From positions 62,001-126,000 of the forward strand of contig NZ_ANAC01000005.1 of assembly GCF_000341225.1 (NCBI RefSeq): a DNA stretch of 64,000 nucleotides, read 5' to 3'. Origin of the DNA: Nocardiopsis alba DSM 43377 (lineage in GTDB: Bacteria; Actinomycetota; Actinomycetes; Streptosporangiales; Streptosporangiaceae). Of this stretch, positions 1 through 64,000 are shown piece after piece (within the stretch, counting starts at the first letter, position 1; each line of letters begins with the position of its first letter). The translations under genes and the position numbers were made by a program. The notes beneath the pieces are model-generated. The model ran no database searches. It saw only the letters and a list, made by a program, of their open reading frames with translations, and was not told the origin of the DNA.

Positions 1-118
1 TAAGGAGGGTCGCGGCGTCGTCGTTCGAGGAACTCTCCCGATGTGCCGCGGGGGTCCTTATCGGAAGTCTGGAGACATCGGGAAGAGGTTTCCCGGTGTG
101 ACGGACCGAGGAGGGCCC

Positions 119-256
119 ATGCACCACGATCTCAGCGCTCAGGCGGCCGACCTGTACCGGGTCGAGATGGAACGTCTCGCCCGGGAGGAGCGGATGGCAC
201 GGGAGGCGAGGAGGACGGAGCGGGAGAAGGAACGTGAGAAGAGGAGGAGGCGGTGA
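119..256 (+). CDS. Small highly charged protein of unknown function (45 aa)
   Basis: I do not recognise a family. The ATG at 119 follows a good GAGGAGGG ribosome-binding site at about 108-115. The first 20 residues could form an amphipathic helix (HDLSAQAADLYRVEMERL). The rest is almost only Arg, Glu and Lys and ends in RRRR, so a helix with mixed charge is likely. An upstream in-frame ATG at 41 would add 26 residues, but the ribosome-binding site favours 119. The gene is convergent with the DUF3592 gene that follows. It could be a small nucleic-acid-associated protein or non-coding; function cannot be inferred. Confidence 0.5.
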   Translation: MHHDLSAQAADLYRVEMERLAREERMAREARRTEREKEREKRRRR

Positions 257-295
257 CACCGCGACCCGGTGGCCGGGTTCGGTCGGGAGGGCGGA

Positions 296-1240
296 TCAGA
301 CCGGGGGCGTCGACCAGAACACGAAGGTCAACGCCACCCCGAGGACGGTGGACACCAGTCCGATGAAGAACAGCGCGACACTCTTGCCCAGAGCCGCGTT
401 CATGTGGCCGACGAGAGCGTGGTCGGCGGGGTGTTCCGGGTCGTAGCGGACCTGGAGGGGCTGGTCGACCACCGGTTCGAAGGAGCCGCTCGCGACCGGA
501 TGACGGTGGTGGACCTCGCGTCCGTCGGCCGCCCGGAAGTGGAGGGTGAACGGGTGGACTCGATAGGTGCGGTGTCGCTCGTTGTTCCCTTTTCGCCGAC
601 GCACTTCGGTCCAGGCGTCGGTGACCACCCCGGTCGCCTCCGCGGTGAGTCTCCGCTCTCCGGTACCACGACGGATCAGGCCGCGGACGGCGAGAACGAG
701 GAATACCGGTCCGAGGACGGCGAACAGGAGCGGGACGAACCTCCCCGCGGCCTCGCCCCCGTTCAGAACTAGGACGCCGACACCCAGGACGAGGGCCGCG
801 CCGCCCACCGCGTACAGCAGGGGCCACACCGGCGAGGGCGGCTTCGGGAGCCCGTGCGGATACAGGGGATAGAGGCCCTGGGGCGGTAGGGGGAACGCCG
901 CGCGCTCCACCCGGATGTTCAGGGGGTCTCCGGCGGCGTACGTCAGCTCGACCGGGGTGCCCTCGCGTACCAGGTAGCCGTTCAGCCCCGATGCGTCGAC
1001 GGCCTCCCAACGGCGGCCGTCGCCCCCCTCCACGGTCACGGTCACCCGGTGGCCGTGGGGAGAGCGTTCCAGCGGATGCACGACGGCGATCACTCCGCGA
1101 GCGCGAACACCGGATCGGTCCAGCTCTCGTACACGTCGGTTCTCCTTGGAGGCGGCCAAGAAGCCGCGTATCCCCTTATAGAGGAAGGAACCGGCGCATA
1201 CGAGGATGATGAGGAGAGGTATGAGGGTCGTGTTGTCCAC
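296..1240 (-). CDS. DUF3592 family membrane protein
   Basis: A 314-residue membrane protein with one N-terminal helix (residues 5-22), a central pair (about 138-160 and 168-188) and a C-terminal helix (about 286-308). Two soluble beta-rich segments lie between them. The second contains VRYDPEHPADHAL (about 264-276), a phrase typical of DUF3592 proteins, and the first has a related segment (VELTYAAGDPLNIRV). The two segments look like duplicated DUF3592 units. The biochemical role of the family is unknown; localisation in the cytoplasmic membrane follows from the helices. It stands alone on the minus strand, followed at some distance by TIGR03089 in the same direction. Confidence 0.8.
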   Translation of the reverse strand: MDNTTLIPLLIILVCAGSFLYKGIRGFLAASKENRRVRELDRSGVRARGVIAVVHPLERSPHGHRVTVTVEGGDGRRWEAVDASGLNGYLVREGTPVELTYAAGDPLNIRVERAAFPLPPQGLYPLYPHGLPKPPSPVWPLLYAVGGAALVLGVGVLVLNGGEAAGRFVPLLFAVLGPVFLVLAVRGLIRRGTGERRLTAEATGVVTDAWTEVRRRKGNNERHRTYRVHPFTLHFRAADGREVHHRHPVASGSFEPVVDQPLQVRYDPEHPADHALVGHMNAALGKSVALFFIGLVSTVLGVALTFVFWSTPPV

Positions 1241-1314
1241 CGGGTCGTTCTAACAGAGCGGACCTATGGGTGGAAAGGTCCGTAACCGGCCATCGCCCCT
1301 TTTCGAGGTGCCGG

Positions 1315-2112
1315 TCAGCTCACTCGCCGGAAGGGGAGATCCTCGTCGAGGCCCTCACCGAACAGGACGGTCACCCGCTCGGCGCTCAGCCTCTTGAGGA
1401 AACGCTCCCGCTCGCCCTCGGCCGGGGCGGGCGTCACGACCAAGGGGGCACCGGACACCACCGCCGCCAGGAGCACCGAGAGATCCTCGCCCAGGGCGCT
1501 CAATGGAGCGTCCGAGGGGACCACGACCGCCAACCGGTCGTCCTCTCCCAGTTCCCACGCGCGGGCGCGTTCACGTCCGGCGGCCACCAGTTCGGCCCCG
1601 GTGAACGTCCGACCGTTCGATTCCAGAGCGGGCTCCTCGGCGGAGACCCGATAGGCCGGGAAGTGGTCCCCGTGCCCGCGCACCTCCACGGTGTAGTCCG
1701 TGACCATCGGCGGGACCTCGCGCATCGGCATCCCGAGGGAATCGAGCGAGGTGCCCACGACCTCCTCGGCGCCCCCGTCCAGAGCCGCGTCCAACCGACC
1801 TTCGTCGGTCACCGCGACCTCCGTGCCCGGAGCGACCCCGTCACCCTCCAGCACCACGGCGGCCCCCACCGACCAGGCGGACAGCGCCCACGCCAACGAC
1901 TGCCAGTGCACGGGCAGCGCCACCGCGATCCGGTCGCCCGGCTGGGTACCGAACCCGTCCACCAGCATGTTCGAGGTCTTGGAGACCCAGTTGTCGAGGG
2001 TCGCCCGCGACAGCTCCACCCGATCGCCGAGATCGTCGTAGGAGGTCACGAACGGGCGGGAGGGCTCGGAGGCGACGAGGGCACGCCACAGGGGCGCGGG
2101 AGAATCGGACAT
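1315..2112 (-). CDS. TIGR03089 family protein (AMP-binding-enzyme-like, N-terminal part only)
   Basis: A 265-residue protein resembling the N-terminal part of acyl-CoA synthetase/AMP-binding enzymes, for example FVTSYDD, ATLDNWVSKTSNML and GDRIAVALPVHWQSLAWALSAWSVGA. It stops before the AMP-binding signature motifs, as is normal for the TIGR03089 family. Catalytic adenylation is therefore unlikely. The start ATG is at 2112. In actinobacteria the family commonly sits by cell-wall polysaccharide genes and near fbiA/fbiB, which matches this window. It is divergent from the membrane glycosyltransferase at 2248. The role is unknown. Confidence 0.85.
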   Translation of the reverse strand: MSDSPAPLWRALVASEPSRPFVTSYDDLGDRVELSRATLDNWVSKTSNMLVDGFGTQPGDRIAVALPVHWQSLAWALSAWSVGAAVVLEGDGVAPGTEVAVTDEGRLDAALDGGAEEVVGTSLDSLGMPMREVPPMVTDYTVEVRGHGDHFPAYRVSAEEPALESNGRTFTGAELVAAGRERARAWELGEDDRLAVVVPSDAPLSALGEDLSVLLAAVVSGAPLVVTPAPAEGERERFLKRLSAERVTVLFGEGLDEDLPFRRVS

Positions 2113-2247
2113 GGGCTCATGCTACTTTCCCGGCGCCCGGACCCGACCCACAAGGCCGAGGTGACCGGGGGTGTGGGTGTTTGTCATGGCCGCTCCGAGA
2201 AGGCCGATCGGTGTGCGTACGATGCCGGAAGCTGTCAGAGTTGCCCC

Positions 2248-4290
2248 ATGCGTCTGCTTCCCGGACGGCTCCTCGCCCGCGTGACCGCGCTTCCCGCGAT
2301 CGCCCTCTCCGCCTGGCTTCTCGTCGCCTTTCCGCTTCTGGTCGGCGGTTGGTTCACCCCGATGATCGGCCTCGTGCTGGGGTTGCCCGCCGTGGTGGCC
2401 GCCGGTGCCCTCCTGCCCCGACTGGTCCCCGACCTGGACGACGTCCCCTGGTGGCCGGTGGTGGCGGTCCTGCTGATCACCGTGGCCTTCGCCGCGGTCC
2501 AGATCGCCTACCACGCCGAGGCCCTGGTCATCCGTAGGGATCCCGCGTCCTACGCCATGTACACGACGTGGATCGCCGAATACGGGCACCTGCCCATCCC
2601 ACAGCAGCGGGAGCTGATCGCGGGGGACGATCCCGCGTTGAGCTACCAGAGCCTGGCGCATTACGAGCGCGACGACGTCATCTGGCCCCAGTTCATGGCC
2701 GGAGCGCCCCTGGTGCTCTCGATCGGCTACTGGCTCGGCGGTCTCGACGGCATGCTCGTCACCACCCCGATCCTGGGAGCCCTCGGGGTCCTCACCTTCG
2801 CGGGGCTCACCGCGCGTCTGGTCGGAGCGCGCTGGGCGCCCCTGGCCGCCCTGGTACTGGCGATCTGCCTGCCTCAACAGTGGGTCAGCAGGTTCACCTA
2901 CAGTGAGCCCCTCGCCCAGATCCTCCTGCTCGGCGGGCTGGTGATCGCGTTCGACGCCCTGTCCCGGCGCAGCGCCCTCACGGATCGTTGGAGTGCGGTC
3001 CACACCCTCGCGGCCACCGCGGGCGTGGTGTTCGGACTCGGCGTCCTGGTGCGGATCGACGCCATCCGCGATCTGCTCCCGGTCATCGGTTTCATCGGTC
3101 TGCTGCTCGTCGCGCGAAGGGGGCAGGCCCTCCCGCTGCTCGGAGGGCTCGTCGTCGGCGTGGCGTACGGGCTCGTCGCGGGCTACGGCTATTCACTCCC
3201 GTACCTGGAATACCTGTCGGACTCCATGGTCCCGCTGCTCCTCATCAGCGGAGGGGTCGTCTTCGCCACGGTCGTACTCACCGCGGCCCTGTGGCGCCAC
3301 GGACCACCGCACACCGAACGCGTCCGATGGCTGCCCGACGCGGTCGCGGGGGTCACCGTCCTGGTGATGGTCGGTTTCGCCGTCCGACCCCTGCTGTGGC
3401 CGGACTACGGGCACGGCAGCGACTTCACCGACCAGTGGGTGGCGGCGGTCCAAGGCTTCGAGGGGCTGCCGATCGAGGGCAGCCGCACCTACTACGACAT
3501 GAGCCTGTACTGGGTGGGCTGGTACGTGGGGCTGGGCGCCGTGCTGTTCGCCTCCCTCGGCGTGGCCCTCGTCCTGAGGCGGCTCGCCCTGCGCCGCGAC
3601 CTCTGGTGGATGTTGCCCGCCATGCTGTTGGTGTGGACGGTGACCACCACGCTCCTGCGTCCGGCCATCACCCCCGACCACCCCTGGGCCAGTCGACGGC
3701 TGATCGTGCTGGTCATCCCGGCGTTCATCCTCTTCGCCCTGTGGTTCCTGGCCAGGCTGACCCGCTACTGCGAGGCGGTCGCCCGCAACACCGGACAGCG
3801 GTCCCTCATGCGGTCGCTGCCCCCGGTCGTGGTCGCCGGGGCCGTCGCCTCCCTGCTGGTCCCCACCGCCGCCACCTCGGCCGCGGGGATCATGGGCTAC
3901 CGCCAGGACGTGGGGACGGTCGCCGAGACGGAACGCCTGTGCGCCTCGCTCCCGCCGAAGGCGTCGGTGCTCGTGGTCGACTCCGGCATGGCGGGTGGTT
4001 ACATGCCGCTCATCCGCAACGTCTGCGGCGCCCCCACCGCCGCCCTGAACGACCACAGCCCCGAGGCCGTCGAACGGGTGACCGCCGCCGTGTACGAACG
4101 TGGCCGCGTCCCCGTGCTCGCCGCACCGGAGTGGGCGACGCTCGACGAGCTCACCGGGAACGGGGCCGACGCCGAGCGGCACTTCCACGTGATCGCGGAC
4201 ATGGACCCGAGTACGCTCATGACACCCCCGACCGGCTCCTGGGACTTCCAGGGCAGTGTGTGGACCGTCGTCCCACCGGCTCCGGAGTGA
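2248..4290 (+). CDS. GT-C-like polytopic membrane glycosyltransferase
   Basis: A 680-residue protein with about 12 hydrophobic helices. The first extracytoplasmic loop carries RRDPASYAMYTTWIAEYG (around residues 95-112), where an acidic residue in loop 1 is what GT-C enzymes use for catalysis. GT-C enzymes take polyprenyl-phosphate sugars and transfer them outside the membrane. The C-terminal about 140 residues form a soluble extracytoplasmic domain. I chose ATG 2248 because the hydrophobic N-terminus starts there; no strong ribosome-binding site is visible. A polyprenyl-phosphate-type GT2 (4364) and a GT4 (5281) follow in the same direction, so the set probably builds and exports a glycan or glycolipid. 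Acceptor and sugar are not known. Confidence 0.75.
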   Translation: MRLLPGRLLARVTALPAIALSAWLLVAFPLLVGGWFTPMIGLVLGLPAVVAAGALLPRLVPDLDDVPWWPVVAVLLITVAFAAVQIAYHAEALVIRRDPASYAMYTTWIAEYGHLPIPQQRELIAGDDPALSYQSLAHYERDDVIWPQFMAGAPLVLSIGYWLGGLDGMLVTTPILGALGVLTFAGLTARLVGARWAPLAALVLAICLPQQWVSRFTYSEPLAQILLLGGLVIAFDALSRRSALTDRWSAVHTLAATAGVVFGLGVLVRIDAIRDLLPVIGFIGLLLVARRGQALPLLGGLVVGVAYGLVAGYGYSLPYLEYLSDSMVPLLLISGGVVFATVVLTAALWRHGPPHTERVRWLPDAVAGVTVLVMVGFAVRPLLWPDYGHGSDFTDQWVAAVQGFEGLPIEGSRTYYDMSLYWVGWYVGLGAVLFASLGVALVLRRLALRRDLWWMLPAMLLVWTVTTTLLRPAITPDHPWASRRLIVLVIPAFILFALWFLARLTRYCEAVARNTGQRSLMRSLPPVVVAGAVASLLVPTAATSAAGIMGYRQDVGTVAETERLCASLPPKASVLVVDSGMAGGYMPLIRNVCGAPTAALNDHSPEAVERVTAAVYERGRVPVLAAPEWATLDELTGNGADAERHFHVIADMDPSTLMTPPTGSWDFQGSVWTVVPPAPE

Positions 4291-4363
4291 ACCGCGTTCC
4301 CGTTCCCGACGGCGACCGCCGTGCCGGGGACCCGCCACCGACCGCCCCGTCGAGAAGAACCGT

Positions 4364-5284
4364 ATGAGCCACAGCGAAGAGCACACCGACGACCCTTCCG
4401 TACGGGTCACTATCGTCCTGCCCTGCTACAACGAGGAAGAGCACGTCGTCGACGAGGTCAAGCGGATCTGCTCGGCCATGGACGCCTCCGGATACGGATA
4501 CGAACTGCTCGCGGTGGACGACGCCTCCAACGACGGCACCCTGGCCCGGCTGCGCGACGTCGAACACCTCTTCCCGCACATGCGGGTGGTGGCCTTCGGG
4601 CACAACGGGGGAGCGGGGACCGTTCGACGCATCGGCAGCCAACGGGCGCGCGGCGAGTACGTCGTGTGGACCGACGCGGACATGAGCTACCCCAACGAGC
4701 GCATCCCCGAACTGGTGGCCAGGCTCGACGCCTCACCGGAGATCGACCAGGTGGTCGGGGCGCGCACCCAGGAGATGGGGACGCACAAGCTGTTGCGGGT
4801 CCCGGCCAAGTGGATGATCCGCAAGATCGCCGAACGCCTCACCAACACCAGGATCCCCGACCTCAACTCCGGCCTGCGGGTGTTCCGTAGGGACGTGGCC
4901 CGCCCCTACCTGCGACTGCTGCCGCCCGGCTTCTCCTGCGTCACCACGATCACCCTGGCGTTCCTGTCCAACCAGCATCGGGTCGAGTACGTGCCCATCG
5001 AGTACGCCAAGCGCGCGGGCACCTCCAAGTTCCACTTCGTGCGCGACGCCTACCGGTACATCCTCCAGGTGCTGCGCATGGTCATGTACTTCAACCCGCT
5101 CAAGGTGCTCATGCCGCCCGCGCTGTGGCTCCTGGGGCTGGGGACCGTCAAGTTCGTCTACGACCAGGTACAACAGCCGCTCTACATCCCCAACAACACC
5201 GTCATGATCCTCATGACCGGGTTGATCTTCGCGGCGATCGCCTTGTTGGCCGACCTCATCGTGCGTTCCAGGGAGCACCCGTGA
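4364..5284 (+). CDS. Glycosyltransferase family 2, polyprenyl-phosphate sugar synthase type
   Basis: A 306-residue protein with a GT-A fold at the N-terminus: VRVTIVLPCYNEEEHV (about 12-27), VDDASNDGT for nucleotide binding and WTDADMSYP as the DXD-type metal site. After about residue 240 come two hydrophobic helices. This is the layout of dolichyl/polyprenyl-phosphate sugar synthases with a membrane anchor. It would transfer a sugar from a nucleotide sugar to polyprenyl phosphate on the cytoplasmic face and so make the donor for the GT-C protein upstream. ATG 4364 is preceded by GAGAAGAA. Its stop overlaps the GTG of the next gene by four bases (GTGA), which shows translational coupling. Confidence 0.88.
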   Translation: MSHSEEHTDDPSVRVTIVLPCYNEEEHVVDEVKRICSAMDASGYGYELLAVDDASNDGTLARLRDVEHLFPHMRVVAFGHNGGAGTVRRIGSQRARGEYVVWTDADMSYPNERIPELVARLDASPEIDQVVGARTQEMGTHKLLRVPAKWMIRKIAERLTNTRIPDLNSGLRVFRRDVARPYLRLLPPGFSCVTTITLAFLSNQHRVEYVPIEYAKRAGTSKFHFVRDAYRYILQVLRMVMYFNPLKVLMPPALWLLGLGTVKFVYDQVQQPLYIPNNTVMILMTGLIFAAIALLADLIVRSREHP

Positions 5285-6399
5285 ACCCGCGGATCACCCT
5301 TGTAGGCCCGGCCCATCCCTACAAGGGCGGCGGGGCACGGCACACCACCGAGCTGGCCCATCATCTGGCCGGAGCGGGACACCGGACCCGGATCGAGTCG
5401 TGGGCGGCCCAGTACCCCTCGGCGCTCTACCCGGGCGAGCAGACCATCACCGCCCCCGAGGGAGAGCCGTTCGCCGACACCCGCCACGCGCTGGCCTGGT
5501 ACCGGCCGGACGGCTGGTGGGCCACCGGCCGCCGTCTGGCACGTTCGGAGGACCTGGTGGTGCTCACCCTGTTCTCGCCGGTCCAGGTCCCCGCCTACCT
5601 GGGCGTCCTCGCCGGGCTGCGCTCGGTCCGCGGTCGACGGGCCCGGGTGGTGGTGTTGTGCCACAACGTCCTGCCGCACGAACGTCGAGCCGTGGACGTC
5701 TCACTCGTCCGCGCTCTGCTGCGCCGGGTCGACGGGGTCCTGACCCACACCGACGAGCAGGCCCACCTCGCCGAGGGGCTGCTGGGCTTCGGGCGGCGCC
5801 GTCCTCTGGTCGCGTCGATGCCGCCGCACCTGCCCGAGACCGGTGGGGAGCGGGCGCATCCGGGGGGAGAGGCCGGCGAGCGACGCCACCTGCTGTTCCT
5901 CGGGATCGTCCGCCCTTACAAGGGGGTGGACGTGCTGCTGCGGGCCATGGCCGAGGGCGTCCCCGGCGACGTGACCCTCACGGTGGCGGGCGAGTTCTGG
6001 GGCGGTTCCGAGGAGACGGTCGCCCTGATCCGGAGACTGGGCCTGGTCGATCGGGTCCATCTGCGCGAGGGGTACGTCCCCGCCGAGGAACTTCCGAAGC
6101 TGTTCGCCGAGGCCGACGCGATGGTCCTGCCCTACCGGGCCGCCACCGCGAGCCAGAACGTGTGGCTGGCCCACGAACACGGGCTCCCGGTCGTCGCGAC
6201 CCGGGCGGGCGCGCTCGCCGACCACGTCCGGGAAGGGGTGGACGGCCTGTTGTGCGCCCCCGACGACGTCGCCGACCTGGCGCGCGTGTTGGCGGAGTTC
6301 TACCGACCGGGTGTCCCCGAGCGCCTGCGCGCCGGGGTGCGTCCGGTGGACGCCGAACCGTACTGGAAGGCCTACATCGAACGCCTCCTGGAGGCCTGA
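5281..6399 (+). CDS. Glycosyltransferase family 4
   Basis: A 372-residue GT-B enzyme. The N-terminus ITLVGPAHPYKGGGARHTTELA is a typical acceptor-domain start with a glycine-rich loop. The C-terminal donor domain has LFLGIVRPYKGVDVLLRAM and EHGLPVVATRAGALADHV, the EX7E region of retaining GT4 enzymes. Here the second acid appears to be Asp in place of the usual Glu. Start GTG 5281 overlaps the upstream stop as GTGA. The protein has no membrane span, so it acts in the cytoplasm or at the membrane surface. Substrate is unknown; context says glycan or glycolipid assembly with the two preceding transferases. Confidence 0.88.
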   Translation: MNPRITLVGPAHPYKGGGARHTTELAHHLAGAGHRTRIESWAAQYPSALYPGEQTITAPEGEPFADTRHALAWYRPDGWWATGRRLARSEDLVVLTLFSPVQVPAYLGVLAGLRSVRGRRARVVVLCHNVLPHERRAVDVSLVRALLRRVDGVLTHTDEQAHLAEGLLGFGRRRPLVASMPPHLPETGGERAHPGGEAGERRHLLFLGIVRPYKGVDVLLRAMAEGVPGDVTLTVAGEFWGGSEETVALIRRLGLVDRVHLREGYVPAEELPKLFAEADAMVLPYRAATASQNVWLAHEHGLPVVATRAGALADHVREGVDGLLCAPDDVADLARVLAEFYRPGVPERLRAGVRPVDAEPYWKAYIERLLEA

Positions 6400-6422
6400 A
6401 CGGGGCCGGCCGTCGTGAGGCG

Positions 6423-7373
6423 TCAGGCGCGTTCGGGCTCGGGCTCGGGGGCGGCCGGGGCTCTGGACAGGGCCAGGGACAGTCCGGCCCACCCCACGTC
6501 GGCGACGGTCATCACCAGACGGGAGAGCACCGCCACCATCAGCGCGGCTCCGGCGTCCACCACCGGGGCCAACGCCACCACCAGGACCACCTCGCGCACG
6601 CCCAGCCCGGCCGGGGCGAACACCACGAGCAGCCCCAGGGTCCAGGCGAGCGCGTACGCGCCCACCGCGGGTCCGAGCGAACGCAGGGCGTCGCCGCCCA
6701 CGGCCCAGGTCAACAACCACACGTGCAGGCCCAGCGGGATCCAGGCGACGAGGGTCCAACCGACCGAGGCCGCCACCGCGCCCCCGCCGATCCGTAGGGG
6801 GCCGGCCTCGGCGACCTCGCGGAACCGGGCGAAGGGGCGGGCCGCGACACGAAGCCCCAGCCCCAGGATCCGAGGGTGCAGGCAGGCGAGCAGGACGGGG
6901 GCGGCGGCCAGCGCCCACCACCAGCGGCGGGCCGCCTCGACGGAGGACAGCGGAAGCGCCACCGCCGCCACCGCGAGACTCACCGACACCGTCACCGCGA
7001 TCGCCACCAGGGTCGCCGTGGCTCCGCGGGAGCGGGGCACGTTCCAGTCCCGGGCCAGCTCCACCTGGGCGACGAAGGCCCATACCGACCCGGGAAGGTA
7101 CTTGCCGAGCTGACCGACGAACATCACCCGCGCGGCGGCGGCACGTGGCAGAGGGGAGCCCAGCCCGGACAGCAGCGACCGCCAGGCGAGCATCTGAGCG
7201 GCCAACCCGGCCATGCCGGCCAGGACGGCGGTGGGCGGCACCCAGAGCGGGAGGTCGGTCACGGCCCCGCGCGCCTGGGTCCAGTTGGTGTGCAACGCCA
7301 GCCCCGCGCAGGCGCACACCAGCACGAGGAGGAGAAGGCGGATCCACACGTTGTGTCGCAGCCGAGTCAGCAC
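6423..7373 (-). CDS. UPF0104 / lysylphosphatidylglycerol synthase transmembrane-region family protein
   Basis: A 316-residue protein with about eight membrane helices. It carries GQLGKYLPGSVW (about residues 88-99) and APAGLGVRE (about 253-261), the two conserved signatures of the YbhN/AglD-like UPF0104 family, related to the membrane half of MprF. There is no cytosolic synthetase domain, so it is not a lysyl-PG synthase itself. Members often sit beside glycosyltransferases and are suspected to move or handle lipid-linked intermediates (inference). It is convergent with the GT4 gene, 23 bases away, and divergent from fbiC. The C-terminal tail (APEPEPERA) is short and acidic. Confidence 0.85.
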   Translation of the reverse strand: MLTRLRHNVWIRLLLLVLVCACAGLALHTNWTQARGAVTDLPLWVPPTAVLAGMAGLAAQMLAWRSLLSGLGSPLPRAAAARVMFVGQLGKYLPGSVWAFVAQVELARDWNVPRSRGATATLVAIAVTVSVSLAVAAVALPLSSVEAARRWWWALAAAPVLLACLHPRILGLGLRVAARPFARFREVAEAGPLRIGGGAVAASVGWTLVAWIPLGLHVWLLTWAVGGDALRSLGPAVGAYALAWTLGLLVVFAPAGLGVREVVLVVALAPVVDAGAALMVAVLSRLVMTVADVGWAGLSLALSRAPAAPEPEPERA

Positions 7374-7517
7374 CCCGCAAGCCTAACCGGCGCGACCCCT
7401 CCCTTTCCGTTCGTCCACAGGGCGGATCCGTCCGGCCTCGACGGCCCCGGGATCCGCCCTCGATCCGACGGCGGGTGCGGCTGTCTCCGTGGTGGGGCGG
7501 GAACGTAGGGTGCACCT

Positions 7518-10151
7518 ATGAGTGGTGCGAACGAGCCGGATCCCGTCCCCATCCCCACCCCCACGGCATCGTCCATACGCAGGGCGTTGGCCCGTGCCCG
7601 AGACGGCAAGACCCTGGACGCCACCGAGGTGGAGACCCTCCTGCACGCGCGAGGAGAGGAACTCGACCGCCTCCTCGAATACGCCGGACGGGTCCGCGAC
7701 GCGGGCCTGGAGGCCTCCGGCCGAGGCGCCGTGATCACCTATAGCCGCAAGGTGTTCGTCCCCCTCACCCGCCTGTGCCGCGATCGTTGCCACTACTGCA
7801 CCTTCGCCACGGTCCCCGGCCGTCTCGAAGCCCCCTACATGTCCCCGGACGAGGTTCTGGAGATCGCCCGAAAAGGCGCGGAGATGGGCTGCAAGGAGGT
7901 CCTCATCACCCTGGGGGACCGCCCCGAGGACCGGTGGAGGCAGGCGGCGGAGTGGCTCGACTCCCGCGGCTACGACGACACCCTGTCCTACGTTCGGGCC
8001 ATGGCGATCATGGTGCTGGAGGAGACGGGGCTGCTCCCACACCTCAACCCGGGTGTGCTCACCTGGTCCGACCTCCAGCGCCTGAAGTCGGTCTCCCCCT
8101 CCATGGGCATGATGCTGGAGACCACCTCGCGCCGACTCTTCAGAGAGAAGGGCCAGGCCCACTACGGCAGCCCCGACAAGGATCCGGCCGTCCGGCTGCG
8201 CGCCCTGGAGGACGCCGGCCGTTCCAGCGTGCCCTTCACCACCGGCCTCCTACTGGGCATCGGCGAGACGCTCGCCGACCGGGCCGAGTCGATCTTCGCG
8301 ATGCGCGGGGTCTCCCGCCGCTACGGCGGCGTTCAGGAGATCATCGTGCAGAACTTCCGCGCCAAACCGGACACCGCGATGATGCACCGTCCCGACGCAG
8401 AACGGGAGGAGATGGCCGCCACCATCGCCGTCACCCGTCTGGTCATGGGCCCCAAGGCGCACATCCAGGCCCCGCCCAACCTCATCGGCGCCGAGAACGG
8501 CGGAGTGGACGAGTACGCGCTCATGATCCGGGCGGGCATCGACGACTGGGGCGGCGTCTCGCCGCTCACCGCGGATCACGTCAACCCCGAACGTCCCTGG
8601 CCGCAGATCGACGATCTGGCCGAACGCACCGCCGCCCAGGGCTTCACACTGCGTGAGCGCCTCACCGTCTACCCCGAGTACATTCGGGCCGGCGAGCCCT
8701 GGGTCGACCCGCGTCTGCGCGGACACATCGACGCCCTGGTGGATCCGGCCACCGGTCTGGCCCGCGAGGACGCCGTACCGGTGGGCCGCCCCTGGCAGGA
8801 GCCGGAGGCGGTCCTGGTCTCCACCGGCCGCACCGACCTGCACACCGGCATCGACTCCGAGGGACGTACCGAGGATCGGCGCGGCGACTTCGACGCGGTC
8901 TACGGGGACTGGGACGAGCTCGCCCCCGGGGTCGACCGCCGCGGAGCGGTGCCCCGACGCGCGGACCCGGAGATCGCCGCGGCCCTGCGCAGCGCCGAAC
9001 GCGATCCGGCGGGGCTCTCCGACGACGAGGCGCTCGCCCTGCTGCACGCCGACGACGACGCCCTGGAAGCCCTCACCGGCCTGGCCGATCGGGTGCGCCG
9101 CGACACCGTCGGCGACGACGTCACCTATGTCGTCACCAGGAACATCAACTTCACCAACGTCTGTTACACCGGCTGCCGTTTCTGCGCCTTCGCGCAGCGG
9201 CGCACCGACGCCGACGCCTACACGCTCTCGCTCGACCAGGTCGCCGACCGTGCCGAGGAGGCGTGGAAGGCCGGCGCCACCGAGGTGTGCATGCAGGGCG
9301 GCATCCACCCGGACCTGCCCGGTACCGCCTACTTCGACATCGCGGCCGCCGTGCGCGAACGCGTGCCGGACATGCACATCCACGCCTTCAGCCCGATGGA
9401 GGTGGTCAACGGCGCTGCCCGCACCGACCTGCCGATCCGCGAGTGGCTGACCCGGGCACGGGAGGCCGGGCTCGATTCCATCCCCGGCACGGCGGCGGAG
9501 ATCCTCGACGACGAGGTCCGCTGGATCCTCACCAAGGGCAAGCTGCCCGCGCGCGAGTGGATCGAGGTGATCACCACCGCCCACGACCTGGGGATCCCCA
9601 CCACCTCCACGATGATGTACGGCCACGTGGACTCCCCCCACCACTGGGTCGCCCACCTCAAGCTGCTGCGCTCCCTTCAGGAACGCTCCCTCGAACACAA
9701 CGGGCGCCCCGGCTTCACCGAGTTCGTCCTGTTGCCGTTCGTGCACACCAGCGCGCCGATCTACCTGGCCGGCCTGGCCCGCACCGGCCCGACGGTCCGG
9801 GAGAACCGGGCGGTCCACGCCCTGGCCCGGCTGCTCCTGCACGGTCGGATCGACAACATCCAGGGCTCGTGGGTCAAGTTGGCCGAGGATACGTTCCGAC
9901 GGCTGCTCGAGGGCGGGGTCAACGACGCGGGCGGCACCCTCATGGAGGAGACCATCAGCCGTATGGCGGGCTCCGGTCAGGGCTCGTACAAGACGATCAG
10001 TGACATCAAGGCGCTGGTGGAGCCGACCGGCCGGCCGCTGCGTCAGCGGACCACCACGTATGGTCCGGTCTCCGAGGAGCGTCTGCGCGCGGCGGAGGCC
10101 AGCGACGGTGTCGCCCCCGGCATCCTGCGCCCCCGTCTCCCCCTGGTCTGA
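7518..10151 (+). CDS. fbiC: FO synthase, bifunctional CofG/CofH (FbiC)
   Basis: An 877-residue fusion of two radical SAM enzymes that together make 7,8-didemethyl-8-hydroxy-5-deazariboflavin (FO), the chromophore of coenzyme F420, from a pyrimidine intermediate and tyrosine. The CofG half carries C87-X3-C91-X2-C94 ([11 protein letters not shown]). The CofH half carries C549-X3-C553-X2-C556 ([11 protein letters not shown]). Both triads bind a [4Fe-4S] cluster. Length and order match actinobacterial FbiC. The ATG at 7518 fits the conserved start; the product is cytoplasmic. It is divergent from the UPF0104 gene and closes with a strong hairpin at 10169-10203. fbiA and fbiB lie 3 kb downstream on the opposite strand. 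Confidence 0.97.
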
Positions 10152-10168
10152 CCGAGGAGGCGCGAAGA

Positions 10169-10203
10169 AGGGGCGGGACGCCGGGGGATGGCGTCCCGCC
10201 CCT
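10169..10203 (+). terminator. Perfect 14-bp hairpin after fbiC
   Basis: Arms 10169-10182 (AGGGGCGGGACGCC) and 10190-10203 are perfectly complementary with a seven-base loop. No T-run follows, as is common in high-GC actinobacteria. It lies between the convergent fbiC and chitinase genes and can serve both directions. Confidence 0.75.
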
Positions 10204-10286
10204 CTGGGGAGGCGGCCCCGGGATGGGAGGAGGGGGCCGCGTGGGACCGCGGGTGGGAGTGTGGGTCCCGCGGGTGTTCTCGTCGG

Positions 10287-11300
10287 TTATCGCAGGGCGG
10301 CCGAGACCGTCCGGGCGAAGGCGTAGTCGCTGGTGGCGTCCCAGTTGATGGACCAGGTCATCACGCCGCCGATCTGACCGTAGGGGGTCTCGGGGGAGAA
10401 GGAGCCGCAGCCGTTGCCGGTCTGGAGGCAGTCCAGGGCGGAGACGACGCCGCTCGGCGCCATGTATCCGCCGCCCGCGGCGGAGGAGACGGCGGGCAGA
10501 CCCAGGCCGACCTGGTCGGGGGTCAGGTTCATCTCCAGCTGAATGCACGCGAGGGCGGCGACGAAGTCGGGTGTGCCCTGCTGGTAGACGTTGCCGTCAC
10601 AACCCAGCATGGAGCCGGAGTTGTAGTACTGCATGTTGATGATGGTGAGGATGTCGGAGATGTTCTCCGCCAGTTTGTAGTACTCGGCGGTGGGGCTCTG
10701 GAAGTCGATGGTCTGCGGGGCCATCGTGACGATCAGGTCGGAGCCGGCCTTGCCGCTGAGGTCGTGCAGCGCGTTCGACATGTGCTCGGCGTTGATGCCG
10801 TGCTCCAGGTCGATGTCGACGCCGTCGAACCCGTAGTCCTGCATGAGCTCGTAGGTGGTGTCGGCGAAGTTCTGCGCCTGGGTGGGGTTGGTGACGTTCA
10901 CGTGACCGAGCTCGCCGCCCACGGAGATGATCACCTTGCGGCCCTCGGCCTGGATGGCGGCGATGTCCTCGCGGAATTGGGCGTCGGTGTAACCGGCGAG
11001 CTCCGACTCGGCGAGGTTGAAGGTGATACCGCCGTCGAGCCGGGGGTGATTGTCGGCGAAGGCGATCGCCACCAGGTTGTACTCGGAGGGGATCTCGGAC
11101 AGCGGCATCACGGTGGAGCCGTTGTCGAAGTTGTGCCAGTAGCCGGTGAGCCACTGTTCGGTCTGTTGGGTCTGCGCGGAGTCGGGCGTGTTCTCGACCT
11201 GGGCGGGCTCTGCGGCCGCGGCACCGGTGGAGACGAGCGCGGTGGCGACCGCGGCGAGGCCGCCGAGGAGGGCGAGCCGGGTCTTCCGGAAGGTGAGCAT
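10287..11300 (-). CDS. Secreted GH18 chitinase, catalytic domain only
   Basis: A 337-residue glycoside hydrolase family 18 protein. Residues 1 to about 30 form a Sec signal peptide (MLTFRKTRLALLGGLAAVA, then an Ala-rich cleavage region). The catalytic DXXDXDXE motif is intact as FDGVDIDLEHG, with Glu as proton donor. WLTGYWHNFDNGS marks strand 1 of the barrel. There is no chitin-binding or fibronectin module, so this is a compact exochitinase-like or chitin-oligomer enzyme (inference). The protein is exported to hydrolyse chitin to GlcNAc oligomers, which fits the amino-sugar uptake module at 54.7-61 kb. Upstream DNA holds two copies of a GGAAA-(C/G)-TTT element. Confidence 0.92.
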   Translation of the reverse strand: MLTFRKTRLALLGGLAAVATALVSTGAAAAEPAQVENTPDSAQTQQTEQWLTGYWHNFDNGSTVMPLSEIPSEYNLVAIAFADNHPRLDGGITFNLAESELAGYTDAQFREDIAAIQAEGRKVIISVGGELGHVNVTNPTQAQNFADTTYELMQDYGFDGVDIDLEHGINAEHMSNALHDLSGKAGSDLIVTMAPQTIDFQSPTAEYYKLAENISDILTIINMQYYNSGSMLGCDGNVYQQGTPDFVAALACIQLEMNLTPDQVGLGLPAVSSAAGGGYMAPSGVVSALDCLQTGNGCGSFSPETPYGQIGGVMTWSINWDATSDYAFARTVSAALR

Positions 11301-11363
11301 CGGGGGGTGCTCCTTTCGTCGAGCGGGGGGACGAAGGGTCCTAGCTCCGTGAGCCGGTAATTG

Positions 11364-11420
11364 TTAGGAAACTTTAAAGTTGACGACGGGGTGCGTCAAC
11401 GGAAACGGTAAGGAAAGTTT
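11364..11420 (-). promoter_or_regulatory. Two GGAAA(C/G)TTT direct repeats upstream of the chitinase
   Basis: TTAGGAAACTTT at 11364-11375 and TAAGGAAAGTTT at 11409-11420 start 45 bases apart. The first overlaps a perfect 12-bp palindrome, AACTTTAAAGTT (11370-11381). This AT-rich pair is unlike the surrounding DNA and sits 60-120 bases above the chitinase start, so an operator or promoter role is plausible. No regulator is assigned. Confidence 0.4.
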
Positions 11421-11465
11421 GCGGTTTTCTTGGGCACCCGGTACCAGGAACGCCTTCCCCGCTGG

Positions 11466-13070
11466 TCAAAGCCCGTACTGGCCGCTTCCGCCGTCACGGA
11501 TGTCCATGTCCTGGTTCAGCCTCGTGAACACGTCGTAGTCGATCGTGCCGGAACGGTAGAGGTCCATCAGGGCGTCCCGCCGCGACTGGATGATCTGCTC
11601 GTGGATCGCGCGACGGTTCTCGAGGCCCTTCTTGGCCTTGTGCAGTTCCAGCTCCGACTTCTCCTCCTCCGCCTCCAACAGGCTCTTCACCTGTCCGATC
11701 CGGATGGAGTAACGCTCGCGCATGGCGTCGGCGGTCCTACCGTCGACGTCGCCCTCGGTGAACAGTTCGTCGACCTTGCGGACCGCGGCGCAGCCCATCT
11801 CGTACTCGGCCCGCAGGTACTCCCTCTGCCGGGTCCCCTCGTCGGTCAGGCCCAGTCTGCGCAGCACCCACGGCAGGGTCGTGCCCTGGCCGACCAGGGT
11901 GCCCATCACCACCACCCCGGCGATGAAGATGAGCGCGCCCCGCTCGGGGAAGGCCTGTCCGTCCAACGTCGTCGGGAGCGACAGGGCGATCGCGAGCGAG
12001 ATCGCGCCGCGCATACCGCTCCACCCGATCGCGACGCGTTCTCGGAAGGTCGACACCCCCAGCGGCATCTTCGGGACGAATCTCTGGATCGGGACGACGA
12101 ACAGCATCAGCGTCATGCGCAGCGCCATCGCCGTGGCGGTCACCACCAAGGCCACCAGGAACAGCTGCACGAAGCCGAAGCTCTCGCGGACGGCGAGCAC
12201 CACCGCGTCCAGTTGCAGGCCCAAGAGGACGAACAGGGTGGCCTCCAAAAGGCCGACCAGGGCGGTCCAGATGGTCCGACCGTTCAACCGGACCCGGGGA
12301 GGCAGCAGCCCCTCGCCGTGCGTGCCCAGATAGAAGCCGGCCACGACCGCCGCCAGAACCCCGGAGAACCCGGCCATCTCCGCGGGGATGTAGGCCACGA
12401 ACGGGGTGACCAGCACCGTCATCAGCTGGAGGGAGGCGTCGCGCATCCGGACACGGGCCCAGGCGACCAGCACGGCGATCAGGGCCCCATAGGCCAGCCC
12501 GCCCACCACGACCTTGCCCAGCTCCAGGAGGGCGTCTCCCGGGGTGAGCGGATGGGCCATCGCGGTCAAGGCCAGGCTGAACAGGGTCAGGGCCACGCCG
12601 TCGTTGATGAGGGACTCGCCCTCCAAAATGGTGAGCACGCGGCGCGGGGTGCCGGCACGTTTGAGGATCGCCGAGGCGGCGACGGCGTCGGTCGGGGCGA
12701 TGGCCGCGCCCAGGGCGATGGCGGCCGGCCACCCGGCGTCGGGGAGCAACAGGTGGATGACGGACGCCAGCCCCAGGGCGGTGAGCAGGGTGACCCCCAC
12801 CGACATCACGATGATGGGGCGCATCAGGTCGCGCATGTCCTTGGGAGAGGAGAAGAACGCCGCGTTGTAGATCAGCGGGGGCAGGAAGACCAGAAGGATG
12901 ATCTCCGGGCTGACCGACAGGGAGTGCATCCACGGGATCACTCCGAGGAGCATCCCCACCATCACCAGGACCACCGATCCGGGCACGCGGATACGTCCGG
13001 AGATCAACTGCCCCACGATGACCGCGATCACCACGACCAGCGCGGCGATCACATACTCCTCGACGTTCAC
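11466..13070 (-). CDS. Na+/H+ antiporter, CPA1 family
   Basis: A 534-residue protein with about 12 membrane helices followed by a cytoplasmic tail of about 120 residues. Family signatures include FLPPLIYNAAFF, ALGAAIAPTDAVAASAI and LEGESLINDGVALTLF; the Asp residues in the last two form the ion-binding site of CPA1 exchangers. It would exchange cytoplasmic Na+ for external H+. I chose GTG 13070 because GGGAGGGG lies just upstream; an ATG at 13121 would add 17 polar residues without a clear site. The tail (EAEEEKSELELHKAKK) looks like a regulatory coiled coil. It lies downstream of the fbiA-fbiB operon on the same strand with a 126-base gap. Confidence 0.93.
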   Translation of the reverse strand: MNVEEYVIAALVVVIAVIVGQLISGRIRVPGSVVLVMVGMLLGVIPWMHSLSVSPEIILLVFLPPLIYNAAFFSSPKDMRDLMRPIIVMSVGVTLLTALGLASVIHLLLPDAGWPAAIALGAAIAPTDAVAASAILKRAGTPRRVLTILEGESLINDGVALTLFSLALTAMAHPLTPGDALLELGKVVVGGLAYGALIAVLVAWARVRMRDASLQLMTVLVTPFVAYIPAEMAGFSGVLAAVVAGFYLGTHGEGLLPPRVRLNGRTIWTALVGLLEATLFVLLGLQLDAVVLAVRESFGFVQLFLVALVVTATAMALRMTLMLFVVPIQRFVPKMPLGVSTFRERVAIGWSGMRGAISLAIALSLPTTLDGQAFPERGALIFIAGVVVMGTLVGQGTTLPWVLRRLGLTDEGTRQREYLRAEYEMGCAAVRKVDELFTEGDVDGRTADAMRERYSIRIGQVKSLLEAEEEKSELELHKAKKGLENRRAIHEQIIQSRRDALMDLYRSGTIDYDVFTRLNQDMDIRDGGSGQYGL

Positions 13071-13196
13071 CCGGCCCCTCCCGTCGGTCGACCGCACCAG
13101 CATGCCGCTCGGCGGGACCACTCGACGTGAGGACGCGCCGCCCGTGCCCGGTGGGCCGGTACGGCGCGTCGTCCGTGTTCACACAGGGTGGGAGCC

Positions 13197-14492
13197 TCAG
13201 CGCACCACGACGAAGTCCTCCGGATCACGGGGCGGACGGTCCTTGGGCGGTTCGGCCGCGTACCCCACGGCCACGGCCCCCATCGGACGCCACTCCTCCG
13301 GGACCTCCAGCACCTCGCGGACCACGTCCGCACAGAACATCGTGGAGGAGATCCAGGCCGACCCGAGCCCCTCCATGGCCAGGCCCACCAGCAGGTTCTG
13401 TACCCCGGCGCCCATGGCGACCAGGAACATGGACCGCTCGGCGTCGGCACGACGCTCGTCCGGATACGGGTGGGCCCCGTCGGCGACCAGGAAGGGCACC
13501 ACCAGATAGGGGGCCCGACGCAGGACGTCGCCCCTCCGGGTCCGTCGTGCGATCTGTTCCTCGGTGAAACCGTCCCCGCGCAGGTCCTCCACCCAGGCCT
13601 GGAGCATCGCGTCCAACAGACGTTCGCGGGTCTCGGGCGACTCCACCAGGACGAACCGCCACGGCGTGGTGTGATGCGGGGCCGGCGCGGTGATCGCCGA
13701 GGCGACCGCGCGACGTACCAGGGCCGGGTCGACCGGACGGTCGGAGAAGGAGCGTACGGTCCGTCGGGCCGGGACCACGTCACGCGACCCGTAACGGAAC
13801 ATGTCCTCGTCGGCGGGCCGCACGAGCTCGGCCGCCCCCGGACCGTCCTCCTCGGTCACCAGATCGCCCAGGCCGGAGATCACGGCCACCGGTATCGCGG
13901 AGGTCTTGCCCTTGACCAGCTCACCGGCGCCCGCCACTTCGTCGGCGATCGCGTTGATCGTCGCCTCCATGAGGTTGCCGTGGGCGTCGGTCGTGCCGCG
14001 CAGGTCCTGGAGCGCGCGCAGCCCGGCCGCCCCGATGGCCACGTCCGTCTGCCCCTCTCGCCAGGGGCGTCCGAAGGTGTCGGAGATCACCACGCCCACG
14101 CGCACGCCCAGACGGTCGAGGATTCCGGCCCGCAGGGTCCGCGCGGAGACGTCGGAGTCCTCGGGCAACAGCAGAACGGTGCCCGGCTCGACGTTGGAGG
14201 CGTCCACTCCCGCCGCCGCCATCACCAACCCCTGCCGGGTCTGCACGATCCGTGTGCGCCCCATGCGGGCGACGACCCGCTCGGTCTCGGCGTCGATGGC
14301 CTCCTCGCGGTCCATCCGGACCGAACGTCCCTCGGCCTTGGAGACGATCTTGGAGGTGACGACGAGCACGTCCCCGTCGACGAGGGGCCGGCCGGAACCG
14401 GCCACGGCCTCGGCCACCAGTTCCGCGAGATCGTCGCCCGAACGGACCTCCGGGATGCCGAGAAGACCGCGTATCCGCAGTTCGACGCTCAT
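13197..14492 (-). CDS. fbiB: Coenzyme F420:L-glutamate ligase with nitroreductase-like domain (FbiB)
   Basis: A 431-residue two-domain protein. Residues 1 to about 245 are the CofE-type gamma-glutamyl ligase ([20 protein letters not shown] at the start, then [14 protein letters not shown]), which adds glutamates to F420-0. Residues about 250-431 are an FMN-binding nitroreductase-like domain ([25 protein letters not shown]). In actinobacteria that domain reduces dehydro-F420-0. The fusion is typical of actinobacterial FbiB, against a single-domain CofE in archaea. ATG 14492 overlaps the stop of fbiA as ATGA, so the two genes are co-transcribed and coupled. Confidence 0.97.
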
Positions 14493-15472
14493 CGGCCCCC
14501 GTCCCCGCGCAGCTCCAGCGCCAGGTCCAGAGCGGCACGGGCGATCGCCTCGGTGGATTCGGGGTCGCTCATGTACAGCGGACGGGAACGGACCTCGATG
14601 CCCTCGACCTCGGTGCCGGCGTCCGCCTCGTCGACCAGCCAACCGTCCAGTAGATCCGAGCCCAGGTGTGCGGCGACGGCGCCCGCGGAGGTCTCCACAC
14701 CGATCGCGGTCAGGCAGGCGTCGGCCATCCCGCGGACGGGCGCGCCGCCGATGATGGGAGAGACGCCCACCACGGTCTTGTCGACCAGGGCGTCGCGGAT
14801 CCCGGGAACGTTGAGGATGGAGCCCACGCTCACCACCGGGTTGGACGGGGGGAGGAGGACGAGGTCGGCCTCCTTCACGGCCTTGATCACGCCGGGGGCG
14901 GGGCGGGAGTCCTCCGCGCCCACGCTGATGATCCGCTCGGCGGGCAGAGCGGCGCGGTGCTCGATCCACCATTCCTGGAAGTGGACGGCCCGTCGTCCCC
15001 GCTCGTCCTCGATGACCACGTGCGTCTCGACCTGGTCGTCGGTCATCGGGAGGAGGCGCACGCCGGGGCGCCAGCGGTCGCACAGCGCCTCGGTGATCGC
15101 GGAGAGGGGGTAGCCCGCGGCGATCATCTGGGCACGTACGATATGCGTGGCGGTGTCCCGATCGCCCAGACCGAACCAGGTGGGTTTCATCCCGTAGGCG
15201 GCGAGCTCCTCCTTGACCGTGAAGGTCTCGTCGGCCCTGCCCCAGCCCTGCTCCTCGTTGATCCCACCCCCCAGGGTGTACATCACGGTGTCCAGGTCGG
15301 GGCAGATCCGGAGACCGAAGAGGGTGATGTCGTCACCGGTGTTGCCGATGACGGTGATCTGGTGGTCTGTGGCCTGGTCGGGGCCGGTCGACGCGTCCGT
15401 TCCGAGTGCGGCCTTGAGGCCGCGGAGGAAACGCGCGCCGCCGATACCGCCGGCCGGTACGACTATCCGCAT
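14489..15472 (-). CDS. fbiA: 2-phospho-L-lactate/phosphoenolpyruvate FO transferase (FbiA, CofD family)
   Basis: A 327-residue enzyme that transfers a phospho-lactyl or enolpyruvyl group from the GDP-activated donor to FO, giving (dehydro-)F420-0. The N-terminus [19 protein letters not shown] carries the glycine-rich loop of the CofD family, followed by [10 protein letters not shown] and the [13 protein letters not shown] segment. ATG 15472 is chosen because it starts the family-conserved sequence; upstream in-frame codons are not conserved-looking. It is the first gene of the fbiA-fbiB operon and divergent from the repeat-protein gene at 15720 across a 247-base gap. The third enzyme, fbiC, is at 7.5 kb; a CofC/FbiD guanylyltransferase is not in this window. 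Confidence 0.97.
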
Positions 15473-15719
15473 GCGCCCAAGTCTGGCAGGCTGGTGTCGT
15501 GTATGGGTCGTCTGCCCCGTGGTGGGCGCGATCCTTCGTGTCCGATCCGGTGCCGAAGGTCGGTGAACCTTCGGGCCTCGGCCGCCATCCCACCCCATCG
15601 GCTCCGCGTTCGGTGTCCCCAGTGTCCGCCCGTGCCCGGCCGAGCCGATTCACCCGACAGTCCGACGATATGCCAAGCTTCCTCCGACGCGACGGCGAAG
15701 CAGCAGAGGGGAACCTCTC

Positions 15720-17690
15720 TTGAACAACGAAACACTGGAACGCCTACGCCTCCCCGGGGCCTGGGTCCTGCTGGGAGCGGCGGGCGTCACGATGCTCTCG
15801 GGCCTCATCAGGCTCATCATCGAGGCGAGCGAGATCGGCGGAAGCTTCGCCCGGTCCATGAACTGGGCCGGAGACTCCTTCTATGGTCTCACGGTCACGC
15901 TGCTTCTGGTAGCCGCGGTGGTCCTGGTCTTCACCAGTGAGCGGGCCCGTCAGTCCGCCTTCCCCGTGGTCCTGACCACGATGATCCTGGCCGGTGTCGG
16001 TCTGCTCTTCTGCCTGATCGGGCTGATCAGCGGGTTCATCGAGGTCGACAACGGCGGTCTCGCCTTCGCCGGCTTCCTGTCCAGGGCGGCTCAGGGCGCG
16101 GTGCTCGGCTTCTTCGGGTTCTACCTGATCAAGATCTTCAACGACCCGACCGTGGTTCCGCGGGCGCAGCCGCAGCAGGCGCAGTACGGGCAGCAGTTCC
16201 CGTCCCCGACGGGCACGCAGCAGCCGTTCGCCCAGCCCGGCTACCCGGCCCAGGCAGACGCCTCCCAGCAGGTCTACGGTCAGCAGTACGGACAGGACGC
16301 CCAGCAGGCCGTCTACGGCCAGGAGTCCGTGTACGGCCAGGACGCCGCCGCTCAGCAGCAGGCCTATGGCCAGGACGCCGCTCAGCAGGCGTACGGGACC
16401 GACGCCCAGCAGCAGGCCTACGGCCAGGAGGCGGCCTACGGTCAGGACGCCGCGGCTCAGCAGCAGGCGTACGGTACCGACGCCCAGCAGGGCTACGGTC
16501 AGCAGTACGGCCAGGAGGCCGCTCAGCAGCAGTACGGTACGGGCGCTCAGCAGGCCTATGGTCAGGACGCCGCGGCTCAGCAGCAGGCCTACGGCACCGG
16601 AGCCCAGCAGAGCTACGGAAGCGGCGCTCAGCAGGCGTACGGTACCGACGCCCAGCAGGGCTACGGTCAGCAGTACGGCCAGGAGGCCGCTCAGCAGCAG
16701 TACGGTACGGGCGCTCAGCAGGCCTATAGTCAGGACGCCGCGGCTCAGCCGCAGGCGTACGGTACCGGGGCTCAGCAGGCCTATGGTCAGCAGTACGGCC
16801 AGGAGGCCGCTCAGCAGCAGTACGGTACGGGCGCTCAGCAGGCCTATAGTCAGGACGCCGCGGCTCAGCCGCAGGCGTACGGTACCGGGGCTCAGCAGGC
16901 CTATGGTCAGGACGCCGCGGCTCAGCAGCAGGCGTACGGTACCGACGCCCAGCAGGGCTACGGTCAGCAGTACGGCCAGGAGGCCGCTCAGCAGCAGTAC
17001 GGTACGGGCGCTCAGCAGGCCTATGGTCAGGACGCCGCGGCTCAGCAGCAGGCGTACGGTACCGACGCCCAGCAGGGCTACGGTCAGCAGTACGGCCAGG
17101 AGGCCGCTCAGCAGCAGTACGGTACGGGCGCTCAGCAGGCCTATGGTCAGGACGCCGCGGCTCAGCAGCAGGCGTACGGTACCGGGGCTCAGCAGGCCTA
17201 TGGTCAGCAGTACGGCACCGGTGCCCAGCAGGCCGCCTACGGTCAGGACTCCGCTCAGCAGCAGGCCTACGGCGCCGACGCCTACGGTCAGCAGTACACG
17301 GCCGATGCCTCCCAGCAGGCCTATGGTCAGCAGTACGGCCAGGGGGCCGCTCAGCAGAACGAGTACGGTCAGGCCTACGACCCCTCCCAGTACGCCCCGC
17401 AGCAGCCCTACGACGCTCAGGGCGGCGCGGACCAGCAGGCGCAGGAAGCCATCCAGAACGGGTGGTACCAGGACCAGTCGCAGCAGCAGGCCGGTCAGGA
17501 GAACCCCGCCGCCCCAGGAGTTGAACCATTCTTTAACTCCAATGAGAACACTGGTGGGCAGACGTCGGACCAGAGTGGTGGGACGTACGGAAGCCAGTAC
17601 GGTTCCGGCGCCGGCTACGGCTCTGACCAGCAGGGACAGGGCGGGTCCGACAATCAGCAGAACTGGTACGGCAACGACGGCCGACGCTGA
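15720..17690 (+). CDS. Membrane protein with long Gln/Tyr/Gly/Ala tandem-repeat tail
   Basis: A 656-residue protein of unknown function. Residues 1 to about 130 hold four hydrophobic helices (for example LPGAWVLLGAAGVTMLSG, LTVTLLLVAAVVLVF, VVLTTMILAGVGLLF). From about residue 140 to the end the sequence is low-complexity, rich in Gln, Tyr, Gly and Ala, and built on units such as AYGQDAAAQQQ, AYGTDAQQGYGQQYG and QEAAQQQYGTGAQQ. These combine into a 40-residue higher-order repeat. The last 60 residues lose the repeat and become Gly/Ser/Asn-rich. Start is TTG 15720 with AGAGGGGAA upstream. The tail should be disordered and cytoplasmic or surface-exposed, prion-like in composition. It lies between fbiA and whiB2. 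No homologue is recognised beyond general Gln-rich tails. Confidence 0.8.
   Translation: MNNETLERLRLPGAWVLLGAAGVTMLSGLIRLIIEASEIGGSFARSMNWAGDSFYGLTVTLLLVAAVVLVFTSERARQSAFPVVLTTMILAGVGLLFCLIGLISGFIEVDNGGLAFAGFLSRAAQGAVLGFFGFYLIKIFNDPTVVPRAQPQQAQYGQQFPSPTGTQQPFAQPGYPAQADASQQVYGQQYGQDAQQAVYGQESVYGQDAAAQQQAYGQDAAQQAYGTDAQQQAYGQEAAYGQDAAAQQQAYGTDAQQGYGQQYGQEAAQQQYGTGAQQAYGQDAAAQQQAYGTGAQQSYGSGAQQAYGTDAQQGYGQQYGQEAAQQQYGTGAQQAYSQDAAAQPQAYGTGAQQAYGQQYGQEAAQQQYGTGAQQAYSQDAAAQPQAYGTGAQQAYGQDAAAQQQAYGTDAQQGYGQQYGQEAAQQQYGTGAQQAYGQDAAAQQQAYGTDAQQGYGQQYGQEAAQQQYGTGAQQAYGQDAAAQQQAYGTGAQQAYGQQYGTGAQQAAYGQDSAQQQAYGADAYGQQYTADASQQAYGQQYGQGAAQQNEYGQAYDPSQYAPQQPYDAQGGADQQAQEAIQNGWYQDQSQQQAGQENPAAPGVEPFFNSNENTGGQTSDQSGGTYGSQYGSGAGYGSDQQGQGGSDNQQNWYGNDGRR
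16261..17360 (+). repeat. In-frame tandem repeats, 120-bp higher-order unit
   Basis: The DNA for the protein tail repeats with short units of 24-36 bases nested in a 120-base unit. Bases 16921-17040 and 17041-17160 are identical over all 120 positions, and 16681-16740 equals 16801-16860. Identity at synonymous positions shows recent duplication, so copy number is probably variable between strains. Confidence 0.95.
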
Positions 17691-17740
17691 CCCGCCTCGG
17701 TTCGCCCCGCACTCGCGCGCCTTGGAAGGTACGTGAATTG

Positions 17741-17815
17741 CGTGGTAATCCACAGAACGGACATCGCGGGCCTGCCGTTGGCGGTTCGTTACATGATATT
17801 CAGTGGATTACCACG
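17741..17815 (+). promoter_or_regulatory. Paired inverted GTGG-N4-CCAC sites upstream of whiB2
   Basis: CGTGGTAATCCAC (17741-17753) is repeated exactly in inverse orientation as GTGGATTACCACG (17803-17815). Each copy is itself an imperfect palindrome, GTGG-N4-CCAC. The centres are 61 bases apart, close to six helical turns, so a dimeric regulator could bridge them. They lie just upstream of the likely whiB2 promoter. Confidence 0.55.
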
Positions 17816-17823
17816 TAGGGCGC

Positions 17824-17853
17824 TTGACTCTTGGTGATGCGCCCGCGTGTAAT
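17824..17853 (+). promoter_or_regulatory. Candidate whiB2 promoter
   Basis: TTGACT (17824-17829) and TGTAAT (17848-17853) are separated by 18 bases and stand about 80 bases before the whiB2 start, in an unusually AT-rich stretch. Spacing and hexamers fit a housekeeping-type sigma factor. Confidence 0.45.
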
Positions 17854-17930
17854 TCCAATGTGGGATTTCCACCTGACCTGGGGGATGAAAAGGGTCGGGG
17901 ACATCTATTGGGGGGCTACAGGAGGTGCGC

Positions 17931-18218
17931 ATGAGCGAGGTCATCCCGCTGGCGCACGGCTCGGATGAAGATCTGGGCTGGCAGGAACGTGCCCTGTGCG
18001 CGCAGACGGACCCGGAGGCGTTCTTCCCCGAGAAGGGCGGCTCGACCCGGGAGGCCAAGAAGGTCTGTCAGTCGTGCGAGGTACGGGCGGAGTGCCTGGA
18101 ATACGCGCTGGAGCATGACGAACGCTTCGGTATCTGGGGGGGACTCTCCGAACGCGAGCGCCGAAGGCTGAAGAAAGCCGCCGGGGGAGATTTCGATTTC
18201 CTGGCGGACATGCTCTAG
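17931..18218 (+). CDS. whiB: WhiB2-type iron-sulfur transcription factor
   Basis: A 95-residue WhiB-like protein. Four cysteines, C23, C46, C49 and C55, bind a [4Fe-4S] cluster. The turn FGIWGGLSERERRRLKKA (from 66) is the conserved GVWGG-like loop and basic DNA-contacting helix. The block LGWQERALCAQTDPEAFFPE and GGSTREAKKVC matches WhiB of Streptomyces/WhiB2 of mycobacteria very closely. It acts with the principal sigma factor, and in Streptomyces with WhiA, at division and sporulation genes. AGGAGG at 17919-17924 sets the start at ATG 17931, not the GTG at 17925. A hairpin with a T-run follows at 18235-18268. Unusually it ends with an extra acidic tail, GDFDFLADML. Confidence 0.96.
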   Translation: MSEVIPLAHGSDEDLGWQERALCAQTDPEAFFPEKGGSTREAKKVCQSCEVRAECLEYALEHDERFGIWGGLSERERRRLKKAAGGDFDFLADML

Positions 18219-18532
18219 GGGCGAGTGTCGCGATGCGCGTCCGGGTGATGAGCCCGGGCGCGCTTTTTCATGTTCGGCGGCGATCACGTGACTTCGGAGG
18301 GATTGGTCACTCCACCCCCGGAGCGGTGAATGCTCCGATATGGTCGGCTCGGTCCCCCCGGCCCGAATAGCCCCGCAATGGCGCGGGTGGCGTATCGTGA
18401 GGTCCCGCGTTCGCGCTCGCGAACCGTGTCCGGCGCGCATACGCTCTCACCGGTCGTTCCCCCCGGCCGCGCCGCACCCCGGCCCCGTAGACGAGGGCCG
18501 GCCCCTTCTCCCGGAGAGAACCCGCCACCGCC
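18219..18532. other. Gap between whiB2 and the large GT2 gene
   Basis: This 314-base gap holds the whiB2 terminator (18235-18268) and then GC-rich leader DNA for the GT2 gene. I see no supported small gene in it. Confidence 0.6.
18235..18268 (+). terminator. Rho-independent terminator of whiB2
   Basis: Stem GCGCGTCCGGG (18235-18245) pairs with CCCGGGCGCGC (18253-18263) with one G-T wobble, a seven-base loop, and TTTTT at 18264-18268. This is the clearest classical terminator in the window. Confidence 0.9.
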
Positions 18533-21500
18533 GTGCTTGACCTGGATTCCGCCCGCCACGTCGTCACCGCGGTCATCGTGTCCCACGACGGCGCACGTTG
18601 GCTGCCGGAGACCCTGTCCGCGCTGCGCTCCCAGTCCCACCCCGTCCAACGCGTCGTGGCCGCGGACACCGGAAGCGCCGATGGCAGCCCCGACCTCTTG
18701 GCGGAGTACCTGCCCGCCGACGCGATCATCGACCTGCCCGCCGATACCGGCTACGGCGACGCGATCCGCGCGGCCCTCGAACTCCCCCGCTCCAGCACCG
18801 AGGTTCGGGGCTTCGACGACGACGCCACCGAGTGGATCTGGCTGATCCACGACGACCTGACCCCGGAACAGGACACCCTCGAACGGCTGCTGGAAGCGGC
18901 CGACCAGGACCCGCGCTCCGCCGTGCTGGGGCCCAAGCTCCGCGACTGGTTCGACCGTCGTCTCCTGGTGGAGGCCGGCGTCACCATCGACGGGGCCGGT
19001 CGCCGCGAGACCGGTCTGGAACAGCGTGAGTTCGACCATGGTCAGCACGACGGCACCCGCCAGGTGCTGGCCGTCTCCAGCGCGGGCATGCTGATCCGTC
19101 GCGACGTGTGGGAACGCCTCGGGGGGTTCGACCCGGCGCTGCCCCTCTTCCGCGACGACATCGACTTCTGCTGGCGCGTGGGCGGTGCCGGTCTCCGGGT
19201 CCGCCTGGTCACCGAGGCCGTCGCCTACCACGCGGAGGCCTCGGCCCGCCGTCGGCGCAGGATCACCGCCACCCGTAACCACCCGCGTCGGGTGGACCGC
19301 CGGCACGCGGTGTTCGTCCTGCTCGCCAACCTGCCGGTGGGCGGCATGGTGTTCGCCCTGTTGCGCAACTCGGTGGGGTCCCTGCTGCGCGTGATCATGT
19401 ACCTGCTGATCAAGCAGCCGGCCAACGCCCTGGACGAGGCGGCCGCGATCACCCTGGTCTACGGGAGGCCCTTCCGGTTGGCCCGGGCCCGGTTCCGGCG
19501 TCGCCGCGACCGCAGACGCACCTACAGCGCGATCCGCCCCTTCCTGGCCCGGGGCGTGGCCATGCGGCAGTTCGCCGACGCCGTCACGGGGCTGCTCACC
19601 GGGGAGCCCGTCGGAGACACCGCCGGCCGACACCAGGCGGTCACCGTGGCCCCGAGCGAGGACGACGGAGTGGTCGACGACTCCACCTCGTTCTTCCGGC
19701 GCGTGATCCTCCGCCCCGGGGTGCTGCTGGTCATCGGTCTGACCGTGGTCACGATCATCGCCGAGCGCTCTCTGTTCTTCGGCACCCTGCTCGCCGGGGG
19801 CGCGCTTCCACCGGTCGCGGGCAACGCGTTCGACCTGTGGCACCTGTACCTGTCCGCCCATCCCGACAGCGGGGTGGGAGCCGATGGTCCGGTGCCGCCC
19901 TACGTGGGTCTGATCGCTCTGCTGTCCACCCTGACCCTGGGCCAACCGTGGCTCGCGGTGATGGTGATCCTGCTGGGCTGTGTCCCCCTGGCCGGGTCGA
20001 CCGCCTATCTGCTCGCCCGCGAGGTCCTGCGCTATCGCCCGGCCCGACTGTGGATGGCCGGCGCCTACGCGCTGATGCCCATGGCCACCGGGGCCGTCGC
20101 CCAGGGACGCCTGGGCACCGCGCTCGTCCACGCCCTGCTGCCGGTGCTCGGCCTGCTCCTGGTCCGGCTGTTGTCGATGCCGCCCAAGAGTTCACGAAGA
20201 GCCGCCTGGGGGCTGGGGCTGGTCCTGACGGTGGCCACCGCCTTCGTGCCGCTCGTGTGGCTGTTGTGCCTGGTCACCGGGGTTCTGGTCGCGGCCGCCT
20301 TCGGCCACCTGGGACGTCGCGTCTACGTCAGTATCGCGATCGCCCTGGCCGTGCCGATCGTGCTGCTCATGCCGTGGACCCTGGAACTGCTGCTGCACCC
20401 CGGACTATGGCTGTTGGAGGCCGGGCTGCACCGGCCCGAACTGTCCGATCCGGGGGCCACCCCGGGCGAACTGCTCCTGCTCTCCCCGGGCGGTCCCGGC
20501 ACCCCGCCCTTCTGGGTGACGTCCGGCTTCATCGCCGCCGCCCTGTGCTCCCTGCTGCTGCTCCGCAACCGGATGCTCGTCGCGGCGGGATGGTCTCTGG
20601 CCCTGTTCGGGCTGCTCATCGCCATCGTGACCAGCCGGATCGTGATCGAGCCCTACTACGGGGGACCGCCCGCCCAGGTCTGGCCCGGTGTCGCGCTGGC
20701 CTTCGCCGCCACCGCCGTACTCCTGACCGCCGCCACGGCGGCCCGCGCCTTCGGCGACATGATCAAGTGGGGGAGCGCGCGCGAGACGACCACCGGAGGG
20801 CGGTGGAGGCGGGGGCTCGAACGTTGCTTCGCCGTGGGCGTGGCGACCTTGGCCCTGGCCACGCCCCTCTCCGCCGCCGGAATGTGGATGTGGGAGGGCG
20901 TCGACGGCCCGCTCACCGCGAACGCCGCGCCCACCGTCCCGGGCGCTCTGGAGAGCGTCAGCTCCGACGGGACACGTCCGCGCACGCTCGTCGTCACCCC
21001 GCGAGAGGACGGGAGCGTCGACTACGTGGTGGTGCGCGGACGTGAGCCGCGTCTGGGCGAGGAGCGCGTCATGCCGCCGCCCGACACCCGCGTCGCCATG
21101 GACCGGGCCGTCTCCGAACTGGCCGCCGGTCGGGGCGGGGACCCGCTGGTGACCCTTCTCGACCACGGCGTCCAGTACGTGCTCTACCCCCGCCCCGAAC
21201 TGGGTGCGCCCTCCGACGCCACCATGGTCGACACTCTCGACGGGACCCCCGGCCTGGGACGACAGTCGCTGTCGGACCACTACGGCCTCTGGCGGATCGC
21301 GGAGCCCACCGGGGAACTGCGCGTGGTCTCCGAGGACGGGACCACGGCCGAGGCCCTCGTGGTCGATGGGAACGCCGACGAGTTCACCGCCACGCTGGAA
21401 CCGGGGCACACCGGTCGGCTCCTGGCCCTGGCCGAACCCGCCGGAGCCGATTGGCGGGCCACCCTCGACGGGGTCGCGCTGTCCCCGGTCGACACCGGTA

Positions 21501-22066
21501 ACGGCACCCAGGCCTGGGAGCTGCCGGTCGACGGCGGAGAGCTGTTGATCAGGCACTCCGATCCGGTGCACACCGCCTGGGTGATCACCCAGGGTCTCCT
21601 TCTCCTCGTCGTGTCCGTGCTCGCCGCTCCGGGAGTGCGCACCGAGGAGGAACGCCGACTCATCGAGGCCACACCGATGCCCCGCCCCCGCCGCCCTCGC
21701 AGGGCGGGGCCCGCACAGCGCCGAGGACGTCGAGGGCGGGGCGGAGGCGCACGGTCCTCGACCGAGGCCCCCTCCACGGGCGGCGTCGCGGCGCCGGAGG
21801 AGCCCGTGCCGGAGAACGACTCCGTACCGGGGGACGAGGGCACCGGGACGAAGGATCGTGGAGCGGACGAAGGGACCGCCCGACCCGCCGCGGAACGGTC
21901 GGCGGACGAGCCGACCACCACCGGTTCCATCCCCGCGGTACGCGGCCGACGTCGCGCCGAACGAGGGGGCCGGAAGGCCGGTAGGCGCCGGGCGACGGGC
22001 CGACGCCGCGCCGGTTCCCCGCGCGAACCGGAGCGGCCGGAGAACGACGACACGAGGGAGGGGTAG
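18533..22066 (+). CDS. Very large glycosyltransferase family 2 membrane protein
   Basis: A 1177-residue protein. The first about 280 residues are a GT2 domain (VTAVIVSHDGARWLPETLSAL, ADTGSADGSPDLL, and the acidic pair in LIHDDLTPEQD), with FRDDIDFCWRV as the likely catalytic region. Then come about 12 membrane helices (residues about 270-760). After them lies a soluble domain of about 290 residues, probably extracytoplasmic, a last helix and an Arg/Pro/Glu-rich cytoplasmic tail of about 140 residues. GTG 18533 follows GGAGAG. Such proteins sit next to whiB2 in other actinobacteria. It probably makes or elongates an envelope glycan; donor and acceptor are unknown. The next gene starts four bases after its stop. 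Confidence 0.85.
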   Translation: MLDLDSARHVVTAVIVSHDGARWLPETLSALRSQSHPVQRVVAADTGSADGSPDLLAEYLPADAIIDLPADTGYGDAIRAALELPRSSTEVRGFDDDATEWIWLIHDDLTPEQDTLERLLEAADQDPRSAVLGPKLRDWFDRRLLVEAGVTIDGAGRRETGLEQREFDHGQHDGTRQVLAVSSAGMLIRRDVWERLGGFDPALPLFRDDIDFCWRVGGAGLRVRLVTEAVAYHAEASARRRRRITATRNHPRRVDRRHAVFVLLANLPVGGMVFALLRNSVGSLLRVIMYLLIKQPANALDEAAAITLVYGRPFRLARARFRRRRDRRRTYSAIRPFLARGVAMRQFADAVTGLLTGEPVGDTAGRHQAVTVAPSEDDGVVDDSTSFFRRVILRPGVLLVIGLTVVTIIAERSLFFGTLLAGGALPPVAGNAFDLWHLYLSAHPDSGVGADGPVPPYVGLIALLSTLTLGQPWLAVMVILLGCVPLAGSTAYLLAREVLRYRPARLWMAGAYALMPMATGAVAQGRLGTALVHALLPVLGLLLVRLLSMPPKSSRRAAWGLGLVLTVATAFVPLVWLLCLVTGVLVAAAFGHLGRRVYVSIAIALAVPIVLLMPWTLELLLHPGLWLLEAGLHRPELSDPGATPGELLLLSPGGPGTPPFWVTSGFIAAALCSLLLLRNRMLVAAGWSLALFGLLIAIVTSRIVIEPYYGGPPAQVWPGVALAFAATAVLLTAATAARAFGDMIKWGSARETTTGGRWRRGLERCFAVGVATLALATPLSAAGMWMWEGVDGPLTANAAPTVPGALESVSSDGTRPRTLVVTPREDGSVDYVVVRGREPRLGEERVMPPPDTRVAMDRAVSELAAGRGGDPLVTLLDHGVQYVLYPRPELGAPSDATMVDTLDGTPGLGRQSLSDHYGLWRIAEPTGELRVVSEDGTTAEALVVDGNADEFTATLEPGHTGRLLALAEPAGADWRATLDGVALSPVDTGNGTQAWELPVDGGELLIRHSDPVHTAWVITQGLLLLVVSVLAAPGVRTEEERRLIEATPMPRPRRPRRAGPAQRRGRRGRGGGARSSTEAPSTGGVAAPEEPVPENDSVPGDEGTGTKDRGADEGTARPAAERSADEPTTTGSIPAVRGRRRAERGGRKAGRRRATGRRRAGSPREPERPENDDTREG

Positions 22067-22069
22067 GCC

Positions 22070-23668
22070 GTGCGGCTCATCGTCGAGAACCGATTCGCCC
22101 TGTTCGGGTTGGTCGCGTTGGCGTTGCTGGCCCTGTTCGGGCTCGCGTTCGGGCTGCGGCCCCTCACCCCCTCGCTGGGGGTGAGGGAGGCGGGCACCCT
22201 GCGCCCCGAACTGGCCTCACGCGTGTGTCCCGCGCCCCACGAGACCTCGGGCGACGCGGAGAGCTCGGTGGCGGCCTTCGCCCCCAGGGTCGGCCGCGAC
22301 GACGAGGGGGAACTGTGGGCCGTCCCCGTCAGCCGGGCCCCCGAACGGGACGAGGACGACGAGGACGCGAGCGGCTCCGACCGGGAGGACGAGACCGACG
22401 ACGGCGGTTCCGAGGAACGCAGGGACCTCCTCGCCGACGAGCTCACCGAACCCGGGAGGATCTGGCGGGCCGACGTCGGCGACGCGGTCCTGCCCACCGC
22501 CCTGCGTGCCGAGGGGGCGCTCGCCTCCGGCCTCGACGCCGCCCAGATCACTCTCACCGACGACGCCGTCACCGAGGTCCGCTGCGTCGAACCGGCCATC
22601 GGCACCTGGTTCGCCGTGCCCGGGGCCGGTGGGATCGACGAGGTCGAACTCGACACCCTCACCGTGCACCTGACCAATCCCGAGGAGTTCAGGGCCACCG
22701 TCAGCGTCGACCTCTATACCGCGGAGGGGCCCTCGTACTCGCCGGAGAGCCGGGGGATCGACCTGGGCGCGGGGGAGTCGACCACCCTCGACGTCACCGA
22801 GTTGGTCCAGAGCACCGGTTCCGTCGGTGTCCACGTGCGGACCAGTACCGGACGGGTCGCCGCCTCCCTGCTCGCCGAGCACGCCGAAGGCCACACCGAC
22901 TGGGTTCCGCCCACCCGGGCGCCCGACACCGAGCACGTCGTCCCGGGAGTCCCCGGTGGGGACGGGACCCGTCGGCTCATCGTCGCCGCCCCCGGAGACG
23001 CACCCGTCGAGGTCCGTGCGCGCGTGATCCCCGATATCGGGGACGAGGAAGAGGGGGACGGGGCCTCCGAAGAGGAGCCGATCGTCCTGAACGTCCCGCC
23101 CGCCGCCTCCGCCTGGGCCAGTCTGGAGAGCGCCCTGGGAGGACTCCCGGGGACGGTCGTGCTGGAGGCCGACGCTCCGATCGTCGCCGGTGTGATCGTG
23201 GAGGAGACCGAGGTGGACGGCGACGACAAGGACGTCGTGGACACCGCCTACACGTCCGCGGTCGAACCGCTCTCATGGCCGCTCGACGTCACGGCCGTGA
23301 TCCCCGAGATGCCCGAGGGTCTCGACGTGGAACTGATGTTGGGCGCCCCCGAGAGCGACGCCCGGATCGTGGCCACCCCCATCGCCGCCGACGGCAGCAT
23401 GGGCGACGCCGTACGCGCCGAGGTGACGGCCGGGACCACCCACGTCTTCGACACCGAGACCGAGGGCTGGGGCCCGCCCACGGGCATCGACCCCGACGAC
23501 GGCTACACGATCCGGCTGGAGCTCCTGGAGGGTTCCGGCCCGGTGTACGCGGCCCGTGTCCTGCGATCCGACCCCGGCGTCAGCGTCATGCCCGTCCCGC
23601 CCGCCCCCATCGAGGTGCGGCTGCCCATCGTCCGCGACAGCATGACCGGCCTGGTCCCCGGCGAGTGA
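22070..23668 (+). CDS. DUF5719 family membrane-anchored extracytoplasmic protein
   Basis: A 532-residue protein with one N-terminal helix (FALFGLVALALLALFGLAFGL, about 7-28) acting as signal anchor. The rest is a beta-rich, very acidic extracytoplasmic region. A stretch of about 30 residues near 100-130 is almost only Asp, Glu and Ser. Repeated segments such as DEVELDTLTVHLTNPEEFRATVSV suggest beta-sandwich modules. This matches the DUF5719 proteins found beside WhiB2-linked GT2 genes. Start GTG 22070 lies directly after the previous stop, so the two genes form an operon and are likely to work on the same envelope glycan (inference). No catalytic motif is seen. Confidence 0.75.
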   Translation: MRLIVENRFALFGLVALALLALFGLAFGLRPLTPSLGVREAGTLRPELASRVCPAPHETSGDAESSVAAFAPRVGRDDEGELWAVPVSRAPERDEDDEDASGSDREDETDDGGSEERRDLLADELTEPGRIWRADVGDAVLPTALRAEGALASGLDAAQITLTDDAVTEVRCVEPAIGTWFAVPGAGGIDEVELDTLTVHLTNPEEFRATVSVDLYTAEGPSYSPESRGIDLGAGESTTLDVTELVQSTGSVGVHVRTSTGRVAASLLAEHAEGHTDWVPPTRAPDTEHVVPGVPGGDGTRRLIVAAPGDAPVEVRARVIPDIGDEEEGDGASEEEPIVLNVPPAASAWASLESALGGLPGTVVLEADAPIVAGVIVEETEVDGDDKDVVDTAYTSAVEPLSWPLDVTAVIPEMPEGLDVELMLGAPESDARIVATPIAADGSMGDAVRAEVTAGTTHVFDTETEGWGPPTGIDPDDGYTIRLELLEGSGPVYAARVLRSDPGVSVMPVPPAPIEVRLPIVRDSMTGLVPGE

Positions 23669-23778
23669 CCGACCCGCGGTCTCCTACCTCGACCCCCTGT
23701 GGTGACCGGCAGGTGATCTTTCATCTCACCCCGGACATCACCCGAAGCGCCGGCGGAGGCCCGAAGCGAACACCACCC

Positions 23779-24171
23779 CTACTCGGGGTCGACGGACTCC
23801 GGTTCCACTCCGAGCAGGTTGGCCACCTCCTCGACCACCGCCTCGTGGACGAGGAGGGCCATCTCGTCGGGGTCCTTGGTGCGGATCTCCACCGGGCGTC
23901 GATAGACGACGATCCTCGCCCGCCCTGTGGGGTTGGTCTCCAAACGGGAGAAGGGGATCGTTTCGGAGGGATCACGATGGAGCGGCAACGGGGGGACGTC
24001 CTCGACGAGGAAGTCCACGTTCGCCAGCTCGCGTGCCCACAGGCGTTCCAGGCGTTCGACGGCGTCCAGGACAAGGTCGTCGAAGGCCTGGGCTCGGCTG
24101 CGGAACACCGGCAGGTCAGAGGGCACGAGAGGACCGCGGATGCCTCGGCCGCGGCGGTCCCGGCGCCGCAC
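23779..24171 (-). CDS. Metallopeptidase-family (zincin-like) protein with degenerate active site
   Basis: A 130-residue protein of the actinobacterial family that includes Mycobacterium Rv3259, recognised by RRRDRRGRGIRGPL at the N-terminus and TGRARIVVYRRPVEIR in the core. It aligns with small zincin-like metallopeptidases, but the HEXXH site reads HEAVVEE (from about residue 109): the second His is Val. Zinc hydrolysis is therefore doubtful. I chose GTG 24171 because it matches where relatives begin; GTG 24210 would add 13 residues. It is convergent with the DUF5719 gene and divergent from DUF3499. Confidence 0.75.
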   Translation of the reverse strand: MRRRDRRGRGIRGPLVPSDLPVFRSRAQAFDDLVLDAVERLERLWARELANVDFLVEDVPPLPLHRDPSETIPFSRLETNPTGRARIVVYRRPVEIRTKDPDEMALLVHEAVVEEVANLLGVEPESVDPE

Positions 24172-24391
24172 TCGGTCTGGTTGGCCACTGGAAAGGCGCA
24201 CTCGTCGCACACTTCGAGACTAAGCCATCGGAGGCCGGACGCGTAGCCCCGTTATGGGAGGGACCTCGGGCGGTGTCGAAGCCGCGGGACGGCTCTTCGA
24301 CCACTTCCGGGTAAAGAACGGGCATCCGAAAACATACGGCTCATGGGACGATGCTGGCGTGTCCTTCGGTAAAGGCATACAGTCGAACGCT

Positions 24392-24787
24392 GTGAGCCAT
24401 GTTCGACGCTGTTCCCGCACCGCGTGCAGGCAGCCCGCCGTATTCACGCTCACGTACGTCTACGCCGACTCCACGGCCGTTCTCGGCCCGCTCGCCGCCT
24501 ATGTGGAACCGCACTGTTACGATCTGTGCGCCATGCACGCCGAGCGGCTGACCGCGCCGCGCGGTTGGGAGGTGGTCCGGCTTCCGGTCGAGACGTCGGG
24601 CGGTGGTCCCGGCAGCGATGACCTGGAGGCCCTCGCCGACGCCGTACGTGAGGCGGCGCGGCCGCCGGCGCGTCCGGAGTCGTCCCCGGGGGAGCCCGTG
24701 GGAGAAGGTCGGGAGACCATGCGCCGCGGCCATCTGCGCGTGGTCAGGTCCGAACGCGACGATCACCGCGATCCGCGCATGCCCTGA
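24392..24787 (+). CDS. DUF3499 family protein
   Basis: A 131-residue protein that begins with the family's invariant SHVRRCSRTACRQPAV and continues TLTYVYADSTAVLGPLA and EPHCYDLCAMHAERLTAPRGW. Cys pairs (C-X4-C near 6-11 and C-X3-C plus His near 47-53) look like a zinc-binding site. GTG 24392 is the start because the conserved sequence begins there. The C-terminal half is variable and probably disordered. Function is unknown. In actinobacteria it stands beside manB and the metallopeptidase-like gene, as here. Confidence 0.9.
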   Translation: MSHVRRCSRTACRQPAVFTLTYVYADSTAVLGPLAAYVEPHCYDLCAMHAERLTAPRGWEVVRLPVETSGGGPGSDDLEALADAVREAARPPARPESSPGEPVGEGRETMRRGHLRVVRSERDDHRDPRMP

Positions 24788-24936
24788 GCGGCACGGCCTC
24801 GAACGTCGCGCGGCACGAACCTCTCCGGGCGATGCCCGTGGGGCCGGCCGGTCTTCCCTTGCTAGTTTTGTACGGCGCCCGGAACCTTCGGGCGCTGGAC
24901 CGAACTCGTGGCAGAACCGACCTGGCCGGAGCAGAC

Positions 24937-26289
24937 GTGGCTGACCTCGGAAGCATCTTCAAGGCATACGACGTGCGAGGTGTGATTCCGGACACTCTCG
25001 ACGTCGATATCGCGCGAGCGATCGGAGCGGCCTTCGCCCGCGTGGTCGAAGGCCCTGCCGTGGTGGTCGCCCACGACATGCGACCCTCCTCTCCCGATCT
25101 CTCCCACGCCTTCGCCGACGGGGTCACCTCCCAGGGCGTCGACGTGGTGTTCGCCGGGCTCGGCTCCACCGACCTGCTCTACTACGGCTCGGGCGCCCTC
25201 GACCTTCCGGGCGCGATGTTCACCGCCAGCCACAACCCCGCCGAGTACAACGGCATCAAGATGTGCCGGGCCGGCGCGGCGCCGATCAGCGCGGAGACCG
25301 GTCTGGACGAGATCCGCCGCCTCGCCGAGCAGGGTGTGCCCGAGTACGACGGCCCCCGGGGCACGGTGACGGAGAAGGACCTGCTGTCCGACTACGCCGA
25401 CTACCTGCGCGGCCTGGTCGACCTGTCCGGTTCCCGTCCGCTGAAGGTCGTGGTGGACGCCGGTAACGGCATGGGCGGGTACACCGTCCCGGCCGTTCTG
25501 GAACAGGGGCTGCCGCTGGAGATCGTGCCCCTCTACTTCGAACTCGACGGCACCTTCCCCAACCACCCGGCCAACCCCCTGGACCCGGACAACCTGGTCG
25601 ACCTCCAGGCGAAGGTCCGCGAGACCGGTGCCGACGTCGGCCTGGCCTTCGACGGGGACGCCGACCGCTGCTTCGTCATCGACGAGCGCGGCGAACCGGT
25701 CTCGCCCTCGGCGGTCACCGCTCTGGTGGCCTCCGAGGAGCTGAAGCGCGAGCCGGGCTCCATCATCATCCACAACCTCATCACCTCGGCGGCGGTGCCC
25801 GAGATCGTCGCCGAGCGCGGCGGCCGGCCCGTCCGCACCCGCGTCGGTCACTCCTACATCAAGGCGACCATGGCCGAGACCGGTGCGATCTTCGGTGGTG
25901 AGCACTCCGCCCACTACTACTTCCGGGACTTCTGGCGGGCCGACACGGGTATGCTCGCGGCGATGCACGTCCTGCGTGTCCTGGGGGCGGGCGACCGCCC
26001 GCTCTCGCGGATCACGGAGGAGTACTCCCGCTACGCGGCCTCGGGCGAGATCAACTCCAAGGTCGCCGACGCCCCCGGCCGTATGGCGGCGGTACGCTCG
26101 GCGTTCGCCGAACGTGACGGTGTCACCGTCGACGAACTCGACGGCCTCAGCGTCACCCTGCCCGGCGGGGCCTGGTTCAACCTGCGAGCCTCCAACACCG
26201 AGCCGCTGTTGAGGCTCAACGTGGAGGCCGCCGACGACGACGAGGTGGCGCGCCTTCGCGACGAGGTCCTGGACATCGTCCGCGCCTGA
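24937..26289 (+). CDS. manB: Phosphomannomutase/phosphoglucomutase (ManB)
   Basis: A 450-residue alpha-D-phosphohexomutase. The catalytic phosphoserine lies in FTASHNPAEYNGIK; the Mg2+ loop is FDGDADRCFVID; the sugar-binding loop is GGEHSAHYYF; and the phosphate-binding loop RASNTEPLLRLNVEA is near the C-terminus. It interconverts mannose-6-phosphate and mannose-1-phosphate for GDP-mannose and envelope mannosides. GTG 24937 is chosen with GGAGC upstream, since the conserved sequence starts at LGSIFKAYDVRG. Trm112-like protein follows 40 bases later. The isomerase manA, usually close by, is absent from the window. Confidence 0.95.
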   Translation: MADLGSIFKAYDVRGVIPDTLDVDIARAIGAAFARVVEGPAVVVAHDMRPSSPDLSHAFADGVTSQGVDVVFAGLGSTDLLYYGSGALDLPGAMFTASHNPAEYNGIKMCRAGAAPISAETGLDEIRRLAEQGVPEYDGPRGTVTEKDLLSDYADYLRGLVDLSGSRPLKVVVDAGNGMGGYTVPAVLEQGLPLEIVPLYFELDGTFPNHPANPLDPDNLVDLQAKVRETGADVGLAFDGDADRCFVIDERGEPVSPSAVTALVASEELKREPGSIIIHNLITSAAVPEIVAERGGRPVRTRVGHSYIKATMAETGAIFGGEHSAHYYFRDFWRADTGMLAAMHVLRVLGAGDRPLSRITEEYSRYAASGEINSKVADAPGRMAAVRSAFAERDGVTVDELDGLSVTLPGGAWFNLRASNTEPLLRLNVEAADDDEVARLRDEVLDIVRA

Positions 26290-26329
26290 CCCCGCCTCAC
26301 ACGAGGCCATCACACGAGGAACGAGAACC

Positions 26330-26506
26330 ATGAGCACGAAGATCGACGGCTGGCTGCTGGAGATCCTGGCCTGCCCGCAGAGCCAGGCCCCGCTGCGTCA
26401 CGACCCCGAGACGGACGAGCTGGTCTGCGACGAGAGCGGCCTGGCCTACCCGATTCGGGACGGTATTCCGGTCCTGCTCGTCGACGAGGCGCGCAAGATC
26501 TCCTAG
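26330..26506 (+). CDS. Trm112 family small protein (YcaR-like)
   Basis: A 58-residue protein beginning MSTKIDGWLLEILACPQSQ. LACP, then LVCDESGLAYPIRDGIPVLL, is diagnostic of the Trm112/YcaR family. In eukaryotes Trm112 activates methyltransferases; the bacterial role is unsettled. Of the four zinc-ribbon cysteines only C15 and C34 remain; the partner positions are Ser. ATG 26330 follows GAGGAACGAGAA. It is 40 bases after manB in the same direction, an arrangement common in actinobacteria, so it is probably co-transcribed. Confidence 0.92.
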   Translation: MSTKIDGWLLEILACPQSQAPLRHDPETDELVCDESGLAYPIRDGIPVLLVDEARKIS

Positions 26507-26699
26507 AGGGCGACGGGTCGGGACCGAAAAGGTCGGGTCCGGAATGGAACGTTCCTTCGGTTCCGACAGTCATAGGGGGTACGTCGGCGCGGGCGGAGCC
26601 CTCAGTGGGCTCCGGTCGCCCGCGCGTGGCGTGATCGACGTTGCCTGCCCGTACTCTGGTCTTGCCCCCAGCCCGTGACGACCTCCCAGGAGGACACCG

Positions 26700-28028
26700 A
26701 TGCCCGGTCCCGAATCGCTACTGCCGAGCGACCCCTCATCGTTCGGTGAATACAGCGTGACCGGACGTCTGGGGAAGGGCGGCCAGGGTGTCGTCTACCT
26801 CGCCGAGGACGCCGATGGGGAGGAGTACGCGGTCAAGGTCCTCAACGACCAGTGGTCGCAGGACTCCGATCTGCGCAAGAGGTTCGAGAAGGAGGTCCGG
26901 GCCGCCCAGCGGGTCGCCTCCTTCTGCACGGCGGCGATCATCGACGCCCGGCTCGACGGTGATCCGCCCTACGTGGTCAGCGAGTTCGTGCCGGGCAAGG
27001 ACCTACAGGAGGCCGTCGCCAAGGGCAAGCAGGTGCGCGGGGCGGCGCTCCAGCGGTTGGCCGTGTCCACGGCGACCGCGCTCGTGGCGATCCACAAGGC
27101 CGGCATCGTCCACCGTGACTTCAAGCCCGGCAACGTACTGCTCGGTCCGGACGGGCCCCGGGTCATCGACTTCGGTATCGCCCGGGTCGACGACGGCACC
27201 GCCACCATGACCAATTCGATCGTCGGTACGCCCTCCTACATGGCCCCCGAGCAGATCGAGGGGCGTGGGATCACCGACAAGTGCGACATCTTCGCGTGGG
27301 GTTGCGTGATCGCGTTCGCCTCCACGGGGCGGGCGCCGTTCGGATCCGACACCGTTCCGGCCGTGGTGCACCGCGTGGTCAGCGCTCCGCCGGACCTGGA
27401 GGGCATCGACGAGGCCCTGCGCCCCATCGTCGAGTCCTGCCTGGACAAGGACCCGGCCCGGCGTCCGAACGCCCAGCGGCTGCTCATGCGGCTGCTCGGC
27501 CACGACTCCGAGGACGCCGACACCGCGGACGCCTTCCGGCAGGGTGAACAGGTCGCCCAGACCGGTCTGTTGAACGGCGCGCGGTTGCCGCAGGTCCAGT
27601 ATCCGCAGACCGGTGGACACCCCGGTATGGGCTATCCGCCGGGGGTCTCCGACCCGAGGGCGGGCCAGAACCCCGCGATCTCCAACCCGACCCCGGGCCT
27701 GGGCGCCCCGGGCATGTCGGACCCGCGCCCCGGGCAGATGGGGCACCCCATGAGCTCGGATCCCCGTCAGGGCGGGTACGCGGGGCACCCGGGCATGTCC
27801 GACCCGCGCCCCGGGATGCCCGCCTACCGACACCGGCCGCAGATGCCGCAGCACGGCGGGAACCCGATGACGACCGGGGCCGTGCGCCCCGACCAGACCT
27901 TCCAGGGCGGCTATCCGCAGCAGCGGGGGAAGGACTCGGTGCTCCAGCAGAGCTGGGTGATCCCGCTCGTGCTCATGACCATCGTCATCCTCATGCTGCT
28001 CCTGCTCATCCTGGCTCTCAGCGGCTGA
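26700..28028 (+). CDS. Membrane-anchored Ser/Thr protein kinase without sensor domain
   Basis: A 442-residue Hanks-type kinase. Residues about 15-265 form the kinase domain: GKGGQGVVYLA (25-35), K46 in AVKVL, catalytic D140 in HRDFKPGNVLL, DFG at 157-159, TPSYMAPEQ in the activation segment. Then comes a Pro/Gly/Met-rich linker with repeated SDPRPG and PGMSDPR units (about 295-405). A single C-terminal helix (about 419-441) ends two residues before the stop. No PASTA or other outside domain exists, so sensing must be through the linker or partners. ATG 26700 follows AGGAGG. It sits where other actinobacteria carry the sugar isomerases linked to manB. Confidence 0.92.
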   Translation: MPGPESLLPSDPSSFGEYSVTGRLGKGGQGVVYLAEDADGEEYAVKVLNDQWSQDSDLRKRFEKEVRAAQRVASFCTAAIIDARLDGDPPYVVSEFVPGKDLQEAVAKGKQVRGAALQRLAVSTATALVAIHKAGIVHRDFKPGNVLLGPDGPRVIDFGIARVDDGTATMTNSIVGTPSYMAPEQIEGRGITDKCDIFAWGCVIAFASTGRAPFGSDTVPAVVHRVVSAPPDLEGIDEALRPIVESCLDKDPARRPNAQRLLMRLLGHDSEDADTADAFRQGEQVAQTGLLNGARLPQVQYPQTGGHPGMGYPPGVSDPRAGQNPAISNPTPGLGAPGMSDPRPGQMGHPMSSDPRQGGYAGHPGMSDPRPGMPAYRHRPQMPQHGGNPMTTGAVRPDQTFQGGYPQQRGKDSVLQQSWVIPLVLMTIVILMLLLLILALSG

Positions 28029-28052
28029 TCGGGGCGTCCACGCGTCCGGTGG

Positions 28053-29192
28053 TCAGACCCGTGTGAGCTCGTCCACCGCGCGGGAGATCGCCTCGTCCAC
28101 CAACTCGCGGATCCGGGGCCACCTGTCGTCTGCGGAGTCGCTCGGCAACACGGTGACACTGTCGCCGCCGGAGGTCTCCCACGCCCGCCGGGTACCGTCG
28201 GGCATGGTCAGGTGCGTGTCGGCGGTCACCGCCAGCACACCCGAGGGCGGGTCCCCCACCTCCTGCACGATCACGTAGAGGTTCAGGATCGCCCCTTCCG
28301 TCACCAGTTCCATGCGGGTCCACCACTGGGCGGCCCCGTGGGTGAGCGGTCTGCGGGGCGGGGGGACGGCGTCGCGATCCGTGTCCTTCTCACCGTCCTC
28401 GGAGGAGACGGCGGCCCGGGCGGCGGGGTCCAGCGCGCGCAGGAGGAGTTCGACCGGGGCGCTCCGGGAACGGACGTGTTCCATGACACGTCGGCGGGTC
28501 GCGACGGCCAAGGGCGGTACACGGCCACCCGTCATGGGGAGGTTCCCCGGGCTCCAACCGATCTCCCGACGCAGTGCCTCGATCACCAGACGGGCGAAGT
28601 GCGCGACCAGCGCGGCGAAGTGCTCCTCCGGATCCTCTCCCTTGCGGAACACCGGTGGGGGAGTGCGCGGATCCAGCAGCAGGGGCGGGTGGTCGGCGCG
28701 CTGAAGGACCCGGGAGGCCAGGGCCCACGGCAGCGCGTGGAGAGCCTCGCCCTCGCTCTCGGATCCGTCGAGTTCGTTCATGAGCCGGACACATTCGGCG
28801 TAGGCGTGGGCGGCGCGGACCACCGGGTGGGCGGTGATCCCCGCGGCCTCGGCGAGGGCCAGGGTGTGTTCGCTGGTCAAGGGGGCGCCGGACGTGCGCG
28901 GAGAGGGCGGGAGTCCCGCGGCCCGTCCTGCCAGGGTCGCCACGTAAGGGCCGGTCAGAGGCGGTTCGGCCCCCGCCGGGGCGGCCAGCAGCAGTTCCGC
29001 GAGCTCGGGGCCGCCGCCCCATTCCTGGACCCGGTCGTGGGTGAGGGCGCGTCTGGCGGCGGTGCGCTCCGTCAGGGGGTTGCGCTGGAGACGTCTGGCC
29101 CAGATCTCCCTGAGGCGGTCGACGTCCGTGAGTTCTGCGCGCACGCGGTCCGGGAGGGCCTCCGGGACAGGGGCGACGAGTCGGCTGTTCAC
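28053..29192 (-). CDS. Protein of unknown function (379 aa)
   Basis: I do not recognise the family. It is soluble, with no signal peptide or membrane helix. The N-terminal half is helical and Arg/Ala/Leu-rich (DVDRLREIWARRLQRNPL). The middle carries HFAALVAHFARLVIEALRRE. The C-terminal about 100 residues look alpha/beta (MELVTEGAILNLYVIVQEVG, GVLAVTADTHLTM). GTG 29192 is the likely start. Two tandem 10-base repeats, TGTTCACGTG and TGTTCACGTA, cover the start (29186-29205). It is convergent with the kinase gene and shares orientation with the MerR gene upstream. Codon use is like its neighbours. Confidence 0.7.
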   Translation of the reverse strand: MNSRLVAPVPEALPDRVRAELTDVDRLREIWARRLQRNPLTERTAARRALTHDRVQEWGGGPELAELLLAAPAGAEPPLTGPYVATLAGRAAGLPPSPRTSGAPLTSEHTLALAEAAGITAHPVVRAAHAYAECVRLMNELDGSESEGEALHALPWALASRVLQRADHPPLLLDPRTPPPVFRKGEDPEEHFAALVAHFARLVIEALRREIGWSPGNLPMTGGRVPPLAVATRRRVMEHVRSRSAPVELLLRALDPAARAAVSSEDGEKDTDRDAVPPPRRPLTHGAAQWWTRMELVTEGAILNLYVIVQEVGDPPSGVLAVTADTHLTMPDGTRRAWETSGGDSVTVLPSDSADDRWPRIRELVDEAISRAVDELTRV

Positions 29193-29205
29193 GTGTGTTC
29201 ACGTA
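29186..29205. repeat. Tandem 10-bp repeat over a start codon
   Basis: TGTTCACGTG is followed directly by TGTTCACGTA. It overlaps the GTG start of the 379-residue unknown protein. It could be an operator or a chance repeat. Confidence 0.35.
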
Positions 29206-29315
29206 GCCCGTCGACGGTTTGCCAAAACATGCCGAACGGTTGGTCTGGGGCCTCTGTGAAGGAGGTATTCCCAGGGGGCCAACGGGTTTTTCGAGACTGC
29301 TGATGCGTACGTGAC

Positions 29316-29759
29316 CTATGGGGTTTTCGGGACGTTCGAAGCGCTCGGCGGTACGGGACGCCTGGTGCGGAGGAGGCGCATCGCCTTCTCCTTCTCGAAG
29401 TCCAGAGCCCGGGTGGGAGCGGCGGTGAGACGGCCCAGACGTTCCCCGTGCGCGCGTACCCGTGCCAGCACCTCGGGTTCGGCCAGAACGCGCAGAGCGA
29501 AGGAGAGGGCGGCCGGAGGGATGTCGAACTCGCGCTCCAGCTCCAGCCCGACCTCTATGGTCCGCAGATCCTCCTCGGTGAAACGGCGGTGCCGATGGCC
29601 GCGCCCGGTCGGCGGGTCCTGGGTACGGGGGAGCAGACCGAGAGCCTCCCGATAACGGAGCATCCGGGCCGTTCCGCCGACCCGTTCGGCGGCCGCCGAG
29701 ATCGGCACCGGGGCGGATTCGGTGCCGGAAGCGGTGAAGACGTCGTCGCGGGCGGCCAT
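29316..29759 (-). CDS. MerR-family transcriptional regulator
   Basis: A 147-residue protein with the MerR winged-helix N-terminus: VPISAAAERVGGTARMLRYREALGLLP and then RHRRFTEEDLRTIEVGLELEREFDIP. The C-terminal part is a short dimerisation helix (ALSFALRVLAEPEVLARVR). No Cys or drug-binding domain follows, so the ligand is unknown. ATG 29759 is chosen because the regulator homology starts close by; a longer start to 29819 would run into the sahH promoter region. It is divergent from sahH with 130 bases between starts, so it may control sahH, itself, or both (inference). Confidence 0.85.
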   Translation of the reverse strand: MAARDDVFTASGTESAPVPISAAAERVGGTARMLRYREALGLLPRTQDPPTGRGHRHRRFTEEDLRTIEVGLELEREFDIPPAALSFALRVLAEPEVLARVRAHGERLGRLTAAPTRALDFEKEKAMRLLRTRRPVPPSASNVPKTP

Positions 29760-29847
29760 GCGTGTGACTGTAACCCACCCGGACGGTCGCACGGGATCAA
29801 TCTGACGCCCTGTTGTCAAGTTTGTGACCGGCGCCGGGGCACGGGCC

Positions 29848-29853
29848 TAGAAT
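29848..29853 (+). promoter_or_regulatory. Candidate sahH promoter -10 element
   Basis: TAGAAT at 29848-29853 lies 36 bases before the sahH ATG, with TTGTGA at 29822-29827 as a poor -35 candidate (20-base spacing). The intergenic DNA is too short to hold a full SAH riboswitch, and I saw none of its conserved core. Confidence 0.4.
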
Positions 29854-29889
29854 CAAGGTCGCCACCACGACTTGACGAGTGAGGAACGC

Positions 29890-31326
<1,437 letters not shown>

Positions 31327-31345
31327 GAGGCGAGTTCCTCCGGAG

Positions 31346-32608
31346 ATGACACTCCCCTCACACGAGGTGGCGGACCTCGGCCTCAGCGGGGCCGGGGTCC
31401 GCCGTGTGGCCTGGGCCGAACGCTCCATGCCGGCGCTGCGCAGCGTCCGTGAACGTTTCGCGGCCGAACGCCCCCTGGCCGGTCTGCGCCTGGCGGCCTG
31501 CCTGCACGTGACCGCCGAGACGGCGAACCTGCTCCGCGTCCTGCGCGCCGGGGGCGCCGAGGTCTGGCTGGCCGCCTCCAACCCGTTGTCCACCCAGGAC
31601 GACACGGCGGCCGCCCTGGTCGCCGAGTACGGTGTGGCGGTGCACGCCTGGGCCGGTATGGACACCGCCGCCTATGACCGCAACCTGGTCACCGTCCTGG
31701 AGTCCCGCCCCCATCTGCTCCTGGACGACGGCTGCGATCTGGTCAACACGGCGCACAGCCACCGGCCCGACCTGTTGGAGGGCGTCCTGGGCGGTTGTGA
31801 ACAGACCACCACCGGTGTGATCAGGCTGCGCCGGATGAGCGCCGAGGGGGAGCTGCGACTTCCGATGGTCGCGGTCAACGACACCCGTACCAAGCGGATG
31901 TTCGACAACCGCTACGGCACAGGGCAGTCCACGGTGGACGGGGTGCTGCGCGCCACCAACACGCTGCTGGCCGGACGCACGGTGGTGGTGGCCGGTTACG
32001 GCTACTGCGGCCGAGGCCTGGCCGAACGCTTCCGCGGCATGGGCGCGAACGTGTTCGTCACCGAGGTCGATCCGGTCAAGGCCCTGGACGCCGTCATGCA
32101 GGGGTACACGGTCACCACCATGGACGTCGCGGCCCACCTCGGCGACGTGTTCGTCACCGCCACCGGGAATCGCGACGTGGTCCGTCGAGAGCACCTGGAG
32201 TCGATGCGCGATGGGGCGATCCTCGCCAACTCCGGCCACTTCGACCTGGAGATCGACCTCAACGCCCTCGACTCCCTCGCGGTCTCGGTCGACCGGGGGG
32301 TGCGCGAACAGGCCGACGAGTACGTGTTCGCCGACGGCCGTCGCATCCTCCTGCTGTCCGAAGGGCGTCTGGTCAACCTGGGCGCCGCGGAGGGACACCC
32401 CGCCGCCGTCATGGACCTGTCCTTCGCGGTCCAGGCCTTGACCACCGAGTGGCTGGCCCGGACGCACACCGACCTTTCACCGGGCGTCGTCGAGGTGCCC
32501 GAGGAGATCGACCACGAGGTCGCCCGCCTGGAACTGGCCGCTCTGGGGGTCGGCATCGACACGCTCACCCCGGAGCAGGAGTCCTACCTGAACTCCTGGC
32601 GTCCCTGA
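31346..32608 (+). CDS. Second S-adenosylhomocysteine hydrolase, archaeal/Thermotoga subtype
   Basis: A 420-residue homologue of the preceding enzyme but of the shorter subtype: it lacks the about 40-residue insertion and the KPDHYRY tail, ending in [14 protein letters not shown]. Catalytic elements are intact: [39 protein letters not shown] and [10 protein letters not shown]. The NAD site reads GYGYCGRG (217-224), as in archaeal and Thermotoga enzymes, against GYGDVGKG in its neighbour. The Cys after FDNRYG is replaced by Thr/Gly. CGGAG precedes ATG 31346. With 19 bases between the genes they form one operon. It may be a stress isoform, or act on a related nucleoside such as S-inosylhomocysteine (inference). 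Confidence 0.93.
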
Positions 32609-32618
32609 CCTCGGGGGA

Positions 32619-33560
32619 TCATCGGCCGTAGGGCGGCGGGGGCGGGGTAGGGCCGCCGGGGCCCTGAGGCCCGCCCTGGTACGCCGACCACGGGCCCGGG
32701 GCGTGCGGGGCGCCCTCCCACGGGGAACGCGGGGCCGAGGCGCCGCGCAACGACTCCAGACTGCGCCGACGCCGCTCCGCCAGCACGGCGGCCAGGAAGA
32801 CCGGAGGCGTGGTTCCGGGAGGCGGCGGCGGGCTCACCTGAGAGGCGACCGAGTCGGCCAACCGGGAACCCATCTCGTGGCGGGTGTGCTCGGCGAGCTC
32901 CCCATAGCGCATCACGTACTGGCGGGCGGCGTTGGCGGTCTCCGGGGCCAGACGCGACAGTTCCGCCGCCGCGGCCCAGGCCGCCATCTGCGGCGGCATG
33001 GGGATCTCCACGTCCCGGCGGCTTCCGGTGCGCTCCTCCACCACCATCGTCCCGGCCACGAAGTCGCCGACCCGACGGCCGTTCGGGTTGATCATCGAGG
33101 TGAGCAGGGCGATCAGACCGGAGGACGCCCAGATCTCCACGGAGGCGGAGAGGGCGCGGCCCAGGGCCTGCCGGAAGCGCACGGGCGAACCGTCGGTGCC
33201 GACCACACGCAGTCCCAACGCCATCTTGCCCAGGGTCCGGCCACGCGAGATCGTCTCGAACGCGGTCGGATAACCGACGATGATGAGGACGGGCAGCGCC
33301 AGACCGAGGGCGGCGGTCGCCGCCGTGTCCAGGGACGTACCGACCCACATCATCACGACCATCACCATGATGATCATGACGATCTGGAGGATGCCGTCGA
33401 TGGCCATGGCCGCGATACGGGTGACGAACCCGGCCGGACGCAGCTCCAGGACGACCGCGTCCCCGGTGACCAACGGCGTCGTGCCGTACACGTCGTCTCC
33501 GGTCGCGCCGCCGCCGGGGTAGGACACCAGTACACACTCCCTCGCCGGGTGTTCTGTCAC
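32619..33560 (-). CDS. RDD family membrane protein
   Basis: A 313-residue protein. Its RDD domain spans about residues 35-180: LRPAGFVTRIAAMAIDGILQ holds the Arg and Asp signature positions, followed by TLGKMALGLRVVGTDG and the third helix. The remainder is a cytoplasmic helical part and a Pro/Gly-rich end (PPPPPYGR). GTG 33560 follows GGGGGG; conserved RDD sequence starts well after it. RDD proteins are probable membrane transporters or scaffolds. It is divergent from spoIIM, an adjacency seen in many actinobacteria, and convergent with the second SAH hydrolase, only ten bases away. Confidence 0.88.
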   Translation of the reverse strand: MTEHPARECVLVSYPGGGATGDDVYGTTPLVTGDAVVLELRPAGFVTRIAAMAIDGILQIVMIIMVMVVMMWVGTSLDTAATAALGLALPVLIIVGYPTAFETISRGRTLGKMALGLRVVGTDGSPVRFRQALGRALSASVEIWASSGLIALLTSMINPNGRRVGDFVAGTMVVEERTGSRRDVEIPMPPQMAAWAAAAELSRLAPETANAARQYVMRYGELAEHTRHEMGSRLADSVASQVSPPPPPGTTPPVFLAAVLAERRRRSLESLRGASAPRSPWEGAPHAPGPWSAYQGGPQGPGGPTPPPPPYGR

Positions 33561-33644
33561 GTTCCCCCCGACATTACCCGGCGTCGGCGGGCCGTGTTCG
33601 CATCGCCCGCGAAGCTCCGATGACGATCCAGTAGTGTCCGATAC

Positions 33645-34637
33645 GTGGATATCGACGTGTTCGCGGCGGCTCACGCGCGAGAGTGGCAACGGCTGGACGA
33701 ACTGGTGCGCGGGCGCCGTTCGCTCTCAGGTGAGGAGATCGACGAACTCGTCGAGCTCTACCAGCGGGTCTCCACGCACCTGTCGGTCGTGCGCAGCTCG
33801 GGACAGGACCCGGTACTGGCCGGGCGACTGTCCTCTTCGGTGGCCCGTGCCCGTTCGGCGGTGACCGGTTCGCACTCCTCCGGATGGGCCGACGTCGGCT
33901 CCTTCTTCACCCGGGTCTTCCCAGGCATCCTCTACCGTCTGCGCTGGTGGTGGCTGGGCGTCAGCGCGGGCACGGTGCTGGTCGCCACCGCCGTCGGCGT
34001 GTGGATCGCGAACGACCCCGAGGCCCTCGCCGCGCTCGGTACCCCCGAGGACATCGCCCGGTACGTCGAGTACGAGTTCGCCAACTACTACGTCGAGACA
34101 CCGCCCGCGTCGTTCGCCGCTCAGGTGTGGACCAACAACGCCTGGGTGTCCGCGCAGGCGATCATCTTCGGGGTGTTCCTCGGTCTGCCGACCCTCTGGG
34201 TACTGCTGGTCAACGCGATCGGCATCGGATCGGCCGGGGGCATGATGTTCGCGCTGGGGCGCGGCGACGTGTTCTTCGCGCTGATCCTCCCGCACGGTCT
34301 GCTGGAGCTCACCGCGGTGTTCGTGGCCGGAGGCGTGGGGTTGAGGATCGGCTGGTCCATCATCTCCCCGGGGGATCGGACCCGTATGCGCGCCTTGGGC
34401 GAGGAGGCCCGGGCCGCGATCGCGGTGGCCCTGGGGCTGGTGGTGGTCCTGTTCATTTCCGGGCTCATCGAGGGCCTGGTGACCGGCTGGATCACCAACA
34501 CCTGGGCCGCCATCGGTATCGGCGTGGTCGCCGAGGTGCTGTTCTTCCTCTACGTGTTCACCGTCGGCCGGAAGGCCTACGAGGAGGGTGAGACCGGCGA
34601 CATCGCCGACGCCCCCGCGGCCGTCCCCGTGGCCTAG
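33645..34637 (+). CDS. Stage II sporulation protein M family membrane protein
   Basis: A 330-residue SpoIIM-family protein. An N-terminal helical cytoplasmic part (DVFAAAHAREWQRLDELV, ELYQRVSTHLSVVR) precedes about five membrane helices, with the conserved NNAWVSAQAIIFGVFLGLP and LPHGLLELTAVFVAGG. In Bacillus SpoIIM works in forespore engulfment with SpoIID and SpoIIP; those partners are not seen here, and the actinobacterial role is unknown. GTG 33645 is the start. The stop overlaps the stop of the convergent NB-ARC gene within the four bases CTAG (34634-34637). With RDD and the MoxR operon it forms a neighbourhood also found in mycobacteria. Confidence 0.9.
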   Translation: MDIDVFAAAHAREWQRLDELVRGRRSLSGEEIDELVELYQRVSTHLSVVRSSGQDPVLAGRLSSSVARARSAVTGSHSSGWADVGSFFTRVFPGILYRLRWWWLGVSAGTVLVATAVGVWIANDPEALAALGTPEDIARYVEYEFANYYVETPPASFAAQVWTNNAWVSAQAIIFGVFLGLPTLWVLLVNAIGIGSAGGMMFALGRGDVFFALILPHGLLELTAVFVAGGVGLRIGWSIISPGDRTRMRALGEEARAAIAVALGLVVVLFISGLIEGLVTGWITNTWAAIGIGVVAEVLFFLYVFTVGRKAYEEGETGDIADAPAAVPVA

Positions 34638-36652
34638 CCGGAGGCCCCCGATCCGCGGAACTCCCTTCCGGGGTCGACGAAGGACTCGCTCATCCGGTCG
34701 CGGGCCAGACGGGTCTGAGGATGATCGGGGCCCAGGATCCGTGCCCGCCCCTCCATGACCCGGTGGAAGATCTCCCTCGCCCGAGGACGGTGCTCGCGTC
34801 GCAACGCCACCAGGCCGCGTTTGTAGTCCGCGTTCAGGGTGAGGAGCTCCTCGTCCCCGAGAAGCCGCAGACGGACCTCGTGGACCCGGTCGAACAGGCG
34901 CTCCGCCGTGTCCAGGTCGTCCAGCCGCAGCGCCGCGTACCCGAGGGCGTCCATCGAGGCCAGGGTCTCCTCGGCCTCGGCCCCCTGTTCGCGCAGCCGC
35001 GCCTCCAACACCCTCTCGTGCAGGGCGAGCGCCTTCCTCCACTCCCCGCGCGCCCCCGCCACCAGGGCGATCTGGTGACGCGTGTCCAGCGTGCGCGGAT
35101 GGTCCGCGCCGAGCACCCGCTCCCGGTCCGCGAGCAGCGCCAGGTAGCCCCGCTCGGCCTCCTCGACACGGTCCTGGAAGAGCAGACTCTCGGCGAGCAG
35201 GTGCCGGGAATGGAGGGTGAGCGGATGGTCGGCGCCGAACGCCCCCTCGGCGGTGCGCAGAGCGGCCGTCGCGGTCCGTTCGGCGTCCTCGAAACGTCCT
35301 AGGCGCAGACGTGCGCGGGCGGCCCCCAGCCCCACCCGGACCCGGAAGCCGGAGCCGAGCGCCGGCGCTCGGCCGGCCAGGGACGCCAGCGAGGTGAGGG
35401 CGTCCAGCTCGAACCACGGGTCCCGTTCGCCCTGCTCCTCCAAGAGCCGCTCCACCTCCGACACCAAGGGGGCGTCGTTCTCGCCCAGGCCCGCGCGCAC
35501 CGTCTCCGAGATCAGGGGGTGCAGGAGCAGCGAGGTCCGCTCGTCCGTGCGTTCGACCCCGACCAGCCCGTGGACCACGAGCGCGTCGACGGCGCGGGCG
35601 AAGGAGGCGTCGGACATCCCGCACCTCGGGACCCGCCACAGGGGCACGGCCCGCCCCCGGGCCCCGAGCAACGACAACGCGCGCAGGAGCGGGACCGCCC
35701 GGGGGTGGCGCTCGCCGACCAGACGCAGGGACAGCTCCCAGACACCCGAGAGCAGCCGGCGTTCGTCGACCGGTCCGGGGGAGAGGGGCCCGGCCAGTTC
35801 GTCGATGCCGGCGATGTTCTCGTCCAAGTGCTCCAGCAGGGAACGAGCGTCGGGGAAGAGCACACCGTGGGTGGCCAGGACGCGCCCCGCGAGGGCGAGG
35901 GCCAGTGGGACCCCGCCGAGCCGCTCGGCCAGCGCGTCGGCCCCCGACAGCTCCGGGACCCTCGCGTGCTCGGTCAGGGCGGCGCTCGCGTCCTCGCCGG
36001 TCAGCGGGCCGACCCGGAGCATCTCGGCGGGCGCCCACAGGCCGGCGTCGTCCAGCCTGCTGGTGACCAGGACGAACCCCTTCGGGCTCGAACGCATCCA
36101 GCCGAGCCGCTCACCCGGGCGATGGTCGGGGGCCGGTTCCTCCGGTCGGTCGGCGTCGTCGACCACCAGCAGCCAAGGGGTGGGGGACCGGTCGAGGTGC
36201 CGCCACACCCAGCGTGTCGCCGCCTTCGGTGCCGCCTTGAGACGGTCGATCTCCTCGGGGGCGGCGGCCAGCTCCACGGCGATCTCCAGCATGCTCGGCG
36301 TGATCGCGTCCGCGCGTACCCAGAACACGGTCCGCCCCCGCGCACGGGCGTGCTCGGCCAGGGCCGCGGCCACGGTGGTCTTTCCGAACCCGCCGGGTCC
36401 GGTCAGCACGTGCGGGATCGAGGACCCCCGCTCCATCGCCTGACAGAGCCTCGACAGCAGGTCGGAGCGTCCGCGGACGGAGGTCGCGAGGCGGGGCGGA
36501 TCCAGGGACACGTCCACGATCGGCGAGGTGTCGCGAGGCAGGTGCACTGTCACCCCGCCGTGGATGTCACGTGCCTGGACCAGCACCCCGTACAGGTCGC
36601 CGTGCGCGGTGTTGTGGGCTTCGGGGGGAGAGGCCATACGCCCATGATGCAC
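34634..36652 (-). CDS. NB-ARC/TPR STAND-type ATPase
   Basis: A 672-residue protein. The N-terminus has the short GDLYGVLVQARDIHGGVTVHLP segment (about 18-39), a motif that heads many actinobacterial STAND and conflict-system proteins. The NB-ARC ATPase follows: Walker A GPGGFGKTT (85-93), Walker B WLLVVDDAD, and a winged-helix part. From about residue 400 there are TPR repeats of the kinesin-light-chain type (RVLGADHPRTLDTRHQIALVAGA, ALALHERVLEARL). No effector, TIR, protease or DNA-binding domain is visible. GTG 36652 has GGGAGGG upstream; ATG 36637 is the alternative. It lies between spoIIM and the DUF58 gene in an otherwise conserved block. Confidence 0.85.
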   Translation of the reverse strand: MHHGRMASPPEAHNTAHGDLYGVLVQARDIHGGVTVHLPRDTSPIVDVSLDPPRLATSVRGRSDLLSRLCQAMERGSSIPHVLTGPGGFGKTTVAAALAEHARARGRTVFWVRADAITPSMLEIAVELAAAPEEIDRLKAAPKAATRWVWRHLDRSPTPWLLVVDDADRPEEPAPDHRPGERLGWMRSSPKGFVLVTSRLDDAGLWAPAEMLRVGPLTGEDASAALTEHARVPELSGADALAERLGGVPLALALAGRVLATHGVLFPDARSLLEHLDENIAGIDELAGPLSPGPVDERRLLSGVWELSLRLVGERHPRAVPLLRALSLLGARGRAVPLWRVPRCGMSDASFARAVDALVVHGLVGVERTDERTSLLLHPLISETVRAGLGENDAPLVSEVERLLEEQGERDPWFELDALTSLASLAGRAPALGSGFRVRVGLGAARARLRLGRFEDAERTATAALRTAEGAFGADHPLTLHSRHLLAESLLFQDRVEEAERGYLALLADRERVLGADHPRTLDTRHQIALVAGARGEWRKALALHERVLEARLREQGAEAEETLASMDALGYAALRLDDLDTAERLFDRVHEVRLRLLGDEELLTLNADYKRGLVALRREHRPRAREIFHRVMEGRARILGPDHPQTRLARDRMSESFVDPGREFRGSGASG

Positions 36653-36696
36653 GAGGGGCGCCCTCCCCGTCGGAAGAGCGCCCCTCGGGAGAGCGC

Positions 36697-37995
36697 CTAC
36701 AGGCGGCCCTGGGCCTTGAGGTCGATGTAGGCGTCGGCCAGCGCCGGAGCGATCCGCTCGGGGTCGGCGTCGACCACCTCGGCCCCCGCCCGGCGCAACT
36801 CCGCGGTGATCCGGTGCCGCTCGCTCAGGGTGCGTTCGGCCGAGGCCGCCCGGTAGAGGGCGTCGGCGTCCCCGCGTTCGGCGGCCATCTCCGCCACCTT
36901 CGGGTCCCGTACCGCCGCCACCAGGAGCAGGTGGCGCGAGGACAACAGGGGAAGCCTCGGCAACAGCCCCTCCTCCAAGGCGGCCGCGTTGAGGTCGGTC
37001 AGCAGCACCACCAGTCGACGGCTGCGGCCCTGGGTCATCACGGAGCCGACCATCCCGGCCGGATCGGACTCCACCAGGGCGGCCTCCAACGGCGCCATGG
37101 CCTCCACGACACGGTGCACCTGACTGCCCTTGCCCGAGGCCTTCACCCGGGCCCGGACGGCACGGTCGTAGGCCATGAAGTCGACCCGGTCGCCCGCCTT
37201 GCCCGCCAGCGCGGTCAGCAGCAGCGCGGCGTCCATGGAGTGGTCCAGGCGCGGGGTGTCTCCGACCCGCCCCGCCGAGGTCCGGCCGGTGTCCAGCACG
37301 ATGAGGACGCGCCGATCCCGTTCGGGGCGCCAGGTCCGCACCACCACCCCGTCGTCCCGGGCGGTGGCGCGCCAGTCGATCGAACGCACGTCGTCGCCGG
37401 GCACGTAGTCGCGCAACGAGTCGAACTCGCTGCCCTGGCCCCGCACCATCGCGGTGTGGCGGCCCTCCAGCTCGCGCAGCCGGGACAGTTTGCCCGGAAG
37501 GTGCCTGCGGCTGTGGAAGGGCGGGAGCGTCCGCACCGTCCAGGGGGCCTGGAGCGTCCGCTGCCGTCCGGCCACGCCCAAGGGGCCGACGCTGCGCACC
37601 GTCACTCCGGCGGAGCGCGCGTCACCACGCCGGGAGGGTGTGAGCGTGGTCGTCACCCGTCGACGCTCGCCGGGGCCCACCAGCAGCTCACGAGAGCGCG
37701 GCGAGGCGTGCGAGCTCGGCGGCCAGGCGTCGCGTACCGAACCGCGCAGCCGGCGCCCCGTCGGGTTGGCGATCAGGACCGACACCGACGCGGAATCGCC
37801 CGAACGCACGGAGGTGTCGCCCTCCCGGGACAGGACCAGCCGCGCCGGGGAGGTCGCCGCCAGCACGTCCACCACGACGATCAGCACCACCAGGGACACG
37901 GCGATGGCGGTGACCGTGGAGCCGATCTGGCCGGAGATCGCCACCGCCACCGTCGCCAGGAGCGTGAGCAGGGCCGCCCGGCCGGTGACCACCAT
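36697..37995 (-). CDS. DUF58 domain protein
   Basis: A 432-residue protein with two N-terminal membrane helices (about 5-45), a beta-rich segment, and the DUF58 core GSEFDSLRDYVPGDDVRSIDWRATAR (about 190-215). A von Willebrand A-like fold follows (RRVLIVLDTGRTS). Proteins of this family pair with MoxR ATPases and are thought to help assemble or activate membrane or periplasmic complexes. ATG 37995 overlaps the TGA of moxR by one base. It is the last gene of the five-gene operon that begins at 42339. Confidence 0.92.
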   Translation of the reverse strand: MVVTGRAALLTLLATVAVAISGQIGSTVTAIAVSLVVLIVVVDVLAATSPARLVLSREGDTSVRSGDSASVSVLIANPTGRRLRGSVRDAWPPSSHASPRSRELLVGPGERRRVTTTLTPSRRGDARSAGVTVRSVGPLGVAGRQRTLQAPWTVRTLPPFHSRRHLPGKLSRLRELEGRHTAMVRGQGSEFDSLRDYVPGDDVRSIDWRATARDDGVVVRTWRPERDRRVLIVLDTGRTSAGRVGDTPRLDHSMDAALLLTALAGKAGDRVDFMAYDRAVRARVKASGKGSQVHRVVEAMAPLEAALVESDPAGMVGSVMTQGRSRRLVVLLTDLNAAALEEGLLPRLPLLSSRHLLLVAAVRDPKVAEMAAERGDADALYRAASAERTLSERHRITAELRRAGAEVVDADPERIAPALADAYIDLKAQGRL

Positions 37996-38978
37996 CAGCG
38001 CGGCACCGGGACGGAGGCGAGCACGCCGTCCAGGATCCCGTCCGTGGTGGCCCCCTCCAGTTCGGCCTCGGGACGCAGCCCGATCCGGTGCCGCAGGGTG
38101 CCCTTGGCCAGGGCCTTGACGTCGTCGGGGGTCACGTAGTCGCGGCCCGAGAGCCACGCCCACGCGCGGCTGGTCCGCAACAGCGCGGTGGCACCACGCG
38201 GCGAGGCGCCCAGCTGCAGGGACGGGGAGAAACGGGTGGCCCGGCACAGGTCCACGATGTAGCCGAGGACCTCCGGGGCCACACGGACCCGGGCGGCCGC
38301 CTCACGGGCGGCGCGCAGCTCGGCGGCGCCGGCCACGGCGGTCACCCCGGCCGCGGCCAGGTCACCGGGGTCGAAGCCCGCGGCGTGCCGCCCCAGCATG
38401 TCGATCTCGGCGGCGCGTTCGGGCAGCGGGATCGTCACCTTGAGCAGGAAACGGTCCAACTGGGCCTCGGGCAGCGGATAGGTGCCCTCGTACTCGACCG
38501 GGTTCTGGGTGGCGGCCACCATGAACGGGTCGGGGAGCGCCATCGGGTTGCCCTCGACGGTGACCTGCCGCTCCTCCATGGCCTCCAGCAGGGAGGCCTG
38601 GGTCTTGGGAGGGGTCCGGTTGATCTCGTCGGCCAACAGCAGGTTGGTGAAGACCGGGCCCTTCATGAACTCGAACTTCGCCGTGTGCTGGTCGTAGACG
38701 AGCGAACCCGTCACGTCGCCCGGCATGAGGTCGGGGGTGAACTGGACCCGCTTGTGGTCCAGGGACAGGGCCGCGGAGACCGTGCGCACGAGCAGGGTCT
38801 TGGCGACACCGGGCACACCCTCCAGCAGGATGTGGCCACGGCACAGCAGTGCCACGACCAGCCCGGTCACCGTCTCGTCCTGGCCCACGACCGCCTTGGC
38901 CACCTCGCGGCGCAGGGCGTTCAGGGCCGCCCGTGCCTCTTCGGCGGAGGGCGATGCCTCGGGTGTGAAGGCGCTCAC
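37995..38978 (-). CDS. MoxR-family AAA+ ATPase
   Basis: A 327-residue AAA+ protein with Walker A GVPGVAKT, Walker B LLLADEINRTPPKTQ and sensor 1 ATQNPVEYEGTYPLPEAQLDRF, all diagnostic for MoxR. It is a chaperone-like ATPase that works with the DUF58 protein encoded next and with metal-ion or vWA-domain clients. GTG 38978 follows AGAGAGG. It is the fourth gene of an operon with the membrane protein, DUF4129 and DUF4350 genes. The product is cytoplasmic. Confidence 0.96.
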   Translation of the reverse strand: MSAFTPEASPSAEEARAALNALRREVAKAVVGQDETVTGLVVALLCRGHILLEGVPGVAKTLLVRTVSAALSLDHKRVQFTPDLMPGDVTGSLVYDQHTAKFEFMKGPVFTNLLLADEINRTPPKTQASLLEAMEERQVTVEGNPMALPDPFMVAATQNPVEYEGTYPLPEAQLDRFLLKVTIPLPERAAEIDMLGRHAAGFDPGDLAAAGVTAVAGAAELRAAREAAARVRVAPEVLGYIVDLCRATRFSPSLQLGASPRGATALLRTSRAWAWLSGRDYVTPDDVKALAKGTLRHRIGLRPEAELEGATTDGILDGVLASVPVPR

Positions 38979-39053
38979 GTGCCGTCTACCTCTCTGATCC
39001 CTTGTCGATTCCGGTCTGTGGGGGGAGCGCGGTACGGCCCGCGCGGACCCGGA

Positions 39054-40274
39054 TCACCGCAGCCTCCGGGCGAGCCCGTCCAACGTGTCGGCGAGCCGCA
39101 GCATCGCCTCGTCGTCCGCCGAGTACGGGTCCGTCGGGCCCGGGTACAGCAGCGGGCCCAGGGTGCCGGGGTCCTCGCCGGTCCGTGCGGCCAGCGACGC
39201 GATCACGGCGTCGGGTCCGGAGTCGGAGTTCAGCCCCATCCGGGGGACCGCGCGTTCCAGGAAGCCGGCGCGCAGAGCGGCCACCGCCCGGTCGCGGGCC
39301 CGTCGGGAACGGTACAGCCGGGCCCGGCCCTCGGTGGTCTCGGAGGCGCGCACCACGACGGGCAGCGACTCCGGGACCAGCGCTCCCATACGCCGACCGC
39401 GCCAGAGGGCGAGCAGGGCCAGGGTCAGCACGAGGGGGAGGAGGGACCAGCGCAGTCCGCTCGACAGCAGCTCCCACATGGTGGCCCCGCCGACCTGGGT
39501 GGGCGGGTCGGGCCGCAGCCACACGACGTTCTCGGCCGAGGCCAGGTTCAGCCCCAGAGCGGCGTTGCCGTCGGAGTCCAGCGCGTCGTTGGTGAGGAAG
39601 GTGCCGCTGCCGAGCACGGTGGTGGCGCCACCGTGCGGGGAGTCGACCCTCACCAGGGCGGAGCCGTTCCGGCCGGGGTAACAGCTCTGGGAGACCACCC
39701 CGTCGGCGACCGAGTACAGCTCCGTGGACGCCTCACGGTCGAACCGGGGCGTCCCGCCGATCCTGGCGGCTCCGGCGGCCTCGGCCGCGGGCAGGGGGCA
39801 CTCGGGCGCCACCGGCTCCGAGGCCTCGCCTCGGCCGGTCACGTCGGTGCCGGGGGCGAAGGCCGCGAGCGAACGCAGGGACGGCTGGACGAGGACGGTG
39901 TCCGTGCCCAGTTCGGAGAGGGTGTCGAGCTCCTCGGGCAGCAGACGGTGGTCGAGGAAGACCAGGAGGACGGTGTCCTCCCCGGCCCGCTCCACCGCGT
40001 CCACGGCGGCCCCGGAGTCACGGACCACGGTGACATCGGACCTCTCACCCAGGATCCGGGCGAAGGCACGGGTGCCGTCGGGGGAGGGGGAGTCCGGTTC
40101 CAGGAGCCCGTCGGGGAAACGCTCGGCGCCCAGCGACAGTAGGACGGCCACCACGGACAGGGCGGTCAGCAGGATGACCGGGAAGCGGAACGCGCGCCAC
40201 AGGCGGCGGACCGTCGTGTCCGGGCCGGGACGGACGGGGGCGGGGGGCGCCTCCGGCGGTGCGGCGATCGTCAT
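39054..40274 (-). CDS. DUF4350 domain membrane protein
   Basis: A 406-residue protein with one N-terminal helix (FPVILLTALSVVAVLLSLGA, about 31-50), an extracytoplasmic domain of about 220 residues, and a second helix (LLPLVLTLALLALWRG). The cytoplasmic end contains ERFLERA-like and DPYSADDEAMLRLADTLDGL sequences. DUF4350 proteins are found with MoxR and DUF4129. ATG 40274 overlaps the stop of the DUF4129 gene (ATGA), so the two are coupled. Role unknown; probably part of a membrane complex handled by MoxR. Confidence 0.88.
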   Translation of the reverse strand: MTIAAPPEAPPAPVRPGPDTTVRRLWRAFRFPVILLTALSVVAVLLSLGAERFPDGLLEPDSPSPDGTRAFARILGERSDVTVVRDSGAAVDAVERAGEDTVLLVFLDHRLLPEELDTLSELGTDTVLVQPSLRSLAAFAPGTDVTGRGEASEPVAPECPLPAAEAAGAARIGGTPRFDREASTELYSVADGVVSQSCYPGRNGSALVRVDSPHGGATTVLGSGTFLTNDALDSDGNAALGLNLASAENVVWLRPDPPTQVGGATMWELLSSGLRWSLLPLVLTLALLALWRGRRMGALVPESLPVVVRASETTEGRARLYRSRRARDRAVAALRAGFLERAVPRMGLNSDSGPDAVIASLAARTGEDPGTLGPLLYPGPTDPYSADDEAMLRLADTLDGLARRLR

Positions 40275-40921
40275 CGGCGCTCCTCCTCGACGGTCGTGGC
40301 CCCGGCGTTCGCGGGGCGGGCCGCGGCGAGACGGACGTCCAGTTCCCGCAGGGTCCGCGCGGACTCGGCGGTCGCGGGGCGGTCGCCGTAGACCACGTCG
40401 TTGAAGATACGGGTTCCCTCGCGCAGCGCCTCGGCCTCGCCGGGGAGGGTCGAGGACGCCTCGTCGGCGAGTTCGGTCGCGGTGCGGCCGGGGCGGGGGG
40501 AGACGATCGTCCGCTCCTCCAGGTCCACGCTGATGGCGCGCAGCCGTTCGGTGACGGCCTCCGCGAACTCGCCGGCGGCCTCGTGCCGGTCGGAGGCGGC
40601 GCGGTGGTCGGCGGCGGACAGGACCGTGCCCTCGTGCACGGGAGCGCCGGCCCGACGGGAGCGGGAGGGGCGCAGGAAGACGATGAGCGCGACGATCAGG
40701 ACCAGGAGGACCACGAGGATGATCAGGGCCCACACCCAGCCGGGGATCACGCCGTCTCCGGCCATGACCAGGCGTCCCAGCATCTCGTCCAGCCAGGCGA
40801 TGAAGCGGTCGAGGAAGGAGGGTTCCCTCCCCCGGTACAGGGGGTCGGAGAGCTCTTGGATCGCACGCCGGCGGCCCTCCTCCCCGGTCGTCTCCAGGGG
40901 GACGATCATCGGGAGTGTCAT
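40271..40921 (-). CDS. DUF4129 domain membrane protein
   Basis: A 216-residue protein with a short N-terminal segment, one strong helix (WALIILVVLLVLIVALIVFL, about 64-83) and a cytoplasmic C-terminal DUF4129 domain (FAEAVTERLRAISVDLEER, PGRTATELADEA, NDVVYGDRPAT). The last part is typical of this family's C-terminus. ATG 40921 overlaps the stop of the preceding membrane protein gene (ATGA). It belongs to the MoxR operon. In other bacteria DUF4129 can be fused to transglutaminase domains; that part is absent here. Confidence 0.9.
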   Translation of the reverse strand: MTLPMIVPLETTGEEGRRRAIQELSDPLYRGREPSFLDRFIAWLDEMLGRLVMAGDGVIPGWVWALIILVVLLVLIVALIVFLRPSRSRRAGAPVHEGTVLSAADHRAASDRHEAAGEFAEAVTERLRAISVDLEERTIVSPRPGRTATELADEASSTLPGEAEALREGTRIFNDVVYGDRPATAESARTLRELDVRLAAARPANAGATTVEEERR

Positions 40922-42339
40922 GCGCTCCGCTCCGGCAGGTAGATCTCCGGTCCGACCCCCTCGCCCCGCTGGGCGGCCTGGTGCAGCCGCAGGTCCAACC
41001 CCTCGCGGCGCATGCGCAGATCGATGTAGAGCAGGGTGTTCACACCCGCCACGAACGGCTGGGTGATCGCGTAGAGGAGGACGGTGGCCACGTAGGTGAC
41101 GGCGGCCGACACGATCACGCCCCAGGCGGCCTCGGGGGCGAGGAAGGCGATCCCGCCGCTGACGATGGCGGCCGGGGTGTTCAGGACCATCTGCACGACC
41201 ATGACGATGAGCATGGCCAGGAGCCAGTAGCCCAGGGTGCGCCACCAGCTTCCCCGGGAGAGCCGCCAGGATCGCGCCATGGCCTTGAAGGGGCCGATCC
41301 GCTCCAGCACGACCACGGGCATGGCGTAGTAGAGCCGGACCCAGATCCACACGGCGGGGGCGACCACCACGGCCAGGGTCAACAGGGCCACGGCCAGGGT
41401 CACGACGATGCCGATCAGGACGCCCTCGTCGCCTCCGGCCGCCACGCCGGCCATGATGCCGACGAAGAGGGCGAGGAACATTCCGAGGAAGAAGACGACG
41501 CCGAGGACCAGCTGCATGACCAGCTTGATCAGGGACAGACCGAGAACGGCCCCGATCCGTCCGCGCGCGGCCTCCCACGCCTGCTTGGGGGTGAGCCTGT
41601 GGCCGAGCACGGACATGCCGATGACCGCGGCCAACAGGCCGAGCAGGACGGCCCCGCCCAGGTAGGTGATCAGAGAGCCGAGGTAGACCAGGGCCGTGGA
41701 GAGGGGCGAGAACGGGAAGATCGGGTCATCGGGGGAGACCGCGTACGGGTCGGCCGTGAGCTCGTCCAGGAACGCGGTGTAGTCGTCCAGGAAGAGCGTG
41801 GACCCGATGGTGCTCAGGATGCTCGCGAGCCCCATGACGATGATCGCCAGGCCCATGGTGGTCTTCGGGTTGTTGCGGATGTAGCCGAACGCCCCGTTGA
41901 AGACGTCGCCGAGGCTCATGGGACGGAGCGCGACCACACCGGGCTTGGGCGCCATGGGACGGCCCTGGCCGGGGTGGGGGCCGTAAGGGCCCGCGTGGTG
42001 CGGGGGGTATCCCTGGCCGCCGGGGGCGTGTCCGTACGCGCCCTCTCCGGGCGGGGGGTATCCGTATCCGGGGGCCTGGTGCTGTCCGGGATAGGGGTCG
42101 TAGGGGGCCTGTCCGGGAGGCGGCCCGTAACCGGCGGCCTCGGGGCGGTCCTGCCAGGGAGAAGGCGTGGGGTCCGGCGTCGCGGGCGATCGGGGGGCGT
42201 CCTGCGACGGGGTGGCCCCTCCGGGAGCGGCCCAGCCCTCGGACGAGGCCCCGGACTCCCCGGATTCGGGCGACCCCTGTCGCTCGGTCCCGTCCGGGGT
42301 CCGCCCGGAGGTGTCCCGGTGGTCGTCCTCCTGGGTCAT
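40918..42339 (-). CDS. Polytopic membrane protein with Pro/Gly/Tyr-rich N-terminus (GPDPase membrane-domain-like)
   Basis: A 473-residue protein. Residues 1 to about 145 are a disordered, Pro/Gly/Tyr/Ser-rich tail (GYGPPPGQAPYDPYPGQ). Then PMSLGDVFNGAFGYIRNNPKT opens a domain with about six helices resembling the membrane domain linked to glycerophosphodiester phosphodiesterase families. No phosphodiesterase catalytic domain is present. ATG 42339 follows GGAGGG. It is the first gene of the operon that continues through DUF4129, DUF4350, MoxR and DUF58, and is divergent from mtrA across 446 bases. Function unknown. Confidence 0.82.
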   Translation of the reverse strand: MTQEDDHRDTSGRTPDGTERQGSPESGESGASSEGWAAPGGATPSQDAPRSPATPDPTPSPWQDRPEAAGYGPPPGQAPYDPYPGQHQAPGYGYPPPGEGAYGHAPGGQGYPPHHAGPYGPHPGQGRPMAPKPGVVALRPMSLGDVFNGAFGYIRNNPKTTMGLAIIVMGLASILSTIGSTLFLDDYTAFLDELTADPYAVSPDDPIFPFSPLSTALVYLGSLITYLGGAVLLGLLAAVIGMSVLGHRLTPKQAWEAARGRIGAVLGLSLIKLVMQLVLGVVFFLGMFLALFVGIMAGVAAGGDEGVLIGIVVTLAVALLTLAVVVAPAVWIWVRLYYAMPVVVLERIGPFKAMARSWRLSRGSWWRTLGYWLLAMLIVMVVQMVLNTPAAIVSGGIAFLAPEAAWGVIVSAAVTYVATVLLYAITQPFVAGVNTLLYIDLRMRREGLDLRLHQAAQRGEGVGPEIYLPERSA

Positions 42340-42785
42340 CCGTCCCGCCCTCCGTGAGGCTCGGTTACTCGGCGCGAGCATTTTCGCGCGAATTCTGAAC
42401 TATCGGAAACCAACCTACCGGCCGGCTCCACCGCTCCTCAGCGGGTGTGGAGTGTGGCCCAGGACAACCGACGCACTTCATTCCTTTTGTATGCTTTCTG
42501 TTACCAAGTGGCCAAGTCGTAGAGCTTTCCAGGTTCTCCTGGACAGGAACGACACGGCCGGTGGCCGAAAACGGTCCAAAAGGGCCCAACGCCGTTGATC
42601 GCTCTTCCTACCGGGCCGGAAGCCGGCAAGGTTGGAGAGGACGAAACCCGGTTCCCCGGCTCCCCGGACCGGGGAACCACGGGCACCGAATCACTGACGC
42701 AGTCTTGAGTGTTCCAGGAGAGAGGAGTAGGCGCCGGGCTCTCCGCCCACGAGGCGGTGACGGACACCCGGTGCCGGACACACCG
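42340..42785. other. 446-base divergent regulatory gap upstream of mtrA
   Basis: No supported gene. It holds the promoters for mtrA and the MoxR operon, an AT-richer block near 42470-42520, and a strong hairpin at 42647-42683 that would be in the mtrA leader RNA. Near 42366-42390 GCGCGA and TCGCGC form a small inverted repeat. Confidence 0.6.
42647..42683 (+). other. Strong hairpin in the mtrA leader
   Basis: GGTTCCCCGG (42650-42659) pairs perfectly with CCGGGGAACC (42669-42678) across a nine-base loop. Three more C-G pairs (42647-42649 with 42681-42683) extend it past a two-base bulge. It lies about 100 bases before the mtrA start and has no T-run. It may shape translation or be part of a structured leader. 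Confidence 0.5.
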
Positions 42786-43463
42786 ATGAAGGGACGTGTA
42801 CTGGTTGTCGACGATGACCTCGCCCTCGCCGAAATGCTGGGGATCGTGCTGCGGGGTGAGGGGTTCGAGCCCTCGTTCGTCCATGACGGGGACAAGGCCC
42901 TGGAGGCCTTCCGCGAGACCAAGCCCGACCTGGTCCTCCTCGACCTGATGCTCCCCGGGGCCGACGGCATCGACGTCTGCCGTCAGATCCGCGCCGAGTC
43001 CGGCGTGCCCATCGTCATGCTCACCGCCAAGAGCGACACCGTGGACGTCGTTCTGGGCCTGGAATCGGGGGCCGACGACTACATCGTCAAGCCCTTCAAG
43101 CCCAAGGAGCTCGTGGCCCGCGTGCGCGTTCGACTGCGCCGCACCGAGGAGCCCGCTCCCGAGGTGCTCCAGATCGGAGACATCACCATCGACGTCGCCG
43201 GTCACGCCGTGCGTCGTGACGGCGAGCAGATCAGCCTCACCCCGCTGGAGTTCGACCTCCTCGTCGCCCTGGCCCGCAAGCCGCGCCAGGTCTTCACCCG
43301 CGAGGTGCTCCTGGAGCAGGTCTGGGGCTACCGCCACGCCGCCGACACGCGCCTGGTCAACGTCCACGTCCAGCGCCTGCGCGCCAAGATCGAGAAGGAC
43401 CCGGAGCACCCCGAGGTCGTCGTGACCGTTCGCGGCGTCGGCTACAAGGCCGGTACCGCCTGA
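42786..43463 (+). CDS. mtrA: Response regulator MtrA
   Basis: A 225-residue OmpR/PhoB-type regulator. The receiver domain carries the acidic pocket VVDDD (7-11), the phosphoacceptor D53 in LLDLML, and the conserved Lys in YIVKPFKPKE. The DNA-binding domain (about 130-222) has LTPLEFDLLVALARKP and TRLVNVHVQRLRAKIEKD. It is nearly identical in outline to Streptomyces and Mycobacterium MtrA, which control cell-wall hydrolases, DnaA-linked and developmental genes. ATG 42786 opens the conserved MKGRVLVVDDD; GTG 42771 would add five residues. MtrB follows after 16 bases. Confidence 0.97.
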   Translation: MKGRVLVVDDDLALAEMLGIVLRGEGFEPSFVHDGDKALEAFRETKPDLVLLDLMLPGADGIDVCRQIRAESGVPIVMLTAKSDTVDVVLGLESGADDYIVKPFKPKELVARVRVRLRRTEEPAPEVLQIGDITIDVAGHAVRRDGEQISLTPLEFDLLVALARKPRQVFTREVLLEQVWGYRHAADTRLVNVHVQRLRAKIEKDPEHPEVVVTVRGVGYKAGTA

Positions 43464-43479
43464 TCCGGCCGGGTTCCCT

Positions 43480-45246
43480 ATGACCGTGTCCGAACCCGAG
43501 GAGGGGCGGGCGGCCGACCCCGAAGGGGTGCGGTCCGTCCCGTCCTCCGGAGGGCTGTCCGAGGCCGGGGGACGGCGCCGGGAACAGACCACGGGGTTGA
43601 CCCGGGCCTACTTCCTCGCGCAGCGGGCCGCACGCGCCCTGGTGAGCTTCGTGCACACCAACTGGCGTCGCTCGCTCTACCTCCGGGTCATCAGCACCAC
43701 CCTGGTGCTGTCCCTGGTGGTCATGGCGGGGCTGGGCTACGTGCTCATCTCCGAGGTGCGCGGAGGGCTGCTGGAGGCCAAGACCAGCGCCGCGGTCAAC
43801 GACCACCGGGCCGGGCTCGGCTACGCGCTGGCCGAGCTCCGAGAGGACGAGAGCAGCGACCGCGAACGGCTCCTGAACGACATCGCCCGGGAGCTGACCA
43901 GCCGCAGCGGCGAGACCGGACTTTACGGCGTGGTGATCCTGCCGTCGGTGAGCGACGAGCGCGGTTGGGCGACCGTCGACGAGGAGACGGTCGACGAGAG
44001 CATCCCGGATCGTCTGGTCGAACAGATCCGGCTCTCCGAGACGCCCGATCAGCAGTACCACACGTATACGCGGATCGAGACCGAGGACGGATCGATCGAG
44101 CCGGCGCTGGTCGTGGGCGCCCAGCTCACCCACGCCTACGAGCTCTACTACGTCTTCCCGCTCCAGCACGAGCAGGAGATCCTCGACCTGCTCCAGAACA
44201 CGGTCGCGCTGATCGCGGTCCTGCTGGTGATCCTGCTCGGACTGATCGCCTTCATGATCACCCGTCAGGTGGTCACGCCGGTGCGCTCCGCGGCCCAGTC
44301 CGCCGAACGTCTGTCCTCGGGCGACCTCACCGAACGCATGACCGTGCGCGGCGAGGACGACCTGGCCCGGCTCGCGATGTCCTTCAACGACATGGCGGGC
44401 AACCTCCAGGAGAAGATCCAGGAACTGGAGGAGCTGTCCAAGGTCCAGCGCCAGTTCGTCTCCGACGTCTCGCACGAACTGCGCACCCCCCTCACGACCA
44501 TTCGGATGGCGGGGGACCTGCTCTTCGAGGACCGGGAGGAGCTGGACACCTCCCACCGACGCTCCGTGGAGTTGCTCCAGAGCCAGGTGGAGAGGTTCGA
44601 GGAACTCCTCTCCGACCTGCTGGAGATCAGCCGCCACGACGCCGGGGCCGCCACCCTGGGGATCGAGTCCGCCGACATCCGCGACTCGGTGATGAAGGCG
44701 GTGGGCGACGCCGAGCAGATCGCCGAACGGCGCGGCATCAAGGTCGTCCTCCGGCTGCCGGCCGAGCCCTGCCTGGCCGAGTTCGACACCCGACGGATCA
44801 ACCGCATCCTGCGCAACCTCGTGGTCAACGCGATCGAGCACAGCGAGGGACGGGACGTGGTGGTCGCCGCCGCGGGGGACCGCGACGCCATCGCCGTCGC
44901 CGTGCGCGACTACGGCGTGGGCCTGAAGGAGGGGGAGGAGCACCTGTGCTTCGACCGCTTCTGGCGGGCCGACTACTCTCGTGTGCGCACCACCGGGGGC
45001 ACCGGGCTAGGGCTGTCCATCGCCAAGGAGGACGCCACCCTGCACGGCGGTTGGCTCCAGGCCTGGGGCATGCCCGGTCAGGGGTCCCAGTTCCGCTTGT
45101 CCCTGCCCCGACGCTCGGGGGCCGAGCTGCGCGGATCACCGCTGCCGCTGGTACCGCCGGAGATCGCCCTGGGCCGTAACTTCACCTCCATGGGAGACCA
45201 GTCCGCCAAGGCGCGGGGAGGGACCGACGACGAGGAGGCCCTGTGA
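43480..45246 (+). CDS. mtrB: Sensor histidine kinase MtrB
   Basis: A 588-residue membrane kinase and partner of MtrA. Two membrane helices (about 70-95 and 240-262) flank an extracytoplasmic sensing domain. HAMP follows (QVVTPVRSAAQSAERLSSGDL). The HisKA site is SDVSHELRTPL with phosphoacceptor H332, and the ATPase domain has the N box ILRNLVVNAIEHSEG and G box GGTGLGLSIAKEDA. The acidic start is about 25 residues longer than the membrane anchor needs. It phosphorylates and dephosphorylates MtrA. ATG 43480 is 16 bases after mtrA, and the stop overlaps the GTG of lpqB (GTGA). Confidence 0.97.
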   Translation: MTVSEPEEGRAADPEGVRSVPSSGGLSEAGGRRREQTTGLTRAYFLAQRAARALVSFVHTNWRRSLYLRVISTTLVLSLVVMAGLGYVLISEVRGGLLEAKTSAAVNDHRAGLGYALAELREDESSDRERLLNDIARELTSRSGETGLYGVVILPSVSDERGWATVDEETVDESIPDRLVEQIRLSETPDQQYHTYTRIETEDGSIEPALVVGAQLTHAYELYYVFPLQHEQEILDLLQNTVALIAVLLVILLGLIAFMITRQVVTPVRSAAQSAERLSSGDLTERMTVRGEDDLARLAMSFNDMAGNLQEKIQELEELSKVQRQFVSDVSHELRTPLTTIRMAGDLLFEDREELDTSHRRSVELLQSQVERFEELLSDLLEISRHDAGAATLGIESADIRDSVMKAVGDAEQIAERRGIKVVLRLPAEPCLAEFDTRRINRILRNLVVNAIEHSEGRDVVVAAAGDRDAIAVAVRDYGVGLKEGEEHLCFDRFWRADYSRVRTTGGTGLGLSIAKEDATLHGGWLQAWGMPGQGSQFRLSLPRRSGAELRGSPLPLVPPEIALGRNFTSMGDQSAKARGGTDDEEAL

Positions 45247-47147
45247 CGCACAAGGCGGGGTCGGCGAGACCCACCGTGATCACGCGTACCATCGCGGTCT
45301 GTCTGTCCGTCTGCGTGTCCCTGACGGCCTGCGCGACCATCCCCATGACCGGTCCGGTGGTCCCCGGAGAGGGCGGGGACGTCTCGGGCGACCCCTATGA
45401 CGGCTATGTGCGTCTCCTTCCGGCGGGCCCCCAACCCGGTGTGGCCCCGGAAGGGCTGGTCGACGGCTTCCTCAAGGACATGGGCAGCTTCGAGGACGAC
45501 CACAAGGCCGCGCGCAGCTACATGCTGCCGCCGACGGCCGAGGACTGGTCGCCCAACGGGGCGGTCCGGGTCTTCAACGACCTGGACTCGGCCGACTTCG
45601 ACGCCGACATCTCCGCCGACGGCCTCACCGCGACCGTCCGGGTGCGCAGCAACCTGGTGGCCGACATCGACGAGAGCGGCAAGTACGTCCCGACCCAGGT
45701 CGGGGCGGCCCTCCTCGACGAGACCTTCACCCTGGCCCGGGAGAACGAGGACCCCGAGGGCGAGTGGCGGATCCAGGACCTCCCCGACGAACTGCTCCTC
45801 AGCGAACTCGACGTCGAACGCACGCACCGGCCGTTCAACCTGTACTACCTGAACCCGGAGGGGACGGCCCTGGTCCCCGACCCGGTCTACCTGCCCGTGA
45901 GCACGGACAAACTGGCCGAACGCCTGCTCCGCAAACTCATCTCCGGCCCCACCGACTGGCTCTCGCCGTCCGTCGAATCGGCCTTCCCCGAAGGCGCTCG
46001 GGTGGATCTGGAGATCGACTCCCAACGCGCCGTGATCGACATCCGCGGCGTCTCCGACCCCGACGAGTACGCGATGGGGGCCCAGATCGCCTGGACCCTG
46101 CGCCAGCTTCCCGAGGTCCAGGAGTTCACCCTCCAGATCGACGGCGAGGACGTCTCCTTCCCCAACTCCGACGGGGACAGCGCCGATCGCCCACGACCGG
46201 GCAGCGAACTGTGGTCGAGGGTGAGCCCCGGGGCCATCTCCAGCGGTATCCGCGCCTACTACACGCAGGAGGGGCAGCTCTGGTCCGCCTCCGACTGGAG
46301 CTCGGAGAGCTTCGGCGACGTGGAGCCCGTCCCCGGTCCGCTCGGCCGGGGCGACGTGCGGCTGGAGAGGTTCGCGGTCTCCATCGACGAGAGCACCATC
46401 GCGGGCATCACCCAGGGCGGCCGTGAGGTCGTCACCGGCTTCGTGAGCCCCGGAGCGCGGACCGACGAGGTACTCGACGAGGGCCTGTTCACCGATCTGT
46501 CCTGGGACATCAACGGCGACCTGTGGGTGGTCGAGGAGACCCGGGACGAGGAGGACGGGGACGACGACGAGGAATCCGAGGACGCCTCCGACGCCGAGGG
46601 CGACCCCAACCTCAGTGGGAGCGGGACGGAGGAGCCGCCCGAACCCGGCGACAGCACCCTGTGGGTGTTGAGAGACGGGGACGAGGTGGCCCGGGTCCAG
46701 GTCAACGGGTTGCGGGACCATTCCCTGGTCAGCTTCCAGATCTCCCGGGACGGCACCCGGGCCGCGGTCATCACCGAACAGGACGGGCAGCGCTCCCTGA
46801 AGGTGGGACGGGTGTCCCGGGACGGGGACGGCCAGGTCACGGTGGACGCCTTCATCGCCCTGGGCCGGGGCGTGGAGGACCTCATCGACGTGGCCTGGCG
46901 TTCGAGCGATCAGCTCGTCGTACTGGGCAGCCGCGAGGGCGGTGCCCCGCAGGCCCTTCTGGTGTCCCTGGACGGAGGGAGCCCGGCGGCCAGCGCCGGT
47001 ACCCCGGCGGCGGGGATGGTCACCATCTCGGGAGCCCCGGGGCAACCTCTGCTCGCCGGCTCCGACGACGGCAACATCTGGGCCTCCAACGATCCGCTGA
47101 ACTGGCAGAACGTGGTCGAGGGCGGGTCGCCGACCTTCCCGGGCTGA
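45243..47147 (+). CDS. lpqB: Lipoprotein LpqB
   Basis: A 634-residue lipoprotein. The signal peptide (TIAVCLSVCVSLTAC) ends in the lipobox LTAC, giving lipidated Cys at about residue 29. Residues about 190-300 contain a GerMN-like module ([23 protein letters not shown]), and the rest is a beta-propeller-like domain with a long Asp/Glu insert near 430-455. It acts on the outer face of the membrane and modulates MtrB in mycobacteria. GTG 45243 overlaps the mtrB stop, so mtrA-mtrB-lpqB form one coupled operon. Confidence 0.95.
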   Translation: MTHKAGSARPTVITRTIAVCLSVCVSLTACATIPMTGPVVPGEGGDVSGDPYDGYVRLLPAGPQPGVAPEGLVDGFLKDMGSFEDDHKAARSYMLPPTAEDWSPNGAVRVFNDLDSADFDADISADGLTATVRVRSNLVADIDESGKYVPTQVGAALLDETFTLARENEDPEGEWRIQDLPDELLLSELDVERTHRPFNLYYLNPEGTALVPDPVYLPVSTDKLAERLLRKLISGPTDWLSPSVESAFPEGARVDLEIDSQRAVIDIRGVSDPDEYAMGAQIAWTLRQLPEVQEFTLQIDGEDVSFPNSDGDSADRPRPGSELWSRVSPGAISSGIRAYYTQEGQLWSASDWSSESFGDVEPVPGPLGRGDVRLERFAVSIDESTIAGITQGGREVVTGFVSPGARTDEVLDEGLFTDLSWDINGDLWVVEETRDEEDGDDDEESEDASDAEGDPNLSGSGTEEPPEPGDSTLWVLRDGDEVARVQVNGLRDHSLVSFQISRDGTRAAVITEQDGQRSLKVGRVSRDGDGQVTVDAFIALGRGVEDLIDVAWRSSDQLVVLGSREGGAPQALLVSLDGGSPAASAGTPAAGMVTISGAPGQPLLAGSDDGNIWASNDPLNWQNVVEGGSPTFPG

Positions 47148-47231
47148 CGCCCGGGGGTCGGGGCGGGGACGTTGTCCACAGATCCCGGAACGGGGCCGGC
47201 GGGACGGACGCCGAACACCGATCCTGGGAAC

Positions 47232-48068
47232 ATGGACCACGAACCCGTGTTCGCGCGTCGGTGGCCCGGACGGTACGCGCTCCGGGTCCGTGACCTCCTC
47301 CTCACGTTCGCCACGGCCCTGCTCGACCTCCTACTGCCCTCCCTCTGCGCGGGCTGTGGCGGGACGGAGGGACCTCTCTGCCCCGACTGCCGGACGCTGC
47401 TGGCACGCGGTCCGCGCCCTTGCGCGCCGCGCGCGGGGTGCCCACCGGTGTGGGCGGCCGGAGGCCACGCCGGTCGCGAGCGACGTGTTCTGCTCGCCTA
47501 CAAGGAGCACGGCGACGTCCGGTTGCTGCGCCCCTTGGGGGAGCGGCTGGCCCGTACCCTGCTGGCCTCCCGCCGCACGGGGCCGGACGTTCTCCTGGTC
47601 CCGGTCCCGGGCCGTCGAGGCGGTGCCCCTCGAAGAGCCGTGCCCCGGTTGGCGCGCGCGTGCGTCCTGTACTCGGGCCCTCGGGCCACCCTCGGGGTCG
47701 CCCCCGTCCTGCGGTACCGCCACACGGCGCGCGGCCAGGTCGGACTGGGGCGGGCCGAACGTCTGGCCAACCGGGTGGGGACCCTCGAGGTCGTTCCATC
47801 CGATCGGGGCCGCGCCCGGGGGCCGCGGAGCCGATCCGGTGGTGTCGTGGACGTACGAGGGCGCAGGGTCGTGGTCGTGGACGACGTGCTCACCACCGGG
47901 GCGACGCTTCTGGAGGCGACCCGCGCGCTGCGCGAGGAGGGCGCGCGGGTGATCGGCGCGGTGGTCCTGGCCGAACGGGAACGGTCGGCCCGGCCTTCGG
48001 GCCGGCGTCCTACATCGGCCGGCCGATCGGATCCGAGGCCGGAAAGAAGGTTTTACAAAGCCCCCTGA
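47232..48068 (+). CDS. ComF-family phosphoribosyltransferase-like protein
   Basis: A 278-residue protein. It opens with a hydrophobic run and a zinc-ribbon-like LPSLCAGCGGTEGPLCPDC (CXXC pairs). The phosphoribosyltransferase domain ends with the PRPP loop VVVVDDVLTTGATLLEA. In naturally competent bacteria ComF supports DNA uptake; elsewhere its role is unclear. ATG 47232 is chosen as the nearest start to the conserved part, with only a weak ribosome-binding site. The last about 30 residues are Arg/Ser-rich and unlike the family. It follows lpqB by 84 bases and precedes an 821-base gap. Confidence 0.88.
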   Translation: MDHEPVFARRWPGRYALRVRDLLLTFATALLDLLLPSLCAGCGGTEGPLCPDCRTLLARGPRPCAPRAGCPPVWAAGGHAGRERRVLLAYKEHGDVRLLRPLGERLARTLLASRRTGPDVLLVPVPGRRGGAPRRAVPRLARACVLYSGPRATLGVAPVLRYRHTARGQVGLGRAERLANRVGTLEVVPSDRGRARGPRSRSGGVVDVRGRRVVVVDDVLTTGATLLEATRALREEGARVIGAVVLAERERSARPSGRRPTSAGRSDPRPERRFYKAP

Positions 48069-48889
48069 ACAGGCGAAAAGTGCCTATTTGTAAGGCTTGA
48101 CGATGATTTTCGGTTGCCCGAGGCCCTCTTCACTACCTGACAGACGGGCCAGGACAGGTTACGGTCCAGGTATGGCACCCGTCCGGGTCCGTGGTTGCGC
48201 CGGACATTCGAAGCCTCCGGGAACACCGGAGGACTTCGCCGGCAAGCCGATGCCAGGCGCAGGCGAAACGGCCCACGTAAGGCGACTTTTCGTCGACCGA
48301 TCACGGTGCGCCTTAGAGGTAAGTCCTGCCCCACTGAGGGTCCCGATGTCCCTCATGACAGGGAGAAGAGCAGTAGTCGCGTTCAAGAGCGGCGACACTC
48401 TCAGCAGGCGGATGTGGGGACGAAGACCAGGTCGGCCGGACGGGTGGCATGCCGACGTGCGAGGGTTCGTCGTTCCCGGAGCCACGGCTCCGGGGGTGCG
48501 GGCCCCCACACGGTCTTTCGCCGCGCCCCGACCCCCCTGTTCCGGGGCCGTCCCCGGCCGTGACGCGCTCCACAGCGAGGTCCGGGCGACGACGCCCTCC
48601 CGCCTCCGGTGGGGGCCGGAGACCGTTTTCCGTTCCTCTGTGGGGCTTTCCATCTCAAACGCGATGAAAGTCCTTATTCGCAACTCACGGGACCTGGGCA
48701 AACATGTACGCGGGGCGGGTGATGACCCCGCCTCCGATGGGTATACGCACTTCCAAGCGAGCCGAGCCCCGGCCGAGGCCGGGCACCGACGGAAGGGGGC
48801 CGACGCGTCATACCCCTCCTCGCCACGGGAGGGGAGCAGAGCCAGCCTGGCCGTCGCCTTCACGACGGCCACGCGATGAAGGGGGTCCT
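48069..48889. other. Long gap upstream of hpf
   Basis: Eight hundred bases without a credible gene; all frames read as Arg/Pro/Ser-rich junk. It contains AT-richer pockets at about 48090-48115 and 48640-48690 and several hairpins. The best, 48209-48238, is a 12-pair stem with one bulged A and a GAACA loop. It is the expected place for the hpf promoter and a long leader. I matched no known riboswitch core. Confidence 0.55.
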
Positions 48890-49564
48890 ATGGACATCAT
48901 CGTCAAAGGTCGACGCACCGGTGTGAGTGAGAAGTTCCGACAGCACGTCGAGAACAAGCTCGACAGGCTCTCCAAGTGGGAGCGCAAGGGCATGAGCGTC
49001 GATGTGGAGGTGTCCCAGGAGCGCAACCCCAAGCTCGCCGACGTCCGCGAGCGGGTTGAACTGACCATCCACTCGGACGGACCCGTGATCAGGAGCGAGG
49101 CCGCCTCCATCGATCGTCATGGCGCCCTCGACCTGGCCATCGACAAGATCGAGGCCCGTCTCCGCAAGGCCGCGGATCGCCGCAAGGTCCACCGTGGCAG
49201 CCGTACTCCCGTCTCCGTGGCGGCCGCGACCGCCGATCTCCCCGGGGACCTGGCCTCATTCGCCCCGACGACCACCACGACGGCACCCCCGGCCCAGCGC
49301 GAGGGGGAGGAGGAGATCGACGGCGTCGAGGTCGACGGTCGCTTCTCCGGCGAGTTCGTCGAACTCGATACCCAAGGGGACGTTCCCGTGATCGTGCGGG
49401 AGAAGGTCCACCGGGCCAAGCCGATGAGCATCGACCAGGCGCTGATGGAGATGGAACTGATCGGGCACGACTTCTACCTCTTCCACGACGAGGTCAAGGA
49501 CACCCCGAGCGTCGTCTACCGCCGTAAGGGCTTCGACTACGGTGTCCTGCGCCTGACGGACTGA
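48890..49564 (+). CDS. hpf: Long-form ribosome hibernation promoting factor
   Basis: A 224-residue HPF. Residues 1 to about 105 are the S30AE domain (MDIIVKGRRTGVSEKFRQHVE, WERKGMSVDVEVSQERN), which binds at the 30S decoding centre. A linker rich in Thr/Ala/Glu (about 115-150) leads to the C-terminal dimerisation domain (IVREKVHRAKPMSIDQALMEMELIGHDFYLF, YRRKGFDYGVLRL). Long HPF joins two 70S ribosomes into 100S dimers in stasis. AAGGGGG lies just before ATG 48890; longer in-frame starts lack support. Three hairpins follow. Confidence 0.96.
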   Translation: MDIIVKGRRTGVSEKFRQHVENKLDRLSKWERKGMSVDVEVSQERNPKLADVRERVELTIHSDGPVIRSEAASIDRHGALDLAIDKIEARLRKAADRRKVHRGSRTPVSVAAATADLPGDLASFAPTTTTTAPPAQREGEEEIDGVEVDGRFSGEFVELDTQGDVPVIVREKVHRAKPMSIDQALMEMELIGHDFYLFHDEVKDTPSVVYRRKGFDYGVLRLTD

Positions 49565-49574
49565 CCCCATCCCA

Positions 49575-49603
49575 TCCCGTCCCGGTGACCGATCGGGACG
49601 GGA
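49575..49603. terminator. First of three hairpins after hpf
   Basis: TCCCGTCCCG (49575-49584) pairs with 49594-49603; ten pairs, nine-base loop. It lies 11 bases after the hpf stop. Confidence 0.65.
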
Positions 49604-49614
49604 CCACCTCGAAG

Positions 49615-49655
49615 GCCGATCGCGGCGGACCGGAACAGGGTCCGCCGCGATCGGC
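49615..49655. terminator. Second hairpin after hpf
   Basis: A perfect 17-pair stem, 49615-49631 with 49639-49655, and a seven-base loop. Very stable because nearly all pairs are G-C. Confidence 0.75.
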
Positions 49656-49657
49656 GC

Positions 49658-49700
49658 GGACGGGCCCGCGTGCCTCGCCCCCGGGCACGCGGGCCCGTCC
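49658..49700. terminator. Third hairpin after hpf
   Basis: A perfect 17-pair stem, 49658-49674 with 49684-49700, and a nine-base loop. It ends eight bases before the stop of the convergent gene, so it may serve that gene. Confidence 0.75.
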
Positions 49701-49707
49701 TTCGAGG

Positions 49708-50233
49708 TCAGGCGCGATAGGCGTCGGTGGAGCGCTTGATCCGGTGCAACGGCGTCTGGTGCGGTTCCTCCGGCTCGTCCCGGGGCGGGTCGAGGACCAC
49801 GTCGCTCAGGATGTCGCAGGACACCGCCACCACCAGCGCGATCACCATCAGGACCGCTCCGATGACCAGGAGCACCACCGAACCGCCCAGGACGATGCCC
49901 AGGCCGCCCAGGGCGAACCCTATGAAGGCGAGGGCCACCCCGACCCAGGAGGCCGCGCGGCCCCGGTGGCCGCTGCTCGGAGCCAGCGAACCCCCCTGGC
50001 GCTGGAAGCCCCGGATGTGTCCCCGACGATCCTGCTCGTCGTCGGTCGGTCGGTGCCCCTCCCAGACCAGCGCCGGGTCGATCTCCTCGCTGGGCCGGGG
50101 CGGGGTGCGGCGGGGCCCCCCGACCCCCCTCGACCACCGTCTCGATCACCTCGGCGGGAGTGCGGGGGAACGACGTCTCCCGGTCCCCGGCCTCCGCGCT
50201 CTTGGGCTCCTCGTGCCTTCTTCCCCCACGCAT
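49708..50233 (-). pseudogene. Small two-helix membrane protein gene with apparent one-base frameshift
   Basis: ATG 50233, behind GGGGGG, starts an acidic segment (RHEEPKSAEAGDRETSFPRTPAEVIETVVEGG) that runs out of frame at two six-C runs (50116-50121 and 50124-50129 on the plus strand). Dropping one base there joins it to the other frame: PRRTPPRPSEEIDPALVWEG, then GHRGRAASWVGVALAFIGF, two membrane helices and a tail ending STDAYRA. That frame alone has no start except an internal GTG at 49938. The product would be about 174 residues, a small two-helix membrane protein like those with HG-X-PA-W motifs in actinobacteria. The break is either a homopolymer sequencing error or a real mutation. 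Function unknown. Confidence 0.65.
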
Positions 50234-50548
50234 GTCGTCCCCCCGGTCGCGCTTGCGTCGTCGAGCGTCACCGCGGGACGGAGCACCGCATGGAACGCTC
50301 CTTCACCCATTGCACTACCCGGTGAAATGCGCGACTCTGCACAAATATTGAGAAAAGGGCGGGAACATCCGCCCCCGTTCCACTCGTTCGGCAAGAGGGC
50401 GGGAATCGGGCCACGGTCCTCTAGGATGTAGGCCCGAGGACCCAGGATTCCCCCTGACCTCCGTGGCCACGGAAGCACGGTCAGCGGGCCCGACCCGTCT
50501 CTCCGCCTCGGGTGGAGCCGACCGCGATCTGCGAGGAGCGCATAGGAA
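50234..50548. other. 315-base gap upstream of secA
   Basis: No supported gene. It carries the promoter region of secA and of the divergent membrane-protein gene. A TAGGAT -10-like hexamer stands at 50422-50427 without a clear -35, and an AT-rich spot lies at about 50340-50360. Confidence 0.5.
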
Positions 50549-53392
50549 GTGCCAGGCATACTCGACAAGCTCCTGCGCGCGGGTGAAGGTAAGATCCTGC
50601 GCCGGCTCAAGAAGTACAAGGACCAGGTGAACCTCCTCGAGGACGACTTCGTCGACCTCAGTGACGAGGAGCTGCGCGGTCTGACCCAGGAGTACAAGGA
50701 CCGCTACGAGGACGGCGAGTCCCTGGACGACCTCCTCCCGGAGGCCTTCGCGACCGTCCGCGAGGCGGCCAAGCGCACCTTGGGCCAGCGCCACTTCGAC
50801 GTGCAGATCATGGGCGGCGCCGCCCTGCACCTGGGCAACATCGCCGAGATGAAGACCGGTGAGGGCAAGACCCTGACCGGAACCCTCGCGGTGTACCTCA
50901 ACGCTCTGGCCGGCAAGGGCGTCCACGTCATCACCACCAACGACTACCTGGCCCGACGCGACGCCCAGAACATGGGTCGCGTCTACCAGTTCCTCGGCCT
51001 CGAAGTCGACGTGGTCGGTCCCCAGATGACCACCACCGCCCGCCGCAAGGCCTACCAGGCCGACATCACCTACGGAACGAACAACGAGTTCGGTTTCGAC
51101 TACCTGCGCGACAACATGGCGCTCTCGCTCAAGGACACGGTCCAGCGCGAGCACTACTTCGCCCTGGTCGACGAGGTCGACTCCATCCTCATCGACGAGG
51201 CGCGCACCCCGCTGATCATCAGCGGGCCCTCCGAGCAGAACTCGCGGTGGTACTCCGAGTTCGCCAAGATCGCTCCTCGTCTGAAGAAGGACGAGGACTA
51301 CGAGGTCGACGAGAAGAAGCGCACCGTCGGCATCACCGAGTCCGGTGTCGCCAAGGTCGAGGACTGGCTGGGGATCGACAACCTCTACGAGGCGGTCAAC
51401 ACCCCGCTGATCAGCTTCCTCAACAACTCCCTCAAGGCCAAGGAGCTGTACCGCAAGGACAAGGAGTACATCGTCAAGGACGGTGAGGTTCTCATCGTCG
51501 ACGAGTTCACCGGTCGTGTCCTGGCGGGTCGTCGCTACAACGAGGGTATGCACCAGGCCATCGAGGCCAAGGAGCGCGTCAAGATCAAGGACGAGAACCA
51601 GACTCTCGCCAAGGTCACGCTCCAGAACTACTTCCGCCTCTACGAGAAGCTCGCCGGCATGACCGGTACCGCTCAGACCGAGGCGGCCGAGTTCTCCCAG
51701 ACCTACGGCGTCGGCGTGGTGCCCATCACCACCAACAAGCCGATGATCCGTGAGGACGTCAAGGACGTCGTCTACAAGCACGAGGACGCCAAGTTCCAGG
51801 CCGTGGCCGAGGACATCGCCGAGCGTCACGAGGCCGGACAGCCCGTCCTGGTCGGTACCACCAGCGTCGAGAAGTCCGAGTTGCTCTCTCGGATGCTGAA
51901 GCGCGAGGGCGTCCCGCACGAGGTCCTCAACGCCAAGAACCACGCCCGTGAGGCCGCGATCATCGCGCGCGCGGGCAAGCTGGGTTCTGTCACGGTGGCC
52001 ACCAACATGGCCGGTCGCGGTACCGACATCATGTTGGGCGGCAACCCCGACTTCCTCGCCGACGAGGAGCTCCAGAAGCGGGGCCTGAGCCCGCTGGAGA
52101 CCCCGGAGGAGTACGAGGAGGCCTGGCCGGAGGCCCTGGCCAAGGCCAAGAAGGAGTTCGAGACCGAGCACGAGAAGGTCGTCGAGGCCGGCGGTCTGTA
52201 CGTGCTGGGCACCGAGCGCCACGAGTCGCGTCGTATCGACAACCAGCTTCGAGGCCGTTCCGGTCGTCAGGGTGACCCGGGCATGTCCCGCTTCTACCTG
52301 TCGCTCCAGGACGACCTGCTGCGTCTGTTCAACTCCAGCCGTCTGGAGGTGTTCATGAACCAGCTGAACATCCCGGACGACCAGCCGATCGAGTCCGGCA
52401 TGGTGAGCAAGGCGATCGCCTCCGCTCAGGGCCAGGTCGAGACGCAGAACTTCGAGATCCGCAAGAACGTCCTCAAGTACGACGAGGTCCTCAACCGGCA
52501 GCGCAAGGTCATCTACGCCGAGCGCCGCAAGGTCCTGGAGGGACAGGACCTGCGCGACCAGGTCGTCGAGATGCTGGAGGAGGTGCTCCGCGGCTACGTC
52601 GTCGAGGAGACCTCGCGCGGCGACGCCGACGACTGGGACCTCGACAAGCTCTGGCGGGCCTTCAAGCAGGTCTACCCGATCGGGTTCACCGTCGACGAGT
52701 TCATCGAGGAGAACGGTGACCTGCACTCGCTGACCGCCGAGCTCATCGCCGAGCGCGTGGTCGAGGACGCCAAGAGCGCCTACGACAAGCGTGAGGCCGA
52801 CCTGGGCGAGGAGGCGATGCGCGAGGTCGAGCGTCGCGTCATCCTCCAGGTGATGGACCGCAAGTGGCGTGAGCACCTCTACGAGATGGACTATCTCCAG
52901 GAGGGCATCGGCCTGCGCGCGATGGCCCAGCGCAACCCGCTGATCGAGTTCCAGCGCGAGGGCTTCGACATGTTCCAGCAGATGCTGGAGGCCATCAAGG
53001 AGGAGTCGGTCGGCTACCTCTTCAACGTCGAGGTCCAGGTCCAGAAGAAGCAGGAGCCCTCTCTCACCGCCGCCGCGGCCGCGCAGACCGCGACCTCCGT
53101 CGGAGGGGCCTCGGGCGCGACCGCCGTGGCCACGGCCGTGGACGAGGACACCGAGGCCGCCGAGGCCGCTTCTCCCGAGACCGAGGCGGAGCCCGCCGAG
53201 GACGTCGTCGTCCCCGGTTTCGGCGAGGGACAGCCCGAGCGTCTCCAGTACTCGGCTCCGAGCGAGGACGGGACGGTCGAGCGCCACAGCGAGACCGCCG
53301 ACGAGTACGCGGGCACCTCGCGCAACGAGCCCTGCCCCTGCGGTTCGGGCAAGAAGTACAAGAAGTGCCACGGAGCCCCCGCCACCAAGTAG
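50549..53392 (+). CDS. secA: Preprotein translocase ATPase SecA
   Basis: A 947-residue SecA, full length for SecA1. Walker A is [12 protein letters not shown]; the DEAD-like box is [19 protein letters not shown]2 has [18 protein letters not shown] and [18 protein letters not shown]. The C-terminal linker is Ala/Glu/Thr-rich, and the zinc-binding [14 protein letters not shown] sits at the end. It drives export through SecYEG from the cytoplasmic face. GTG 50549 is preceded by AGGA. The hpf-secA adjacency is common in actinobacteria. A strong hairpin follows at 53405-53450. Confidence 0.98.
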
Positions 53393-53404
53393 CGGTTCCG
53401 TATC

Positions 53405-53450
53405 CACGCGCGCGGGCGCGGCCCCGGAAGGGACCGCGCCCGCGCGCGTG
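53405..53450. terminator. Bidirectional hairpin between secA and the Lrp-type regulator
   Basis: Arms 53405-53421 and 53434-53450 pair over 17 bases, almost all G-C, with a 12-base loop that can pair further. It separates convergent genes. Confidence 0.8.
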
Positions 53451-53464
53451 TGCGTTCGCGGGGT

Positions 53465-53917
53465 TCAGGACGGTAGGGGGCGGTCCTGGACGACGTGTTT
53501 CATGACCAGGGTCGAGCTCAGGCGTTGGACCCCGGGCAGGGTGGCCAGCGCCTCGTCGTAGAGGGTCCGGAAGGCGGCGAGGTCGGCGCTGACCACACGC
53601 AGCAGGTAGTCGGGGTCGCCGAACAGACGCTCGGCGCGGACCACCTGGGGTATGGCGGCCACGGCCTCCTCCAAGGCGATGACGGTGTCCCGGTCCTCTT
53701 GGAGCATGGTGACGAACACCAGGGCCTGGAAGCCGAGCCCCACGGCCTCGGCGTCCACGAGGGCACGGTAGCCGCTGATCACCCCGGAACGTTCCAGTTC
53801 GCGCAGGCGACGGTGGCAGGGGGAGACGCTCAAGCCCACCCGGTGGGCCAGTTCGGTGACACTGAGGCGGCCGTCCTCCTGGAGCTCCGCAAGAATCTTC
53901 CGGTCAACGATATCCAT
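53465..53917 (-). CDS. Lrp/AsnC-family transcriptional regulator
   Basis: A 150-residue protein with an N-terminal helix-turn-helix (DIVDRKILAELQEDGRLSVTELAHRVGLSVSPCHRRLRELE) and a C-terminal RAM ligand-binding domain (VFVTMLQEDRDTVIALEEAV, GDPDYLLRVVSADLAAF). It forms dimers or octamers and senses amino acids. ATG 53917 is the conserved start. It is divergent from a LysE-type exporter gene 117 bases away, the usual arrangement for Lrp-controlled amino-acid export. A GAATATTC palindrome (53921-53928) next to its start may be an operator. Confidence 0.93.
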   Translation of the reverse strand: MDIVDRKILAELQEDGRLSVTELAHRVGLSVSPCHRRLRELERSGVISGYRALVDAEAVGLGFQALVFVTMLQEDRDTVIALEEAVAAIPQVVRAERLFGDPDYLLRVVSADLAAFRTLYDEALATLPGVQRLSSTLVMKHVVQDRPLPS

Positions 53918-53920
53918 GGC

Positions 53921-53972
53921 GAATATTCTTCCACTCAGGGCGGAGTTCCGCGCAAACAGTGGAACCATATTC
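53921..53972. promoter_or_regulatory. Possible Lrp operator between regulator and exporter
   Basis: AT-rich GAATATTC (53921-53928) and a related ATATTCGG (about 53967-53974) sit about 46 bases apart in the divergent gap. They are plausible sites for the adjacent Lrp-type regulator. Confidence 0.3.
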
Positions 53973-54034
53973 GGTCGTTTTGAGACTACTCTTCCCCTCT
54001 GAACTGGTCTTTCGGGGGGAAGAGGGGTCCTGCT

Positions 54035-54652
54035 GTGGGCGCGGGAGCGGTCGCGACGTTCTGGACGGTGTCGGTCCTGTTGGTCATGGTGCCGGGCGCC
54101 GACTGGGCGTACGCGATCTCGGCGGGGCTGAGGGACCGCTCGGTCCTGCCCGCGGTCGGCGGCCTGGTGATCGGCTATGTGGCGCTCACCGCGGTGGTGG
54201 CCGGCGGGGTCGCCGCCCTCGTCACCGGTACTCCGGGCCTGCTCACCGGCCTGACCGTCCTGGGGTCGGTCTACCTGATCTGGCTGGGAGCGGCCACCCT
54301 GGCCCGGCCCGCGGTGCCGGGAGTGGGCGCCGGGGACGAGACGTCGGGCTCATGGGTGGCGCGGATGGTCACCGGGACCGGGGTGAGCGGACTCAACCCC
54401 AAGGCGCTCCTGTTGTTCGTCGCGCTGCTCCCACAGTTCACCGACCCCGACGGGGGATGGCCCCTGGCCGCGCAGATCGGCACCCTGGGCCTCGTGCACA
54501 CCGCCAGCTGCGGTGTGATCTACCTGGGGGTGGGGGTGCTGGCTCGGCGGGTCCTGGGCGCCCGCCCGGCGGCGGCCCGCATGGTCACCCGTGTCTCCGG
54601 GGCGGCGATGGTGATCATCGGCGCGGTCCTGTTGATCGGCCGCCTCCTCTGA
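54035..54652 (+). CDS. LysE/RhtB-family amino-acid exporter
   Basis: A 205-residue protein with six membrane helices. Family signatures are VMVPGADWAYAISAGLRD near the N-terminus (usual form PGP; here PGA) and GTGVSGLNPKALLLFVALLPQF in the middle. It would export an amino acid. GTG 54035 is preceded by AGAGGGG. It is divergent from the Lrp-type regulator, which probably controls it, and convergent with the SIS gene. Substrate unknown. Confidence 0.92.
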   Translation: MGAGAVATFWTVSVLLVMVPGADWAYAISAGLRDRSVLPAVGGLVIGYVALTAVVAGGVAALVTGTPGLLTGLTVLGSVYLIWLGAATLARPAVPGVGAGDETSGSWVARMVTGTGVSGLNPKALLLFVALLPQFTDPDGGWPLAAQIGTLGLVHTASCGVIYLGVGVLARRVLGARPAAARMVTRVSGAAMVIIGAVLLIGRLL

Positions 54653-54665
54653 TCCACGGCATGCC

Positions 54666-54698
54666 GAAGGGCCCCGGAACGATGTTCCGGGGCCCTTC
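54666..54698. terminator. Perfect 15-bp bidirectional hairpin
   Basis: GAAGGGCCCCGGAAC (54666-54680) pairs exactly with 54684-54698 around a three-base loop. It lies between the convergent exporter and SIS genes. Confidence 0.85.
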
Positions 54699-54707
54699 GA
54701 CGTCGTC

Positions 54708-55751
54708 TCAGGAGGTCTGGGTGACCTTGTTGAGGCCCCGGGGCACGTCGGGGTCGTAGCCCAGACGGCGGGCCAGACGCTCGGTGAGCAGCTGGGCGGG
54801 GACGATCAGGTTCATGGGCGAGACCCATTCGGGCACGTCGGGGACGGGCACCGAGAGGTCGCTCGCGGCGGCCAGCGCCTCGCCTCCACCGAAGCCGAAG
54901 ACCGGGGAACCGGCCGAACGGGCCCGCTCGGCCAGGGCCACCGTGCCCTGGAGGGTCGGCCCGTCGGGGGCGGCCATCAGCAGGGTGGGCGTCCGCGGGT
55001 CCACGACGGCGATGGGGCCGTGCAGGAGGTCCGCGTAGGACATGCCCATGGCGTGGGTGTAGCAGGCCTCCTTGAGCTTCAGGGCGGCCTCCAGGGCGGT
55101 GGAGAAGGCCAGCCCGCGCCCGGAGATCACCGCTCCCTGCACGGCGACCATCCGCTCGACGATCTCCTCCAGAGCGTCGGTGGGGGCCGCGAGAGTCTCC
55201 TCGATGCCCTGGGGGACCAGCTCCAGCTCGCCCGGGTCCAGCTTCGCGCCCAGACCCAGGGCCAACACGGCCAAGGCGGCGAGCTGGGTGTTGTAGGTCT
55301 TGGTCGCGGGAACGGCCAGTTCCTTCCCGGCCCGGGTGACCAGGGCGACGTCGGCCTCCTCGGCGAGCGTGGAGTCGGCGCCGTTGGTGACGGCCACGGT
55401 TCGGGCGCCGCAGTCGGCGGCCCAGCGCATGGTGTCGACGATCTCCTCGGTCTTCCCGGACTGGGAGATGGCCACCGCGAGCACCTTGGACAGGTCGAGT
55501 CTGGATCCGTAGACCGTCGCGACGGAGGGGGAGCCCAGGGTGGCCAGGCGGCCGGTGTGCACTTGAAGCAGGTAGCCGCCGTAGACGGCGGCGTTGTCGG
55601 AGGAGCCCCGGGCGATGAACAGGACGTGTTCGGTCTCGCGTCCCAGGGCCTCGATCTCCTTGCGCAGGGGTAGGAGTTCGGAGAAGGTGCGGCGCAGAGC
55701 CTCGGGCTGCTCGGCGATCTCCGCTCGCATCACGCTCGTCTTGGTGGTCAT
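54708..55751 (-). CDS. Double-SIS phosphosugar isomerase/deaminase (GlmS-C / NagB-II-like)
   Basis: A 347-residue protein with two SIS domains. First: FIARGSSDNAAVYGGYLLQ and SQSGKTEEIVDTM. Second: SGRGLAFSTALEAALKLKEACYTHAMGMSYADLLHGP. It lacks the glutaminase half of GlmS, so it probably deaminates or isomerises an amino-sugar phosphate such as glucosamine-6-phosphate (inference, supported by the PTS next door). ATG 55751 is the conserved start. It is divergent from the GntR regulator; a palindrome lies between them at 55905-55926. Confidence 0.9.
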   Translation of the reverse strand: MTTKTSVMRAEIAEQPEALRRTFSELLPLRKEIEALGRETEHVLFIARGSSDNAAVYGGYLLQVHTGRLATLGSPSVATVYGSRLDLSKVLAVAISQSGKTEEIVDTMRWAADCGARTVAVTNGADSTLAEEADVALVTRAGKELAVPATKTYNTQLAALAVLALGLGAKLDPGELELVPQGIEETLAAPTDALEEIVERMVAVQGAVISGRGLAFSTALEAALKLKEACYTHAMGMSYADLLHGPIAVVDPRTPTLLMAAPDGPTLQGTVALAERARSAGSPVFGFGGGEALAAASDLSVPVPDVPEWVSPMNLIVPAQLLTERLARRLGYDPDVPRGLNKVTQTS

Positions 55752-55883
55752 GGGGAACCTTCCCAGGTGGTGTACGGGCGCTCCTGGATGGGCGCCGGGG
55801 GCCGCGCCGGTGGATCGGGAACGGCGTGGGGCCGGTGTTCCGGCCGCCGTCGTATCGCTTCGGATCCGGTGCGTTCGGGTGGA

Positions 55884-55913
55884 TTGACACAAAGGTCGAA
55901 GCTGTGGTCTAGT
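55884..55913 (+). promoter_or_regulatory. Candidate promoter of the GntR regulator
   Basis: TTGACA (55884-55889), 18 bases, then TCTAGT (55908-55913). The -10 falls inside the palindrome at 55905-55926, so binding there would block it. Confidence 0.5.
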
Positions 55914-55926
55914 CCGGACTATACCA
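55905..55926. promoter_or_regulatory. DasR-type operator palindrome
   Basis: TGGTCTAGTCC and GGACTATACCA form a 22-base inverted repeat with one mismatch. Its ends match the half-sites of the Streptomyces DasR site (AGTGGTCT and AGACCAGT), but the halves lie about ten bases further apart. A second, weaker match is near 55982. It probably binds the GntR protein encoded downstream. Confidence 0.6.
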
Positions 55927-56082
55927 GTCGAAACCCGGAAGAGCCGGTGAACACCGGATGCCGGGACCCGTCGCGCGCTAGGGTCTAGGTCGTGTTTTTT
56001 CGGGTCATGACGTGCCTGCGAGAACATCAGGAGAGCACTTCCCGCTCCGACCCCGCCCGCCGAACCAGAAGGCCTCCCGACC

Positions 56083-56820
56083 ATGGCGATCGACCCGGAC
56101 AACCCACTGCCCAAGTACGTCCAACTCCGTGATCTGCTCCTGGACTGGATCGCCGCGACCGGACTGGGCGTGGACGACATGGTCCCCTCGGAGCGAGAAC
56201 TCAGCACCACCTATGGCCTGTCCCGCATGACCGTGCGTCAGACCATCGACCTGCTGGTGGCCGACGGTCGGCTCTATCGGGTACCGGGCAAGGGCACCTT
56301 CATCGCCCGTCCCAAGATCGAGATGTCCCTGGTCCTGGCCTCCTTCAGTGAGGACATGCGCGCGCGGGGCTATGAACCCGGCGCCCGCGAACTGATCCGC
56401 CAGGTCATCCCGGCCAGCGGTCACACCGCGCGCATGCTGGACATCGCTCCCGGAACCCTGGTCCACCACATCGAACGCATGCGCACCGCGGACGACGAGC
56501 CCATGGCGGTGGAGCGTTCCAACATCCCCGCCGCGATGGTCCCGGGCCTGGAGGACTACGACCTCGCCGAGAGATCCCTCTATGAGGTCCTGGAAAACGA
56601 GTTCGACATCCTGTTGGATTCCGGAGAACAGACCATCGAGGCCGGGATCTGCGACTCGGCCGACTCCCGTCTCCTCGGTCTGCCCGCGGGAAGCCCGGTG
56701 CTGATCATGCAGCGTCGCAGCTTCGCCAAGGGACAGTGCGTGGAACTGGCGCTGTCCACCTACCGTGCCGACCGCTACCAACTGCACTCACGGTTGGACC
56801 CGCGCAGGCACGGCGACTGA
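56083..56820 (+). CDS. GntR/HutC-family regulator, DasR-like
   Basis: A 245-residue protein. The winged helix covers about residues 10-75 (PKYVQLRDLLLDWI, PSERELSTTYGLSRMTVRQTIDLLVADGRLYRVPGKGTFIA). The UTRA effector domain follows (MSLVLASFSEDMRARGYEPG, ERMRTADDEPMAVERSNIP). It resembles DasR/NagR regulators that sense GlcNAc-6-phosphate or glucosamine-6-phosphate. ATG 56083 is clear. The gene is followed after 47 bases by the PTS EIIC gene, so it is probably co-transcribed with the transporter it controls. Confidence 0.92.
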   Translation: MAIDPDNPLPKYVQLRDLLLDWIAATGLGVDDMVPSERELSTTYGLSRMTVRQTIDLLVADGRLYRVPGKGTFIARPKIEMSLVLASFSEDMRARGYEPGARELIRQVIPASGHTARMLDIAPGTLVHHIERMRTADDEPMAVERSNIPAAMVPGLEDYDLAERSLYEVLENEFDILLDSGEQTIEAGICDSADSRLLGLPAGSPVLIMQRRSFAKGQCVELALSTYRADRYQLHSRLDPRRHGD

Positions 56821-56867
56821 CGTCCGCGCCCGCCCGGGGCGCCCGGTCGAGAGGAAGACCCCCCACC

Positions 56868-58343
56868 ATGTCGGACCCCGCTGCCGCCGACAGTTCGGCG
56901 AAACCCTCGAAGGAACCCACTCCGGGACGAAAGCGCGGGTCGTCCGCGCTGGCCGTGCTGCAACGGCTCGGTCGCAGTCTCATGATGCCGATCGCGGTCC
57001 TGCCCGCCGCCGCGATCCTGCTCCGTCTGGGGCAACCCGACCTGCTCGGGGCCGAAGGACTGGCCGGTATGCCCGGCATGGGCTGGATGGACCCCGTCTC
57101 CGGTGCCGTGGGCACGGCGGGCGACGCGATCTTCCAGGCCCTGCCGCTGCTCTTCGCCATCGGTGTGGCCATCGGCTTCGCCAAACGCGCCGATGGTTCG
57201 ACCGCGCTGGCCGCCGTCGTCGGCTACCTGGTCTTCGACCGGGTCGCCACCTGGACGATGGCCACCTTCGACGGTCCTCAGGGGGACCTCGGCTACCAGG
57301 TCACCTCCTATCCGCTCCCGGTCGACCCGGTGACCCGTGAACCCGTCACCGATCCGGAGACCCTCAACGAACTGACCCCGGTCATCGACCACGCGGTCAA
57401 GAACCCCACCGACGTGCTCGGCGGCATCGCGATCGGCCTGATCGCCGCGGTGCTGTGGCAGCGCTACCACCGGATCAAGCTGCCCACCTGGCTGGGTTTC
57501 TTCGGCGGACGCCGCTTCGTGCCCATCGTCACGGCCCTGGCCGGCCTGTTCATGGGTGTGGCTCTCGGCGTGCTCTGGCCCGTCGTGGGCATGTGGATCC
57601 AGAACCTGGGCGAGGGCATCATCGGCGCCGGAGCCCTGGGCGCGGGGATCTACGGGGTCATCAACCGCATCCTGCTGCCCATGGGCCTGCACCATGTGGT
57701 CAACTCGTTCATCTGGTTCGTCTCCGGCTCCTACACATCCGATGACGGCACCACCACGCACGGGGAGATCACCCGTTACTTCGCCGGGGACCCCGACGCG
57801 GGCGGCATGCTGTCCGGCTTCTTCCCCGTCCTGATGTTCGCCGTCCCCGGGGCCGCCCTGGCGATGTGGCTGGCCGCCGCCCCGGCACGCCGCGCTCAGA
57901 TCGGGTCGATCATGATCCCGGCCGCGCTGACCGCGTTCGTCACGGGCATCACCGAGCCGGTGGAGTTCGCCTTCATCTTCGTGGCCCCCCTGCTGTACGG
58001 GGTGCACATCGTGCTCACCGGCGTCTCGATGGCCGTGATGAACGCGCTCGACGTGCAACTGGGCTTCGGCTTCTCGGCAGGCCTGATCGACCTGTTGCTC
58101 AACGCCACGAAGGACAACACCCAGGGGTTGGGGATCCTGCTGCTGTTCGGGGTGCTCTACTTCCTGGTCTACTTCGGGATCTTCTACCTGCTCATCACCA
58201 GGCTGAACCTCCCCACCCCCGGCCGCGAGGCCGATCCGGAGGAGAACGCGGCGGCGCCCGTCTCCTCGACCGCCGGGTCGGAGAGCGGTGGGGACGCGCC
58301 ACCCCGGCGATCGTCGGACCAGGGTCCCGATCGCCCCGACTGA
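56868..58343 (+). CDS. PTS transporter subunit IIC, glucose/N-acetylglucosamine family
   Basis: A 491-residue permease with about ten membrane helices. Family motifs: SLMMPIAVLPAAAILLRLG, GVAIGFAKRADGSTALAAVVGY, MGLHHVVNSFIWF and the sugar-site loop GITEPVEFAFIFVAPLLYG. A hydrophilic insert near residues 140-180 (DPVTREPVTDPETLNE) is typical for the GlcNAc-type IIC. EIIB and EIIA are not fused; they are separate genes downstream, as in Streptomyces GlcNAc PTS. It imports sugar while EIIB phosphorylates it. A perfect 16-pair hairpin follows before EIIB. Confidence 0.94.
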   Translation: MSDPAAADSSAKPSKEPTPGRKRGSSALAVLQRLGRSLMMPIAVLPAAAILLRLGQPDLLGAEGLAGMPGMGWMDPVSGAVGTAGDAIFQALPLLFAIGVAIGFAKRADGSTALAAVVGYLVFDRVATWTMATFDGPQGDLGYQVTSYPLPVDPVTREPVTDPETLNELTPVIDHAVKNPTDVLGGIAIGLIAAVLWQRYHRIKLPTWLGFFGGRRFVPIVTALAGLFMGVALGVLWPVVGMWIQNLGEGIIGAGALGAGIYGVINRILLPMGLHHVVNSFIWFVSGSYTSDDGTTTHGEITRYFAGDPDAGGMLSGFFPVLMFAVPGAALAMWLAAAPARRAQIGSIMIPAALTAFVTGITEPVEFAFIFVAPLLYGVHIVLTGVSMAVMNALDVQLGFGFSAGLIDLLLNATKDNTQGLGILLLFGVLYFLVYFGIFYLLITRLNLPTPGREADPEENAAAPVSSTAGSESGGDAPPRRSSDQGPDRPD

Positions 58344-58350
58344 TCTGTGG

Positions 58351-58389
58351 CCGCGAGGTGTCCCGAGGATCTTTCGGGACACCTCGCGG
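58351..58389 (+). terminator. Perfect 16-bp hairpin between EIIC and EIIB
   Basis: CCGCGAGGTGTCCCGA (58351-58366) pairs exactly with 58374-58389; loop of seven bases. It separates genes of one pathway and could lower expression of the downstream genes or protect the EIIC mRNA end. Confidence 0.8.
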
Positions 58390-58485
58390 CGGAGGACCCT
58401 GGCGTGTGGCATGCGCCACCCCTAAGCTCGGCTCAGACTCACGGACGTGTCCCGCGGGGCACCCGATCTCAAGCACGGAGGGCAC

Positions 58486-58722
58486 ATGGCGGACAAGGCG
58501 GAGGCGATCGTCGCCGGACTCGGCGGTGCGGCCAACATCGAGGACATCGAGGCCTGCATCACCCGGCTGCGCACGGAGGTCGCCGACCCGGGGCTGGTAC
58601 GCGAGAACGACCTCAAGGCCGCCGGGGCCCACGGCGTCCTGGTCTCCGGGAACGTCGTCCAGGTCGTCGTCGGCCCCGAGGCCGACAGCCTCACCGACGA
58701 GATCCAGGATCTTCTCGAATAG
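58486..58722 (+). CDS. PTS EIIB protein, glucose/GlcNAc type
   Basis: A 78-residue single-domain EIIB. The phosphocysteine is C24 in IEACITRLRTEV, and the rest (LVRENDLKAAGAHGVLVSGNVVQVVVGPEADSL) is the family fold. It takes phosphate from EIIA and passes it to the sugar in EIIC on the cytoplasmic side. CGGAGGG precedes ATG 58486. A 142-base gap with a hairpin separates it from EIIC; the EIIA gene starts 96 bases later. Confidence 0.95.
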   Translation: MADKAEAIVAGLGGAANIEDIEACITRLRTEVADPGLVRENDLKAAGAHGVLVSGNVVQVVVGPEADSLTDEIQDLLE

Positions 58723-58818
58723 TCCATAGGGCTCGGAACGGGAGCGGTCAAGAGGACTCGGACCTTTTTGGTCGGTACGTTCTCGGATGAAGTCCCGTCC
58801 TCAGGGAAGACCTTCCCC

Positions 58819-59307
58819 ATGTCAGACGTGAACGGTGCGCTGCGCGTACTCTCCCCTGTCACCGGAACGGCGATGTCCCTGGAGACGGTGCCCGATCCGG
58901 TCTTCTCCCAGAGCATGGTCGGCCCCGGCCTCGCCGTGCACCCCGAGCCCGGACAGGAAGGCGGCCAGGAGTCCCGTCAGACGGCGGTGGCGCCCATCAC
59001 CGGGACCCTGGTCAAACTCCATCCGCACGCCTTCGTGGTGATGGCGCCCGACGCACGTCGCGGTGTCCTCGTCCACCTGGGCATCGATACCGTGCAGCTC
59101 GCCGGCGAGGGGTTCACGCTCCTGGCCGAGGAGGGCACCGAGGTCGTCGCGGGCGCCCCGGTGATCGAATGGTCGCCGGGGTCGGTCGCCTCCCTCGGCA
59201 AACCCTCCGTGGTGCCGGTGGTGGCCCTGGACGCCTCCGCCGACACCCTGAGCGAACACGTGGACGGCGCGGTGACGAGTGGGGAGGACCTCTTCGTCTG
59301 GACCTGA
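58819..59307 (+). CDS. crr: PTS EIIA protein, glucose type (Crr-like)
   Basis: A 162-residue cytoplasmic EIIA-Glc family protein. The phosphorylated residue is H86 in VHLGIDTVQL, with the partner His at 70 in LHPHAFV. SPVTGTAMSLETVPDPVFSQSMVGPGLAV is the family start. It receives phosphate from HPr and hands it to EIIB. ATG 58819 is chosen from the conserved start. No ptsH or ptsI lies in the window. The GH3 gene follows after 97 bases. Confidence 0.94.
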   Translation: MSDVNGALRVLSPVTGTAMSLETVPDPVFSQSMVGPGLAVHPEPGQEGGQESRQTAVAPITGTLVKLHPHAFVVMAPDARRGVLVHLGIDTVQLAGEGFTLLAEEGTEVVAGAPVIEWSPGSVASLGKPSVVPVVALDASADTLSEHVDGAVTSGEDLFVWT

Positions 59308-59404
59308 GCCGGAGCGCCCGAACGGCCCGAGGGTGGCCCCCGCCACTCGCGCGGACCGGATAGTCTCCGGCGGCAACCAGCGTTCCATCGGAGATGAAGC
59401 CCCA

Positions 59405-61078
<1,674 letters not shown>

Positions 61079-61115
61079 CCCCGGTCGGGGGCCGGGACAC
61101 CCACGAGGTTGAAAA

Positions 61116-61165
61116 GGGCGGGGAACGGGAAGAACCGTTGCCCGCCCGACCCCTTGGTCGGGCGG
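61116..61165 (+). terminator. Two mutually exclusive hairpins after the GH3 gene
   Basis: Stem 1: 61116-61128 with 61135-61147 (one mismatch). Stem 2: 61142-61151 with 61156-61165, ten perfect pairs, four-base loop. They share 61142-61147, so only one can form at a time. Either a plain terminator of the GH3 gene or an attenuator-like switch before the HAD gene. Confidence 0.55.
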
Positions 61166-61199
61166 TGGTTCAGACCACGGTCACCAAGGAGGGGATCGG

Positions 61200-61856
61200 A
61201 TGAACGGCACCCGACGAGGGGTCATCTCCGACTGGGGCGGTGTTCTCACACCGCCTCTTCTCGACGGCATCCGGGCCTGGCTCGACGCCGACCGGATCGA
61301 CGCGGACCACTACTACGAGGTCATGCGTCCCTACTTCGAGGGCACCCTGCCCGACAACCCCGTACACGCCCTGGAACGCGGCGAGATCGACACGGCCGAG
61401 TTCGAACGCGACCTGGCCGCCCTGTTGCGCTCCACCCACGGTGGCCCGGTACGGGCGGAGGGCCTCATCCACCGCATGTTCTCGCGCTTCGAACCGGTGC
61501 ACGACATGTACGAGACCCTGCGCGCCGCGCGCAGGAGCGGGGCCGGCACGGCGCTCCTCTCCAACTCCTGGGGCAACGGCTACCCGCGCGAACACTTCGC
61601 CACCACGTTCGACACCGTGGTCATCTCCGGTGAGGTGGGCATGCGCAAACCCGAGGAACGCATCTACCTGCACACCTGCGAACGGATGGGACTGGCGCCC
61701 GAGGACTGCGTGTTCATCGACGACCTCGAACACAACATCGAGACCGCCGAGGCGCTGGGCATGACCGGCATCCTGCACACCGACGTGGAGAGCACCCGCC
61801 GGGCGCTGGCCCGCTTCCTCGCCTCCGAGGACGAGACCGAACACCAACCGGCCTGA
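61200..61856 (+). CDS. HAD-superfamily hydrolase
   Basis: A 218-residue HAD-IA-type protein. Motif I is VISDWGGVLT with nucleophile D11; the usual second Asp is Gly, as in YihX-like enzymes. Motif II is LLSNSWG, motif III Lys is in GMRKPEERIY, and motif IV is FIDDLEHNI. The helical cap is short. It probably dephosphorylates a sugar phosphate or similar small molecule (inference). ATG 61200 follows AAGGAGGGG. Orientation matches the GH3 gene, but a hairpin pair lies between them. Confidence 0.9.
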   Translation: MNGTRRGVISDWGGVLTPPLLDGIRAWLDADRIDADHYYEVMRPYFEGTLPDNPVHALERGEIDTAEFERDLAALLRSTHGGPVRAEGLIHRMFSRFEPVHDMYETLRAARRSGAGTALLSNSWGNGYPREHFATTFDTVVISGEVGMRKPEERIYLHTCERMGLAPEDCVFIDDLEHNIETAEALGMTGILHTDVESTRRALARFLASEDETEHQPA

Positions 61857-61937
61857 CCGCCTTCGGGCTCCATCCGCACGGTCGGTCCCGGTTCTTTGGG
61901 AAACTCGTAGGAAACCGACCGCGCCTTGGAGCCTTCG

Positions 61938-62396
61938 ATGTACGTTTTCCTGCCCAGTACCGTCCCCGCCCTGGCGGCCCTCCTCGACGAGGGACGCCTG
62001 GAGGGGACCCCGCTGACCGCCTTCACGGCCGACGCGGGCCCCGACGGCGACTCCGAGGAGGCCGAGTACGCCGCCATGTACGCGGCGGCCGAGGCCTCGT
62101 TGCGGATGTTGGCGGCCGACCCCGCGGCCCCGCGCCGTCGGGTCGTCCTGGCCGCCGAGATGCCCGACCGCGCGATCGAACACGAGGCCCGGCACGGTGC
62201 CGATGTGGCCCGGGTCCTGCTCCAGGGCGCCGTCCCCTACAAGCGGCTCAAGTCCGTCCACGTGGACGACCCGGACGTCGCCGAGGACATCGCGGAGGCG
62301 GCCGCGGACCCGGATTCCGACGCCGCCGAGGACCACGAGCTCATGTGGTTCGCCGTCCAGGAGGCACGCCACCTCGTCGACGAGGCGACCGAGTAG
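61938..62396 (+). CDS. DUF6912 family protein
   Basis: A 152-residue soluble protein starting MYVFLPSTVPALAALLDEGRLEG, which matches the DUF6912 opening. The remainder is Ala/Glu/Asp-rich with VPYKRLKSVHVDDPDVAEDIAEA. GGAG lies six bases before ATG 61938, so the TTG at 61926 is unlikely. Function unknown. In actinobacteria the gene often follows a HAD-family gene, as here. Confidence 0.85.
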   Translation: MYVFLPSTVPALAALLDEGRLEGTPLTAFTADAGPDGDSEEAEYAAMYAAAEASLRMLAADPAAPRRRVVLAAEMPDRAIEHEARHGADVARVLLQGAVPYKRLKSVHVDDPDVAEDIAEAAADPDSDAAEDHELMWFAVQEARHLVDEATE

Positions 62397-62643
62397 GTCG
62401 TTCCTCTCCGGGGAGCGAGGGGCCTCCTCTCCAGAGAAGGGGGCGTCCCCACGTGCGAGTGTGGCGGGGGAGAACCCCTGTGACGTGGGGGGGATCCGGG
62501 GCGGAACTTTTTCGGAGAACGTGTTCCGGAACCGTTGTCGGAGAGGAGTATCGGGCGTAGAAAGAGGGCCAAGCCGCCGACGCGGAGCCGAAACCCCGCT
62601 TCCGTGCTCAGTGCCCTCTCTCGTTCGGTCCTCGGAGGCCGCC

Positions 62644-63891
62644 ATGCCCCCCAGCGCAAACGAACACCGGAACGAACCCGCCTGTCCCTTCCGTATGGAC
62701 CCGGCGGGAGGCGACCTCCAAGCGGAGGCCGCGGAACTCAGACAGGTAGGACCCGCGGTCCGGGCCGTGCTCCCCGGAGGGGTGGTGGCCTGGTCCGTCA
62801 CCCGCTACGAGTCGATCAAGGAACTGGTGTCCGACCCCCGGGTCTCCCGTGACTTCCGAGCGCACTGGCCCGACCGCGATCGGGTGCCCGACGGCTGGAC
62901 CCTGGGCGCGCTCACCTTCATGGAGGGCTTCCTCAACCGCTACGGAGAGGAGCACCGGCGCCTGCGCAGGATGGTCTCCCCGGCGTTCACCCCCAAACGC
63001 GTCCGCGCGTTGGAGGAGACCGTACGGGACCGGGCGCGCGTGCTCATCGCGGAGATGGCCCGGAGCGCCCCCGGAGACGTCGTGGACCTGCGCTCCTCCT
63101 TCTCCTGGCCACTGACCATGTGGGTGATCTGCGAGCTGCTCGGTGTCCCCGACGAACGCAGAGAGGCCCTGGGGGCAGCGGTGGACGCCCTCCTCGACAC
63201 CTCCGCCGCACCCGAACGGGCCCTCGAGACCCGCGGCCACATCTACCGCCTGCTGGCAGAACTGGCCGAGTACAAGAGGGAACATCCGGCGCCGGACCTG
63301 ACCGGGGACCTCACCGCCTACGAGGGCCGTGGGGAACTGAGCTCAGAGGAACTGGTCGGCACCCTGCTCCTCATGATCGGGGCCGGGTTCGAGACGGCGG
63401 TTAACCTCATCACCTCCTCCGTCCACTCCCTGCTCACCCACCCCGAACAGCGGGAACGCCTGGTTCGAGGGGAACTGTCGGCGGAGGAGGTCGTCGAGGA
63501 GTCGCTGCGGCGCGACCCGCCCGTCATGCACCTGCCCATGCGTTACGCGGTCGAGGACATCGACCTGGGGGAGGGGGCGCTGATCCGGCGCGGCGAGGCG
63601 ATCCTGGTCGGCTTCGGCGGCGGTGGCCGGGACCCGGAGCTCCACCCGGAGGCTCCGGACCTCTTCGACCCCGACCGCACGTCCAAGGAACACCTGTCCT
63701 TCGGCTTCGGCGCGCACTTCTGCGTGGGAGCCCACCTGGCCCGCCTGGAAGGACGGGTGGCCCTGGAGGAACTGTTCGCCACGCTCCCCGACCTGGAGCC
63801 GGCCGCCCCCGGGGCCGAACCCCCGAGGATCCCCTCGATCATCGTCAACGGCGCCGCCGAACTGCCGGTGATCCCCCACCCCGCCACCTGA
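62644..63891 (+). CDS. Cytochrome P450
   Basis: A 415-residue bacterial class I P450. The I-helix is LLMIGAGFETAVNL (acid-alcohol pair ET present), the ExxR motif is in EESLRRDPPV, and the heme loop FGFGAHFCVGAHLARLEG places the iron ligand at C360. The N-terminus is soluble with no membrane anchor. It needs ferredoxin and ferredoxin reductase, none of which is nearby. ATG 62644 follows GGAGG. No biosynthetic cluster is adjacent, so substrate is unknown. Confidence 0.95.
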   Translation: MPPSANEHRNEPACPFRMDPAGGDLQAEAAELRQVGPAVRAVLPGGVVAWSVTRYESIKELVSDPRVSRDFRAHWPDRDRVPDGWTLGALTFMEGFLNRYGEEHRRLRRMVSPAFTPKRVRALEETVRDRARVLIAEMARSAPGDVVDLRSSFSWPLTMWVICELLGVPDERREALGAAVDALLDTSAAPERALETRGHIYRLLAELAEYKREHPAPDLTGDLTAYEGRGELSSEELVGTLLLMIGAGFETAVNLITSSVHSLLTHPEQRERLVRGELSAEEVVEESLRRDPPVMHLPMRYAVEDIDLGEGALIRRGEAILVGFGGGGRDPELHPEAPDLFDPDRTSKEHLSFGFGAHFCVGAHLARLEGRVALEELFATLPDLEPAAPGAEPPRIPSIIVNGAAELPVIPHPAT

Positions 63892-63903
63892 GCCCGGCCG
63901 AGG

Positions 63904-64000
63904 TCATCGCCCCTCGTAGAGGATCCACACGGTGGAGGTGAGACCGAGTCGGTCGGCGAACCGGACGCGACCGCGGGCCGCGAACCCCAGGGGTTCGCGA
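63904..64000 (-). CDS. 3' end of an unidentified gene, cut by the window edge
   Basis: The last 31 codons of a minus-strand gene: REPLGFAARGRVRFADRLG, then TSTVWILYEGR and TGA at 63904-63906. Codon use is normal. It is convergent with the P450 gene, 12 bases away. Too short to assign. Confidence 0.5.
   Translation of the reverse strand, partial: REPLGFAARGRVRFADRLGLTSTVWILYEGR

Follow-up and report, generated by a model that had tools for sequence, protein, structure and literature searches.

An uncharacterised four-helix membrane protein with a long Tyr/Gln-rich low-complexity tail, encoded between fbiA and whiB in Nocardiopsis alba and conserved in Streptosporangiales

The fbiA-whiB locus and its reading frame

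The window, a stretch of 64,000 nucleotides from Nocardiopsis alba DSM 43377 that was analysed as a whole, contains at positions 15720-17690 of the plus strand an open reading frame of 656 amino acids, which starts with TTG and ends with TGA. An earlier note on this DNA had placed the frame between fbiA and whiB2, and fbiA and whiB are confirmed as its neighbours. The features of the locus are:

14489..15472, minus strand: fbiA, divergent neighbour (conserved synteny)
15669..15680, plus strand: upstream element TATGCCAAGCTT (family form TRTGCMAAGCTT), conserved across the order
15670..15723, plus strand: possible 17-codon leader ORF MPSFLRRDGEAAEGNLS, with a TGA stop that overlaps TTG of the gene (tentative)
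15705..15718, plus strand: Shine-Dalgarno region within a small inverted repeat, AGAGG-GGAA-CCTCT (folding not better than that of shuffles)
15720..17690, plus strand: coding sequence of a tetraspan protein with a low-complexity tail (ORF call, pN/pS)
17925..18218, plus strand: whiB, co-directional neighbour (conserved synteny)

The antisense frame of 15720-17690 is also open and mirrors the sense composition, of which it is treated as a by-product. Translation of the sense frame is supported by comparison with nearby species. Here, pN/pS is 0.36 in the N-terminal membrane part, 0.33 in the last 105 amino acids and 0.28 in the repeat part, where the alignment of repeats pairs identical residues and biases the value low; the other two values are unbiased. 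A ratio of about 0.3 indicates that the frame is translated and under purifying selection. The gene was found in all same-genus relatives of the first search, and all of those with an intact start share the TTG codon and the sequence N(N/K)E(T/S)LERLR. This shared start, the pN/pS values and the presence of a tail in every relative at the locus (see below) argue that the ORF does not owe its existence to chance.

The region upstream of the gene is also conserved in part. Of 116 distinct upstream regions, 98 carry the 12-base element TRTGCMAAGCTT at 28-50 bases before the start codon, a match being defined as at least 9 of 12 positions; 72 of the matches are perfect, and 0.5% of shuffles reach 10 positions. 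A 14-base form of the element occurs a single time in the N. alba genome, even if one mismatch is allowed. In the Nocardiopsis family, the element also opens a possible leader ORF of 17-20 codons. In 37 of the 45 element-bearing cases, the TGA of this ORF shares bases with the TTG start codon of the gene, an arrangement that would possibly permit translational coupling. The leader ORF is lost in several close relatives and its frame is not kept in other genera. Thus, the element more likely represents a gene-specific regulatory signal acting at the DNA or RNA level than a conserved peptide. An RNA hairpin over the Shine-Dalgarno region was considered and rejected, because its folding is no better than that of shuffled sequences (z -0.03 to -1.1), and no riboregulation is claimed. 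Scans for sigma-70-like promoters and for terminators yielded no match, and neither did an Rfam search over the gene and leader.

Distribution, membrane domain and topology

A profile of the membrane domain detected a single copy of the gene in each of 188 genomes out of 200 from Streptosporangiales; a broader profile recovered three genomes missed earlier (G043, G127 and G045). Carriers include Nocardiopsis, Streptomonospora, Thermobifida, Marinactinospora, Actinomadura, Thermomonospora and Actinoallomurus, among others. At nearly all loci examined the order is divergent fbiA, the gene, co-directional whiB and then a glycosyltransferase gene. In three genomes from a small Streptosporangiales family (G026-G028) the gene has been relocated beside PEPCK- and UppS-like genes, and these relocated copies have a tail of only 53-68 amino acids. 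Outside Streptosporangiales, matches were obtained in only five of the other genomes sampled from the class. One of these is marginal (G322, E 6e-4) and does not show the fbiA-whiB arrangement. In two genomes of another family (f33) the gene adjoins fbiA, in two of a further family (f23) it lies between fbiA and whiB, and a low-complexity tail is present in both families. The fbiA-whiB interval is occupied by a cupin/cysteine-dioxygenase-like gene at two loci of Streptomyces-like genomes (L239, 1049-1555; L240, 5532-6404) and contains fbiC, or little or nothing else, in several other families; no hidden version of the gene was seen in this interval in Streptomyces and other orders. The gene defines a conserved family, nearly universal and syntenic within one order, that lacks a characterisation in the databases and literature consulted.

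The protein was described in the earlier note as four helices followed by a Gln/Tyr/Gly/Ala tail of about 500 residues. This architecture was recovered, with the predicted helices in residues 1-148 and a tail of 508 residues. The features of the N-terminal part are:

15720..16163, plus strand: membrane domain, residues 1-148 (AlphaFold2)
15726..15830, plus strand: helix 1, a cytoplasmic lead-in and membrane helix (AlphaFold2, hydropathy)
15888..15932, plus strand: membrane helix 2 (hydropathy, AlphaFold2)
15942..16043, plus strand: membrane helix 3 (hydropathy, AlphaFold2)
16053..16142, plus strand: membrane helix 4, followed by juxtamembrane KIFNDPTVVPR (hydropathy, AlphaFold2)

Hydropathy predicts four hydrophobic membrane helices in residues 1-148, and in an AlphaFold2 model built with 44 relatives residues 2-169 form an up-down bundle of four helices (mean pLDDT 86.5, pTM 0.78) with a short additional helix between helices 1 and 2. 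The N-terminal segment reads LERLRLPGAW, the family consensus being RLREPAAW. One same-genus genome carries the membrane domain in two frames that are split at residue 68/69 (G022:C75:202446-202888), which reflects either a frameshift or a sequencing error.

Loop charges were used to predict the orientation of the protein, on the basis of 107 distinct sequences for which four helices are predicted. In 104 of these, the N-terminus, loop 2 and the segment directly behind helix 4 together carry more Lys and Arg than loops 1 and 3 do; three sequences tie, none is reversed, and the mean difference is 3.6. This pattern fits the positive-inside rule with both protein ends in the cytoplasm, and the tail is thus probably located on the cytoplasmic side. 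A surface layer, one of the roles envisaged in the earlier note, is not borne out. Secreted proteins can bear low-complexity tyrosine-rich tails, and an extracytoplasmic tail could in principle form a wall-associated or surface layer; however, the loop charges, the even number of helices and the lack of a detectable fifth membrane helix in the N. alba tail make this reading improbable.

Composition and conservation of the tail

The tail accounts for most of the protein and comprises the following features:

16164..17687, plus strand: disordered Gln/Ala/Gly/Tyr-rich tail, 508 amino acids, net charge -37 (composition, pLDDT)
16433..17207, plus strand: tandem-repeat core, 2.6 nearly identical copies of a unit of about 297 bp matching at 92% (repeat search)
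17376..17402, plus strand: conserved motif YDPSQYAPQ (32/50 Nocardiopsis-family tails)
17427..17471, plus strand: conserved motif ADQQAQEAIQNGWYQ (41/50 Nocardiopsis-family tails)
17529..17549, plus strand: conserved motif FFNSNEN (28/50 Nocardiopsis-family tails)
17661..17687, plus strand: C-terminal NWYGNDGRR, with WY within the last 16 residues in 95/107 distinct relatives

Gln makes up 30% of the tail, Ala 20%, Gly 16% and Tyr 11%. In absolute numbers, it contains 57 Tyr, 39 Asp/Glu and two Arg/Lys; Cys and Lys are absent. Units of about 297 and 120 bp, nearly identical and arranged in tandem, form the middle of the tail and yield YGQQ and YGTGAQQA steps and a Tyr spacing of mostly 4, 8, 9 or 11 residues. 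No second protein resembling the tail was found in the N. alba genome, where the search matched only the gene's own antisense frame. Scoring for disorder and for prion-like composition had been proposed in the earlier note. In a single-sequence AlphaFold2 model, on which the disorder assignment is based, pLDDT stays at about 28-42 along the whole tail and no secondary structure is formed. The classical yeast-prion count criterion is at least 30 Gln plus Asn in 80 residues. With a maximum of 28 the N. alba tail just misses this value, the next-best frame in the window reaching 16; 82% of the Actinomadura-type and 16% of the Nocardiopsis-family tails attain it.

Comparison of tail length and composition among relatives revealed that the tail is kept in all 107 distinct complete relatives at the locus and that its composition is retained, while its length varies about six-fold, from 120 to 690 amino acids. 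Gln, Asn, Gly, Ser and Tyr make up a median of 60% of the tail, the net charge is always negative and not a single Cys occurs among 44,044 tail residues (all counted before removal of duplicates). The Nocardiopsis family has repeats of the Gln/Ala/Gly/Tyr type, Actinomadura has Gln/Gly/Pro/Tyr repeats and Streptosporangium-like genera have Pro/Ala/Gln/Gly repeats, these three groups being delimited by profile score with approximate edges. Several assemblies contain runs of N inside the tail (L011, L048, L065), probably due to repeats that are hard to assemble, and tail lengths from draft genomes may therefore be off. Repeats turn over rapidly between species with their composition maintained, and non-repetitive versions of the tail also occur. 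A neutral expansion of tandem DNA repeats in a tolerant frame, which would leave the tail without function, could account for the near-identical units and their fast turnover from species to species. It is highly improbable, however, in view of a tail that persists in all relatives within this old syntenic family, non-repetitive versions included, of the maintained composition and motifs, and of the low pN/pS.

Short motifs are embedded in this changing background. They include a EQAAQDAIQYGWYQ-like motif, present in 41 of the 50 tails of the Nocardiopsis family, EWT(R/K)xY, present in 35 of 45 Actinomadura-type tails, and DP(T/V)AIY, present in 10 of 12 Streptosporangium-like tails. The C-terminal WY is the one motif found across the tail groups, and its frequency in the last 16 residues far exceeds the 1.5 cases expected from shuffled tails. 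Each of the 50 Nocardiopsis-family tails spaces its aromatic residues more evenly than shuffled tails do (mean z -1.9; N. alba, z -3.9), which partly follows from tandem repetition. The even spacing is not a family-wide trait, because Actinomadura-type tails lack it (z -0.1).

Conservation within the tail is strongest in the short motifs and at the C-terminus, and the repeat core varies in length and order. These observations would suit a flexible tether, in which the tail is an entropic spacer that presents WY and a few short motifs to one partner at a distance from the membrane and need not associate with itself. The lack of even aromatic spacing in the Actinomadura type, whose tails are also shorter, points in the same direction, and the six-fold range in length is compatible with a simple spacer, too. 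A spacer alone, however, would not be expected to maintain about 10% Tyr, about 28% Gln/Asn and the absence of Cys over 120-690 amino acids. The tether is the main rival to the scaffold reading developed below, and we regard it as possible, though somewhat unlikely.

Comparison with known systems and possible function

Database searches offered little guidance. Pfam, NCBIfam and PHROGs gave nothing above cut-off for the full protein, the membrane domain or distant members, and DUF2510, whose GWYPDP motif occurs in actinobacterial membrane proteins, was rejected for lack of a Pfam match of the full protein at E ≤ 1. The tail had no match in the PDB at E ≤ 10, and a profile of the membrane domain had only weak matches there (best E 0.04, PsbX). 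Fold searches with Foldseek and VIA-align returned only generic helical bundles, among them designed proteins and SNARE and STAT bundles; all best Foldseek matches had E > 0.05. A literature search found no paper on this tailed tetraspan protein.

The closest functional parallel may come from animals. Synaptophysin is a four-helix vesicle protein with an acidic disordered tail of 90 residues, which contains ten repeats, nine of them led by Tyr (Y-G-P/Q-Q-G). This tail coacervates with basic synapsin via tyrosine pi-cation contacts, and replacement of the nine Tyr by Ser abolishes the coacervation (PMC8424992). Like synaptophysin, the N. alba protein combines four helices with an acidic disordered C-terminal tail, which the positive-inside rule, as the only indication of its side, places in the cytoplasm, and in both proteins Tyr heads Gly/Gln repeats (YGQQ and YGTGAQQA in N. 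alba). The N. alba tail differs in its five-fold greater length, its abundance of Ala and scarcity of Pro, and the WY motif at its end. No sequence similarity to the synaptophysin/synaptogyrin (MARVEL) family was detected by Pfam at E ≤ 1 for the N. alba protein, with distant members below cut-off, and synaptogyrin (8a6m) ranked only 42nd in the Foldseek search (E 1.4, TM 0.23). Thus, the protein may work like synaptophysin, but we do not assign it to that family, and nothing in these comparisons indicates kinship.

The earlier note had likened the tail to the phase-separating domains of eukaryotic RNA-binding proteins. The likeness holds for composition, as both are disordered and rich in Tyr, Gly and Gln and, in the Nocardiopsis family, have evenly spaced aromatic residues. 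It does not extend further, since the tail is acidic, almost free of Lys and Arg, poor in Ser and Asn, bound to the membrane and not accompanied by an RNA-binding domain; in these respects it is closer to synaptophysin. Predicted Gln-rich disordered regions also occur in bacterial prion-like families defined by composition, such as the Ssb and Rho tails. According to the main text of PMC6400439, these families occur for the most part sporadically, and few reach high coverage; that text does not mention Nocardiopsis, Thermobifida or Actinobacteria. The present family, by contrast, occurs almost universally throughout an order.

A scaffold or condensate, as the earlier note had suggested, is possible. 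We favour a membrane-anchored, multivalent, Tyr/Gln-rich cytoplasmic scaffold with a C-terminal docking motif, to which we assign a probability of about one half. In this scaffold, a four-helix anchor in the inner membrane would hold the long acidic, disordered tail, rich in Tyr, Gln and Gly, on the cytoplasmic side. Tyr residues at even intervals would act as many weak stickers on a flexible Gln/Gly/Ala spacer and most likely allow lateral clustering, coacervation with a basic (Arg/Lys-rich) cytoplasmic partner, or both. The short conserved motifs, chiefly the C-terminal WY, would dock a specific partner. The analysis shows a reading frame under selection, four helices, predicted disorder, conservation and synteny across the order, and the WY motif. 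The cytoplasmic side and the scaffold function are what we infer; a liquid condensate and any particular partner are speculative. The whiB neighbourhood may hint at a role in growth or division. A more ambitious proposal, which we consider doubtful, is that the protein is a bacterial membrane-tethered condensate organiser, present as an order-wide single copy linked to whiB, that would gather a basic partner from the cytoplasm at sites of growth or division by a synaptophysin/synapsin-like mechanism.

At one fixed locus, the tail varies naturally in its length, its type of repeat and its composition. This constitutes an unusually clean natural series, which is well suited for asking what a low-complexity tail does on a bacterial membrane protein. 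The family also allows one to ask whether Tyr-based clustering at membranes arose independently of animals.
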